Assembly (NCBI GenBank): GCA_010093705.1
Contig: MU006092.1
Coordinates: 254,623 to 318,622, forward strand
Length of the DNA stretch: 64,000 nt
Source: Patellaria atrata CBS 101060
Lineage: Eukaryota; Ascomycota; Dothideomycetes; Patellariales; Patellariaceae
Direction: 5' to 3'
Part shown: one piece after another, positions 1 through 64,000 of the stretch
Position numbering within the stretch: the stretch's first letter is position 1
Layout: every line of letters starts with the position of its first letter
Made by a program: the position numbers and the translations under genes
Notes under the pieces: model-generated
Told to the model about the DNA's origin: nothing
Seen by the model: the letters and a program-made list of their open reading frames with translations, nothing else
Databases searched by the model: none

Positions 1-2
1 TA

Positions 3-459
3 CCCGAAAATATCTCGGTCTTTGGCACTGTATTATTACACCGTTTTGCGGACGAGCACGACATTCCTCAGCTTCGGCGCGCAACGTAGAACTGCTATAT
101 CATCAGAGATACCTGGCCCCTTCCTCAAACATGGCCAGTATCCTTAAATGGCTCCTTCGGAGTCTCCTTTATTTAAATTACTTATGGATACATATATCGA
201 TAACTGGGATCCTTCCAAAGATAACGCCAAGCAAATCCCTGCACGGCGTGACTTACCCCCGAGGTATACAATTAAAGCAATGGTGGCATGCGCTACTGAC
301 AGACTTTCCAATGATGCTGTACGAAAACAACGTCTTAACCCCCTGAATGAATATATCGATGTAGAGAACAACTGGGGGAATATCTGTGAGCAGAAGAGTC
401 GCAAGAAACGGAAGAGGCATCTGGAAGAAAGCATGTCCACAACCTCTTCTCCCACCTAG
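3..459 (+). pseudogene. Decayed BTB/POZ gene, 3' part, cut by window edge
   Basis: The C-terminal half of a fungal BTB/POZ protein can be read in pieces. Near position 45 one frame gives FADEHDIPQLRRA, the segment that follows the BTB fold in large fungal BTB families. A second frame near 105-140 gives RDTWPLPQTWPVS. A third frame from 148 gives SESPLFKLLMDTYIDNWDP followed by a Lys/Arg-rich tail ending at 457-459. No single frame carries all parts. One change lies near 145, where an expected W-L-P-S-E-S needs one more base, and another lies just after ADEHDIPQLRRA. Introns could explain one break, but no good donor/acceptor pair was seen, so a pseudogene is more likely. The BTB fold itself would lie left of the window. 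Function when intact is unknown; BTB proteins usually mediate dimerisation or act as Cullin-3 adaptors. Confidence 0.55.
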
Positions 460-571
460 CTTCTATTCTGTTTATCTACTCGAGGAAGGGTCAAGGGATT
501 GTTCGTAGCCTCACATGTAACTTGGCGGGATTACTTTCACCAGCATCTGTCAGAGCACAAATCAAAGTTTG

Positions 572-752
572 GCGAGACTCCAACTCCGCGACTCCGTACA
601 GACACAACACTGAGAGAATGATGTTCCACACATAGACCAAGCGAGTATACCATCTCTCTTGGTCCTGGTACAAGTGACAATCTGATTCTGGCACGACTCC
701 ATGACTCCGTACAGACATAACACTAAGACAATGATGTTCCACACATAGGCCA
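572..752. repeat. Two-copy direct repeat, about 62-69 bp, offset 119 bp
   Basis: Positions 572-640 and 691-752 share the blocks GACTCCGTACAGACA and AATGATGTTCCACACATAG with a few substitutions and small length differences. The 119-bp offset includes a related spacer. This looks like a local duplication, and no coding sequence is attached. The rest of 460-1478 holds no recognisable gene. Confidence 0.7.
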
Positions 753-1478
753 ATTGAGTACCACTATTTACCGTGGTTTCCGTCTAGATAACGTTTCAGT
801 TCCTGCACAGCGTTTGTTTCGTACAGTACATCAATCGTTTAGGCTTAGATAGTAGGCTAGGGGATGGATTACCTACTCTTATATTTTATATGATTATGCT
901 ATATCTTTTTATTTTTACATTCGCTTTTGTACTGTAACGTTAACTGTAGTACTACTGTACTTACATGCGCCGGACCCATACCCTCACTCTTGTCGGGGCC
1001 TTTTAAGGAGTAATAAGTCCCTATTGAAAGCGTACTTACTTCTATCACATCAATTCAAGAGTATACTTGGAGATATTTAATTCGATACATAACACCACTT
1101 CAGATACTTTGACTTAATACTGCACTGAATGTTAGGAGACAGAGAGCAATTTATACCCAGCTCTATATTCATATCACTACAGACTCTTTCCATCTCTAGA
1201 ACCTTATCCATATCCAACGAAGTTACCTACATGTTGTGAACCATCCACAAAAAGGATAATTCGATTAAGTGGCCCCGAAAAGGTATCAATATACCTTCCC
1301 CTTCCTCTCACACATCGCTAACCGTCACATGGAGCATCGACATCACTATACAGAAACGTTGAAAACGTCCCGAGGCCCCTTAAAGGCCTTGGACATCCAG
1401 GTGAAGAACTACCCTTTGTATATACTGACGTCGATAGCTTAGTTATATGTATGACTATTATTTCCCAATTAAATTACC

Positions 1479-2050
1479 TAACGAGCGAATAAGCAAACGA
1501 GTGAGCGAACGAACGAGCGAATCAACCAGCGAACAAGCAAGCAGCGAGCGAACGAATAAACTAGCTAGCCAGCGAACGAACGACCGAGCGCACCGGCCGG
1601 CGAACGAGTGAATCGAACAGCGAGCGAATGACGATCAAGTAATGTACGACGAACCCACGAGCGAGTGAATAAGCCGGTCAGCGAGCGAACAAGCCAGCCA
1701 TGGAGCGAATAAACTAGCCAACCAGCGAACGAATGAACCAGCGAGCGAATATAAGAAAGACCGAGCCAATATACGAACGAACGAACAAAGATATAAACGA
1801 GCGAGAGGACATAGGAGCGAACGAGAATATAAGTAAACGAGCGAACAAGCGAATAAATATACGAATATACGAGCGAACGAATATAGAAGCGAACGTATGA
1901 ACAAATAGACGAATCAGCGAACTAGGGACCGAATTAGCTAGCGAGCGAGCGAATAATAAAACCAACGAACGAATGAACGAGCGAACTAAGGAATAAGAGA
2001 ACGAGCGAATAAGGAAATAAACGAGCGAACGAGGGAACGAAGGAATGAGA
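1479..2050. repeat. Degenerate GCGAACGA-type tandem repeat, about 570 bp
   Basis: The stretch is built from drifting 4- and 8-base units such as GCGAACGA, GCGAATAA and ACGAACGA, interrupted by slightly longer variants (AATATAC, AACCAGC). The plus strand is almost devoid of T-rich words, and the strand asymmetry is strong. On the minus strand it opens long hydrophobic frames rich in Leu, Phe, Ser and Arg, which are artefacts of the repeat. No gene overlaps it. Confidence 0.85.
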
Positions 2051-3079
2051 TATTGAGAAAGCAACCGTATAAACTTCTCTAGTAAGTAAGCAAGTGAGGT
2101 AGAAGTGTGCACGGGCCTAGGGGATGGTGGATGCGATATAGTATATACTTGCCTTGACGTTGTTCCCAAAGAGTGAATGCGGCGGACGGTGTCCGAGTCG
2201 TTTGGTGGATATTATACTGTATAGGTAAACTGAGGCTATTAAGTAAATTGGGATTATAGTGGACTAGCATGTTGTGGAGTTTCTAGGTGGAAGAAATGTG
2301 TGTTGAACGCAATGTAATCTCGAATAGAACTCAGCCAGAAACCTCCCATTTTTGTAAAGGCGACGAGATTACTTCGTAGACATTGGAAAAAGCGCATTAG
2401 AGATGTTAAATGGATAAGGGTTCGAGGGATTCAGAGTGAATTTTGAAAAGATATCACGTAGGGTGGGATGTCACCCCTTCGGGACGTTCCCATTATAAAA
2501 TATTAACGAGTTTAGATGATTGGAAGATTACTTTAAATATAGAGCCTTAGTAATCTATATATACAGGGAGAGAATAGCGAGGGAGTGGAAAGTGAACGGC
2601 GCGGTGAGCGTTTGATTCATCGTTTAAAGATAATTCGAAAAGTATAGGAGAGGAAGGGAGTCAAAGTATCTGATGTTCGAAAAATAGGGAAGTAGGAGGG
2701 CCATAAGGCAGAAATTGATCTAGAACCCCAGAGAGGAGTCTCTGGGAAGAAAAAGCGGCTAAATGCTAATCATTTGGAGAGTTCGGTAGATAGAACGTCT
2801 GGCGTTACCCTCTCCCTATTAGGGTCAAGCTCAGCTGCTTCCGGACGAGCATCGTACACACACTGCTTGATGCCAACTATTTGAAAGCATGCCTTCTCAA
2901 GGTGTCAGTTTCGGCATTGGGACAAATGTCGAGTCTATTTTACGAATAATTGATTTTGTATAGTGAAATCACTCAAAGGGAAAAAGAAAAGGAGGAGACA
3001 CTATGATACGGGTAAACACAAGAATATATCCAGGGGAAATGATAAGTGTAGGTAGCATGACTAGGTGCCAAAGTCCGTG
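2051..3079. other. Non-coding stretch
   Basis: No gene, RNA or repeat was recognised. It separates the tandem repeat from the BTB pseudogene. Confidence 0.5.
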
Positions 3080-3083
3080 TTGA

Positions 3084-3790
3084 TTACTTCCTGAAATCCG
3101 GTGAGGTTTTCTTATAATCAGGGCAATTTTTCTTCTCCTCGACATTCGCGTGTTCATGATATGAGCATTTCGGATCGAGCTGGCTATCTTTCTCCTTGCA
3201 ATCCACGATCTGGCGGGCAAACCCCATCATAACGTCGAGTATGAACTGTGCGGGTAGATCCGGGGGATCTTCGATCCAGGAGTCCCCACCGCTGTCCGGA
3301 TCCCAATCAGATGCATAAGTATCCACAAGAACTTCCTTAGCAGAGAAGAGGAGCGAAGCTTCTCGTAAGCGGAGATGATGTCCATGCGGGTTGGTAGAGC
3401 GGTGTGCTCGTAAAGGACGCTTATCGTGTCGTTGAGCAGTTTAGGAACGTCGTATTCGTCGGCAAAGAAGTAAAGATTAAACATCTCCTCCATATTTAGA
3501 TCTTTCTTGATAGTTCGAATGTAGAGCCAATCAACGAAAATTCTAAATATGGTTGGTTACGTTCGGTATATGGACCGAGTTGTCTGATCCTTCTTTGAAT
3601 GAGCTGTTTGTGCAGCGTCATAAAATTTGCAATAGTGGCAGATAAGATTCTTTTGAACTACCAAGGCCTCTTTACCGCTGCCGAAATAGATTGTTGCAGT
3701 TTTGGTGCTGTCAATTGCGCCATTACTATGGTGTACGTTAGCGTAAGCTATTCTAGCATTGGATCATACTTCATGGTGGCGCACAAGAAA
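3084..3790 (-). pseudogene. BTB/POZ domain pseudogene
   Basis: Read on the minus strand, the pieces line up with a whole BTB protein. They are, in order: TIYFGSGKEALVVQKNLICH (BTB strand and first helices, about 3680-3740), SSFKEGSDNSVHIPNV, RIFVDWLYIRT, then MEEMFNLYFFADEYDVPKL from 3493, and finally VDTYASDWDP to a Lys-rich C-terminus ending at 3084. These lie in at least three different frames. Breaks fall near 3622 (between the YDAA helix and SSFKEG), near 3550 (before RIFVDW) and near 3333 (one base missing before VDTYASDW). No intron signals fit these joints, so the gene looks dead. It belongs to the same broad family as the fragment at the left edge, in the opposite orientation. An in-frame initiator upstream of the BTB fold was not found. 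Confidence 0.72.
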
Positions 3791-3799
3791 GAGGGAGGG

Positions 3800-5406
3800 C
3801 CTTTCATTAGCTTCTGAATATCTGATTCCATGCTGGATTCGCCCTCAAAAGTCTTGAGTAATATGCCTTATAGAATTTAGATATAACAGGATGCTCTTGT
3901 GGGTCACCGTACTGCACTGGACAGTACAATTTAATTGCGCTACCCTGTACGAAATGACTGATCTTATAGAATATCTGACAGATTAAAGACGACTTAAGTA
4001 TGTTTTAAGGTAGGATTAAGCTCGAGCAGAACGATACCTAGGGGGAAACAATGGTACTAGGAGATGTGAGGTAAGGTATAAGGTGTTGAGGTACTGTACC
4101 TTATTTAGAACGAGTGCATACGGCCTGATTGGCTTTAGCGAGCAAAGGCGTGGAATATTGAACAACTCTTTCATGGCGTGCCGCCCAGTCATGCCAGTAT
4201 AGCATTAGAAGTACACAAGATGCTAAAACTACATAGCCACTTGGAATAAAAGAGTTAAGTAAAATGTCTATTCGAACAAACAATGGCGTGGCTAATGAGT
4301 TCGCACTGGTTAGAATCATTTAGTACTACAGAAAGAGGTCAAAGGTACAAAGGATATACCTTAGTGGGTCGTTATACTTGGACGCAGGAGGCGAAGGAAA
4401 GGAGGCATGGTTCATGCTTATTGCTTGTTTATATGTCGTGAACTTCATAGTAATCATAGCATAATAGGATATCCAAATTGTATTAACCCTTCATGTTATA
4501 AGTAGTAGATATCCTATATTCTGTATATAACGGTCCAGAGCGTATGCTGCGTATTACCGGTAGGTTCGGACTATTGGACTAAAGGAAGGTTTGTAACAAC
4601 GACTATAAGGTAAGCTGGGGCGAAGGAGGTAAAGGTAGAGGTTGAGGTCTAGGTATAGGAAGACCTCGTACTTGGAAAACCCAAAGGAAATCTTTTCGAA
4701 TTGTGCAGCTCCTCCCTTACCTCACCCTCTCCAAACCAGCAACCACCTCAGTCGACATCGGGCCGGGGACTAGACCAATGCAATTGATTCAATATCTACC
4801 TATTCACTACCTACAATAGGTCGCCTACTGTATGTCCCCCACGCATCCCACTCAACTTCGACAACTTTTTCGCATGTATCCCACTTACCCGCCTCTCTCT
4901 TCTCCGCCTCACATAGACTCAGATCGCATGCAATGCATATCAAACGAAATGCATTGCCATAAAACTCAGTGCCGAAAACAAGAGGGAAACTAAAATGACA
5001 CAAAAGAGAAGATGATCCCACCAGATAATATATAAATGCACGTGCGGAGAACCCAAATAGATTGAGGCCACCGTAGACTTGACTTGAAAAAGAGATAATT
5101 ACACGGATGGATGAAAATCGATATTTCGACGAATGGGAATGAGAGGATCGCTCCTCACTACGGTACGCAACAGAGTGAATATGATATTCGGTAAGTAGCC
5201 ATAGGGAGTCGAGAAATGATATCTACATATAGAGAGGTAAGGTTGGAAAGAGACTCGTAGAGGTTGGCCGTGGTAGTCTAGGAATGAGGATATTTGTGTG
5301 GTGTTTGTAATATTAGGCGTCCTTCAGACGTCGATGTGCGTGCAAAAACGGGATCCGGAACCTCAACGCCCCGCAACCAAAAACAAGTAGATAATTAGCT
5401 ACAGGT
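3800..5406. other. Non-coding stretch
   Basis: Only short unsupported frames occur. One 72-codon minus frame at 4101-4319 contains a hydrophobic segment but has no recognisable relatives or context. A perfect GTACTGTAC palindrome lies at 4091-4099. Confidence 0.45.
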
Positions 5407-6702
5407 TTAAAAGTTCTGCGCTATTCCGGAATTTCCTGGTTGGGGAAACACGGTCGGGTTCTCGATCCTTGTATTCCTCCTAGCTGACACATCTTTGATC
5501 ACTGGTTGTTGACCATATGCAGGATCACTATATGGGTTTCCCTGATAATAGGTGTTATCTGAATAGTAGTCTTGTGGATTATGGTTTGGCATGGGGATAT
5601 CTCCACTCGAATGATCTGAATGGTTTGCAACCGAGTATGATGAAGAAGCGTTGGAAGGCCCTCGTTGGACGCCGGACCTACTGTTTGAACCAGCAGCGGG
5701 TGCTGAGCCTAGAGCATCAATACCATCAGAATCCATAGTCTCTCGTCGACCATTGACTAGAGGATCGGAAGAATGACTATCTGAATGGGTGCCCTGTGGA
5801 GATCCAGGGTTCTGGTACCCTCCTGGATTGCTACCGGAGTCGGAAACAGCAGCAAAACCTCCGGATATTGTTGTTGATGTCTTCCTGTTGGATGGATTTG
5901 TGGTGTTACCCCATCCTCTATAACCACTGGAATCTTCCATCATCCCAGAACCAGCAACGACGGGAAGGGTTGGATCATTATTCGGATTGAAACCGTACTC
6001 TTCCACCTCCTTCCTCCTGGCCTCATCAGCGCTCTTCTTCTGTTTCCTTCTACGCCAAAACCAAAGTCCAGCAAGAACAAGAACAGCCACCGCGACAACG
6101 GGAATCACAACGGCAATGGCAGTCTTTCCACCGTCTGACAACCCTCCACCTGACGAGGAGGAACCATTGTCTGGTTGAAGTGCAGCTCCAGAAGATGATG
6201 TAGGTGCTGTACCGGAAGTGGATGTTGGGACGTTGTCCTGTGGTGTCGATTCTATAGGGGCAGTTGTTGTAATGATAACAGTTATCTGAGTTGGACTCTC
6301 ACCCGGCGCCGTAGCGGATTTAGTGATAACTTGAATAGATGTGATCACCGTTGGTGAAGGTGGAGGTGCGGTGGAGGTCGATGTAGTTACTGGTAGAGGC
6401 GGAGGGTCTTCTGATGATGTTGTAGGTATAGCTATCGAGGATTCGGTAGTCGGTATCGGGGGAGTTGAAGTGGTCTCAGGAGGCAGAAGAACTGAAGTAG
6501 TAGTTGGTGGTTCCGGAGTTGGAGTAGGTGTAGTTGGCGATGGAGGCTGCGTTTGAGTTTCAGAATCTATGATGGAGGAAGTCGCGGGATCAGAGGGTGA
6601 AGTAGGAGCTGAACTCATGATTAGACGCGCGATTCAACAGCAAACTCTCAGATGAAATGGAAGATGCTCACTTGGATCAGTGCCATTGTTGATCGTAGAC
6701 AT
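5407..6702 (-). CDS. Mucin-like single-pass membrane protein (S/T/P-rich ectodomain)
   Basis: Two exons are proposed. Exon 1 at 6672-6702 starts MSTINNGTDP. A 63-nt intron (6609-6671; GTGAGC donor, CTAAT branch, TTCAG acceptor) leads to exon 2 at 5407-6608, giving 410 residues. The unspliced frame could instead start at 6618. Residues about 11-165 are dominated by Ser, Thr and Pro, a likely O-mannosylated stalk. A hydrophobic segment at about 173-195 is followed by RRRKQKK, so the topology is extracellular N-terminus and cytosolic C-terminus without a cleavable signal peptide. The tail of about 215 residues is polar, rich in Ser, Asn, Gly and Tyr. The layout resembles fungal wall-stress sensors of the Wsc/Mid2 type, but no WSC or other ectodomain module is visible, so a sensor role is only an inference. 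It has no operon-like neighbours. Confidence 0.75.
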
Positions 6703-9006
6703 GATGGACTAGTAATTAAGGATGGTTTACGGTACAAGCGATGCGAAAGGGAGGATGAGCCGAAAATGAGACGGTCGCGTTCGCCGCTGCGAGGCGATGT
6801 TACGGGCGAACTACTGACACGAGTACGAGAATAGCACTCGACCTACGATGTACCGTAAGATAGAAGGAGGGATAGCATTCGGTGACAATAATGAAGGAGA
6901 GACACCGATGCTGACGGCCTTAGGTTGGACGAGCTGAATTTTTGGAAGAGGAGATCGGTTGGAGGGTTGAGTGTTGAGTGAGGACTGAGGAGAGCTGGTC
7001 TCCAGTTTGGAATTTGCTTTGGTTGGCTTGAGCGCGACTCCTGGTACAATTCTACCAACCTTGGCCTAGTTAGGTTACTGGCCTTGTTTTGGGAGATTGG
7101 CACAACGTCTCGAAACGGCAGATAAAAATCCTTATGATAATTTACAAAATATACTTTTGTACTTTATCATGCCGGGACTGCCCACGAGGGAAGGGAAAAA
7201 GAATTGTGGTTGTACGTACTGCTGTACTGCACTAATTACAACCGTTTGTTAGATGCTTTAGACCAACAATGTGTCAATTTACTAATTGCCACCTCAACAG
7301 GCTCGGATTTCAGATATCAGCATAAGCGTCTTGCCTTATGATACGCTACGCTGTACAGTCACGCTGAATATCCTGTACGAGTACGAGGCGGCTTAAAAAT
7401 ATCTATCGTACAGTACATACTCCATACATGAGTTACCATGGCTAACTGGCTTCCGAACATCCGCCTTCACCATATATCCTGATTCTCCTGGGCCCCAAGC
7501 TGTGTCTAAAAATTAGAGAAGCTCTCCGAGAGGATATTGATGAGGCTGTGTTATGTTTAGAAGCTGATTCCCGCCCCTCTAGCACGTCTAGGAAGGTCTA
7601 AAAGCCGTATCAGGCGTTATGAGAGGCTGCCCTAACTGTTTCTAGATGCGCCAGCTGAACCCTACAGAAACCTCATCCTCAATCCTCATCATCAATTCTT
7701 CATGAAATCTCGTCTTATTATTGATCTCACGAACAAACTTACGGCGCACGTTCTCAAGATCGCTTGTTCAGCATCAAACTGATCGGATCCACTTTGTATA
7801 ATACTGCTTGTGTAAACAACCAAACGACTGAACTTATTATTAGCCGTGAGCCGACTTCCCCTCGTCACTTTTGCTTGTCACAGAAAATACATCCGGCACC
7901 ATCAAAGACCGTTTTTGCCCCCTTGGTTTCCTCAAGCCGTCCTGATTGGGTCATCTTGCTAATGCGAACACGAGGCTATCCTCAGAATGCTACGCTCCTC
8001 CACCCTGACTCCGCTGATCGATGACTATGGTTCTCGCTTGAGAGTTGCTTTGACAGTCACTTTTCCGCATTTTAAGGGCCGTGCGGAATTGACGGATTTT
8101 GGTTGGAGGTGGTGAGATTTTCTTGCGCAATCGCGATGCGGGGAGAGGCTGTTTAGGGAAGTAGTTTTGAGTTGGAGTTTATTGGGTGGCAAAGTACTGA
8201 AATACCAAACCTCGAGGCTTCTAAAGTTCAAGATGTAGCATGTTAGATAAGTTAGCAATATTGGGAGGACATGTTTCTATTTCTTCTACTTGAAGCTTCA
8301 GAATATGGAAAGCCATGCGTTTCCGAATGTCAAACAGGTCTCGTTTTGAAACGCTGACTTGGCGCCCTTCATAGGAGTCGACTATGCAGGAAATGATTCG
8401 ATGTCGTCGCTTTATAAGTCATAGAGGATTGTATATGTGCGAATAGATAGGTATTCTAAAACGTAGTCCTTCGTACGACCGTACCTTATGGTCTTTGATC
8501 TTTATACATTCTTGAATGATGCTCCAAACTCCGGTTTGATAACTTGGTGTGGAATATCTTGGTAACCTAAGGTAAGCCTAAAACAAGGTCAAGTTGATCT
8601 ACCCAGGGCTCAGCCTTGCGTAAGATGCTCCATAATGATGAATATCACCAGATGATTTACGATAACATGCAAGTGTCAAGGTATATCTATATTTTGAATT
8701 GCTTGGTAGATCCAGTGATCCAAATCTCCAAAAGCATACAATATATACATAGAAAGTTAGAAGTGAAGCAGGGACATAAGTTCGCCCAGTTCCTGCACCC
8801 GGCAGCTTCAAGAAAGTCGAAGTACTCCGGTAACCAAAAGAGTGTTTTCCTCCATCCTTTCCCATGGTATTTATTTCGTCATGACAGGTCGTTATAAGCG
8901 CTGCTTCTAGTGCGCTAGCTGAGTAATGATATCCAAGATGCGTGGACTGCGTTGCAGAGTACTATGTGCCGTCCGGAATCACCAATTACCCCATAAGTGA
9001 TATCCT
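6703..9006. other. Intergenic stretch without recognised gene
   Basis: It contains the upstream region of the mucin-like gene and the 3' side of the beta-barrel gene. Several frames of 60-90 codons occur, but none has a recognisable domain, signal peptide or splice structure. A GTACAGTAC palindrome lies at 7408-7416. Confidence 0.5.
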
Positions 9007-9849
9007 TTAGTTGTTGAACCACCACTTTACACCAGGGACACGTCCATCGCCCTGAGGAGCCACTTTGCTGAATAAGCTTCTGGAACAGTCAATGGCAGCA
9101 TCCTCGCATCCCAAACAAGTGTCGACAACCTTTGCTGTATGAGTTCGGCCTTCATACTCAATAGTGATAGTCTGGCCGCACAAAGGATTGTCGTTGGAAT
9201 TTCCAACATTCTGCATGATTCCGTGGGCAATAGCAACAACATCCTCACCCTCGTAGCTTGTCACACCGCAGGAGCCCAGCCCAGTATCGTAATATGTCAT
9301 TTCAGCGGTATAGACATTTCCACTTGGAGCAACAGCGGTTTCTGATTCGCCCGAGTAGCTGGTGGTTTCTTCTTGAGCAGCAGGGAGGTTAGAACTGATA
9401 GGAGCCGCGGGAGGAGTGTACATAGCCACGGGCTCTGGCGCGGCTTCAACAACTACTGGGGTATAGACTGGTGCGGATTCCTGAGTGGTAGTAGGAGCAG
9501 GTGGTGCGACATAAACCGAGGAAAATGAGCTTGGCTTTGGTTCGACGTAGACAGGAGCTTGGGAAGAAGTTGAAGTGGGCGCCGGTGCAACATATGGAGC
9601 TTCCGTGCTAGTCATCTCAGCAGCAGTAGGTGGGCTGTAAGGTTCTTCATAGAACTCTGCTGCTGGGGTAGTTGTAGGCTGAGGGATCACATCACCGGGA
9701 TGAATCCAAACGGTGGTGGTGGTATAGACTGTCTCGTAGACCTCAGTGTACAGCGTAACGACGACCAGATCGCGTTTGTTCACTGGCGCAGCCGCGACTA
9801 GGGATGAGAGAAGGAAAGAGGAAGCAGCGAAAAGGGCCGTGGTCTTCAT
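9007..9849 (-). CDS. Secreted double-psi beta-barrel (RlpA/expansin-like) protein
   Basis: A single exon of 280 residues. Residues 1-20 form a signal peptide (MKTTALFAAS, then a hydrophobic core ending AAAAP), followed by a Kex2-type Lys-Arg at 25-26. Residues about 30-175 are Pro/Thr/Ser/Ala-rich linker, likely O-glycosylated. Residues 178-280 form a double-psi beta-barrel with YYDTGLGSCG at the start, the conserved Asp in VVDTC (Asp243), and Cys at 194, 224, 245, 248 and 255 for disulfides, ending VPGVKWWF. This is the RlpA-like/barwin fold shared with expansins and cerato-platanin-like wall proteins. No cellulose-binding module is seen. The likely role is at the fungal wall or on plant wall polysaccharide; lytic activity is not established for fungal members. 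It stands alone, with more than 2 kb of non-coding DNA on each side. Confidence 0.88.
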   Translation of the reverse strand: MKTTALFAASSFLLSSLVAAAPVNKRDLVVVTLYTEVYETVYTTTTVWIHPGDVIPQPTTTPAAEFYEEPYSPPTAAEMTSTEAPYVAPAPTSTSSQAPVYVEPKPSSFSSVYVAPPAPTTTQESAPVYTPVVVEAAPEPVAMYTPPAAPISSNLPAAQEETTSYSGESETAVAPSGNVYTAEMTYYDTGLGSCGVTSYEGEDVVAIAHGIMQNVGNSNDNPLCGQTITIEYEGRTHTAKVVDTCLGCEDAAIDCSRSLFSKVAPQGDGRVPGVKWWFNN

Positions 9850-12509
9850 TTTGCCGTTAGTTCGAGAGTTGACAGAGCTGGAGAAGTTGCAAAGCTGCCT
9901 TTTCTCTAGTAGAGACTGTGGTGACTGAGGGCCGTTTGTAGTGATTCGTCCTTTGAAATGACTGCGAGCGAATTGACTGGCAATTCTGACTATCTGGGTA
10001 TACCTGTGTAGGCTGTAGGGGAGCTCTGGGCTGCAATTGATTGCGAGATGTCTTTAAGGCTCCAAAGGAATGTAGCCGTTTAGAGATGCTTGATCTCTGG
10101 AAAGAGTGAAAAAGTGGAAAAGAAGGGAATGGACGAACGTACGCACGACCTCAAGTCTGTAAAGAGTGGACAGTTGAGGAGAGGAAGGCGAAGTTCTTGT
10201 AGGTGGGAGAAGAGCATGGGATAGGGAAAAGTTAGACAGAGAGAAAGACGACCGAAAAGTAGCTGCAGGGGTAAATCTGTCTAGCATTCTCCGTTAACGA
10301 ATAGGAATAAGATGCCCCTGACAGTCCACGAGTCCGGCGGGGCCTCCAGCGATCCCATCAACGGCTCCGGTACCTTGATTTGCAGCGCTTTCACCCACTC
10401 CAGTTACCTCTGTACCGACTCACCGTAACTTTTTAGCTCCTAGCCTTTCGACAATCTTGACAAGTCGAAAAAACTCTTTAGACATACTGAAGCAAGTAGA
10501 AAGAACTAGGGGAATCTCAAAGAAGTATCTCGCAATACATGTTCCTAGTATCTGCGGGCTTCCGGGGAAACCCCTTTTCTGTTCTTTATGCATTCATATT
10601 ATCACGTTGTAAGACCTCACAGCGACGTGTTAGCATCTCAGGTCTCAGCCCCAAAAACCAAGCGGGTATGGGTGAGCTGTTATTCCAAACGTACCCATCC
10701 GGCCTGGGAACCGACAAATCGCAAGCAAAATCCCGACGACGTTTCTTTAAACCTCAGGAAACAATTGGTAGCGATTCACGCCATTATTCAGGTACGCCCG
10801 GCGGATCGCTGCCCAGCTCAGGGGTGGATATTCTTACGTTGCGATACCACCACGACAACTCAACTCCAACTTTCAAGCAACTTGTTTCTAACTTGTACTC
10901 TCACCAGTGTTGTACAGTATTGTTCCGTCCTTTGATTGCCGTCTCGCCCTCTGTACTCTCGGTGAAATGCTGTTGGGTCTACTAAGGACAACCTTTTACT
11001 GTACAGGACAGTACGTGAACAATTTAGTACAAGAAGACATTTCTAATTTGCAAAGTATCTTCCTTTGCCACCAGCCAGTACAATTCCGTTCTTTAGTAAC
11101 TCTTTGGTATTCACATCGTTCTATTCTGCTCTTCCAGTTACAATATTTTCATAGAGAATGTGTTAGCATCCGCTCGGCACCTTTTCAAACTCAACATTCG
11201 ATGTGCGATTTTCCGTCAATCAGTCCTTTAAGCGTATGCAGCTTGGAAAATCCTTCATACAAATCTGCAAAGTAAGATTTTTGTGGACCTTTCTCACAGA
11301 CTTCCAGAATTTTGGTTGGATTCTTTTACCCTTCTAACCAGAAGACTGCGTCCCCGGCTGCATAGGCGCGAAAGTAAGGTTATCGCTATCGATATGTTCC
11401 CGTCCCCATACCCGAAATATGATAACCTTAACTCGATCGTCCACCTCACAAGAGATGGGTTAGATAGAACAAACCTGAAATCGTTGATTTCCTCCACTGT
11501 GAGGTCATTGCTTTCCTCTCTGGAATTGTCTACATTATTATCTGCACGATCTATAAAGCTAAAGGTATTCTAGAAGAACAGTCCTCTGGCGGAACTTTAA
11601 GCTGTATCACCGTTTAAGAACCTTCAAGAAAAGCAGAAATGATAAGGCCTATAAAGTGGAAAATCGTCTGATATCTCAGGAACACGAACTGCCAGGGGTT
11701 TCTCTAAGCTTTATTTATATTACTTATACTTATTAGTAAAGTATCAGAATGTTTCGACGATCAAGGTTCCTACCTGTCTATTTTACGTCTCCGATTGAAT
11801 GTGCTATCAAAACATGTTAAAGAGCTAGGAAAACTGGAGTAAAATACGAACAGCAATGCGTAAAACAATGCGTTTTGATGATTGTCGTAATTTAAGTCGT
11901 TCTCCGACCCTCTGGTTTATGTGTCTGTTCGACTATAACCTTTATTTGTAAAACAGAAGACATATACTACTAACAACATTGAATCTATTTCTAGAACTAT
12001 AACAGTATCCGGCACTCCAGCACTTACGCGGTAAGAATACTTCACAAATTCTCGTTATGGCTACTTCTCATTAAAGTTATTCAACCAGGGAAGGGATTAC
12101 CCAGACTGATTATGAGATATGGTGTTAACACCCAGGTGAGCAATTGATGTTCACATCTTAACGGTAACGTCTACAGTGGCTATTACCTTCACTTAACGTG
12201 GAAATCTTTTGTACGAGTACAATGTCTTTACTTCACGTGTTGTGTTGACGGATTCAAGGGGATAATAAGTAGATTTTCACTGTTCTAACTCATGATCAAA
12301 TCGATTGCTTGAGTGTTCCAGAATAAAGTTTACATGTACACTTAGCTCTTCAAACTTAAATACTGCTACCATTAAGCACAGTATCATTTCTTTCCTCAAA
12401 TAAATCCGAAGCAAAGATCACAACTCAACAGCGAAACAACTATCTTGACAGAAGAATCTTTTCCCTTTCTAAAACATCACTCATCTCGAATCACTATATA
12501 CTTCTTTCA
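9850..12509. other. Intergenic stretch without recognised gene
   Basis: The part next to 9849 serves as upstream region of the beta-barrel gene and the part near 12509 as that of the F-box gene. Overlapping plus-strand frames at 10539-11573 show no domain, no consistent splice pattern and no codon pattern like the neighbours. Confidence 0.5.
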
Positions 12510-13832
12510 ATGGAAAGTGGCAACCAATCCCAAAATCTGGCCATATTGACAGTCGTTGGAAACCGTCTAGCTAAATACCTCCAGGGCTCTCGCCGACCGG
12601 CTTGGGTCGAGGATCTTCCAGATGAACTCCTGGAAATGCTCTCATATAACCTAGAACAAGGGGACCTCGCAAATCTATCTCTTGTATCAAAGCGGACCCG
12701 GGACGTCAGCGTACGGGCTCTGTACAAGGACATAACCGTAGTGGAAGAAACTGCTGGCTCATCTAAAGCTTTGTCGAGAATCAAGAGCATGTTTCGTATC
12801 CTTATGGAAGCCCCAGAGTTAGGAAAGTATACGGAATCCTTTACGGTCAGGTGTAGCGAGAGTCTAATTCGTGGAACGTGTCCGACTGTACCGTTTGATC
12901 CTAACGGGAAAGACGCCCAGCTGATTAGCTTATTCACTCAAAAGTTTTCTCAAGTCAATAATCTCGCAGGTCTTGGGCCAGGTCTACGTGAAAACAGGTT
13001 TGGTGTACTTGTTATCGTCCTTCTGTTTTGCTTCCCAAAGCTGAGACGTTTGGACCTCACCTTTGATGGATTGTGCTCCGCAAGTTTCTTTGAACTTTTT
13101 GAAGCAACCTTGAAAGGCCAAGAAATACCATTCTTTTCGCAACTTCGTAAAGTAACATATAAGGAGTTATGGGTGGGCCCAGAGGCACGCCCATGTCTTC
13201 TTCATAGATATACTCTACCCGAGAGCGGCCCTCTCACGTGGTGTCCGACTTTCTCACTCGAGACGCTCGACCTAGCTGGAACTTGCGTCGATGCTCAAGG
13301 TTTCAGGGCTAGTTTGGCGTTATACGGCAACCTGAAGGTTCTACGCATGACGGACTATTGGGCGATCCACGATATATCTGGAGCACTTTATCAAGTCAAG
13401 GATACCCTAGACGTTCTTCACCTTGGCCGCCGTTATCATAGACAGTCTGTGCCGTTCCGACTTGATTTCTCGAAATTCAAGAAACTCCATACATTGGTTA
13501 TCAACAGTTTGGATTTCCCCAGCGCAGGGCATGGCATACCTGTCAACCTTGAAAACAAGTTTCCAGCTAGCCTCAAGCACCTCACATTTGTTCACATTCC
13601 ACTTCGTGGCTCGTGGATGACTGTGATCTGTCGAGAGGAGTGGGAGATGATTGACGATCTCACGAATGGCTTAGCTAATGTTCAGTTACCGAATCTACAG
13701 GATGTCAAAATCGTCTTTCCCAATAAGCGGGCTATATTGATTGAAGCACGGTGGAATGAGACACATAATCAACATAATTTCCGAACTTTCTGTAGGGCAT
13801 CTCGAGAATGCGTTTTATCAATTCACTTGTAG
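12510..13832 (+). CDS. F-box protein
   Basis: A single open frame of 440 residues. Residues about 31-76 form an F-box, with WVEDLPDELLEMLSYNLE, then LANLSLVSKRTRDVSVRALY, the usual Leu/Pro start and the closing ALY motif. The remainder has spaced hydrophobic stretches such as LRRLDLTFDGL and LETLDLAGTCVD, consistent with irregular leucine-rich repeats as in many fungal F-box proteins. Such proteins act as substrate receptors of SCF (Skp1-Cullin-F-box) ubiquitin ligases; the substrate cannot be inferred. The C-terminus is uncertain. The frame stops after CVLSIHL, but a 45-nt GTAGGG...TGTAG intron (13793-13837) could extend it in another frame for about 70 codons. I prefer the simple stop. These genes form very large families in filamentous ascomycetes. 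Confidence 0.8.
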   Translation: MESGNQSQNLAILTVVGNRLAKYLQGSRRPAWVEDLPDELLEMLSYNLEQGDLANLSLVSKRTRDVSVRALYKDITVVEETAGSSKALSRIKSMFRILMEAPELGKYTESFTVRCSESLIRGTCPTVPFDPNGKDAQLISLFTQKFSQVNNLAGLGPGLRENRFGVLVIVLLFCFPKLRRLDLTFDGLCSASFFELFEATLKGQEIPFFSQLRKVTYKELWVGPEARPCLLHRYTLPESGPLTWCPTFSLETLDLAGTCVDAQGFRASLALYGNLKVLRMTDYWAIHDISGALYQVKDTLDVLHLGRRYHRQSVPFRLDFSKFKKLHTLVINSLDFPSAGHGIPVNLENKFPASLKHLTFVHIPLRGSWMTVICREEWEMIDDLTNGLANVQLPNLQDVKIVFPNKRAILIEARWNETHNQHNFRTFCRASRECVLSIHL

Positions 13833-15556
13833 ATGGAGTGTTCATGCACATCCTTTGGCACGAATTCAAACCATGCTGCAGCAAGTACAATTTCGGCCAG
13901 AACAAAAGTTCCTTGAAACCTTCACCAAGTGTCTCTGCCTCTTCGGGTTGCGACTACTTGTGGGACCAGTCGATATTTTGGTTTCACAGTATATTCAAAC
14001 ATGTGAGAGCACTATTATCGTCCGTTTTGTATCGTCCCCTCTCACCTGGTTGACGATCACAAGCATCAGACTGGTCATCTTCTTTGTTTTTCAACTTTCC
14101 TGTTGCATTTCAATGGTCTGTTTCTTGGAGTGTATTTGTCCAGGAACTGGTCTGTTTGTTCTTGATCAAGTGGGAAATATGAAGGAGACAGCGATGGGTA
14201 TCGGAGAAAAGATTTACCCACGGATTCTGAACTTCCGCGACGATATCCAAGCTCTAGATGTGTCGGGTAGCTTTGGGATAAACGCCCTTGTGCCTCTCTG
14301 AGAATAGGAGTTTAGTTAGAAGGTTTGGCCGCATAAGATAAACATCCAAACGGCTTCATAGGTCTTGGTAATCTAAGCTTAGTGTTCTACGGGGTAACCC
14401 CTATTTCCATCACGCCGGCTTCATATTCCCTCCCTCCTTTTTCTTTTGGCAGTCTATATGATGGGTGGAAATCGTTTAATTAGTCCAAATCAAGTAGAGA
14501 AATCGAATTTACTGTATAAAACTGTATACTTTCTGTTATCAACGTGAACTTGACATATTCCTTTATTCGCTCCCGTACTCCCTACAAATTACAGTTTGCT
14601 GTTCTTGATACCCGAAACTGGTGTCATGAGAATACCGCGAGGCACTTCCATGGTAATTTTCAGATTTTCCCCAAGCGTGTACAAGTCCCAACTCTTCAGT
14701 ATGGATGCCCTCTCGTTCATATTCCCTTAGCTCCAGGCCTTTACCATCAACACCACTCTATCCAAATTCCAAACGAACCTTGAATAACTCAGATATCGAC
14801 TTCTCTTCCAACTATCGCATCCTGTGACTCTCAAACACACCTCAACTTGCGAACAAGCCTGTACACAATCTATACTAAGCAATCTCTATTCTAGCCACCA
14901 CCGATCCCACCAGTCCTACCACCTATCTATCCTGTTAGTCCTCGGCTTGGTAGTGTTTTCCTAGACTAGAGAAGTGAATTTCAGGGGTGATTGAGGACAT
15001 AGAAGGTGGTAAAGGGAAATGACTCCTTTGATAAATGAAATATGATACTGTGTTTAAGCTTGTTATGGGTTAGGAGGTAATTTAGATAGATGGGAGACGA
15101 TGCTATTTGCTATTGATGTTCCGGCTTGTATAGCAACTCCCTTGATCCGTAATAAGACTTTCGAATCTCCAAGCACCCTCTCGCTATTAGTACGGTCCTG
15201 GATTATTCGTACATTTAACGTCGTACAAGTTTTCCTCTCTTGTACACAAATGTTGACGCCGTACAAGCGAGCCAGAACTGAACAAATTGCATATATTGAC
15301 GATGCTCTTTTCACAGTTCAAAAAAAATGTGCCTTCATCCAGCCTCTACAACAAGATGAAACTGCGGATGGTGAACGTTGTAGTTGATGTTTGATTGTAC
15401 ATGATTCGCTGCAGGGGGAACTGGATAGATCTTAGCGCTAAAACTAACGATACCTTACGGCAGCCCGTAGTCTCGAATAATGAACACGCTTCCGAATATT
15501 GTAGCGATGAAACCTCACAACTTCATAGCGATCAAATAGTCTTTTACAATAGAAAC
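13833..15556. other. Intergenic stretch, upstream region of RUD3 at its right side
   Basis: A 186-codon plus frame at 13741-14301 overlaps the F-box gene out of frame and shows no domain. Otherwise nothing was recognised. Confidence 0.45.
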
Positions 15557-17519
15557 ATGTCCACACAAACGCCCACAGATCCGATAAGTAATACAAGTTC
15601 GTGCCCGTCCTCTAAGAGACTCTATGGCCCCAGATCTGTCCATGATAATCTCGTTCGTATCACAGCTGATACCTTAGCTTAGATTCAACTTCGAAATCGA
15701 AGAAGAAGAACAAGAAGAAGAAGGGAGGAGGCGGGCCTAAATTAGACACGAATGCGGCCGTCGCAACAGCCAATGGGTCAAAACCAGAAGCAGATGTCGA
15801 AGCATATGGCGGGGAAGGGGATGACGACGAATTAGAGTCTCCCACGGTAATTAGACTAGTCCCAAGATACGAACATAACTCATACTCGCCAGAAATCTGC
15901 ACCAGAGGATACACAAGATGATGACGCCGAAAATGACTCCCCAGTACCAACACCCCAGCCCAATGGTGTTCGCAAAACCGCGACGGCGCCAAATCAGATA
16001 GAGACGCCATCCGGTTCAGAAGAACAGCTGGATACCCTAATAAAAGAGCGGGAAAGCTTAAGAGCAGAAGTCTCAGAGCTTAGAAAGTCACTAGAAAGCA
16101 TAAAAGAGAAGCATGACGGTGAAGTCAAGGGGTTAACGGAGTCACTAGAGGAGTCGCAATCGGGAAAAGAGCACTGGGAAGCACAATATCGAAATCTCAT
16201 GGGCAAAGTCAACACTATAAGGTCACAGTTAGGGGAGAGGTTGAAGTCTGATGCTGTATGCATAAGGTTCTACGCTTTCGTAACACAACCCTGTGCTAAA
16301 CATTGCCTAGGAAGATTTGGCCCAAGCACGAGCACGAATCGAGGAGCTAGAGGAGCAAAATCGTGGTACCTCGGAAACGAATAAGAGTTTGGAGGAACAA
16401 CTCGAACAGCTACGCGCTCAATACCAGGCTCAATCGCAGGAGGTATTAAATTTGCGGAGTCGCGCAACTTTATCCCAACAGAATTGGATCAAAGAGCGCG
16501 ATGAACTTGTCCAAAGAGAAGCATATGCCAAAGAAGAATTCGAGACAGCGAAGCAGGCTATGCAGGATTGGGAGGTATTAGCTATGGAGGAGCGATCATT
16601 AAGAGAAAGTCTTGGTGATCGAGTGGCCGAGCTTGAGGAGCAGTTGTCGAATCAAAGAGAAGCATATGAACGTGCATCATCTGAAAGAGACAGTCAATCT
16701 TCCACCGTAGACAAGTTGCAAAGTGCGCTTCAAGTGATCCAGGATGGTAAGATCATCGGCAAATCTTATTTTATCTACCAGTGTGCTGATTTGAATTGAT
16801 AGAGCGTAAAAAAGAGCTCAGAGAACTTGTAGAGAACTCTCAAAAGGCGATGGACGAGATGCGGAAGCAACTCCAAGCTGCTGAGGAAGCCGCAAGTTCA
16901 GCAAAGACAGACCTGGAGAGTACGCGAAAAGAACTCGAGCGAGCATTGCCTTTCGAAAAGGAGGTTAAAGAGAAGAATCTCCTCATTGGTAAACTACGAC
17001 ATGAAGCGGTCATTCTGAATGAGCATCTCACAAAAGCTCTTCGGTTCCTCAAAAAGGGAAAACCGGAGGACAATGTTGATAGGTTAGTGACTATTGACAG
17101 ATATTTCCCTCTCCACGTGACTAATATGATATAGACGAGTGGTTACGAATCATTTCCTTCGATTTCTAGCTCTAGATCGCTCAGACCCGAAGAAGTTCCA
17201 GATCCTCCAGCTCATAGCGGCACTGCTAGCTTGGACTGATGAGGAGAGAGAACAAGCAGGTCTTGCTCGGCCCGGTGCATCTAATGCTACTCTTCGGATT
17301 CCGATATCACCCTTCCGGAGAACACCTTCAACTCCTTCGCTAAATGCAGATGCTTTGCTCGCTAGCGAAGGCGGAAGCAGTAAAGAGACCCTTGCAGAGC
17401 TCTGGAGTGATTTCTTAGAGCGGGAGTCACAACAATCAGAGTCTAGCAGAAGAGGAAGCGCGATGAGTCCCGCTAGTGAAAGTGGGCGTAAAAGCAATAC
17501 CGGGCTGGGATTATCTTGA
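15557..17519 (+). CDS. RUD3: Golgin with C-terminal GRAB domain, Rud3/GMAP-210 type
   Basis: Six exons: 15557-15587, 15683-15846, 15893-16255, 16311-16746, 16803-17082 and 17135-17519, giving 552 residues. Introns are 95, 46, 55, 56 and 52 nt with GTAATA, GTAATT, GTATGC, GTAAGA and GTTAGT donors. The N-terminus is MSTQTPTDPI followed by a Lys-rich patch (SKSKKKNKKKK) and an acidic segment. Residues about 110-385 are a long coiled coil rich in Glu, Gln, Leu and Arg. Residues about 390-470 match the GRIP-related Arf-binding (GRAB) domain: NEHLTKALRFLKKG, then VVTNHFLRFLALDR and FQILQLIAALLAW. A Ser-rich tail follows. Rud3 binds Arf1-GTP and tethers vesicles at the cis-Golgi. The first exon codes only ten residues and is the least certain part. 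It heads a compact run of housekeeping genes, with guanylate kinase 610 bp downstream on the same strand. Confidence 0.9.
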
Positions 17520-18129
17520 TACCACGTTCTTTTCCATACTGTACATTATATTTCGGTGAGTTCTACACGATAGCAGACATGGGCGTTCTTCAAGGGGTAG
17601 AGCTATAGAGCACCCTCCTTGTATACGGTATCTTTGGTCACATATTGCACTCTTTGGTCATTGTACACTTCGTTAGATATATTCGTCTGGTACCAGTTTT
17701 GCGGCTACAATCAGATATGGGAGCTTATCTGAGTGTTATGATCAAGCGTACAAGGAGCCATAAGTGACGTATATGACCAGATACAGACGTACAGTGGTGT
17801 AGTAATAAGCTTGCGGACGGACCCGGAAGCTCTATTTGTATGACCATGAACGTCACCAGGTGAAAGAAACCACCACCTAAAGAATGAGTATACTGTAAGC
17901 AGTGGCAACTGACGCATGCAAACAAATACCTCGATTCCTAAAACCTTCTCTCCGTACCTCTATACAAGCAATATCATAAACATATATAATACAACTTAAA
18001 CCCCAGATCCACGCTGAGAGACAGTTGCTCCACATACCGCCCGCCTAACGGTCAAGCTCAAACATCCCGCATCTGCCAAGACGCACCGATATCCCCCTCG
18101 ATATCACACCGCATCCAAAACATCCACTC
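17520..18129. other. RUD3-GUK1 intergenic region
   Basis: These 610 bp hold the 3' end of RUD3 and the promoter of the guanylate kinase. No other gene is seen. Confidence 0.6.
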
Positions 18130-19254
18130 ATGCTTTCCAAGCTCTCTAACACCGTCAAATCCGTCCCTGCGTACCTCCGCGCCTCGTCCTCGATCCCCGA
18201 CCCAATCGAGAAGTTCGCGACAGACTTCTCGCGCCCGCGTACTAGCTCAACAAGCTCCCAACGCAGCTCTAAAGACGTCACGAGGCGGTCCAGCGTAGAA
18301 GAAGAGGGCGAGGGTTCGAACAGCAACAGCAAGGCTAGAGGCAAGAAGAGGTTGAGTAGAGGGAAGATGGCGCCCACGGGGAAGGATCTGGAGGCGGTCG
18401 AGAAGAACCGGCCGATTGTTATAAGCGGACCCAGCGGCAGTGGGAAGAGCACCATATTGAAGAAGCTGTTTGAGGAGTTCCCCGATAGGTTTGGGTTCAG
18501 CGTTAGTCGTATGTTTATACCTCTCTTACTCTTCCCCTGCATCTCCCAGTTTAGAGCATGGTGAAGGGCTTCACTGCTGTTCCTAGGTCTATATAGCTTC
18601 CCCTCCCCTCGTTCTACTACTCCAATCTACGGTTCCTATTCTGGCTACAAACGAAACTGACACTCCCTTAGATACCACCCGCGCCCCTCGTGCTGGCGAA
18701 GTCGACGGCCGCGAATACCACTTCACGACGCCCTCCGCCTTCACCGCCCTCGTAGACGCAGGCGGCTTCATCGAGCACGCGACCTTCGGCGGGAACATGT
18801 ACGGCACCAGCATCCAGGCCGTCGAGGACATCGCCAAAGAGGGCAAAATCTGCATTCTCGACATTGAGATGGAGGTAAGACCATCATCTCTCTTCTTCAC
18901 CCCCGTTTATTCTCACAATCGGAACCCTTTCTGCCACTATACCCGACCGATCATAAGACGTCAAGGAGCATATGCTGACATTTTGATATCTAGGGCGTCA
19001 AACAAGTCGCCAGCCATGCAAACTTCCCCCGTCCGCGATTTCTGTTCTTGCAGCCACCGTCAGTGGAGATTTTAGAGCAGAGGCTCAGGGGCCGCGCGAC
19101 AGATAGCGAGGAGGCGATCCAGAAGCGGCTGAAGCAGGCCGAGGTCGAGATGGAGTTTGCGAGGAGTGGAGGAATTCACGATAAAATTGTTGTGAATGAT
19201 GATTTGGACACGGCGTATAAGGAGGCGAGAGACTTTATTATTGACGGGAAATAG
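18130..19254 (+). CDS. GUK1: Guanylate kinase with N-terminal extension
   Basis: Three exons (18130-18508, 18672-18874, 18994-19254) give 280 residues; introns are 163 and 119 nt. The enzyme converts GMP and ATP to GDP and ADP. Residues 94-110 contain the P-loop GPSGSGKST. The GMP-binding region follows as [17 protein letters not shown] across the first splice joint, then YGTSIQAV and [13 protein letters not shown] across the second, and the C-terminal [16 protein letters not shown]. The catalytic core matches the roughly 187-residue yeast enzyme. About 90 extra residues precede it, beginning [20 protein letters not shown], basic and Ser-rich like a mitochondrial presequence. An internal Met at residue 80 (18367), in [10 protein letters not shown], would give a conventional cytosolic enzyme. 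Whether both starts are used is not visible. It is convergent with the septin gene. Confidence 0.95.
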
Positions 19255-19611
19255 CTTGGGCAGATAAGGGAATAGGATAAGTAAGGGGATTAAGTAGGTG
19301 CGAGGAGTTGATACCCGTAGGGAGGAATTGTTCATAGTTTGAAACACACTACCAACTTCAAAGATATGTTGCAAAGGTGCATAATTACTATATCCTCAGA
19401 TTGAAAAAATAAAGATATTAACGGTATCGAAAACCCGGTCCTGGTATTGAAGGTTAAAGATCCCTTGCCTGCACCGCAGACCCATGACGCTTTTCACGCC
19501 GCAAAATCCACAGGAGAAGTGAAAAAACATCGAGCACACACCAGCATTAACACGAATACTTCAGTTTCAGAGTTTTGCCCCCATTTCTCCAAGCTCTCGC
19601 AAGTCGGTTCC
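19255..19611. other. Convergent GUK1/septin 3' region
   Basis: These 357 bp between two stop codons must hold both polyadenylation regions. No gene is seen. Confidence 0.6.
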
Positions 19612-20992
19612 CTACGACTTTAGAGGAATAGCCACGTTCTCGACGCCCTGAGCAGCGAGCATTGCGGAATCCTTGACCAATTTGCGCTGAAATGCCTCCC
19701 ACGTCTGCGGACTATCCAAGCACATACATGTTAGTAGATCCAAAAAGAAAGGATGGACGGGCTGTATAATATATGCTTAGAAGGCAAAGGGGAGGTTTTG
19801 TAACTAATACCCGTTCATAGTCATGCGCTGTGAGTTCCGGCTCAGCTCCCTGTCTGCGGAGGGAGAGATGGGCCGGCTGCCAGTGTGACCTTGAACGGCG
19901 CTGCTCTCCTTGAGAGCAAGCAGTTGCTTCGCGCGGAAGGACTCGTAGTGGATCTGCGAAGTTGTTTCGATTAGATCCTGAAGGTGGGTTCGGGTAAGGA
20001 AGTTGCGCAGGGCAACGAATTCGCAGTGGGACTCATCCTCGACTAAGAGGTATTAGTATGGAGAGCAACTTGGGTGAAACGAGTGATTTACCATTGATGA
20101 CACCCCAGCGGTTTTGACGACCACGGACCTGCTTGCCACCTACTACGATGGTCTTCTCAGACCCAACGACAGCGAAAGGAATGGTTTCCTACAGAGTATG
20201 AGCATGATAATATTGCGAAATTTTCCGAGTGGAATACCTTGATGCGTTCGTTTAACTCGATTTCCTCCCTATCGTGCTCTTCATTCTCATAAGGATACAT
20301 CCTCAGATTATGGAAAGCAAACTCCTCCTTTATCCTCTGCTTGAAGGTTGCCCTCTCTTCTAGCGTCAAAGAGTCACTCTTAGCAATGACTGGCACTACA
20401 TTGACAAACTCAGAAAGCTTCTTGAGAACAACGATATCAATGGGCTTGAGCGCGTGTCCAGATGGCTGGATGAAGAACAAGCAGCAGTGGATTCTAGTAT
20501 CCTGTAGATATCTCTCACGCTGTGCTGTCAACTCCTTACGCAAATACGCGCTGTGCTGGTCCTTGATATACTTGACAATCGGGTCCCAGCAGCGATCATT
20601 ATTTATAAGATCGCCGTAACCCGGTGTATCAACAATGTTGAGCCGCAGACGGACACCATTCTCCTCGATAACGTGTGAAACGGGGGAAATTTCGGTTGTG
20701 CTGCGAATGGGTTCCTCTGGTGCTAGACGACCTTTAGAATCCATCAAGTGGGAAGCGAAGATCGTATTGATGAGCGTAGATTTCCCGAGACCAGTCTGGC
20801 CTGTATTGAAATTAGTATAAGCATCTCAAAATAATTGCCTCGATATTTCATACCAACGCAGATGATATTGAACTGGAAACCGCGCTTCAGCAGCTTCTTC
20901 TCAATTTGCTGAGTGATGCTGTCGAAACCGACATGGCTCTTTGGGTAGACCGACTGCGGCAACGGTGACAGAGGGGAGTTCACGGTTGCCAT
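19612..20992 (-). CDS. aspD: Septin, CDC10/AspD type
   Basis: Five exons on the minus strand: 20854-20992, 20238-20800, 20092-20188, 19811-20042 and 19612-19711, giving 376 residues. Introns are 53, 49, 49 and 99 nt; the last has a perfect TACTAAC branch site. Landmarks are the septin start SHVGFDSITQQIEKKLLK, P-loop GQTGLGKST spanning the first joint, G3 DTPGYGD, G4 AKSD, the septin-unique element GRQNRWGVINVEDESHC, and FLTRTHLQDLIETT. There is no long C-terminal coiled coil, which together with the N-terminal FDSITQQIE...GFQFN points to CDC10/AspD rather than CDC3, 11 or 12. Septins form GTP-binding hetero-oligomeric filaments at septa and branch points. If the last intron were retained the protein would end two codons later at NGY; with splicing it gains a 34-residue tail. 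The promoter is shared with MRPL32. Confidence 0.94.
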
Positions 20993-21326
20993 TGTGCCAA
21001 ATGATGCGGTATTAGAACAGTCGTGGGGTCTAGGAGTTCGTCTTCGTGTGTTGTCGAGGTGGAAGATGTTTGTGCTGTCCAGAATAATTATGGGGAAACC
21101 GTTTGAGAGACCCTTTCCAAAAGTTCGCTCCCTAGCAGTCTATGCGGGAAAGGGGCACGAAGCTTGGTGTCGCGTATTCGAGCTAAACTAGATTCGGCAT
21201 GGTCACTTTTACCCTAAGTGCTACCAAAAAGTTCAATATTCAGTTCAGTTGATATTATTGATATCATCTATCACTTGCATGTCCATCGCCATTAAAGGGC
21301 TTATACCGCTCATTAGACCAACCATC
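20993..21326. promoter_or_regulatory. Divergent septin/MRPL32 promoter region
   Basis: These 334 bp separate the start codons of the septin (-) and mitochondrial L32 (+). They must contain both promoters and 5' UTRs. No specific site was identified. Confidence 0.55.
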
Positions 21327-21799
21327 ATGGCTTTGCGACCCCTCCTCTCCAATTCTCTCCTTCAGACACTTCTCCCAGTCTCCAATGCCCTAGTACGACA
21401 GACCAGTATACCTATCCTTCGACAGTTTCGATTACCTTCTCAGCCATCTCTTGCTATACCAATTCCCTTCGCAGCAATTTCAGGAGCATCTATCGTACTT
21501 AAAGATATTTGGGAATCAATTTTACGCGCCGTGCCGAAGAAGAAAACATCGCATATGAAAAGGCGGCATAGGTTTATGGCTGGCAAGGCATTGAAGGACC
21601 TTACAGAGCTGAACAAATGTCCCAGTTGCGGCAGAGTAAAACGGGCACATTTACTATGTCCGTACTGTGTGCAAGGTAAGGCAAGATTGAGGCATACGTT
21701 ATGAACCTTAGAGCTGACGACAATGTAGATGTGAAGGACTGGTTCAAGGGAAGATTCTCTACTAGTAGCGCAAAGACGACGGAAACGAAGGCAGAATAA
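21327..21799 (+). CDS. MRPL32: Mitochondrial large-subunit ribosomal protein bL32m
   Basis: Two exons (21327-21675 and 21729-21799) with a 53-nt intron (GTAAGG donor, GCTGAC branch, TGTAG acceptor) give 139 residues. The N-terminal 60 residues are basic and hydrophobic ([20 protein letters not shown]), a mitochondrial targeting sequence. The mature part starts near [19 protein letters not shown], the hallmark of L32, and carries a zinc ribbon with Cys98, Cys101, Cys111 and Cys114 (CPSCG and CPYC). In yeast the presequence is removed by the m-AAA protease during assembly; the same is likely here. An in-frame upstream ATG at 21249 would add 26 hydrophobic residues; the 21327 start is preferred because MALRP begins a typical presequence. 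SKI8 follows 306 bp downstream on the same strand. Confidence 0.93.
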
Positions 21800-22105
21800 C
21801 CTTATTGTTTGTGAATAGATGATGGCGTGAGAGCAGGGCGTTTTGGGATGCATTTTCTGGAGTTTTGAAAGCGTGATCTTTAAAATCACAGGGATAACTG
21901 GTGAATTCCACCATCTGTCTAAATGTATCAATACTGTATTGTGCAAAGTAAAAGGGATAGGTAATGTTGTGATATATCTATGCCGTGGAATAATTTACTT
22001 CCAAATATATCAAATATGACGTTGGTCAATGCCCGCGAAACTCATGTCGTGATCACAACCTTCCCTCACCTCGTTCACGCCTCTCAATGCATATAATATT
22101 CCACA

Positions 22106-23468
22106 ATGGTTTGAGATTTTTAAGAGCCCTCTCATCTTTCTCAACTAACTCTGTACAGTCTAAGCAATACCTCACTCTCCACACTCTCGACGCCGCGCAT
22201 CCAACTGACATCTTCGGTCTCGCCGCAACTCCAACCCAGCTCCTCTCCGCATCGGGCTCTTCCACTATTCAAATACATGATACGACATCTCCAGAATTTC
22301 CTACAGTGCAGACCCTAAAAGGTGTCCACAAACTAGGCTGTCACCACATCTGTACCAGTGCAGATGGAAAGAGTACCGCGAGCGCGGGGTTCGGAGGAGA
22401 GGTCAAAGTGTGGAGTATCAATGAAGAGAGTAAAGAATGGAAGGAGGTGGGGAGTATTGTAGGTTGGTCTTTTCGTTCCGCACAGAAGTAAAAGAGCTTG
22501 CGAATGGAAGATCAGTGATTGGGTTTAAGTAGTATTAAGCATATCGCTAATATATGTGAACAGACAATAGCAAAGCCGGTGAACTATGGGCGATCGCGCT
22601 AAGTGAGGACGGAAGATATCTTGCCAGCACTTCGTATGATGGTCGCATCAATGTGTGGGATACCCAAGCCGGGATGGAGAAGATTAGGGAATATGAGACG
22701 AAAGGGAGCTTTGGGATGGCTGTTGATATGGTATGTCTGCATGAATTGCTCCTTCTACTCCCTCCAACCTGTTCCAGAATTACATATAGCTTAAGTGCAT
22801 TTGTACTAATCCAGTCACGCTTTTAGTCCGTAGATGGCCGCTTCACAGCTTCCGGTCACGAAAATGGCAGCGTCTATCTCTTCAATAATGACACTGGCCG
22901 CATGTTACACTCGTTACCAGGTAAAATGCCTCATCGTATAGTCTCATGGACAATCCCACAGTTCCCTTTCATTAGTCACAAACCTTGCTCTGACCCTATT
23001 CAGGCCTTGTCAAGCCAGTTCGCGCTGTTGCTTTCTCTCCAGCCAGTAAGCTCCTTGCAGCAGCTGGTGACTCTCGTATCATTGCTATCTACGATGTCTC
23101 TTCTGGGGAGCAAGTCGCTAACCTGCCGGGTCATGTGGCTTGGGTCTTCAGCCTTGACTGGAGCTTTTCTGGAGAGTATCTTTTAAGCGGGTAAGTTGAA
23201 AACGAAGTTATACATCCACGGCTTCAATTCTACTCTTCAAGATCTCGAATATATTTAAGGCATTCTGAATTAACAATCTACCAGTGGGTATGACGGTAAA
23301 GCCAAGGTCTGGTCGATTGATACTCGTACTTGCGTCGCTACGCACTCGGAAACAGATAAGATTCTTTGGGCTGTACGATGGTTACCCAAGACCAGCAGGG
23401 CTGAGATGTTTGCGGTTGCCGGTGGGGCGGGAAGCATATCTTTCTACAGGGAGGCGAGTGGAAGCTGA
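22106..23468 (+). CDS. SKI8: WD40 protein Ski8/Rec14
   Basis: Six exons: 22106-22108, 22159-22462, 22564-22730, 22827-22920, 23004-23190 and 23285-23468, giving 312 residues. The first coding exon is just the ATG, followed by a 50-nt intron with GTTTGA donor, CTAAC branch and TACAG acceptor, so the protein starts M|SKQYLTLHTL. The other introns are 101, 96, 83 and 94 nt. WD-type repeats are visible at TQLLSASGSSTIQIHD, FGGEVKVWS, LASTSYDGRINVWD, ASGHENGSVYLFN, LLAAAGDSRIIAIYD, LLSGGYDGKAKVWS and a last blade AVAGGAGSISFY. Ski8 is a subunit of the cytosolic Ski complex that feeds mRNA to the exosome, and in fungi also supports Spo11-dependent meiotic break formation. The GTTTGA and GTTGGT donors of introns 1 and 2 are weak. 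This gene ends the dense block; the gene desert begins directly after it. Confidence 0.92.
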
Positions 23469-25479
23469 TCGGTCATAGAAAGGGGACCGTCTCGTCCAGA
23501 TGCAACGTGAAAACCATAGTGAATTGTGGGACCATGCGGTCCACCGACCCCAATTATATATGAAAAACTGACGATAAGAGAGTGAGGTTCAACCGAGACT
23601 TCCATCTTGATCATGCGTGCAAGCAGTCTTGTGAGTCATTGTCAGCTGATTTGTAGGTCGCATGTTCTTAACTCCATCCCCTCACTATTTAAGTCGGCTT
23701 CTCTCCTTTTTCTACACACATAACAGTCTGCTAAGACCCCACCACGGATGTAAGACCTTGTGAAAATGAGTTTCTGTTTATGGACATGGCGCAACGCGAC
23801 AATTCTTATTCTCTTTAATTGGGAAGATAGAGATACGGACTACGCCCGTGGTATAATTGATGATAGAGTTTAGCGCAAAAGAGTAATGATCTTTGTCTCT
23901 CCAGTAGAGAGATAATGCAGACCTTCACCGCGTATTATTTAGTCACGCCGTCTAGGTGAGGACTCTGGTACTCCTTCGACAATAGACGAGAACGAAAGGG
24001 TTTTTCACCTTAAACCTGATAGAGGAAGCACCCGAATGCGAGGCACCCTACGTTCTAAAAGTCTAATTTGATGTATGCTTCCGCCTTCTAGAAATGCTAA
24101 CCTGAGGGTGAACTAGGGGGACTCTAGTTTAATTCGCGCAAGTACGGACTGTGCTGAACAAGTTTTTGTGCAGTTCTGTAGAGAGTGAAGGGGGTTTAAT
24201 AGTGCTCGATCGAACCTCTTACTGCAGCCGATATGGTCCGATGGGATCTCATAATCGATTATGGTTTGCTTAGATGCTCTTGCCGTTCTTTTGAGTGTCT
24301 CGTGCAGAGGTCTTGTAGTCCAGTTACATGCTGTTTCTTTGTCTTGGAGAATTTCTTCTTTAATTAACCTTAATCTGTTTCCTTGATACTTGTCGGAAAC
24401 AAACAGACACGCAGGAGATACTTTTTTTGGGGGGGAACCTCGTTGATTTTTCCAGTAAAGAACATCAATTTTGTTCTGGGCGACGGATCGCTAGAAATAC
24501 TATAAAGAAGGATTCAGGGACTGAGGTGGGATCGTCTTTCGGAGGCCTTGGGAAATGAAGGAAAACGTGGAGAGAACAGCAATTTCTAGGACGGTGGCGA
24601 TTGCCATCTTCACGGAGCAATAGCAGCTTTCATCGCTTGGGAGTTACCTCGAAAGTCGCTGAAATCTGTATCGTCCTCATTTACAGTCTCTATAACCTAG
24701 TCCAGCGCTCTAAACCCACAAGACAGCAGGAGAACAGTCGTCCAGATGTCGTATACACGGACCAGAGAACACAATATTAGAGGCTGTTTCAATTTCCCGT
24801 ATCCGAACGCTAAGACTCTTCTTCTAACGAAAGAAGAAGAGCCAAAGGGACTGATCCAGCTTAAATAGGTCAGTCTCCAGAAAGAAGTAGTCATATACGC
24901 AGGATTGAGTGGACATACGACATATGTGTACGCTCGTGCTTTTCCGAACGTTGAAGGTGCATATATGCACGGTCTCTACTTCCAGATCATCTGTAAGTAC
25001 ACGCACACCGACCTCTTATGCTCAAGATGAGCGACGACGCGGTATAGCCAGCTGAATCTATTGTCACGCTTGTTGAGTTCAGCACGATCATCTCGCTGAC
25101 TATAAAAGACGCCTTTCTTCTGATTTCGACCTCCAAATCAACACTTCGCGTGTAACGGGCGGATAGAAACGGAAAGAGCCCGATTGATGGCGTTCTCGAG
25201 AGGAAGTAATTTCCAACCTTCCACAACACAATTTCGCTCGAAAGTCGAACCGCATTCAAATGAATCAAACCTAGGACTTGCTACAGAAGAACCTGAAATT
25301 CTGTTTATTATCAGCGCTGCTAAATGATGAAGCTGATCAGCAAAACAAAGTCAAGAATCCAAGCACCAAAACTGCTCATACTAAATCATTCCAATTATAC
25401 GGTGGAGTTCTTGAAACTATCTAAACATTCCTAAAATGATTGGTACGCTGTGTGTAGTAGTAGTAGGTTCATATTTTTC

Positions 25480-26870
25480 TACCTACTTTACAAAATCGCA
25501 CCCAGATTGCAAAAAAAAGGAGGAAACATACTTATGACTCTTTTAGAGTACTTGGAGGATGGCCACAATAGTACATTCTAACTTCTCGTGCTCGCTTTGC
25601 ATGGTATGACGTACTTGCTGATCACAGCCCCTTTTCTGAATTTGATAGAGACTTATAAAAGATATCTTCTCTAACAGGTACTATCTTGCAATTCAAATTA
25701 CGAAAATCTAATATTTAGAGATGAGTTTCCACAAACCTTCATGATGGGTTCGCTGGGGAACATACTCGTAAAGATGGTGGTGCAATTGCGGGTGCGAATA
25801 TGGACGATGCGGTGGGAAAACCGGGTAGAGGTGAAGATATTGGGGGTCGCAAAACATGGCGGGAAGCAGATAAGAGGAGGAGACGTCCTGTGCTAGCGGG
25901 CACTTCCTTTGGGGTAAGATGATGTTGTTTACTGATAGCGGGTGATGACGAACTTCGATATTGAGACTTCTCTTTTTACTTCGTTCTCCTTTCCTCCATC
26001 CTTTAGTTCTTTAATTCTGACGTCCCCAGTTAAAGAACTCTCTGATCTATATTGGTTCTGCATCAAAGCCCCAAATTAGGGGCCTGAACCACACCAAGAT
26101 ACTCAGCGTCTTTCCGTCTTGATATGCAGTTTGAGCAAGAAGCAAAGGGTCAAGGTTATATACCCTTAGGGACTTGGAAATCAGGTCAGCTCCTTTCTCA
26201 CCCTTCCAGATGAGAGTAGCACATGCTAACTCCTTGTGCTCTGTTGTATGAGATGACGTTACTCCTTAGTGTTTAGCACCTCTCTTCTGAGAGCTCTTCA
26301 CTGAATTCGGGTCTATATGAAAACATTTACGCTTTCGTCGTATCTACGTCTATTCTACGAGATAGGATAGTGGATGACCTTGAGAATCCAGACCTCTGCT
26401 GGCACTGAGCTTCTAGGAGACTTCTGTTAAGGGAGAAGTGCGAGCATAATATATCGTACAGTAGTTACCATCTGCTAGACACGGTAATGCAGTTCGGCAG
26501 AAGTGAGTACAAGTGAGTTTCAGCATTAAGATCAGTTTATGTATCATTCAATTTGCATCACTATTTTCTCTAGTCACCCACGGCCACAGTATGTGACAGA
26601 ATGCCCATGAATTAAACGAAAGTTTCCAGGCCAAATACATGAGTCCTAATTTGGTCCAGAATACCGGATTTGTGCGTCAGCTTCCTATTGTTGAGGAAAT
26701 TTGTTCGTCCATGTCAAACTACGTTTGACCTAGCAAGGAGGTCAAGGTTTGATAACCCTAAAAGTCAGTCAACCTCCCTTACTCACCGAATGATTGTGGC
26801 AAGAGCTAGATACTCGTGTCTAGTGCGTCTGACTTGCGCATGCATTGCCGTATGACTGTTCTTGACTAAC
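25480..26870. repeat. Diverged local repeat family, three partial copies
   Basis: Compared by eye, 25580-25680, 26125-26300 and 26715-26870 share ordered words. The first two share ACATNCTAACT, GTGCTC, ATGACGT and a TCTGA box. The last two share GGTCAAGGTT-ATA-CCCT and GTCA-C-CC. The copies are heavily diverged and gapped, so boundaries are approximate and the element type is unknown. Confidence 0.35.
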
Positions 26871-27226
26871 ATCGTAGTGTCAATAGAGAATCCGATCTCT
26901 AATCCGCAATTCCTCATTCCTGCATCCACCCCCTGACTAGAGTGTCGGCGTCAGTCTTATAACCATGCTCCCTCCTATTGAGTCTAGTCTTTGCGTAATC
27001 CTAACTTAGAACCCAGTAACTCAATTGTCACTGGGTTATTTTCTGAATGAAGCAATTGATTTTTATTGTCCGGTTTGTGGCTGTCGTCAGTTGAAACCGC
27101 ATTCTACAATCTTGTACTACCCTCCGGGGGTTGGGGGGCCGCCATACCAGCACATTATGAAGGAGGTTCAATATTAGTCTGTCGGATTATATAGTAAGTA
27201 GCCAGTTTGCTAGTTCTGGTTACTGA

Positions 27227-27300
27227 TGATTCTGATCACCATCAAAAACGGTAGATATCCCCTTTTCAGGGGTAAAAACTGAAAATCAGCATCATTAGTT
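27227..27300. repeat. CCCCTGAAAGGGG palindrome family, copy A
   Basis: The core GATATCCCCTTTTCAGGGG is followed by TAA, flanked by GATGATTCTGATCACC on one side. It is the reverse orientation of copy C. Confidence 0.45.
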
Positions 27301-27839
27301 CTACGTCATTAAATTGAGTCCCAGCTAATGTCTTGTTATCCTAGTGGGATTCACAGCAAAGAAGGAGAAAATGGGTCCATAAACCGCCGTACACTAATCT
27401 ATCAGGAGGGTTGTGACCATTTCCGTACATGGAACAAAAACATAGTTTACCGTTTAGGCTGGGTCTCAGCCTTTGAAAGATTGAGTTTTTATATCTCTAA
27501 GAGATCAGAAAGCCCAAAGAGCAGATTGACGTATGGCGAATCATCCTATCTCCCGTCTCCTGGCCGAGAGCCAAGCCGTTCCGTCAGGCTTTAACTCCAT
27601 GCGATATATACTGGTCCTTCCACCTTGGTTTACAACTCAGGAATCCAGTCAGCCTCCGCAGCGATTAACCGGTACGATTCCTCCCCCCATTTTCTGGGCT
27701 GCGCTAAGCACCTAGCAATAACGAACATTGTGCTCCCCTCTGGTTCGATCTTGAAGCGCTTTTGAGGGTCGTCGGCGGCCAATATCGAAGACTGAATATA
27801 AAGACTTCGAGGACGTAGGGTCGGTTGTACATGGTCCGA

Positions 27840-27905
27840 TTCATCATCATAATGAACTGATATCCCCCTTCAGGGGTAAGTGGTGAGGTTATGCACTATT
27901 TCATC
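27840..27905. repeat. CCCCTGAAAGGGG palindrome family, copy B
   Basis: The core GATATCCCCCTTCAGGGGTA is flanked by a CATCATCAT run at 27842 and by TGGTGAGG and CATCACC on the other side. It shares the GATATC/GATACC edge with copies A and C. Confidence 0.45.
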
Positions 27906-28261
27906 ACCAAAGATCCAGACCTAGCCCAATTCGTCCCTTATTCTTTCCGAGTACTTGCAGTTAATAGAAAGGTGCCGCACAATAAACGCAACCCGAAGAA
28001 CCACCAATGGGTTATTCAAACCCCATTCATTTTTAGGGTGTGAGAAATCTCACTGAAGTTTAGAAAAGGTTCAAGTTGCAACTTAAGGGGCAAGGAAGCC
28101 GTCAGGCTACGTGATCGGGGTCTTGCCTCATGACTTCTATACCCCTTCTGTTTTAGTGCTATATTGCTAGACTCTATAGAGATTTTGTTTCGACCGTTCA
28201 AAAACCCTCTAAATTAGTTCTACAAGTCATCACACATTTCATTGTCCGGGTTAAGCCTATG

Positions 28262-28535
28262 TGTCAAGGCTCAACCTCAGATGGAAGCTGAAAGGTATAT
28301 TGCTACATGTACATGAAGCTTAAACTTGAGGAAAGAAAGTAAGAGAGAGTGTCAGAACAGCGTGAGCTGTTCTATTAAACATGACTAAACTACTGGATCA
28401 TCCATGAAGCTTAAACTTAAGGAAAGAAAGTAAAAGAAATTGCCAGAACAGCGTGAGCTGTTCTATTAAAGTAAAGCATGGCTAAGCCGCTGAATCATCC
28501 AAGGCACTTATACTTATTGGGTCTAGCCCGTGACA
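28262..28535. mobile_element. Solo-LTR-like element, copy 1
   Basis: A 274-bp element begins TGTCAAGG and ends CCCGTGACA, so the ends form a TGTCA/TGACA inverted pair. The flanks share a 4-bp TATG (28258-28261 and 28536-28539). It matches a 173-bp copy at 35351-35523 over its ends and core. The extra length comes mainly from an internal tandem duplication of about 90 bp that includes the hairpin-like AGAACAGCGTGAGCTGTTCT. No coding region is attached. TG...CA ends plus a short target duplication fit a solo LTR; a MITE is the alternative. Fossil. Confidence 0.72.
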
Positions 28536-28689
28536 TATGGGGTACGAGATCTCTGATTGCTCTGGCCCTGGGTCCACGAAAATTGCGTAACCCATTCTAG
28601 GAGAAGCATTTGCAGTCTTTCTCGAAGAGGCCTATGGGGATTTGATAGTTCAAGCTTGGTTGATGATAGTAACGGTGATCATCATCAAG

Positions 28690-30957
28690 AACAATTGATG
28701 CGTACTTCTATCTGAGTGACAGGAAAATGCAACTGGCTTTCAATGGAGAAAGGCAGGAAAAGTGCAACGTAGAGGTGGGAATACCACAAGGATCACCAAT
28801 CTCACCTATACTATTCCTAATCTACATTAAATTTATAAAGACAATAAATGGATCCAGAAACTGAGCGACGTTGATGATTTTTCGGTAACAGCAATTTCAA
28901 CTTCTGTCAAGAAGAACCGCAAACTGGTACAAACTCTAACACAAGACCTAATCTCTAAAGCTAAAGAACACTGTATTGATTTTGATATTACAAAAACAGA
29001 GATGATCCACTTTCACAACAAGAGAGTACCTATCATGAACACAATCCACCTATTTGACCAGGAAATACAACCAAAGCTAATGGTCAGATGGCTAGGACTG
29101 TTTATAGACTCAAAACTCACCTTTAAACAACATGTAGGAAAAAAGGTCAAGAGTGCTGAAAATGCACTATACTTGATTAAAAAACTAGGAAACACACAGA
29201 GAGACCTATCAATGCATGCAATGCGCCAGCTTTATGTATCATGTGTCAACTCTATTGCAGACTATGGAGTACCAGTTTGGTGGAACAGTGAGGACAGAAA
29301 TGGTCAACAAGTATGAAAATACCAACAGCTGCAAAATAAAGCGACACGTCTCATTCTAGGGGCATTTAAGACATCTCCAAGCATGGCCATGGAGATTGAA
29401 GCAGGCCTACCTCCTCCAGCTGTCAGATTTGAGAAACTCTGTGACTCCTACGCACTCATAATTCCGAAGTTCCAGAAAAATCATCTGGTCAAGAAAACGA
29501 TTAGACAAGACTGCGATAGAGATATTCCAGGGCCATGCCTAGGGTATGAGTCAGAGATGGAGAGCTTAGCAATAAAGTATTTTGCCAGCCCCAAAAGTCA
29601 ACTGATGAAGCTCATAGCTAGGAACCAAACATTTATCAGAAATTGGAAGATTGAGAGATCGATAGCACAATGCACACCACCCTGGAAGGACACAATGTAG
29701 GCAAACATCTATATCTCTAAAAAGGACAAAGAGAAGGCTGCTAAAGAGCACAATCAGCTACTTAAGTGTCTAGCACCAGAATTGAAGGACGGAAAGAATA
29801 GTGTGTATTACACAGATGGGTCAAAAGATAACAACAAAAATGCAGCAGGAGCGTGTAAAATAGGTAAAGACAACTTAATTCTATTTGCCAGCAACTGGAA
29901 CCTGGGAGATAGCATGGAAATCATGGATGCAGAGCTCTTTGCAGTGCTTAATGCAATGGAAAGGGAAAGAAAAGAACAAGAAAAGGGTCAATCAACTTCC
30001 CAAACAGTTTGGATCTTTATTGATAGCCAAGCAGCAATTAAAAGACTACAGAAGAACTGCCTTGAAGGATGACAAGAATCGGTCACACTGATAGGCAATC
30101 AGTATAACATCTTGACAGCAGAATGGGGCATGAATGTCAATTTCAGCTGGGTCCCAAGCCATAAAGGCATCTTTGGCAATGAGCTGGCAGACAAACTGAC
30201 CAAACTTGGACTAGAAAGGAATCTGTCCAAGCATCATTCACCTCACTTAGCCACCTGAAACGTATGAGTAGAGAAAAGATCATAACAGATTGGAAAAAAC
30301 AGTGGGAAACAAAACCTAGAAGACAAGGGAAGCATTACACCCAAGTGTGTAGAGCAGCAAACTCATTTTCAACCAAATCATCAATCCCAAAATATCCAAA
30401 GAGGACTCAAGCAGCATTCTTTCAGCTGAAGAGTGGAGCAGGCTTCTTCAAGTCATACCTTAAGAGAATTGGAATGTGAGCGGCCTCTAGTAATTGTGTT
30501 CCAACTATCTAGTCCAGATGCTATCTACAATCAAGATAAAGGAGAAAAGAAGAGTCTGAGGGCAGATTTGAGGAAAATATTACTGGCTGATCTTCGGATG
30601 CAGGGCGCGCCCATACCACTAGGCTCTAGCCTGTCACAGCGGCTACATAAAGAGAAATCAATGAAGAAGAAGAAGAAACAAATTAAAAATAATAGCACAC
30701 AGGGGAAAAACTAGATCGCTATATAATGCAGGAAATTGAAGAGCAAAGGATATAGTGGACTTGGTTCAGTTTTTCTAATGCTTGGATTAAACTGCAAAGT
30801 TTGAACAACTGGGGAGCTTCAATCCCTAGACACTCTCCCTAGACAAATTATTGCCCTAGAATAGGGATTTATGTAGATAGAAGAGTAGCGCCATAGCCCA
30901 AAAGGCTGCATACGCAGTATTGTAGATAATGCAATACAATGGATTAAAAAAAAAAAA
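28690..30957 (+). mobile_element. LINE (non-LTR retrotransposon) ORF2 remnant, 5'-truncated, with poly-A tail
   Basis: The 3' half of a LINE ORF2. The reverse transcriptase part starts near 28695 (YFYLSDRKMQLAFNGE) with GIPQGSPISPILFLIYI (RT motif B') and a D-V-D-D box near 28870. It is followed by the thumb region with WLGLFIDSKLTFKQHV. An RNase H domain lies at 29780-30230: YYTDGSK, EIMDAELFAV, WIFIDSQAA, WVPSHKG. The end is a 12-A run at 30946-30957. The frame is broken by a frameshift near 28862, by stops near 29314, 29698 and 30070, and by a further break near 30255, so the copy is dead. RT plus C-terminal RNase H fits the Tad/I group of fungal LINEs. A short element (30475-30638) interrupts the C-terminal part. 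A second, inverted copy lies at 35784-36500. Confidence 0.9.
30475..30638. mobile_element. Short element with TGTGA/TCACA ends inside the LINE remnant
   Basis: The segment begins TGTGAGCGGCC and ends GCCTGTCACA. A related 123-bp copy lies at 35661-35783 (TGTGAGCGGCC to GCCTGTTACA). It sits where the LINE coding sequence, known from the second copy, would continue after F-K-S-Y-x-K-R-I-G. The TG...CA ends are LTR-like, but no target duplication was found, so the class is open. Fossil. Confidence 0.5.
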
Positions 30958-33924
30958 GTCTATACCAAAGTAATAGAATCACAACAAAACATTGTCCCTC
31001 CGAGGACTTTTGCCAGTAATCGTCTCGAGTATTTGGTATCATTTTTCTTCCCCATTATGTCACTTAGATGCGCTCACACGAGAAATTATTCTGGGGAAGG
31101 ACCACGGTAGCCTTTCACTCTGTTCGAAGATCACCTTATTAGACATTACGAGAATAAGGGCTATCGGGTTAGGGACCTCGTGTCCGACATGGAAAACTGT
31201 TCATGAAAAGTTTTCTGGTTGCGATACCACAGGATCAGCAGAGCACTTGAGTTATTTCAAAAGAAAGAGATTGCATCTACAGCGCAACTTCACTGCAATT
31301 GGTACTAGTATTTGCGAATTGGATCATACAGTACAACTCTATTGCCCCAGGTCACGCATATTCAAATGCGCAGAAATATATCAGAAAGTGAAATTATCAA
31401 CATTTCCGAGAAATTGTCATATTACACGCTGAATAAAGCCCATTCTCAGATGACGCTTATGATTGATGGATCCACTCGCTAAGAAGGGATGCGAGACTTG
31501 TAATTGCGGATTCTCCAACAATATGCAAACAAGTCGTTGCATCTACGGATGCTGATGCAACTAGGGATCTTCCGGGCCGTTCATTACGAAAAATTAAGGA
31601 CCCAATTGTGCCGTTTTTGGATTAACCACTATTCCTTCCCCGAACAGCCAGGTGGAAATTACACATACGTCTACCACATTACCCAGCCTGAATCCATATA
31701 TACAATAATTTATATTGGTGTCCTACGGAGCTTTTCGTTATGTACCTATCGTGGAGTCATCAGTCAGCTCGCATTGGAAAGGGGGTGTGACCGGTTCGAC
31801 GTACATAGGGAGTCCAACATTGCGTATCTTAAAGTGGACTTTCTCTCAAACAAACAGCTTCTACTCGCTTCGCAGACGATTGGAAGGGGAATCGTGCGAT
31901 ATGTCACAGTTCGACTATCTCTCTGGGCCGATTTCTTCGGACAGCAATCAACGGGGGACCGATTACGGTTGATCCGAAGGATGGTCTGTCTCATTCCAGA
32001 TTTGACTAAAAAGGGATATTAGGGATGAGGTCGGGGTTCCAATTTGAAGTGTTAATGTTGACATCCATAGCTTGTTGCTTCTGGTGAAGAGATTGGTGAT
32101 GATACCGAGCATCATCATCATGAAGACTTGGAGAGCAGCAATATGACTTCGGTTGCGAAGGCACCGAAGCGTCCTCTTCTCCGACTGCAACCAACAACGA
32201 TAACACGTTCTCCTGCGAGGTTTCTCCAACGGCCCGATCCTATAAACCATATTTCGTGAGGAACTGAAATTCGTGGTCTTTCCTAAGTTTCTGAATTTGA
32301 TTTTAACGTTGTCTAGACAGTCTATGCTATTTAAAAGAGAAGAAGTTGATGTTTTAGCAGCTTATATACCAATGCAGATACGAAAAGAGTGGTTCCAATG
32401 ATCCACCTTGGTCAGGGGTTCAGGATCACACTCCAATTTTCAATGTGACGGACGTATTCAACCACGAGCCCCTGAGATGCGGATATATAAATATTCCCTA
32501 CCCCTTTCTACTCTGACCGTTATGCCGACAGTCTTTTTCCTCCACAGACAGGATCTTGACGAACAAAATGTCGATACTGCGTCTTTCCTCGATGTGGAAA
32601 CTCTGTAACGCTGGTCCAATGGGCTCTGGGGGTTGGGGATAAGTTGGATCTCTATGGAGGCTGGGGCACTTGGTGAGTGATCATATGCAGAGATGATACT
32701 CAGTATCATTCATTAGTGACGAGCGTGACCAGTTATTATACTAATTAGACCGTACCATCCTTACCGACCCGGAGATTCTTGCAACAGAGTTGTAGTAGAG
32801 TATAGCAATCTTTTCCCCTATCAGCAGACACCAATTGCGGTTGGCGTCATAACTGGATCTCAGCGTGGATGACGAATCCTTCACTGTCATTTCTCTTTAA
32901 AACTATCCTGACGTTTGTAGCTGGATTTTCTTTAGACCATTTCAGATAGTAAGGGGCTATTTATGGGGTAGACAGAGGAGATCATTCTAGTCGTAGGATC
33001 ATCTTAGATGAACTTAGTGGCACAAGCTCAAGGTACGTTCTTTTCTTCTTTATATCTCAAGTCTGCGTCTGGAGTTCTTTTTCTTCTCCCCTTACACTGA
33101 CTCCTCGAACGGAAGAGGGTGGGATCCTACCAAGCGTTTCAATTGGGTGCTCCGGTTGCGTACGGAAGCGTTTTCATCATCTGAGAACACGAATTGGACT
33201 GGGTTGGACTGCTCTCTAGGGAGCGAGTGTAATGTTTTTTTTTTTTGAAAAGATCCTAGTGAAACGGCCGGATTAATTCAATTAAAGAGGATTTTGATGA
33301 CGGACTCCGTTCTCGTGAGATTTCAGTTATCATCATGGTGTTCTAAAGACATGATGCGCCCCTTCTCTAAGAAGTCCCTATACATCACCACAAGTCGGGG
33401 TCTAAGAACTTCTAGAATACTACTTGTACAAGGGAGTAGGACCGAAATGCTGTGTAGGCTCTGTCTCACCGCCAGGACTCTCCGAATTGCAGAGATTCTT
33501 GATTATGTCTAGGAAAGAGTTGGATCGTCTTTGTCCTTCGCACTTTTGTTTTTTGATTCAGTCAATCGTGGGACTGAGAGCTTAATGCTTTATAGTCTAT
33601 AGACACCGGGGATATTCAGAGCGGCCCATGGCTAGACATGTACAAGTACAGAGTCATTCTGAGTCAAGGTCATTAGGTCAAGCACATGTACATATCATCC
33701 GTCTATCTGGCAGCTTTCTCGCCCCTTAAATACTGAACTTCGTTGTTTTTCTAAACTTTAGGATCGATTCTCGAGAACTCCGATAATCCTTGAAAACGAT
33801 TCTGGCTCTTCTTCCTGATACACTTGATGGAGTCATTGTTGCACTAGAACGCCGATTCTACTTGTATTTGGGGAGCTATTGGAGAAGAAGAAGGTAGAAC
33901 CTGTTGCGTTAGGTGGAAAGTATG

Positions 33925-34010
33925 GTGATACGGTGATCAACTGCTTCGTATCTTACCCCTGAAAGGGGTATCAGTTACTCTTACTGATGATGACGATGAT
34001 GTTCACCAGC
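33925..34010. repeat. CCCCTGAAAGGGG palindrome family, copy C
   Basis: The core TTACCCCTGAAAGGGGTATC is flanked by GGTGATACGGTGATC on the left and GATGATGACGATGATG on the right. This is the best preserved copy. Confidence 0.5.
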
Positions 34011-34569
34011 ATCGTTATCCGCACCAGTCCGCTTAATTCATATTATGGGCACCCACTTCTGCATGAGCTCTGGAAGATGGATTATGACTTCCCTCCAGAC
34101 CAACACTAGAAATGGCCTTTGCGTTAGAGTCAACCGGCAAAGAGCGCAATACTCTCATATCATCTGCTATAACACTCAGTCGTGCAATCTATGACTGATG
34201 GAATGACTGAATTACAAGTTTTGGGTGACGAGAGACCTGAATATAAATAGGGTGCACAGAAGGCATATTGCCAAAGCCATCCAGATGATCTAGATTCTCT
34301 AGTCATCCGAAAGACGCACGAGGGTTGAGCATACGCCTAAACCGTGAAGAGGATTGCACTGAAGTCCCTGCAGCGAGATATATATTCTGATTCTCTCGAA
34401 CACCGAGCTCAACTTAAATGCCAGAACTTCTCATTTCGATGTAGAAATATCCCCACCACGTTTTATTACTATACATCATCCAGTACTTTGAGCGTCAAAT
34501 CCATTGTCCCTTTTCGAGAGGACTTTTCTAGCGAGAGAAAGAGATTGGTAGCGTAACATGACAATATCG

Positions 34570-34650
34570 GACGAATGAAATGATGTAACACTTCATTATT
34601 TACCCCTGAATGCGGGGGTCACAAGTATATAATAATGATTGGCGCTATTA
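34570..34650. repeat. CCCCTGAAAGGGG palindrome family, copy D
   Basis: The core TTTACCCCTGAATGCGGGGG, with AATGATGTAAC on the left and AATAATGATTGG on the right, is a diverged relative of copy C. Two weaker relatives lie at 35204-35225 and 37437-37455. Confidence 0.4.
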
Positions 34651-35350
34651 TTGGCCACTCACCTCATTATTCTCGTAGACATTGATAAACCGCGCTTAAT
34701 AGCGAACACAAATTCTCCTTCTAGAATACATTTTGGCACTCCATTGAACGAGGGAGAATGAAACCCGCTGTTCTCTTCCCTCATATCGAAGATCTATGGA
34801 AGTTCTAAGTTGAAAGTTAAGACTGTGCAAGTACAGGTATAAATAGGAGGCAGTCGCAGCAACAGTGCTCAACTGAAAAATACAATCAGCAGACGAATGA
34901 ACGAGATTCCACTTACCAGATTTCTGCAAGACCTAGCATCTGACCTCCTACAGTTAAGTATGTAAGCTGCGCCTTCGAAAGACGAACTCGGCTTAAAACC
35001 AATAACTCTAAGCAACTGACCTCTACTTGAAGTGTTCAGAAGAATTGCTGTCCGGTAGACTCAACCACACAGTAACGTCACCAATTCGTTTTACCTTTTC
35101 ACCAATATGTGGAAGACGGCTTTGTTCCCTCCAAAGGACTTATTGAGGATGGAAAGAGATATGTTACCCAATATCCCGCTATGAATTGGTGAAGGACTCC
35201 ATCACTTACCTCTAAAGGGGACTATGAGCTGCTTTGATGACTATGTGTACCATTATCGAGCTATCAAACGGCGAAATTTTGGTATATATGCTCTTTGGAA
35301 GGGATTTAGACGCTCCTCTGAGAATAATGAACATGTCCTGGTCAGAATAG

Positions 35351-35523
35351 TGTCATGGCTCGACCTCAGATGAAAGCTGAAAGGTATATTGCTATATGTA
35401 CATGACGCTTAAACTTAAGGAAAGAAAGTGTTGAGACAGCATATGCTGTTCTACTAAAGTACAGTATGACTAAGCCGCTGGATCATCTAAGGCACTTATA
35501 CCTATCGGGTCTAACCCGTGACA
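35351..35523. mobile_element. Solo-LTR-like element, copy 2
   Basis: A 173-bp element begins TGTCATGGCTC and ends CTAACCCGTGACA, flanked by a perfect 5-bp duplication AATAG (35346-35350 and 35524-35528). It matches the element at 28262-28535. TGTCA/TGACA ends and a 5-bp target duplication are what a solo LTR leaves behind. There is no internal region nearby. Fossil. Confidence 0.78.
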
Positions 35524-35660
35524 AATAGAGGGGGTGGTCACCGAATAATTTATCAATCCGAAGATTAATTCATTCATTGACCTGGAAGTCAAAAGTGTAC
35601 AATAAGAGCTCTAAAAAGAAGAGAGTTAAAGTGATTAGAACAGTGCGTAGATCCTCTGTT

Positions 35661-35783
35661 TGTGAGCGGCCTCTAGTAATTGTGTTCCAACTATCTAGTC
35701 CAGATGCTAGGTTTGAGGGGAAATATTACTGGCTAATCTTCGGATGTAGGGCATCCCATACCACTAGGCTCTAGCCTGTTACA
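35661..35783. mobile_element. Short element with TGTGA/TTACA ends, copy 2
   Basis: The 123-bp relative of 30475-30638. It abuts the 3' end of the inverted LINE copy at 35784. Relative to the LINE its orientation is opposite to that in the first copy, which suggests an independent element rather than part of the LINE. Fossil. Confidence 0.5.
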
Positions 35784-36500
35784 TTAATGTCATTCTTGAC
35801 TTTAACTGCTTCTGCATGATTTTGCGTTCCTTGGAGTAACGTTTGCAGTGAAGAATCAGGTGTCTTGGGGTTTGGATAAACCTGCAGTCTCCAAAACATT
35901 TCCCTTCAGTATCCTTTCCAATTCTTTTGGAGTATGACTTGAAGAAGCCTGCTCCACTCTTCAGCTGAAAGAATGCTGCTTGAGTCCTCTTTGGATATTT
36001 TGGGATTGATGATTTAGTTGAAAATGAGATTACTGCTCTACACACTTGGGTGTAATGCTTCCCTTGTCTTCTAGGTTTTGTTTCCCATTGCCTTTTCCAA
36101 TCTGTTATGATCTTTTCTCTACTTATACGTTTCAGGTGGCTAAGTGAGGTGTATGATGCTTGTACAAATTTCCTTTTTAATCCAAGTTTGGCCAGTTTAT
36201 CTACAAGCTCATTTCCAAAGATGCATTTATGGTCTTGAAACTCAGCTGAAATTGGCATTCATGCCCCATTCTGTTGTCAGGATGTCATACTGATTGCCTA
36301 TCAGTGTGACCGATTCTTGTCCTCCTTCAAGGCAGTTTTTCTGTAGTCTTTTAATTGCTGCTTTGCTATCAATAAAGATCCAAACTGTTTGGGAAGTTAA
36401 TTGACCCTTTTCTTGTTCTTTCCTTTCCCTTTCCATTGCCTTAAGCACTGCAAAAAGCTCTGCATCCATGATTTCAATGCTGTCTCCCCCACTACCCCTT
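35784..36500 (-). mobile_element. LINE ORF2 C-terminal remnant, inverted copy
   Basis: Read on the minus strand, it carries the RNase H and C-terminal part of the same LINE as at 28690-30957. The order is EIMDAELFAVLKAMERERK, WIFIDSKAAIKRLQKNCLEG, FGNELVDKLAKLGLKRKF, then KRIGKDTEGKCFGDCRFIQT and HLILHCKRYSKERKIMQKQ, a Cys/His zinc knuckle-like end typical of LINE ORF2. The frame is interrupted near 36243. The 5' limit near 36500 is where similarity to the first copy stops. It retains C-terminal sequence that is missing from the first copy. Confidence 0.88.
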
Positions 36501-36559
36501 TCTACAATCAGTAACGCCAGTTGATCAGAGAAATGATACTGAACACCTCTTTGCATCTA

Positions 36560-39500
36560 GTGAGAGTAGTCGACCCCCGGGAAACGTCATAGAGGTTACA
36601 AAGAATGATTTTTCTGCTCCTAGACCGAAAAGAAGACATCAGATGGATTATTGAAGCCGTCATGATCCCAGGCCGTCATGAACGCAGTAAAGGGAAAAGT
36701 AATGGACTTTTTTCTCTCACCGTTCTGTGAAACTCATGCATCAGTTTCACAGGCCAAGGGAGGGCTGATCCAGTTTTAAACTGTCTATCCACCTTGGTAA
36801 GGAAATGTATCTCGACGTGAGGAAGGTCATTTACCTTCCGACTAACCCCAACACAGGAGAAATGGGACCAAATAGAAGGGGAAATTCTATTGTTGAGTGA
36901 AAATGTTGTCAGAATAATCGTATCAGTGCATTTGATGCCGGATGCGAGATTGCTGCCAGCTCCTTCTATCTCCGTTCTCCCATAGTAAGCTGGCTACTCC
37001 AGAGAGAAACCTGCTCTGATTGATGCCCCACATGCGATTATGATAGGTATGGGCGCTTCACGTATTCGTTCAGACACAAGTTGCAACTTCCGAATTTGAA
37101 GTTGAGACGAAACTGGGTCGTAGCTTGTTTGATTCCCAGAATGAGAGGGAGTGATACGCTCTAACCGGCCGCACCCCGCTATAATCAAGCGTGAGAAAAC
37201 TTCTCCATCGAGAAGTATGTCTGTACCAAGATCCTGAAGGTCGTGTCGTAGTGATAGGAACAGACATCAAAAGGTGAATCTGTCTCCCCAATTGCTCTTG
37301 CGCGTCCTATCGTCCAAGCCCGCTTTGCGTAGGATCCGACACCATTAGACTAATACCCTCTGATGTTATAACTCTAAGGACATCCTCTTATTAGAGGAGC
37401 TCGTTCCAGGAATAAGTTTGGGTCCGATTGCTTTTTGACTTCACCCGAAAGGGGACCTCACCGAATGCAGGAATATGCTGCGCTTAAAGGACCCCTTTCG
37501 CTTCAACGTAGGCCTTCGCCCTTCAGGAGATGCCACAATCTGCGGATTCGCGATTCAGTGTTGGCGTAATGAATATTCTCGCGCCAATGCTTGAAAACGT
37601 CAAATGGGTTCCCCGCCGGACAATTCCTTAGACTTGAGTACCGATGAGAGTCGCGGTATTAAAGTTATGCGGACCTAATACGGAACAAAATATTCTGCCC
37701 GGGACATTATCCAACTCTTGTCATCCATTTCCTTGGCGTCAATGGCCTTAGAGGTATTCTCTGGCAAGTTTACTGGTCACAAAAATGCACAATCATGAAT
37801 CCCAATTCTAAGGAGCGATCCTTTGACGATCGAGCTAAGATGAACTCCTCCAGGCGGTAAATTGCTGATCGAGACTGGATTGGGCGGATCCTATAATGAG
37901 AAGTCTTTGGTTAGAGTGAGATTCTAGTATTGCCTTCGCTAGTCTTCTAGCACTTCAGGTATGAGAGGGCTCGCTGAATCCACAAGGGCTGCACCGTGGT
38001 TCCATAGTTGTGGATGCCAGTCAGAAGGGAAAGGTTACTCAAGGTTCTTGTTATACACCACCTTTTTTCCTTCTTCCTTCTGGTCGTCGTCTACCTGAGC
38101 CTTCTCCTTGGTTTTTTGGCTTATATTGGTTGCGTGTTCGTTTGGGTAGCGATTGTTCACTGTAAGATGAGAATTTGAAGCTAAATATAATGGATTACGA
38201 ATGGTTCTGGTAATAAAGTTGTAGATGAAAGAGTTGCAGACGGAGAGATATTTTGGTAGTTGCGAACTGCTTCTGCTTCCTTTATTAAAGTAGGCTTCCA
38301 ACTCCAAATGAGAGGCGAATGAATGAATGATGTGTTGGCACAGTTATAAGAGGAGGAGAATCATATAAACTGACCATGGAAGGCAATACTGTCCCATTGT
38401 TTTCTAGACCAACGGACCCGTCCGAATATTGCTTTGAGCTGGAGACAGTTCACGATCCCCACCCACGATTCTTTCCCGCCTTTGATGTAACACGGTTATT
38501 GGGGTAGAAGATACTTGGCATTGTGCCGATAACTTTCTTCACCTTCTAATACAGGGGCCGGACACGGACTGTATTCAGGAGCTGGCGCCGTCCAAGGTCA
38601 ATATAAAGGGAAGAAATAAACAGATATCAAAGCTGTCCTCCATACTAATCGACTCCGTCCCACATCGTCTATGGAAAATGCGGTTCCTCACCCCTATATG
38701 AACAATCCTTTGATATTAAAGTGGAATATGGGGTTGTGACGGAATAGTCAATCTAAGGTCCAAGGTCAGCCTCCCGGAAATCAGTTGTCGGCCACGGTGT
38801 GTTAGACCAGAGGGGAGAAATACACTGGGTAAAAAGAGTCGTGACCTTAATGAGCGCTTGATCAGTGATCAGTGGGAGTTCACACCGTCGACCTTGAGAT
38901 ATTAGAGCTACATCTTCTCTGAGATCTGCTAATAGTCTTCTGACTGAAATCATGCGACATCCACCAGGAAAGAATATATGTAGACGGCACCTCGGTTTCC
39001 AGATGCCAGGTATCTTTCATCTCCCAATGGAAAGAGATCTTGGGAATATAACAAGAACGGACGACAATCATGATTGTGGTGCTGATGGAAATATAGAATC
39101 CAACCTTCAGCCACTTGATTGTGAATTCGAAATGTGATCAGTACTCTAGGAGCACTTCAGCCGATCCCCCTTCTCAAATATATATCGCCAAAAAAAAAAG
39201 GAAGCTCCAGTGTACCATTGCGTACTAACAGTCACCGCATTGGGGTCGATATCGTAGCTGGACAGGACTTCTCCCCTCCGATGAAGTTCGGCGACCTCGA
39301 AGACCTAGAAGGAACACATTCGATAAGAGGTGGCAGAAAGTCAGAATCCCTTCCCACCACGGTAAGTTGCATCCATTGGAACCGGTGAACCCAAACAAGT
39401 GATCCACCTGCACAATGTCTGTTTGATATCCTCAGAGCAAATAGCTAGGAGAGGTCTCTGCTCACAGAACTAATCGTATGAAAGATTACGGAAAGAAGAA

Positions 39501-41763
39501 GAGGCCCACTGAGTGAGTAAGAACGTTACGCTGAAAAATGAATATCTGTTCCGGTACCTTGACCTAAGGGAATGACCGTTTCTGGTGGATTGTTGAGATC
39601 CACATCTCCAAGGGCGACGCGGGAAGTGTGCGATGGCAATCCCCCGAAATTTCTAATGGAGGATTAGGTAATGAGGCAAAATTAAACACCCGAACTGCAG
39701 AATCTAGACAGTGGATACTGATTATATGGCGATGAAGAGGGCAAAAATGAGAGAGATTCAGAGACCAAGCTGCCAATCTGTACAACTACCGGAAAATCAG
39801 ATCCCCTTCTAGGTCTGATAGGAGTATAGGAGCTTCAAATAATAGGGAATTGGTTGCAATCAAACCAATCGAACTCCTCAGATTCGCGCGAAAGCGTCTT
39901 ATGTACTTTCCCCCACCCGCGAAGAGAATCGGAGGAGCGACATGGGTAAGAAAACTGTCAACCTCCTCTCCCTAGTTCTGAATTGTTTTCAAGGTTTGAA
40001 GATATTTACGTATGGCTAATGCGGCTGCTTGAAAGGCGAGAATTCTTGCGCAGGAGAGCCAGAAATACTTGCGTGTAGTATTCGCAAGCAGAGGAGAACA
40101 ACGAAATAGTCACAAACGGTAATTTGATCCACCGTCTTCATCCGAGAATGATATGCAGAAGGTTGAGATGCTTTGAAAGAAAGAACTTGGCGGAGAATAA
40201 AACCCTCGACTCCACATCAAGACATGCACTTTGGTCTCGCATCTCAAAAGATGTGACGGCCAGGTAAATGTGTAAAGTTGCTGAGGTGCTTGAATAGCCG
40301 TGTGGGTGAGAAGGATAGAGTACCCGAGCAGTTGACATTGTGTGCAAGAAACGAATAGCAGCGGTCCATTATATAGGACCCGGACCTCTCGCACATGATT
40401 TGACAAATTGGATAGGCGTTCGGTTCCGCAGCCAGCCTAGCTAAGCCGACAGAGCCCGCGAGAGAATGTTTTCTGTATCCTGGAGTATGGCCAACGATAA
40501 TGGAGAACTTTAATGGATGGACTGAACCAGAGCGAAGGCCAATATATCATAGAGCTAACGGGGGCGGTCCTCTCCGGCCACCAATCCGTATCCTCGACCG
40601 TCTCTTCGGTAGCCAGGACTCCAATGAATTACTGGTGTATGAAATCACAATCAGGTCTAGAAGAATGCAAGGCATTTTCTTTATATAATTTCATCCATGG
40701 CGCAATCAAACCGTCACATGGAACTAGACTACCGGAGAACAAATGGTCACCAAATTTACGCGGTTTTTCCTTCCGATAATAGACAGCGAGTGTATTTCAG
40801 AGTTAGAAACGAAAATAGTTCGTAGTCAGTATATCCCTGAGTAGTCCGGTCAAAACGCGCTTGAGCCTAGGGATCTGATAGGTTGTCCGTTCGTGGAATC
40901 GAGGGCCATACTTGTAGATTTGAGGGTAACCGAGATCGAGACTACAGGAATGGATTTGATTGCTCTTATCGACTTCGAGCGGAATGGAGTTGTTTTACAG
41001 TTGAATTAAGCGGCTCCACTAAGAGGTAATAGAGGCGCTCTTGGGTACTTGCGACTAAGAAGAATGTTGACAGTTTCGGCGGAGAAGCAGGGCCGAAGAC
41101 AATTGCGTTACTCGACGGCGAACCACTAAGAAAGTGAACTATGGTAAGATAGGACTGAGAATCTAAGAGTTGTATGTGTAGGGTGATCGTCAATCCAATC
41201 TCAATCCTAGAGCGGACCAGCAATGGATCGGAAAAAGGGGTGAACTTGTGTATAGCAAATGATAATCCATCACGCTATTCATACGTCCGCCCAGAATAAG
41301 TGGAACTGTTTATTTCAGCACCAGAAGCCAAGACAATAATCAGATTCAAAACGTTGCATGGAGACTTAATTAACAAATTGCCAGTGCTGGTTTTAGCAGC
41401 CTACCTCTGAGTCTGTTGTAGATGTTAGAAAAAAAGGAAAAGAGAAAGGAAAGAGTGGGAGACTGAGATTATATACCCGAACCACTACGTACGGATGTCG
41501 AGAAGGGGCGGGATCGGATTCTGTACACTGTCAAGGTGACGCTTAATACTTCACTGTTCGAACAAGCGGTGAATAGACATTGACGTGGCTCAACATGGGG
41601 TGCTGTAGATGTGATTTCTGGGAACTGTTAACGAGATCATTATGACATTTTCATTAGGCTGGGAATGATATTCTAGGCAGATGGATACTCATTAAATTCG
41701 TAACCTCCCACTGTTATTCATTGCTTGAGTCCTTATCCCCTTCACCTAACACAAACCACTCCA
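36560..41763. other. Gene desert, right part
   Basis: No gene, RNA or clear transposon was recognised; frames are short and domain-free. An A10 run lies at 39183-39192. The right end is the 3' flank of CHK1. Confidence 0.5.
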
Positions 41764-43458
41764 TCATCCGGGCACCAAAATGCCGTCTTTGCAAAGGACA
41801 ACAACCTTCTTGAAGAACCGCCTCCACTGCAAAGGATCGCCCTTCGCCTTGACAAATCTTACTTCTACAAGCTCTTCGCTGATTCTCTCTGCCGTTATAG
41901 TTCCCTTCAATGCTTGCTGTCGAGTATCATGTGTATCGATTTTGATCCACACTTGACCCTCAGCTGCCTCTTGAACACGCGATGCTACGCCTAAGTTATG
42001 CAGCGCTTCGACCAGAAGTGGTGCAAGGAGCGACAACGAGAGCGGTGAGAGAAATCGTGCCAAGGAATACGCCGGCACGATGTCTCGAAATCGTTTGGCC
42101 ATCTGAGTGAGAGACAAAGGAACTGAAGGAGTCGGTGTAAACTGTGAAAGGGACGGATCATCCGCTATCTGATCTAACAAGCCATGGGATATGCGGGTGT
42201 GGTGCATAGGTTGACTTGCGCTGACGCCTGCTGCTGCAATCCTGGGAGGCTTCTCCCAGTCAAAGGGATTATTATCTAGTGGGGTCTCTGGCTGGGTTGC
42301 AGCAAATCTTGGAATATCTAGATCCATCGCATCATTTTGACTATCACGTTGTGATAATGTGGGTTGTGCGTTAAAGTCAATGCGTAGGTTCTCCAACATT
42401 TGCGTGGCGAGACTAATTGGGTTGGCAGCCGTACCTGATGAACTCAGATGAGGGTTATGCCGAGTAAACCAAGGATGAGTTCGAACTTCGTCCAGCGTAA
42501 ATCTCTCTTTGGGGTTAAGTTTTAGCATTCCTCGAAGCAAGGAAAGGATTTCAGAGGGGATCTTTTTCCAGAGATCATCGCCCATTCGGCCATTGCTCGC
42601 CACGTATTGATTGAATTCATAACTTTGTTGCGTAGGTTCATCCCATGGCGTGTTTCCGACGAGAAGAACGAATAGTACGACGCCACAAGACCAGATATCG
42701 CAGATGTCGGGTGCGTATCCTGAGGCGAGAATATCCTGCCGCTTGTGTCTCTTCCCAGAAACAATTTCCGGAGCAATGTATGGTGGGCTGCCACAGACTG
42801 TATTACACAGTCTTACCTGCGATTCTCCTACTTTTCTGAAAAGTGCCGCAAGTCCAAAATCGGCGAGTTTCAGATTGCCCTCACCTGAAAGTAGAATATT
42901 CTCTGGCTTGATATCTCTGTGTGCCACTCCTTTCGAATGCATATAACTGACAGCGCTGATCAATTGGGTGAAGTAAAAGTGTGCGATGTCCATTCCTACA
43001 CCGACATCTGCTTCAATCTTGTCGAAAAGATCTCCACCATCAGCCAACTCCATAGCAATCCAAGTCCACGATACATCTTCGCCTGAAGCGAGAAAATGTA
43101 TTATATTCTGATGCTTCCCTAGGAACTTGTGTAGAGCGAGCTCTTTTTGGAGTTGTTTCGGCTGTAGGCGTCCTTGACGAAATGCATGTGCCTTGTTGAT
43201 GAATTTGACGGCGATGACAGGTTTCGGTTGATCGGTGGGGCATGCTTTTCGTATACTAGGATTCCAGGTCAATAACGAGCTCATGTTAACATCGTGTATA
43301 CTTACAACGCGTATGCACCGAGTCCAATTGTCCGTGAGATGATGCGAAATGGTAGGTCGTCTGGCAGAGGTGTGGTTTGAGACTGGGCGTTTTATTTCAG
43401 TAACAGGTTGAGTGGACAAAGGGATCGTGTATCATACACTTGGTGGAGGAGCACCCAT
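41764..43458 (-). CDS. CHK1: DNA-damage checkpoint kinase Chk1
   Basis: Three exons on the minus strand: 43438-43458 (MGAPPPS), 43306-43382 and 41764-43255, giving 529 residues. Introns are 55 nt (GTATGA donor) and 50 nt (GTAAGT donor). The joints restore the Chk1 N-terminus: PLPDDLPFRIISRTIGLGAY|AFIRKA. Kinase landmarks are AVKFINK (catalytic Lys), HRDIKPENILL, DFGLA, CGSPPYIAPEIVSGKRH and DIWSCGVVLFVLLVGNTPWDEP. The C-terminal half includes an Asp/Pro-rich linker and a conserved regulatory region ending with RRFFKKVVVLCKDGILVPG. Chk1 is a Ser/Thr kinase activated by ATR-type kinases that blocks mitotic entry after DNA damage. An unspliced frame could start farther in, but it would lose the glycine-rich loop. 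It lies tandem with, and 796 bp from, the RGS gene stop. Confidence 0.95.
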
Positions 43459-44254
43459 TATTTATTATAGGATATTTGATCGTAGGTGTAAGTGCGTAAC
43501 TGTTTCGAGAGTTTCTCGTTGACTCGCACATGAAATGGTAGTTTGTAAACAAGTCGCGTTCCCCTTGGATAGAGGAGCGAGGTCACGTGCACTATTTTCG
43601 TAGGCTTTTATTGGAGTCAACCTTACTTCAGAGACAACACGAAAGATTAATAGCTAGAAACAAACGGAGGGTTCATATTAAGTGCGTTGAACCGCTACTT
43701 TATCATACATTTATAATCTGACGCATTCAAGCGCTAAGCCTCAAATATCCCAAATGGGTCCAAACCAACCTAAGTACCGTATCGGGCCAGCAAAGGCACA
43801 CGCTTGAAGCCGGAAAACCCACAACCCGCATCGCCATGGGATGTAAAGCAGGTTTCGAAAAGGACAAATAGCCACCTAACAACCGGTATTTTAATGAGAG
43901 CAGTGAATTTTTAGAAGTCCAGGAACGCCGTCTAAGGTGCCATGCAAGTGGATGAGAAGAGCAAATAAGCCCGAGCGAATTAATAGAAAAACGAGATCGA
44001 TGGAAATGCTGATTCCGAATATGACAGAGCAGGGTATGCGAACGGTAGCTTAGACAGTAAGCTGTTCAAGACGTCTCTGACCAGTCTGGGAAACCCTTGT
44101 AAGTGTAGGTCGCTGAGTGAACTGAAAGGGTCCACCAGTGGACATGATGAGGTATATTGGGTAACTTGAAATGTAGTAAGAGCTCAGTGTCCATCAAATC
44201 GTAATCTAAGGGGTATCCAGAAGTAAAGGGTCATGGGGCGAAATATGCAAAGGA
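43459..44254. other. CHK1 upstream / RGS downstream region
   Basis: These 796 bp include the CHK1 promoter and the 3' UTR of the RGS gene. No other gene is seen. Confidence 0.55.
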
Positions 44255-46925
44255 TTATGAGGTAGTGCTACGGGAAGAGGACGAGCCGAAGGTGCCACAC
44301 GAAAGGTTGTCTAGGTTTCGTTCTTGGAGAATTCGCGAATATCGGGGTTCTCTCATGAACTTTGGAACAGAGTCCTGGGAATTTATTAGCCGGTGATTGG
44401 ATGTGGATGAAAATGCAATGCTTACGCTAGCCATCAATTTGAAAACGGAGTTTTGTGCCTGGTCGAAAAGACTTGCAACCTCATCTAGACTCTTAATCAT
44501 GGCTTCGTCGTCACCAACAGCACGGGTCATACGTCCAGCAAGGGCAGTCCGCAAGCTATGGTCAATGTTGAGTTCACATGGAGATCCAGGCGCTAAGAAC
44601 GCGTTGTACAAGCCTATCACCAATCAGGAAGTGTTCATGACACAATCTCATGCACATGAGTAGAGAAACTTACTGTAAGCAGCTGCCAATGTCTCCCTGA
44701 TGACCTCCAACTTGGGCTTATTACCACCCCGCTTGGCATTTGCGTAGCCGGTCAAAAATTCGCTGACATCCAGATAGAAAGAAAGGTTTTCCTCGCAGTG
44801 CGTATCTCTCAAGAACTCTCGGAACAGCAGTCGTAATGCCGGATCACGAATGATTACCGACATCCTATTTGCGTTGGAATCTCTTGTCGAGCTAGCGGCA
44901 GGTCGGTCACCGTTCATAGATGGTTTGGGGCTATCCCGGTTCCACCCAGCTATTCTTTGTCCCTTGGGTGTGACATAGTAAATGGCTGCCTTAGTCGGTT
45001 GGAAACGAGTCGTTTGCGGGGTAAAAATTTCGACTGGAGCCATGAGTTCGTACTCGAGGAATAAGGTGCACATCTCGTACGTTTCACGCTTGTCAACCAT
45101 GGTGGTGCAGTCCATCAACCAATCCGATGCAGCTTTCCCCGTAAATGTATTTAGATAGACCTTGTCGTTGATCTTACGTTCTCGTGACATCTTGACACCA
45201 ACTAGGCCGGTAGAATAATCGTTCAATGAATCTGAGTCTGAACTGCTGCTGTTGCTCCTCACATTCGGACCTTCACTGCCCGCAAACCTCCTAAAAACTA
45301 CTTCGACGGTTGCCTGATCATGATTGAGTTTATCAGTGTCGACTTCTCGCTCTAAAATGACAAGATGCATAGTATTTCGCGGAGACTCCAGAACGTCGAA
45401 AACGTGACGCTGATTTATCCCGTTCCTCTGGCAGAAGCGCTGTAAGACTTGCATGCCTTTCGGTGTCAGTTGCCATACAGCGCTCTTCGAGCCAAAATCA
45501 TTCTTTCCGTCAGCCGATTCACAGAAATGGGCTTCGAGAAATTTGGTGCACACAGATTTTGCCATCTCTTTCGCCATGGAAAAGGTAGTTGTGGTCGTTG
45601 TCGTAACTATCCTAGATGGATCTTTCGGATCTGGCATACGGTTTGACTGAGAGAACTTAAGAGAACCGAGATTAGTGATAGCCTCATCGGAAGTAAACGT
45701 GTGTTCGATCTTCTGGAACCGTACTCGATGCGGAGTGAGCGGTAAGCTCACCATGAGCGTCGAGAAAAGGTCCTTGAAGTCCTGCTCAAGGGTCAGATTA
45801 GCAAATCTAGTATTCTTATACATTGCAATGAATTGAAGTGTAATTGGAGAATGACACCGGCGACAATGGATATAATGTAGGTGAGCTCAATCTCCACGTG
45901 AGTTGGTGTTGTGTTACGAGGTCAAGATGCAGAAGACAAGAATTGCCGCGACCACAGTTCCACAAAACATTCGCACAACGACGATCTAGAGCGGCGCTAA
46001 CAATGCTTCCTGACAGGAGTAGACAGCTCGACTGTTTGTGCAACTCACTACATGTCGCCGAGTGCCTCCTATCTCGGTGCCCGGTCTCGGCACGATTTAC
46101 CGACGACACAAACGAATCGATCACGAGTTACAAGTTCAAAGAAGTGAATTATTTTTTTTTTTTACTTACTCTTGTAAATGGCCGCTCATCATCCGTCATA
46201 CGGAGGAGCCGTGAAGATGTTTGGTGCATTTTACGGTCCAAAGCACCTTTCGAAGGTGGAAGAGAACCTATTGTTTCCGGCGTAGTCGGACGAGCAAGCT
46301 CGAAGAGCTTGCCGTCTCGCAGGTTACCGAGTCTGTCAACCGGATCCTGGTGAGGTGTCCCAGACCGAAGTGGCGTGGTAGGACTGTGAGACCGTGTTAT
46401 AGCCGGAATCGGATTGTCCTGCGTCTGTGGCAGCACCTCCACAGAGTGTGTATCCGGGTATTCGGGTTGGTCGCGTGGTTGCAGCTGCGAATAACTCGAT
46501 CTGCGAAGAGTTCTTTGAAGCCTCGAGGCAGCGGTCGGTTTTCGGAACTTTGTGGATGGACGCTTGTCACCGTTGGCTAGAGATGAAATATCTCTATTGT
46601 CCCAAGTATACAAGCTAGGCGAAGCACCACGTCGAACGGTCGAACCAGCGCATGCGTCGGCGGTCGTAGAGTGGCTTCGACGATGGGATACAGATATCTG
46701 AGCTTGGTCAAGGAGGCTTGCCGGAGCAGAAGTCGTAGAGACGTTCGTTCGTGAAGTGGGAGATTCGGGTTTGGAAGCGGCAGTACGGTCCCGTCCTCTG
46801 GAGAATTGGTAGGGGAGTCGAGTTGTGCTGTTGAGTCGACCGGACGATGTTGAAGATGTGTATGAAGGGAAAGGGTGCTGAAGGTGAGTGAAAAGAGGAG
46901 GTAGAGGAGTACTAGTATGCGACAT
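44255..46925 (-). CDS. flbA: Regulator of G-protein signalling, FlbA/Sst2 type
   Basis: Four exons: 46170-46925, 44674-45781, 44426-44613 and 44255-44374, giving 723 residues, close to Aspergillus FlbA (about 719). Introns are 388, 60 and 51 nt. Exon 1 encodes a Ser/Thr/Pro-rich N-terminus ending LLRMTDDERPFTR; the joint to DFKDLFSTLMVSLPL is the conserved FlbA junction. Two DEP-type modules follow (about 253-345, SNRMPDPKDPSRIVTTT; and about 445-540, FTGKAASDWLMDCTTM). A C-terminal RGS domain (about 560-715) has LRLLFREFLRDTHCEENLSF and PKFMREPRYSRILQ. FlbA accelerates GTP hydrolysis on a G-alpha subunit and thereby lets conidiation replace vegetative growth. The ATG at 46925 is the first in frame; an upstream GTG is not a plausible start. 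The first intron is unusually long and starts with GTAAGT and an A12 run. Confidence 0.95.
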
Positions 46926-49900
46926 CTGGGCGGGTTTGGTCACTCTTTGGGCTAAGAGGATTAGAGAAGGCTAAGGGTAAGATACCTTCTTTGTTTCTTG
47001 AGAGGGAAAAGGGTGGGTACGACGCGGACTGGAGCAACAGGGATGAGCACAAGTCTGCACAGACAGTTCGGTGCTAATGAGTTACTTGCTAACGTTGACC
47101 AATGCTGAGACATTTCCATAGGTGCTCTGGCAGTTTGGCAGCCTTTTACTGGGCACCCAGTCACCTCACTCTGGGCAATTTTTTCGGTGGGCGTCGCTGG
47201 GTGCATGCTGGGTTGTGATGCTCACTTGTGCTGAGACTTGGGGGCCACCATCGGCCACTTGGGTAATGAAGCGTCAGCCAAAGACGGCCAAAAAGCACCC
47301 AAAAGCACGCCAAAAGGATTGAACCTTGTCCTCCCACGTTGCAAGCACGGCAAGCAAAACCCACACCCCTCCCCCAACCACGAGGAGATTCCAGCCTAGG
47401 TATAGCCCCGTTCGCGCCTGCCTGCAACCCGACACGCAAAACTCTCTCACCTCGAAGAAACCCTCTCTAACGGAATATACAAGTCTAGGTATCCGTACTG
47501 TATCCCATCAAAACCATCCCTTTTCTTTTCTCTATCAAGTTTCTTTCTACAGTACCTTCACACATCCCGCCAAAGGGGAAACTAGGGCAGCAATGCCGTG
47601 TATGCAGCTAGTACGCGATACGCCTAATACTTTACAAGTACCGTACAGTACGTCCTCGGGCTGGGCTGTTCTCACCGCGAAACCAAAATTTCTCAAACAT
47701 GCGCCATGCACGTCTGACTGAGCCACCGCTCATCCGCTCAAACATCCCAATTCCATATCATCGTAAAATTTGTGCGTAAGGCCGCGAGGCGAAAAATGCT
47801 AAAAAGGAGAAAGTAACTTTTTTTCTCATTTCGTTTGATCTCGGAAATCGAAATTCGAAACTTCACCGTGCGCAGAGCTTTGTCGAAACGTCAATTACAT
47901 TATTCCGTCCAGGCGATCCCGTCCTCGTACAGTTGATACTGTATAATACTGTTATGCATTACTTATGATATCCGAGGTATGGATGCAACGCTCATGACGC
48001 ACTCGTTTCTGCTGGCGCGCTGCATCCAATGCTGGCACGTTGACAATTACCGGCTAGGACTGTTACAGCCTATTCAACGTTCGAAGCAAATTCGACACCA
48101 TTAACGACTGAAGAACGCAAATACTTTGAAGAAGAAAAAAGGAGTTAACATATCGATCGTTTCTAGACCAAGTTACGATCCACTCCCCTCTGCATCGTAA
48201 TAAAATAGCGAGGCCTCGGTCTTTTACCGAACGTCCCTCTAGCACCTGCAGCACCGTTTAAAGTATACATCCGTATATTATAAGACACATCGTTGACGTG
48301 TAACCTAATGTCCGGTTCCATATGGCCGGCGAGCCTGCGAAGGCTGAGAGATTCCATGTAGAGCGACAATATTCGAAGTTCCAGCAGCACTGTATGGTAA
48401 GCCTACTTCAACAGAAATATCTCGTTCAGTTGCATGTGGATAACCCCTATCTACTGCAGTTATTCTGCACAATAAAAAGATGTCATTGACGAGCTATTAC
48501 AACCTTAGTTACAGCTCTGGGGGCTTTCTTTGATTGCTCGAAAACACTCCGCATCTCCATACAGGAATATTCATTGAACATCTGTGACGAGTAGCTGTTT
48601 CGGAAACAATCGACAGTGGCGAACCACACTGCGTAAAGAGATGATCAGCTCAGACAGACCACGTTGCAACCATGTCGAAATCTACGATGGGTCACCTAAA
48701 TCTATCTCCAACAATAATGCAATAATTAAGCGCCGCCATGCAAGCAAACCGTGCGTTTTATCTTTCGAGAACGAAATATCAGCCTGAACAGAACAACTAT
48801 GCGTTTTAGGAGATCCCTTCGACAACTCAAAATCGCTTTTCATTGAGTTACAAACTTACGAACCAAATCTCTCCTGTCGTGTGTACTGGGATTACATCTT
48901 GTTCCGTGAGACAGCCACATATAATCCACAAATTTTTCACAGCGAGCCTGTGGGGGAGATATTAGTCACAGGCTCTTTGCCGACTCCAAACCTCATTACG
49001 TTTAACGGCTTCAAAATGCTTATTAGGAGTCAGCCTCAATCAGGAGTCATGACAGCTGCCAGATGTTAATCTCGACATGCCAAACTGGTATACCCTGATG
49101 CTTGTGATAGTAATAAGAATGCTTGTGAGGTTGGGACGTTGGTTCCCGAAAAATAGACCATGCTTGTCCTAAATTGTACCTATATACAAGCCATCTTGGG
49201 TCTCGATTCAAGCTACATTTTCATAGAGATCTTCTAGATTTCTACATTAAATTGTTCCGATAGCTACGGCATTCAATCTAAACAATGCGAATTGGGCCTT
49301 CTTGTTCTATCGTTCTCGGGGAAGTTCTACAAAGTATCATGCATATTATTACAGGCATGTAAGGTCCAATTCCCAGGAGGACGATAATCCCGAATTCATA
49401 TTAAGGACTGGAGGAAGACCGAAACCTCCACTATCGTACCCGCTCTATGGTTTATAGGATGTGGGAGCCGCAAAGTGCGCCGCTTTCCCGCCATTATGGT
49501 TTTTACCCGTATGTGAACCACGGCCAGAAATTCCATGGCCTGTCTCACATGCACAACAAGAGACGATTTTCTAGTGATGCATAGCATCGGGTACTGTACC
49601 ATAGCGTGGAAGTTCTGCTAAAATGTTCTACTTCCGTGATGCTGATTCTAACGCATGGCTTACGCAGAGCAATACGTATCATTATCTGGAGATTTTAGTT
49701 CTATGGCTCTGCGGCACTGTATGTGAGCTCTGGCTGATGAGTAGTCTGGTTTTGACTTTTTCGGTGCCCGAGATCAATGTTGGTGTGTGTGTTCAAAGGA
49801 TTTGATACCTTACTCTCTTCAACTAACGACTTCGCTCCCTACCTGGATACCCGTATCCGTACAGTCATCGTTTATACACAATCTTAAAAACAGTACCTTT

Positions 49901-52900
49901 CGATCTTTCACGAATTCGATGCCTCGCTGGAATGTTGATGATCTCTCTCAACAACTTGTACTAAGTGTCCAACGGCTCAAACTTCAAGCTACTGTGGATA
50001 AGGTTATTCTTGGATCATGGTTCCCGAACACGTGCCGACCTTTTGACATGACAATGAAATCTACACGAGTCAGGGCCTGAACGGGAGGATTTCGTCTTGA
50101 CGTAGGGATGAAGGACGAATCATCGATTAAATTGAGATTGAGGAACCTCGGTTTCGGTTTCACAAAACCTTCTGTTCCCAGCTAACTTTTAGAGAGCTGA
50201 TCCTTTTTCTGATACAGTCATGACAGGATGTGTTAAAACTGTACAGAAGACTCAAGTCTTCAAAGATTACCGTAACCCTGGACGATTACTATCGTGTATC
50301 GTACACGAGTCATGGTCAACAATTTAAAGATCCATGACCCACGCAAATCTGCCAAGTTTTCAACCACGTGTTTTAACGATCAAACGATGCCATTCCCCAC
50401 GAAAAGGATTGCAGCTGGATTTTGAGGCTTGCAGTTGCAGATTGAATGGTGGATAAACCCTTGCTGGCACTCATCCTCCATCCCGTCAGAGAGACTCTCG
50501 CCGAATATGTTTGGGAGTCGAAACCAGCAATCCGGTTCAGCATGAAGAAGTGCAGGAAGGAGAGTGCATTGATTGATCCTCATGTGTATCGGAAGGCGTC
50601 CTTTGAGCCACGTGGATTCGTCTCTGTATCAGCTTATGGCGCCGTCAGCTTTTCTGGCTTCCTGCAGATCATGTTCTCTCCAGCCCAATCAGCACCCTTT
50701 GCCCTAGGAACTACGCGAAGGCTTCTTAGCAATTCGATTCGAAGCACCAGAACGCTTCAAACTGCAGAGAAATTATCGCACGCGTCTTCCAGTTTCAGAG
50801 TCGCACGCATCTCAAGATGATCAGACCATATTTTCGAGAAAAATAAGCGGCGTTCCAAGGCATCTGAGTAGTGAGGTCAACCATGCTTAAACCCATCATC
50901 ATAAACGGACGAGATGTTATGACTCGAGCCTATCTTTTCCGTACACCGCTAGAGTTATCTCCAGACCGCTATGAGCTATCGCTGATTTTGAACAATGGTC
51001 TAGAAACTAGAGTATTCCAAGTACAAACTACGAAGACCTTAACAACTCTCCTAAGGAACCGGTTAATCCATTTCTTTTCAAGCGCGATAACCGTCCGTCT
51101 AAATTTATCCCATAGAGGCACTTTACTGGAACAGTACTATCGTGGGACCGAGTAACTAATATTTTGCTAACCAAACAGCCTCGTGGACTTGTTAAAAGAT
51201 AACGGGCTCTTTTGATCGTACCATCAGGTAGATCTTTTTCGAAAACTGTAGACTTATGAACTCCAACTTTGCAGCCACCGAATTTCTCTTACCGAAACAA
51301 GCTTGATATCGAATGCAAAGGGGGATGATGTGCGCCATAGGTTCCACAGACAAGCAATTATTGTACGTTCGGCTCATGGATGGCGATCTGCTTCTCTCAC
51401 GCTTGAGGTCGGTAGTTAAATATCGCCATTTCACATCTCACCGTCCTCAGCACGAGCAAAGTCTGCGTAAGGGAAGAATTGGTGCTATCCGAACGATTTT
51501 CATCGGCCTCGTGTTGGTGTTTTCCGATTGTTAACTGCAAGTCTCTATGAAGGTGTACAGTACAGAAATGACCGAAGGAGGGGAAGCGGGAGCCTCTCGT
51601 AAATACTTTCGGCAAACTCACCGTGGCCCCTTTTTTCAACTCTGACGGTGTGACGGTGTGGCAAAGCTATCGGATCCCGATTCGGAGTGGGTTGCTACAA
51701 GTGCAGTACAGTACTCGGATGCCTGCCGGATGCCTTATCATGGAGAGCTCTGTTGTACAAGCCGGATGGTGGTGCGTGTTGGAATCCCTGTTCCCACGTG
51801 CGGACTCCGCCTTTTCCTTGAGTTTCAAGACTTTCTTCCGTTTCGATTTCGCACTGACGGCCTCCGACTGTGTGCTTGTGCCTGCGGAAGTACGAGTAAA
51901 CCTGCCCCACAGAGATAGTTCTAATTAAACATCATTACGGAGTATTTCATTATCGAACATAAAGTCTACAAGAAGTATTACACACCGAGCTTCAAAAATT
52001 TTCTTTCTGACAGTTTCATCCGGGCCTTCAACGACATCATGCTGCTACCCGCCCGAGTTTTCCGCGAGAACCTGCATGTCGTCCGGGGGGCCGGGGGGCG
52101 GCAAGGCCTTCGCGGATCTGTAGGCTTCTATCCTGGGTTCCCGCGTGGGATATCGATGGGAGCAGTTCTGTCTCCTATCGCCGAAACAGCGACCCGTTAA
52201 GGTTACGTGGTCGTGTCTGCAAGATTGATCAGGATCTGCTGATGCCTCGTGGTAGCTGTTACACTTGGTCTGCAGAAAGATCCGCACTCATTTCTGTATC
52301 CTCTACATTGGTAATACGAAAAAGAGATATGTCCGAAGACATGCTAATTTTTTGTTTCCATTTCCGGGACCATGACCTCTCACCATCTCCACGAGTTATG
52401 GATATACTAACCTCCTTTCATTTTGATTGTCGAATGTTGATCCTGCTGCCTTCCTGTTGGTGTTGCACAACTCTCAGTCTGTACTACAGGATATCCTTAA
52501 CACCGGATTCATTTGTAAGTTGGAGTATTTCTAGAACCGATCACTAATTTCTGCATGAGCTTGCACATTCACCAAGGGAATATCATATCTTCACTATTCG
52601 GGCCTGTGATGTGAGTTGCACGACAGGCAGAAACTTTTGCTACCGATGACAAATCTGCAAGCCAATGTCTTGTCGGTGTAACAATTCAAATAGCCACATT
52701 TGACTCGGTCATTCTAACTACACGATACCGCCCTCTTGAAAATTTTGGCAGGATTCGGATACTAGGCCTGATCTTTGCCTGGGGAAACTGCACGTAGGAC
52801 AATGAAACACACATCTCCGATACTGGTAGGAATGCCTCACATCATGATCACTGAAGAGCAAAGAATAATCCTAGGGATATGTCCCTTGGTTGTAAAATTC

Positions 52901-55397
52901 TTTCATTTTTATATTCATGCAACAGCTGCCGAATGCGGCGTCTAGATTGGATGACATTCAAGCCCCGAAACCTGCCCATCTTCGCCGGTCCACGACATCA
53001 TGACGGACATGGCGTGCCAGCATCTGCTTGTTAAACGTTCAATGTGGATCATTCTCCTTGACAATATTATTATGGACGGCACGTTGGAATACTTTTGCTT
53101 CCTTCACATCATATATCAATGATTGAAGGATGTATGGTTTATAGGAACGACTATTGCATATACAACTTTAATATCGACATGGGGGATGCAGCAGGTCGGT
53201 GACAGCATCATCCGAGTCAACTTTGTAGATCACGGGTGAATACGCTGCATATGGCTAGACTCTGAAGGTATGTAATCGTCGTGTATGTGGAAGGATAACT
53301 TGGCATTCTTTAAATATCAACTTGCTTGAACATGGCTGCAGTTGTCTATGATCTACAAACTTTCTCTTCAACAGTCTGCAGTATTCCATACCGCATGAAA
53401 AATCTAAGCCTCCGTAAGAGTACGACAATGAAATTGAAATTTGTTTGACCATCTTTGAGACTTGATAGTCTATCTTCGTCCATACTATATGTTCTTTACG
53501 TGCTTCTTTTCACACCGCTGAAATGTGATCATGACTCTCTAAACACTTAGTCCGTACAGTTATCTCAATGCGCTCCTCCACCTACATCTCCCCTCGACCT
53601 TCATCACACCGTCTTTTTAGACAACTCAACGAAAGAGAATCAGCCTGATTGCTCGTTTGCAAAAATATCTTCTTTGAAAGATTCCCATCACTCCTTTTCA
53701 CTCGAACCCAGCTACACATACCCCTAGCCGCACTCGAGCATGATAAGCTAGACTCTATCATAGTACACAGAATCGTAGACTGAACCACCATTCCGTTGCT
53801 CTGACTTTTCCCTGATCCATCGTCATCGTACCTCGTCTCCAGAAAGCAATTCTTCACGCTGTCCCCTCTGCCTAAAGCCTATTGTTTAGAAAGTCTTATA
53901 AACATAAACTGAAGCATTATCGCCGTCATACACTTCTCTCGTGATATTCTAGCAATTTTCCAGATACAGTACACCCTCGTACTCTCCCTGTACGAGAACC
54001 CTTAACATCCCATGATGCTGTTCTCTCATGCACTTATCCTCATCATAGAAAACCTCAACAACCCGGGAAACAAAAGTCACAGTAGCGTATGAGTAGTAAC
54101 AAAAATTTCCATAGCACGCCATCAATAGCCTCAGTCGTTTGCCGTAGCCACCACCCCCTTACTTACACCCTCTCTCACCCGTTTGAGGTCCAAGAGGAAA
54201 TGGGACCAGTTTTACCCTCCCCCCTCCATCTGAACTCCCAATGTACACCCCCAGCAGACTGATTGCTTCTTCTCACGCCCTTTTACCTCTTTACCAGATC
54301 CTTTCCTTCTCCTTTCCTTCTCATTCTCTTTTCCCCTGCGCCCCCTTCCATCCTTTAACTATATACGTAGTAATTCCTCTTCTATCACACCAATTTGTTC
54401 CGCCTAGGGTAGTGTATCCCTAGATACGCCATACTAGCTCCTCATCTTATCCCCCGTCTTATCCCATCTTTGCCCCATCTTGCCCCATCTTGCCCCATCT
54501 TGGGCCCCATATCATCTCCCATTATCCCCTCGCGCAGACTCAAAGCGACCAAAGCCCCAAACCCACAAGAACGCCCTTTCTCTCCCCTTCTTCCCTTTCC
54601 ATTTGAGAGTTCGAGAACGGAGAGCGAGAGCGGAGAGTAGCATCACACGTACCAGTACCAGTGAAATCATAAACCCAGAAGCAAGAGGGAGTGGTAAACC
54701 GATGCTCTTTCACCTTCACCCTCACCTTCGCCCATTCAAGTCCACCCTTTCAGTTTCAAGCTCAAGTTCAAGTTTAGGCTCAAGGCCAACTCCCACTCCC
54801 ACTCCATACCAACCCAACCACGAGGATACGCACAGAATTAGCTGCGCGAGAGAGCCGAGCGAGTCCGAATGAGATACGCCCGAAACCATGTGCAGTAGAG
54901 CCCACACGGAACGGGATGATTGGGGACAAAGGGATGAGGTGTGCTAGATATTGCACGACGGTGCGATATTCGACAGACCGAGAGGTACGGGTCGATATAA
55001 TTCTTGGATGGTTGAGGTGAGTGAGGGTAGAGATGGAAGGAATATTATGACGATATTAACAGCGACATCCACATTGAAATATCAACAAAGATCCATAATA
55101 TAACTTGATACCATAACAAGACCAGATAATAATTCAGGGGTATTTAAAGACCAAAGACCAACTCATCGCCACTCATAACATCATAGACGCGATAACCCCC
55201 AAGAAACAACTTTTAGTTTATCCGACGCCATCAGTCTATCCCAGGTACAAATCCCAAATGTCCTTATAGGAAATATAGAGACAAAACTGATGGTATCACT
55301 GTATATAAGAGATGATGAAGGAAAAGATCCGAAAACACTATACAAGACCCTCAAAAAAAAGATTACGCCAATCGTATACTTATTTCAATACACCGTA
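46926..55397. other. Long stretch without recognised gene
   Basis: These 8.5 kb contain the upstream region of the RGS gene and the downstream region of the finger-kinase gene. Open frames up to about 130 codons occur (for example 47326-47721, 50446-50820, 51623-51928), but none shows a domain, signal peptide or consistent splice pattern. Four GTACWGTAC palindromes lie here (47643, 49591, 51555, 51706). The segment 54180-54880 is strongly pyrimidine-rich. Confidence 0.5.
54463..54505. repeat. Short tandem repeat, TTGCCCCATC unit
   Basis: Three to four copies of the 10-base unit TTGCCCCATC run in tandem, with a degenerate start (TTATCCCATC) and end. It lies in a C/T-rich non-coding stretch. 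Confidence 0.75.
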
Positions 55398-58300
55398 TCA
55401 AACAATCCCATCCCCAGCCGAATGCATAAACCTCCTCTTCCTCTTCACAAACACCTTCCTCCTCAACCCGGCCTTGACAATCTGAGGCACAGGACTCTTA
55501 TCCCTCGTCTCCTTCTGCCGCGGTATCCTCATCTTCATCTTATCCGGATTTCTCGTCCGCTTGCCCCTCTTCCCATCCTCATCCTCGCTCTCGGGCATAA
55601 TGTCGACCGGGATGCCCCCGACCGGAGTCCACCAGTCGCTGTCGTAATTATCGAGAGGATCCCGAACGAGGTCGAAAGCCGAGAAAGATTCGTGCAGGAA
55701 TCGATCGCGCGGGTGCTCACCCCATGTTGACAGCTGGCGGAGGACTCGACTTTGTGCGTTTTGTGCAGAGCTTGATGCGACGGAGGTTGGAGAGAGCGGT
55801 TCGAAGTTCGAAGTTGGAGAGTCTAAGTCTTGAACGTAGCCATCGATCTCACCGCTGACTTCACATAAGATTGACTCGGTTGACTTCATTGTAGTGTCGT
55901 AAAAGGAGTCAGGCGGGGTGTTTAGAATCGGTTCTTCGACTTTAGGGTGCATGAAAGGTAACTGGTAGGAAGTCTTCTCGTATGGAAGTGATGGGCCTTC
56001 TTGTGTCCAGTGACAAAGAGAAGGCAGAGTTGGTGCCCTAAGGCAGAGATCGTCCAGTTGCTGACGTGAAGTGTAATCAAGCGAGTCGAGGAACTCTTTT
56101 CCAAGGACGATATCGTATGGTGCATCAGACGACACAACGAAAGGTATAGTATAGTGAGCTCTTTCTCCAAAAGAAAATGGTAAATGAATGCGTTTCAGAT
56201 CGAGTGCTTGCACTCTGAAATTCGAGAAACCTCGGTCCGAAGAAGAAAGAGACTGAAGATGGTCCAACAAGAATGTGGTGGATATGGTGTTAAAAGAGCA
56301 AGAGATGTCTACTAAGGCCCCCACACCCAGATCACCTAGTTTGCTATGCATAAGTGCAGGATAAGGCTTTGACTCAGTAGATTCATGCTCTTGAAATAAG
56401 TCTAGAGTTTGACTCAGGTAATGGACATTGCTCCATGAAAGGGTCTGGTCCGATCTGTTCGAATCTGAAAGAAAAAAAGCTCTCAGGACCAAAAGCGATT
56501 GGAAAATGGCTGCTTGTTGCACGAAGAGGCTGAAAGTGTAAGCATCAATACTCTCGGTGAGAGGAATGCTATGAGATGAGGAGTAATTAGGCGGATCCGT
56601 CTCTGTATATGTCTGCACAACCAAGTCATCGCAAGACATCTGACACGTTGGAAGTGTTGACGGAAAGAGTTGGCCATAATAATCTAGGTGTGAAGTCTCT
56701 TTACAATAAGAGGAGTCGTTTCTAGATCTGTGACTTAACAGCGCTCTCAGGGCTCTCGTAGTATTCAAGATCCGCTTCCAGAGAGAAGTTGTCATGCCCG
56801 ACTGTCTGGATGTGAGTTCAGAAGAATCTTGAAGCATTTCATAACACTCATAACATTTGGTGACTTTGTCGTTCTGATGGCCCTTAGTGCATTCTCCAAA
56901 AGGAACACTGAGAGGTTTCATGAAATCCCCTAGTCGAAGATTCTCGCCGTGTTCGAATAACCCAACAACATACGTCAGCATTTTAGAACGTTGCTGACAG
57001 TCGAGGAAAGTTGAGTGTTCCGTAGTAGACGGCGTATAACGACAGCTGCCGCGATGAAGCCAGTTTAGAAATGGGCACAGTCGCCAATCAAGGAGACTTG
57101 CCAGATCATACTGTGCAGGGAATCCATTCTGCGAACGCACAATGCATTCTGCAGAGGGAGGTACTAAAGTTGAGAAGGGACCTAGCGTGAGAGCTTTATA
57201 AGAGTGAAAAAAGATATTCTGGGCAGCAGGAGCCACACCTGCAGCATCAAGGCAAGATATGCAAGCACCAAATGGGTCTCCTTTCCTTATTTTAGAGACG
57301 ATCTCTGCAGCTTTTGGTCGGTTGGATGCGTTGAATGCCAACATGTCCTTGCAGATACTCAGCAACTCAATGGCCTTACGCTTAACAGTGCAATGACGTA
57401 AAGTGTTAATCCATAATTGGATTTGAGGAAGCTTGGTCTGGTATGTATTCTGTTTCTTGTTCTGCTGGGGAGAAGCATCGATAAACTGTCGTAGATCGGA
57501 GAGCGAACCATCTAATAAGACCGTAAGAATTTCGAGGAAGACACAGCCAAGGGAGAAGATGTCGGCAGATCTTCCATGCTTCTTGTGTTGGGCTATCTCG
57601 GGAGCAGCATACATTGGGGTCATAGGACTGATGCTGGAAGATGTTGAATCTGTATCAGAGACTACCCGTGATATTCCAAAGTCCGAAAGGTATACTGTTG
57701 TATCACGACCACTACCGGAAATGAGGATGTTTGCAGGTTTTACATCGCCATGACGAATCCGATTTGAGTGAACATGTGACATTGCTGAGGCGAGACAACC
57801 AACCCAAGACCAAATATTATTATCTTGGTCTGACGCGGATTTCGATGTCTCCAAGAAATCTTTGAGGTTGCGCTCTGCGACAGGATACATGATGATGCTG
57901 AGAGTAGTTATCTCATTGTACGCGGCAGCCGCTTTCAGGATATGCGGATGATGGAGTCGCCTCATAATATTGACCTCCAATGCGAAGCGACGAAGAACGG
58001 ACGAGCGTCCTTTACTATTTTTGATCTGTTTTCGAGCAAACACAGCTCCCGAATTCGTGCTTTGGACTTTATCAACGCGACCATAGGTTCCTTCTCCAAG
58101 TGATCCTAGAGAGACAAAAGGACGAATAGGGAGTGAGACCTTGGTTACTGCTCTAGATCTCCTTGGTGCTGGGATTTGAGAAAAGTCCCAAGACGTGTTA
58201 TCTTGTAACATACTCAGATTCTGTGTATTGGAGAGATTCATGTACCTCTGCTCATATGAATTATCAAATTCATTACTGAACGTGCCATCAAATTCTCCAT

Positions 58301-59818
58301 TGAATGTATAGTAATCATAATTGTCTCCGAGCGGGCCAAAACTAGGGTCATTATTATCTGAGCCTGGATTTGTGTCTTTGCCGTTATTACCGGCTCCTGC
58401 ATCGCCGCCTTGGTCAGGGGGGTTATTATCAGGAGAATCGTCCTGGTCATTATCATCATCATCAGAGTGGTATGTAGGAGGTTCGTCCTCTGGCCAAGGA
58501 TCCCTCCAACGGTCCATGGTCCACGGTCCTCCAGGAATTTTGTTTTTAAAGTGACGAAAGATATGTGTATTTCGCTTTTTCCAGTTGAAAAACCGCTGAC
58601 CACAAAATCCGCAGCGCCTTTTGAATGTTGGCGGAACATCGAACTTCGACTTGTTCACGAGATCATCAAGTCGCTCCACGAATAGTTGATTCCGGTTCTT
58701 GTCTAATAAATCTGCGTGTTTATTTTTGATGTGTTCGATTAATTTGTCCTTACGATGTGCGATAAAGTGATGACGCCGTGATTGAGTGCGACACCGAATA
58801 CATGACCAGATCTCCTGTGGTTGATTGATTTCTTCATGACGTTGCCAATCATCCTTTCTTTTACTCTGGTAACCACACCCCGAAGTGCAATGCAAATCAC
58901 CCGAAGGATTCTTCTGGGGATGACTGGATCGTGTGCACTGACCTGAAGCTCTTTGAATGTAGTCATTGATACTGACTCTCACGTCTTCCGGATTGGCTGG
59001 ATTAGTGACTTCCGCAGCAAGAACTTGTGGGGTATCTCCAGGAATAGAATCCTCCGTTTTTATTCCATCGGAGTTTGAGTTCGAAACATCGACTTTGTGA
59101 CCAACATCGACTTTAGGGACATCCTCGAGCTTTCTTCCAAGCTTATATTCAAGCCAGGCAACCAATGGCTTTTTTGGAAGACGAGTGAGCGTAACCAAGG
59201 CTTTGATTTCAAGCCTTTCCGGTGGACGATTCCCTTCGATCTCCAACCAGAATTCTAATTGCTTTCGAGCCTTGTCTGGGATTGTAGGAGATGTCTGGTT
59301 TACGATATCCTGTTCACGTCGTTGAAATTTCCGGGGTTGTTCGGGTGAGTTGACATCAGGACTTTGGTCATTATCTGACCGTCGTCTTTTTTTTCTCACT
59401 TGTCTTTGCGGAGGGACCTGCAATGATAGTTTAGGTGCAGATGGGGAGGCTGTCGATTCTTTGGCTGAGTTAGGGCGACGAGACATTTCGGGGGATAGAT
59501 TTCGATTTCCATCCCTTCGAGCCGTGTTGTAAGGAGACGTTTGAGTGCCGTATGCTTCGTCGGTAGTGGTAGATTGCTGATGATTCAATCAGTTGTTGTT
59601 CTTGTAGAACAGAGGGTTGGCTCACTAACCAATAATTGAGGGTCTAAACACTTATCATCCAAGAGAGCCTTAGTGGAAGATGTGTAGTTGTGTCGTGCAA
59701 AGGGTGAGCCAACTGAAAAGGCATTAACATGTTGGTCCTGAGGTAAGTATGTACTCGGAGAAGCCGTAGGAGTGCCCCGGGGGCGGCGAGCCCCCGAAGG
59801 GGCGGTAAAAGGAATCAT
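55398..59818 (-). CDS. Multidomain protein: homeodomain-like, C2H2 fingers, protein kinase, retropepsin-like domain
   Basis: Two exons: 59630-59818 and 55398-59576. The 53-nt intron has GTTAGT donor, CTGAT branch and CATCAG acceptor. The protein has 1,455 residues; exon 2 alone has no ATG at its open-frame start. Residues about 130-150 are basic and NLS-like (RKKRRR). Residues 160-210 hold a homeodomain-like helical segment (KALVTLTRLPKKPLVAWLEYK). C2H2/C2HC-type fingers lie at 290-351 (C-x-C and H-x-H pairs) and 383-407 (CGFCGQRF...HIFRH). An Asp/Asn/Gly-rich linker follows. The kinase at about 550-830 has GEGTYGRV, catalytic-type Lys579, HGDVKPANIL (HGD for HRD, 672-679), DFG 695-697 and APE. 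Residues about 1147-1230 resemble retropepsins, with ALVDISCSFNTIS and PYDIVLGKEFLDSL; the first motif reads D-I-S where active enzymes have D-T/S-G. I know no named family with this set. A nuclear, DNA-contacting kinase is an inference. Confidence 0.85.
59774..59803 (-). promoter_or_regulatory. Two adjacent GC hairpins just after the kinase start codon
   Basis: In the mRNA sense the first unit reads GCCCCTTCGGGGGC, a perfect 5-bp stem closing a UUCG tetraloop with a C-G pair. The second, GCCCCCGGGGC, is self-complementary. The first begins 16 nt from the A of the start codon of the finger-kinase gene. It encodes part of PSGARRPRGT. The local GC content is far above its surroundings. An effect on initiation is an inference. 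Confidence 0.6.
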
Positions 59819-61389
59819 GTCCAACTGTTTGTTGCCTATAATCCTATGTAAGAAGTGTAGCCTAAGAAAATAAAGAAATGCAGCTTCATACTAGAAACTG
59901 AAGAAGAATTGGGCGGATGTCGGGAGGCTGTGGCTGGAATAAGGCCTCATGACAATAAATTAGGAAAAGATAATTGAAGAATAGACCTTGAAGTCTAGGA
60001 GAAAAGAGAGTTGAGAGCGAGTTCCAGGTCAGGATCTTTGTCATATCACCGTTCTGTGCCCGTCTGAAGCGTTGACGGGCGGACTTGACGCGCAGCAACA
60101 GCAACGGCTGCGCCTACACCGGTGAATTCTGCCTTGCCAGGCTAGATATGTCGTCACCAGCATTCTGAAAAGAGCGCAAAGTTTCATTACAAGATTACTG
60201 AATATAGCGATTGATTGAGATGGTTGAAAATACAGTGGATTCCGGCTGTCTACCAGCGACATGATGTTGAGAGATGATGTTCGTAGGAGTCGCACTGACA
60301 ACAATGGAAACAATGCATTTGGGGGTCACGTGGGGGCTCAGAACATTTGAAACTGATAGTTCTACGCCTCAACAGCTCTTGAAAATTTTGTCTTCTTCTT
60401 CTTCTCTAGACTCATTCTTCTGAACATAACCCCTTCCCTCTTTAACCAACCAGGTATTCCATAAATACATGGAAGTGTTGGACATTTCAAAACCGCCCTT
60501 GGTGGGGGCTAGCCTGTTATATAAAAAGGTCAAGATGAACCTGGGCTAAGCCTATCTAAGCTGCACAGCCTCTGAAAGTGGCTGAGGCACTGGTGAGGTA
60601 AGGTGAGGCGAGCACAGCTTCTCTTCGAGCAGACCGACGGGACAACCCCATTTCCATACTTCTATCGTTTTCTATCATGCCTACCTTTATATAGTTCTAA
60701 AAACCGGTGAACATGAAGGAAATTTCCGTCATTTCTTGTTAAACTAGTCTGAATATCATCCGCTCTGCATAGCTTTACAAAAATTCGATCAAACGAGGGA
60801 GTAATTTTTGTTTATCTTTCTCATATTAGGAAATATACGGTGTTACAACCACAAAGAGAATTTTCGGCGAAAAGGAGGTACACCTCTCTTAACCCAAACA
60901 TCGCCCTGTCTTTTACCGATAGCGGTGAGTAGAATGCGAAAAGAGTACGCTCCGATAAGTTAAGACTGGTCAGTTCTCAGAACCTTGGAGGGAATATCTC
61001 AAAATTAGGATCTTTGTATTCTATAGGATGCCTAGATTGAAGATTGATGGGCCAGAGTATTGTACAACTACCGTAAAGTATCAATAAGGTAGCTTGGAGT
61101 CTATACATTTTCCCTCACTCCTTGTTTCTGAAGGATATTACGTCGGCGACATAAGGCCTTCTTGAACTCATTCCAAAAACTCTCCCTCTAACCCCAGATT
61201 TTTCAGAATTCGCAATTTCCTAAATCGAAATTGCTCAAATCAAATTCACCCAAATCAAAATCACCGTAAGCTAGAACCGCCGAGGCCGTGATATACTCTT
61301 CCCTACTTCTCTAACAAGAAAACGAGACGCAAGGTTCAAAAATACTTTTAAGGAACTTCAATATTTCATTGGAAGCTAGTACCGTGCAA
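59819..61389. other. Upstream region of the finger-kinase gene
   Basis: No gene is recognised. Minus-strand frames at 59886-60313 are short and domain-free and may be 5' UTR. A TCT microsatellite lies near 60388-60404. Confidence 0.5.
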
Positions 61390-62640
61390 CTAATGTATGT
61401 ACATCCAAATACCCTGCATGAATGAAAGCTCTAAAAGGCGAGGATTTACATAATGATTCTCAGTATTGATATACGGGTCTGATGGCTCCCAGGGCAATGC
61501 AAATATGGTCGGAGTAAAATTGTATCCCACACCCTCAAGATTATCTGAGGCGTGTTCCCTCTCTAGACCGGTGTACTGGACCCCATCAGTGATAGTCATT
61601 GGCGTAGGTTCTTGATTTCCGGGTGTTCTGACAGGTGGTTCTTGTATTTTGGCTGCTTAACCCGCGTCAGCGATAGTGATAGTCATTGGCGCAGGTTCTG
61701 GGATCTCTGGTGTCGTGAAAGGGAGTTCTGGTATCTTGGTTACCAACGCTGTCTTACTGTATTCCACGTGGAGTTCAAATCCGTGCGCCGGATCCCTCCA
61801 TCATTTAGGTCACCTAGGCCGACGTCCATGAATGCATATGGATCTGTGTACTAAATCTGTGTACTAAATCTGTGTACTGGATCCTCTAGTCCACCATTTG
61901 AGGCGGAATCCAATCGGCCCCGGTTCGTAAGTTCTGTCCGTCCCTCCGCCAGGTTGGTCAGAAGCTTGTGTGTACGTACTGGGATATGGGTCAAGTAGAT
62001 CCAAGAAAGATCCAAATACGGTAAGAGTATAACCGTATTGCGCTCCATCAAAGCTATCCATAGTACATCTGACGACTCTTGAAACTAGGTTACTAGCCTT
62101 TTGCGCCTGTGGTAAGGTGGTTTTGTACGACTGGTGTTGTATTTAGTTAGGCCAGTTGGATTTCAGTTGCTGGGAATACGAGATTCTGTTGAGCCTGGCG
62201 GTATTGTTGGCTCTGTACACAAGTTGATAGGTCGTTGACATGGTTAATATAATGTTCGACAGCCGAAGGCGGTATGATGCATCGATTATCGTCACTACAG
62301 TTATAAGTAAGTGAATAAGTTCAATTGATGGCGTTAAAACTTACGATGATGTATAAGAGACGGAACGACGTGTATCACGACAGATTATGGATGATGGTTC
62401 CTATTTGTTATAGGAGGTGAGAACAGTAGCCAGATTATCCTCGAAACTTTTATTCTCCAGTTCCAATGGAAACTCTCTGGTATTGGGGGAGGTGACTCCT
62501 GCACGTTGGGTGCGAATGTTGTCTTGTAAACTCCCTGGTATCGTGGGAGGCAAGAGGTCTGTACTGTTTACCGGAGCCAAAGTACATCACTGCCGTACAA
62601 CGGTGAGTTCAGGAAACAGCTCCACCCTTTTCTAGGTTGG
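61390..62640 (-). pseudogene. Decayed relatives of the small basic-protein gene
   Basis: On the minus strand, 62430-62550 can be read as APNVQESPPPIPES followed, after a one-base shift, by LELENKSFEDNLATVLTSY. This matches the repeated segment of the gene at 63122-63634 (APNLQEPPPPISGSSELED...LTSY). Farther left, 61600-61730 contains two copies of an EPxPMTITxADG-like segment separated by a stop, and 61390-62061 has open frames (MDSFDGAQYGYTLTV; MTITDGVQYTGLERE) without recognisable domains. Together they suggest one or two duplicated and eroded gene copies; a spliced living gene is less likely but not excluded. Confidence 0.38.
61843..61882. repeat. Short tandem repeat, three AATCTGTGTACT units
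   Basis: The unit (A)ATCTGTGTACTA is repeated three times with a 13-base period, ending in CTGTGTACTGGATCC. It lies inside the decayed gene region. Confidence 0.8.
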
Positions 62641-63121
62641 GTTGGGTAATATTCTTCGAGAGGTCTTCAAAGTGTAGAGGGGATAGCGCGAACGACATGT
62701 TGAATGCTTGTTGAGAATCAGATCAGGCACTACAAGTAGATGACGAGAGTAAAAGATTTTTGCATGAGATGAACCGTGATCAAAAGAAGAATGCAGTAGA
62801 GGTGAATGATGTGGAAGAAAAGAGTTCGTTGTGGAAGAAGCGTGCCTTAATGTTTCTGTTGCCGTTTCGTAACGTACCTGCCTATGATTAGTTCTCTATT
62901 TGTTGTTATTTTTATACCCAGTTCTGACTGCTTTACCATATATAATTTACCGGTACCTTATTGTATTCGAAACATCGTGTTGGGTGATTCCTACCTTACT
63001 ATTGATTCAGTGAAAGAGGATCTTTGTCATGACCTGGCTACGCGATTAGAGCCTACGATAAAATATTATGTGTACTGTACAGCAACTAAGGTATGGCACA
63101 GTGAAAAAACATTTCGATGAT

Positions 63122-63634
63122 CTATCTATATGACATATAGTACTCGAATTCGCCCAAAACACTTGGATCTGGGTACTGGTACTCAGTGTTGTAAGAGGTA
63201 GGAGCAGTGGCTAAAGCATTCTCGAAACTTATATTCTTAGGTTCCACAACATCGGGCATCGTGTAGGATGGTTCCTGCACGATGTATGAGGTAAGAGCAT
63301 TAGCTGTATTATCCCAGAAACTTGTATCCTCAAGTTCTGAACTCCCTGATATCGGGGGTGGTGGTTCCTGTAAGTTCGGTGCCAATGTTGTATTTTTGAG
63401 CTTATTGCTCTTCGGCTTCTTGATCTTCCCCGATTTGACGGCGCACCCTTCCTTCTCAACACGACCCTTCCTTGGCCCATACTTCCTCTTATTGGCTTTT
63501 ATGATCTGACTCATTGTCATACCACTGCTGAGGGCATCACGAGTCTGCTGGTTGAGGTTGAACCATCCATTGTTGGCGTTATTGACAATGATCTGTTGAT
63601 GGTTCTGAGGAAGTAGAGGAAGCTGAAGTGCCAT
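63122..63634 (-). CDS. Small basic hypothetical protein with internal repeat
   Basis: A single-exon frame of 170 residues starts at an AAAATGGCA context (63632-63634). Residues 1-35 are Gln/Asn-rich (LPLLPQNHQQIIVNNANNG). Residues 35-80 contain SGMTMSQIIKANKRKYGPRK and KSGKIKKPKSNKLK, a basic, possibly nuclear or DNA-binding segment. Residues about 85-160 hold two copies of a roughly 30-residue acidic repeat: QEPPPPISGSSELED...LTSY and QEPSYTMPDVVEPKN...PTSY. I do not recognise a family. Related, broken copies lie just downstream at 61390-62640, so this looks like a young local family. Confidence 0.6.
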   Translation of the reverse strand: MALQLPLLPQNHQQIIVNNANNGWFNLNQQTRDALSSGMTMSQIIKANKRKYGPRKGRVEKEGCAVKSGKIKKPKSNKLKNTTLAPNLQEPPPPISGSSELEDTSFWDNTANALTSYIVQEPSYTMPDVVEPKNISFENALATAPTSYNTEYQYPDPSVLGEFEYYMSYR

Positions 63635-63786
63635 TTTGAATAGATATGTTTGTGTTTATTTAAGTGGATGAGTGTTTAGATGTATATGTGTGAGTATTTA
63701 TATGGATATGGGAATGTCAATATGTGCGTGTGTCTGTGTGTGTGAGGATTGTCTGAGGAAAGAAAAACAAAAGGGAAAGCAAGGGA

Positions 63787-63985
63787 AAAAAGGAAGATTT
63801 ATAGACCTCGTGGGCTTCATCTTCTGGTAGCGGATGAAGGCCAAAATCGAACGCATTACTGCAATAAAGGCTTCAGGTACACGGATTCCCGGCAACTCAC
63901 TAGGCTGGTATGCTTCAATGGGCTTGAAAATCCTCAGTACCCACAAATTCTTGACTAGCGGTTGTGTTGTATGATTTCGAGGCAT
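63787..63985 (-). CDS. Possible exon or small gene near window end
   Basis: From the ATG at 63983-63985 the minus strand reads MPRNHTTQPLVKNLWVLRIF, then KPIEAYQPSELPGIRVPEAF and a Lys-rich end before a possible donor AG|GTCTAT near 63805. The composition looks coding (mixed polar and hydrophobic, no low complexity), but no domain is recognised and the downstream exon is not evident. It may belong to a gene continuing outside the window or be a 5' exon upstream of 63634. Confidence 0.25.
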
Positions 63986-64000
63986 CACATATGGTCCGGC

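Follow-up and report, generated by a model that had tools for sequence, protein, structure and literature searches.

A single open frame on the minus strand of a Patellaria atrata contig (MU006092.1) joins a homeodomain-like segment that lacks its recognition residues, an array of C2H2 fingers with clear homologues and a protein kinase domain with its motifs in place, and then continues for about 620 residues that matched nothing in our searches. We favor, with a probability of roughly 0.55, the reading that this gene is a chimera of the fungal homeobox-C2H2 module and a kinase type repeated in its own genome, and that its product acts as a localized nuclear kinase whose C terminus serves in docking or pairing.

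The frame (55398–59588, minus, of the window, by which we mean the whole 64,000-nucleotide stretch that was analysed) comprises 1396 codons, about 4.2 kb without a stop, and is the longest of the window, the runner-up measuring 555 codons from stop to stop. The joining of homeodomain-like segment, fingers and kinase in one host frame, which an earlier note made from the DNA letters had claimed, is thus confirmed. A predicted GT-AG intron (59629–59577) links the frame in phase to an exon 1 that starts with an ATG at 59818, giving a 1455-aa model that spans 55398–59818, as the earlier note had it. Residue numbers refer to the 1396-aa frame unless stated; those of the 1455-aa model are higher by 59. 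In the latter numbering the kinase motifs GEGTYGRV (557), HGDVKPAN (672), DFG (695) and APE (721) and the C-terminal motifs ALVDISCSFN (1150) and PYDIVLGKEF (1216) are all present. When the 1455-aa model was divided into 15 segments, a codon score derived from eight long open frames at other loci of the same genome favored the coding frame over its five alternatives in all 15, with a narrow margin in the last segment (0.182 coding compared with 0.172 antisense). The C-terminal tail (55401–56030, minus) has a third-position G+C of 0.61, against 0.41–0.44 elsewhere in the gene, but even there the codon score prefers the coding frame. The parts of the gene are as follows.

55398–59818, minus: whole predicted gene, 1455 aa (open frame, intron model and codon score)
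59630–59818, minus: predicted exon 1, 63 aa (intron model; weak positive codon score, 0.088)
59577–59629, minus: predicted GT-AG intron, 53 nt (GTTAGT donor, CTGAT element, CAG acceptor)
59124–59285, minus: degenerate homeodomain-like segment, residues 102–155 (shuffles, three-helix model and fold searches; no Pfam homeobox match)
58491–58895, minus: three-finger array, residues 232–366, finger 1 lacking its last His (homologues; alignment with homeobox-C2H2 proteins of the same genome)
57294–58109, minus: protein kinase domain, residues 494–765, HRD replaced by HGD (PF00069, E 3.2e-44; PDB kinases)
56367–57293, minus: post-kinase stretch, residues 766–1074, without any match (searches empty)
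56031–56366, minus: retropepsin-like segment, residues 1075–1186, D-I-S in place of D-T/S-G (suggestive only)
55401–56030, minus: C-terminal tail, residues 1187–1396, ending in basic clusters (third-position G+C 0.61)

The kinase, which had been recognized from its motifs, is borne out by Pfam, where the domain matched PF00069 at an E value of 3.2e-44 with 151.8 bits (cut-off 31.7), far above chance, and by the PDB, whose top kinase match reached an E value of 2.6e-28. In addition to passing the Pfam cut-off, the domain contains the G-loop, the Lys, the catalytic Asp and Asn, the DFG and the APE of a eukaryotic protein kinase. A search of its own genome (28.3 million bases in 46 contigs) gave 33 matches at E ≤0.001 (94 candidates, 33 scored), the gene itself included. 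Seven further loci (L002–L008) were fetched from the other 32 matches, and their frames, read by eye, hold eight kinase domains with a catalytic loop similar to that of the query. These domains are 34–43% identical to the query kinase and, like it, mostly non-RD (by eye, eight of the nine domains, query included). Unlike the query, they show no finger module in the frames that were read by eye. Kinases without the HRD arginine are often controlled by a partner or by pairing, and not via activation-loop phosphorylation. The same survey showed a tandem pair of kinase domains in one 779-aa open frame (L003; G000:C5:743748–745616) and, by eye, another frame in which ankyrin-like repeats come after a kinase of comparable style (L007; G000:C14, around 198187–198636). 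The window itself contains another kinase frame (41767–43431, Pfam E 5e-56) in the vicinity of one that encodes DEP and RGS domains (44651–45886), together occupying 41767–45886 on the minus strand; the DEP/RGS frame is reminiscent of an FlbA/Sst2-type regulator. A passage in PMC6001611 gives an average of 41 unclassified kinases for Fusarium genomes, which may or may not be of the present type.

The N-terminal assignments are mixed. None of 10,000 shuffles reached the score that the homeodomain-like segment obtained with five homeodomains from the same genome, and structure prediction, which the earlier note had proposed together with a fold search, yielded three helices with a resemblance to homeodomains. 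However, the Pfam homeobox search gave no match up to E 10, and the Asn and Arg of the recognition helix, which are as a rule invariant in homeodomains, are lost, with Tyr and Leu at the aligned places. The segment is thus real but degenerate. Similarly, the finger array aligns with six related proteins, but a strict C2H2 pattern matches finger 3 only; in the alignment the ligands are complete in fingers 2 and 3, and finger 1 lacks its last His. When residues 90–440 were searched against the protein collection, three proteins were found at E ≤10 among 1693 candidates: P0002, a C2H2 protein from Glonium stellatum (E 1.5e-25), and the near-identical P0003 (E 1.7e-10) and P0004 (E 2.5e-10), both of which contain ankyrin and NACHT-type domains.

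The combination of homeodomain and fingers is not in itself unusual. On sequence resemblance, it is the known fungal homeobox-C2H2 module. In the P. atrata genome, a homeodomain and fingers share one frame at two loci (L036 and L044) and lie in neighboring frames at a third (L035), a fourth (L034) has fingers, and the fingers of all four can be aligned with those of the query. Passages in PMC11121360 count homeobox-C2H2 genes as five of the nine homeobox genes of Phoma sorghina and give seven each for Verticillium dahliae and Fusarium oxysporum; the C2H2-homeobox family also appears in a figure legend of PMC2779367. As in L035, L036, L044 and the published PsHOX5–PsHOX9 and C2H2-homeobox subfamily, a homeodomain-like segment in the query is followed by alignable fingers. 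The query differs in its lost recognition helix and its incomplete finger 1, and it continues into a kinase and about 620 residues of unmatched sequence. P0003 and P0004 share with the query the homeodomain-like and finger region, including a GGPWTMDRW stretch, but have ankyrin repeats and NACHT-type NTPase sequence in place of the kinase; both may be flawed gene models. The query itself does not appear to be a fungal NOD-like receptor, as neither NACHT nor NB-ARC is among the three Pfam families reported for it up to E 10. Because P0003 and P0004 carry the module and a passage in PMC4986451 lists PKinase among the domains of fungal NOD-like receptors, domain exchange among signaling proteins is plausible, and the position of the module before ankyrin/NACHT-type sequence in the two proteins hints at such exchange.

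In contrast to these regions, the C terminus gave no relatives. None was found at E ≤10 for residues 770–1330 among 7670 candidates of the protein collection or for residues 1054–1204 among 646 candidates, in searches that cover proteins of similar total length sharing short words. The basic clusters at the end of the tail are pattern matches only. The earlier note had seen a retropepsin-like domain here, in a segment originally chosen by eye. Its two landmark motifs line up with those of Ddi1 and other retropepsins, both in the MAFFT alignment and in hhalign. With a seven-sequence profile the segment (1069–1186, the limits also used for hhalign) scored 6.8 bits, a value that 0 of 10,000 shuffles reached, and it ranked first of 1591 pieces (795 natural, 795 reversed and the query), the decoys excluding retropepsin and gene loci (L001, L009–L027, L029 and L038–L042) and any frame with the segment. 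Run over the whole 1396-aa frame, the same profile found its best match at 1082–1109, and among 64 hhalign windows each of the top five contains the first motif. The absolute values are tiny, however, with 0.5 bits for the whole frame and an hhalign probability of 1.9, and in the hhalign control 14 of 1000 shuffles were as good as the segment. The profile had been grown from four to seven sequences after a weaker first result: with four sequences (segment limits 1062–1190), the score of the segment was equaled or exceeded by 10 of 5000 shuffles and by 3 of 268 natural pieces, these decoys coming from the window and P0001–P0004 and including the gene's own pieces. Two sub-profiles let through 275 and 94 of 10,000 shuffles, so that the significance of the home-made profile scores varies with the profile, from 0 to 275 of 10,000 shuffles.

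Other methods did not recover the fold. Pfam matched three control retropepsins of the same genome but gave no match to the segment up to E 10, and the PDB sequences gave none. The structure model of the segment was poor (pLDDT 43), and its matches were uninformative, with no retropepsin among the best 50 of 161 Foldseek matches or the best 50 of 240 VIA-align rows. Retropepsins have the catalytic signature D-T/S-G. The segment reads D-I-S, with neither the Thr/Ser nor the Gly, and so is no canonical aspartic protease and is not expected to have canonical activity, which upholds the argument against proteolysis that had been drawn from this motif. Thus, the segment resembles Ddi1 and other retropepsins in two landmark motifs and departs from them in its signature and its Pfam and PDB silence; the domain assignment itself was not confirmed, and we treat it as a suggestive lead, not a result. 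In line with the earlier note, the C terminus might be a genuine retropepsin fold that the host has captured and that, though inactive, binds peptides or pairs two molecules of the kinase. We regard this possibility as tentative, the seven-sequence profile and the motif register speaking for it and the choice by eye, the dependence on the profile and the failure of Pfam against it.

The genome does hold a better host candidate for a retropepsin-like domain than this segment, a 593-aa open frame (L038:1563–3341, plus; G000:C1, about 2078062–2079840) with an intact D-T-G, a hydrophobic stretch toward the N terminus and, judged by eye, a long coiled-coil-like region. Its domain scored 24.6 bits with PF13650, barely over the cut-off, and 27.6 with PF13975, barely under it. 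Protease domains of retroelements, each interrupted by one to five stop codons as expected for inactivated copies, were seen on contigs C8, C17 (near 101.5 kb), C29, C31, C40 and C43, and open retrotransposon frames on C22 (L039) and C40 (L042).

How, then, might the protein work? The loss of the recognition residues suggests that the module makes contact with a partner or binds DNA loosely and does not exert sequence-specific control. Alternatively, the module may have kept its specific DNA binding, in which case the protein would be a transcription factor and would phosphorylate other factors at the genes that it targets. The ligands of fingers 2 and 3 are retained and intact homeobox-C2H2 proteins are present in the same genome, but with the helix residues, the last His of finger 1 and a Pfam homeobox match all missing, we consider this unlikely. 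The loss of the helix residues and of the finger ligand also counts against the favored reading, as it weakens DNA contact. The gene could also be a relic, left by a fusion that is recent or in decay and has no function of its own, and the degenerate homeodomain and finger 1 and the lack of any C-terminal relative in the searches made would fit such a history; the 4.2 kb open without a stop, the coding-frame codon usage throughout and the intact kinase motifs make it the least probable of the readings. In the favored reading of a localized nuclear kinase, the N-terminal module, together with the basic clusters, would carry the kinase to the nucleus and keep it near chromatin or a nuclear partner, so that the protein would act as a localized kinase rather than a classical transcription factor. 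The orphan C terminus of about 620 residues would be a docking or self-pairing region. Retropepsins are dimers; a fold of this kind in the C terminus, if there is one, would therefore serve in pairing, though catalytically dead. A still more specific version, in which the worn-down module takes the non-RD kinase to chromatin and a dead, host-captured retropepsin pairs two copies of this nuclear regulator and so turns the kinase on, is in our estimate very improbable, though a shade less so than a relic. We know of no precedent for a dead retropepsin as a kinase pairing module, which is hypothetical here.

The earlier description of an undescribed system was too strong. The parts are of known kinds, and the defensible claim is that of an unusual domain fusion observed in one genome. 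Neither a homeobox-C2H2-kinase fusion nor a retropepsin-kinase fusion was found among the titles and abstract openings listed for the open literature, the combination recurred in no other protein found in this analysis, and the searches with residues 90–440, 770–1330 and 1054–1204 found no orthologue of the whole protein, which is weak evidence of absence. These findings suggest that filamentous fungi place the homeobox-finger module in proteins other than transcription factors as well, since it precedes a kinase here and ankyrin/NACHT-type sequence in two database proteins. The gene therefore offers a direct route to asking how fungi wire new signaling proteins to the nucleus.
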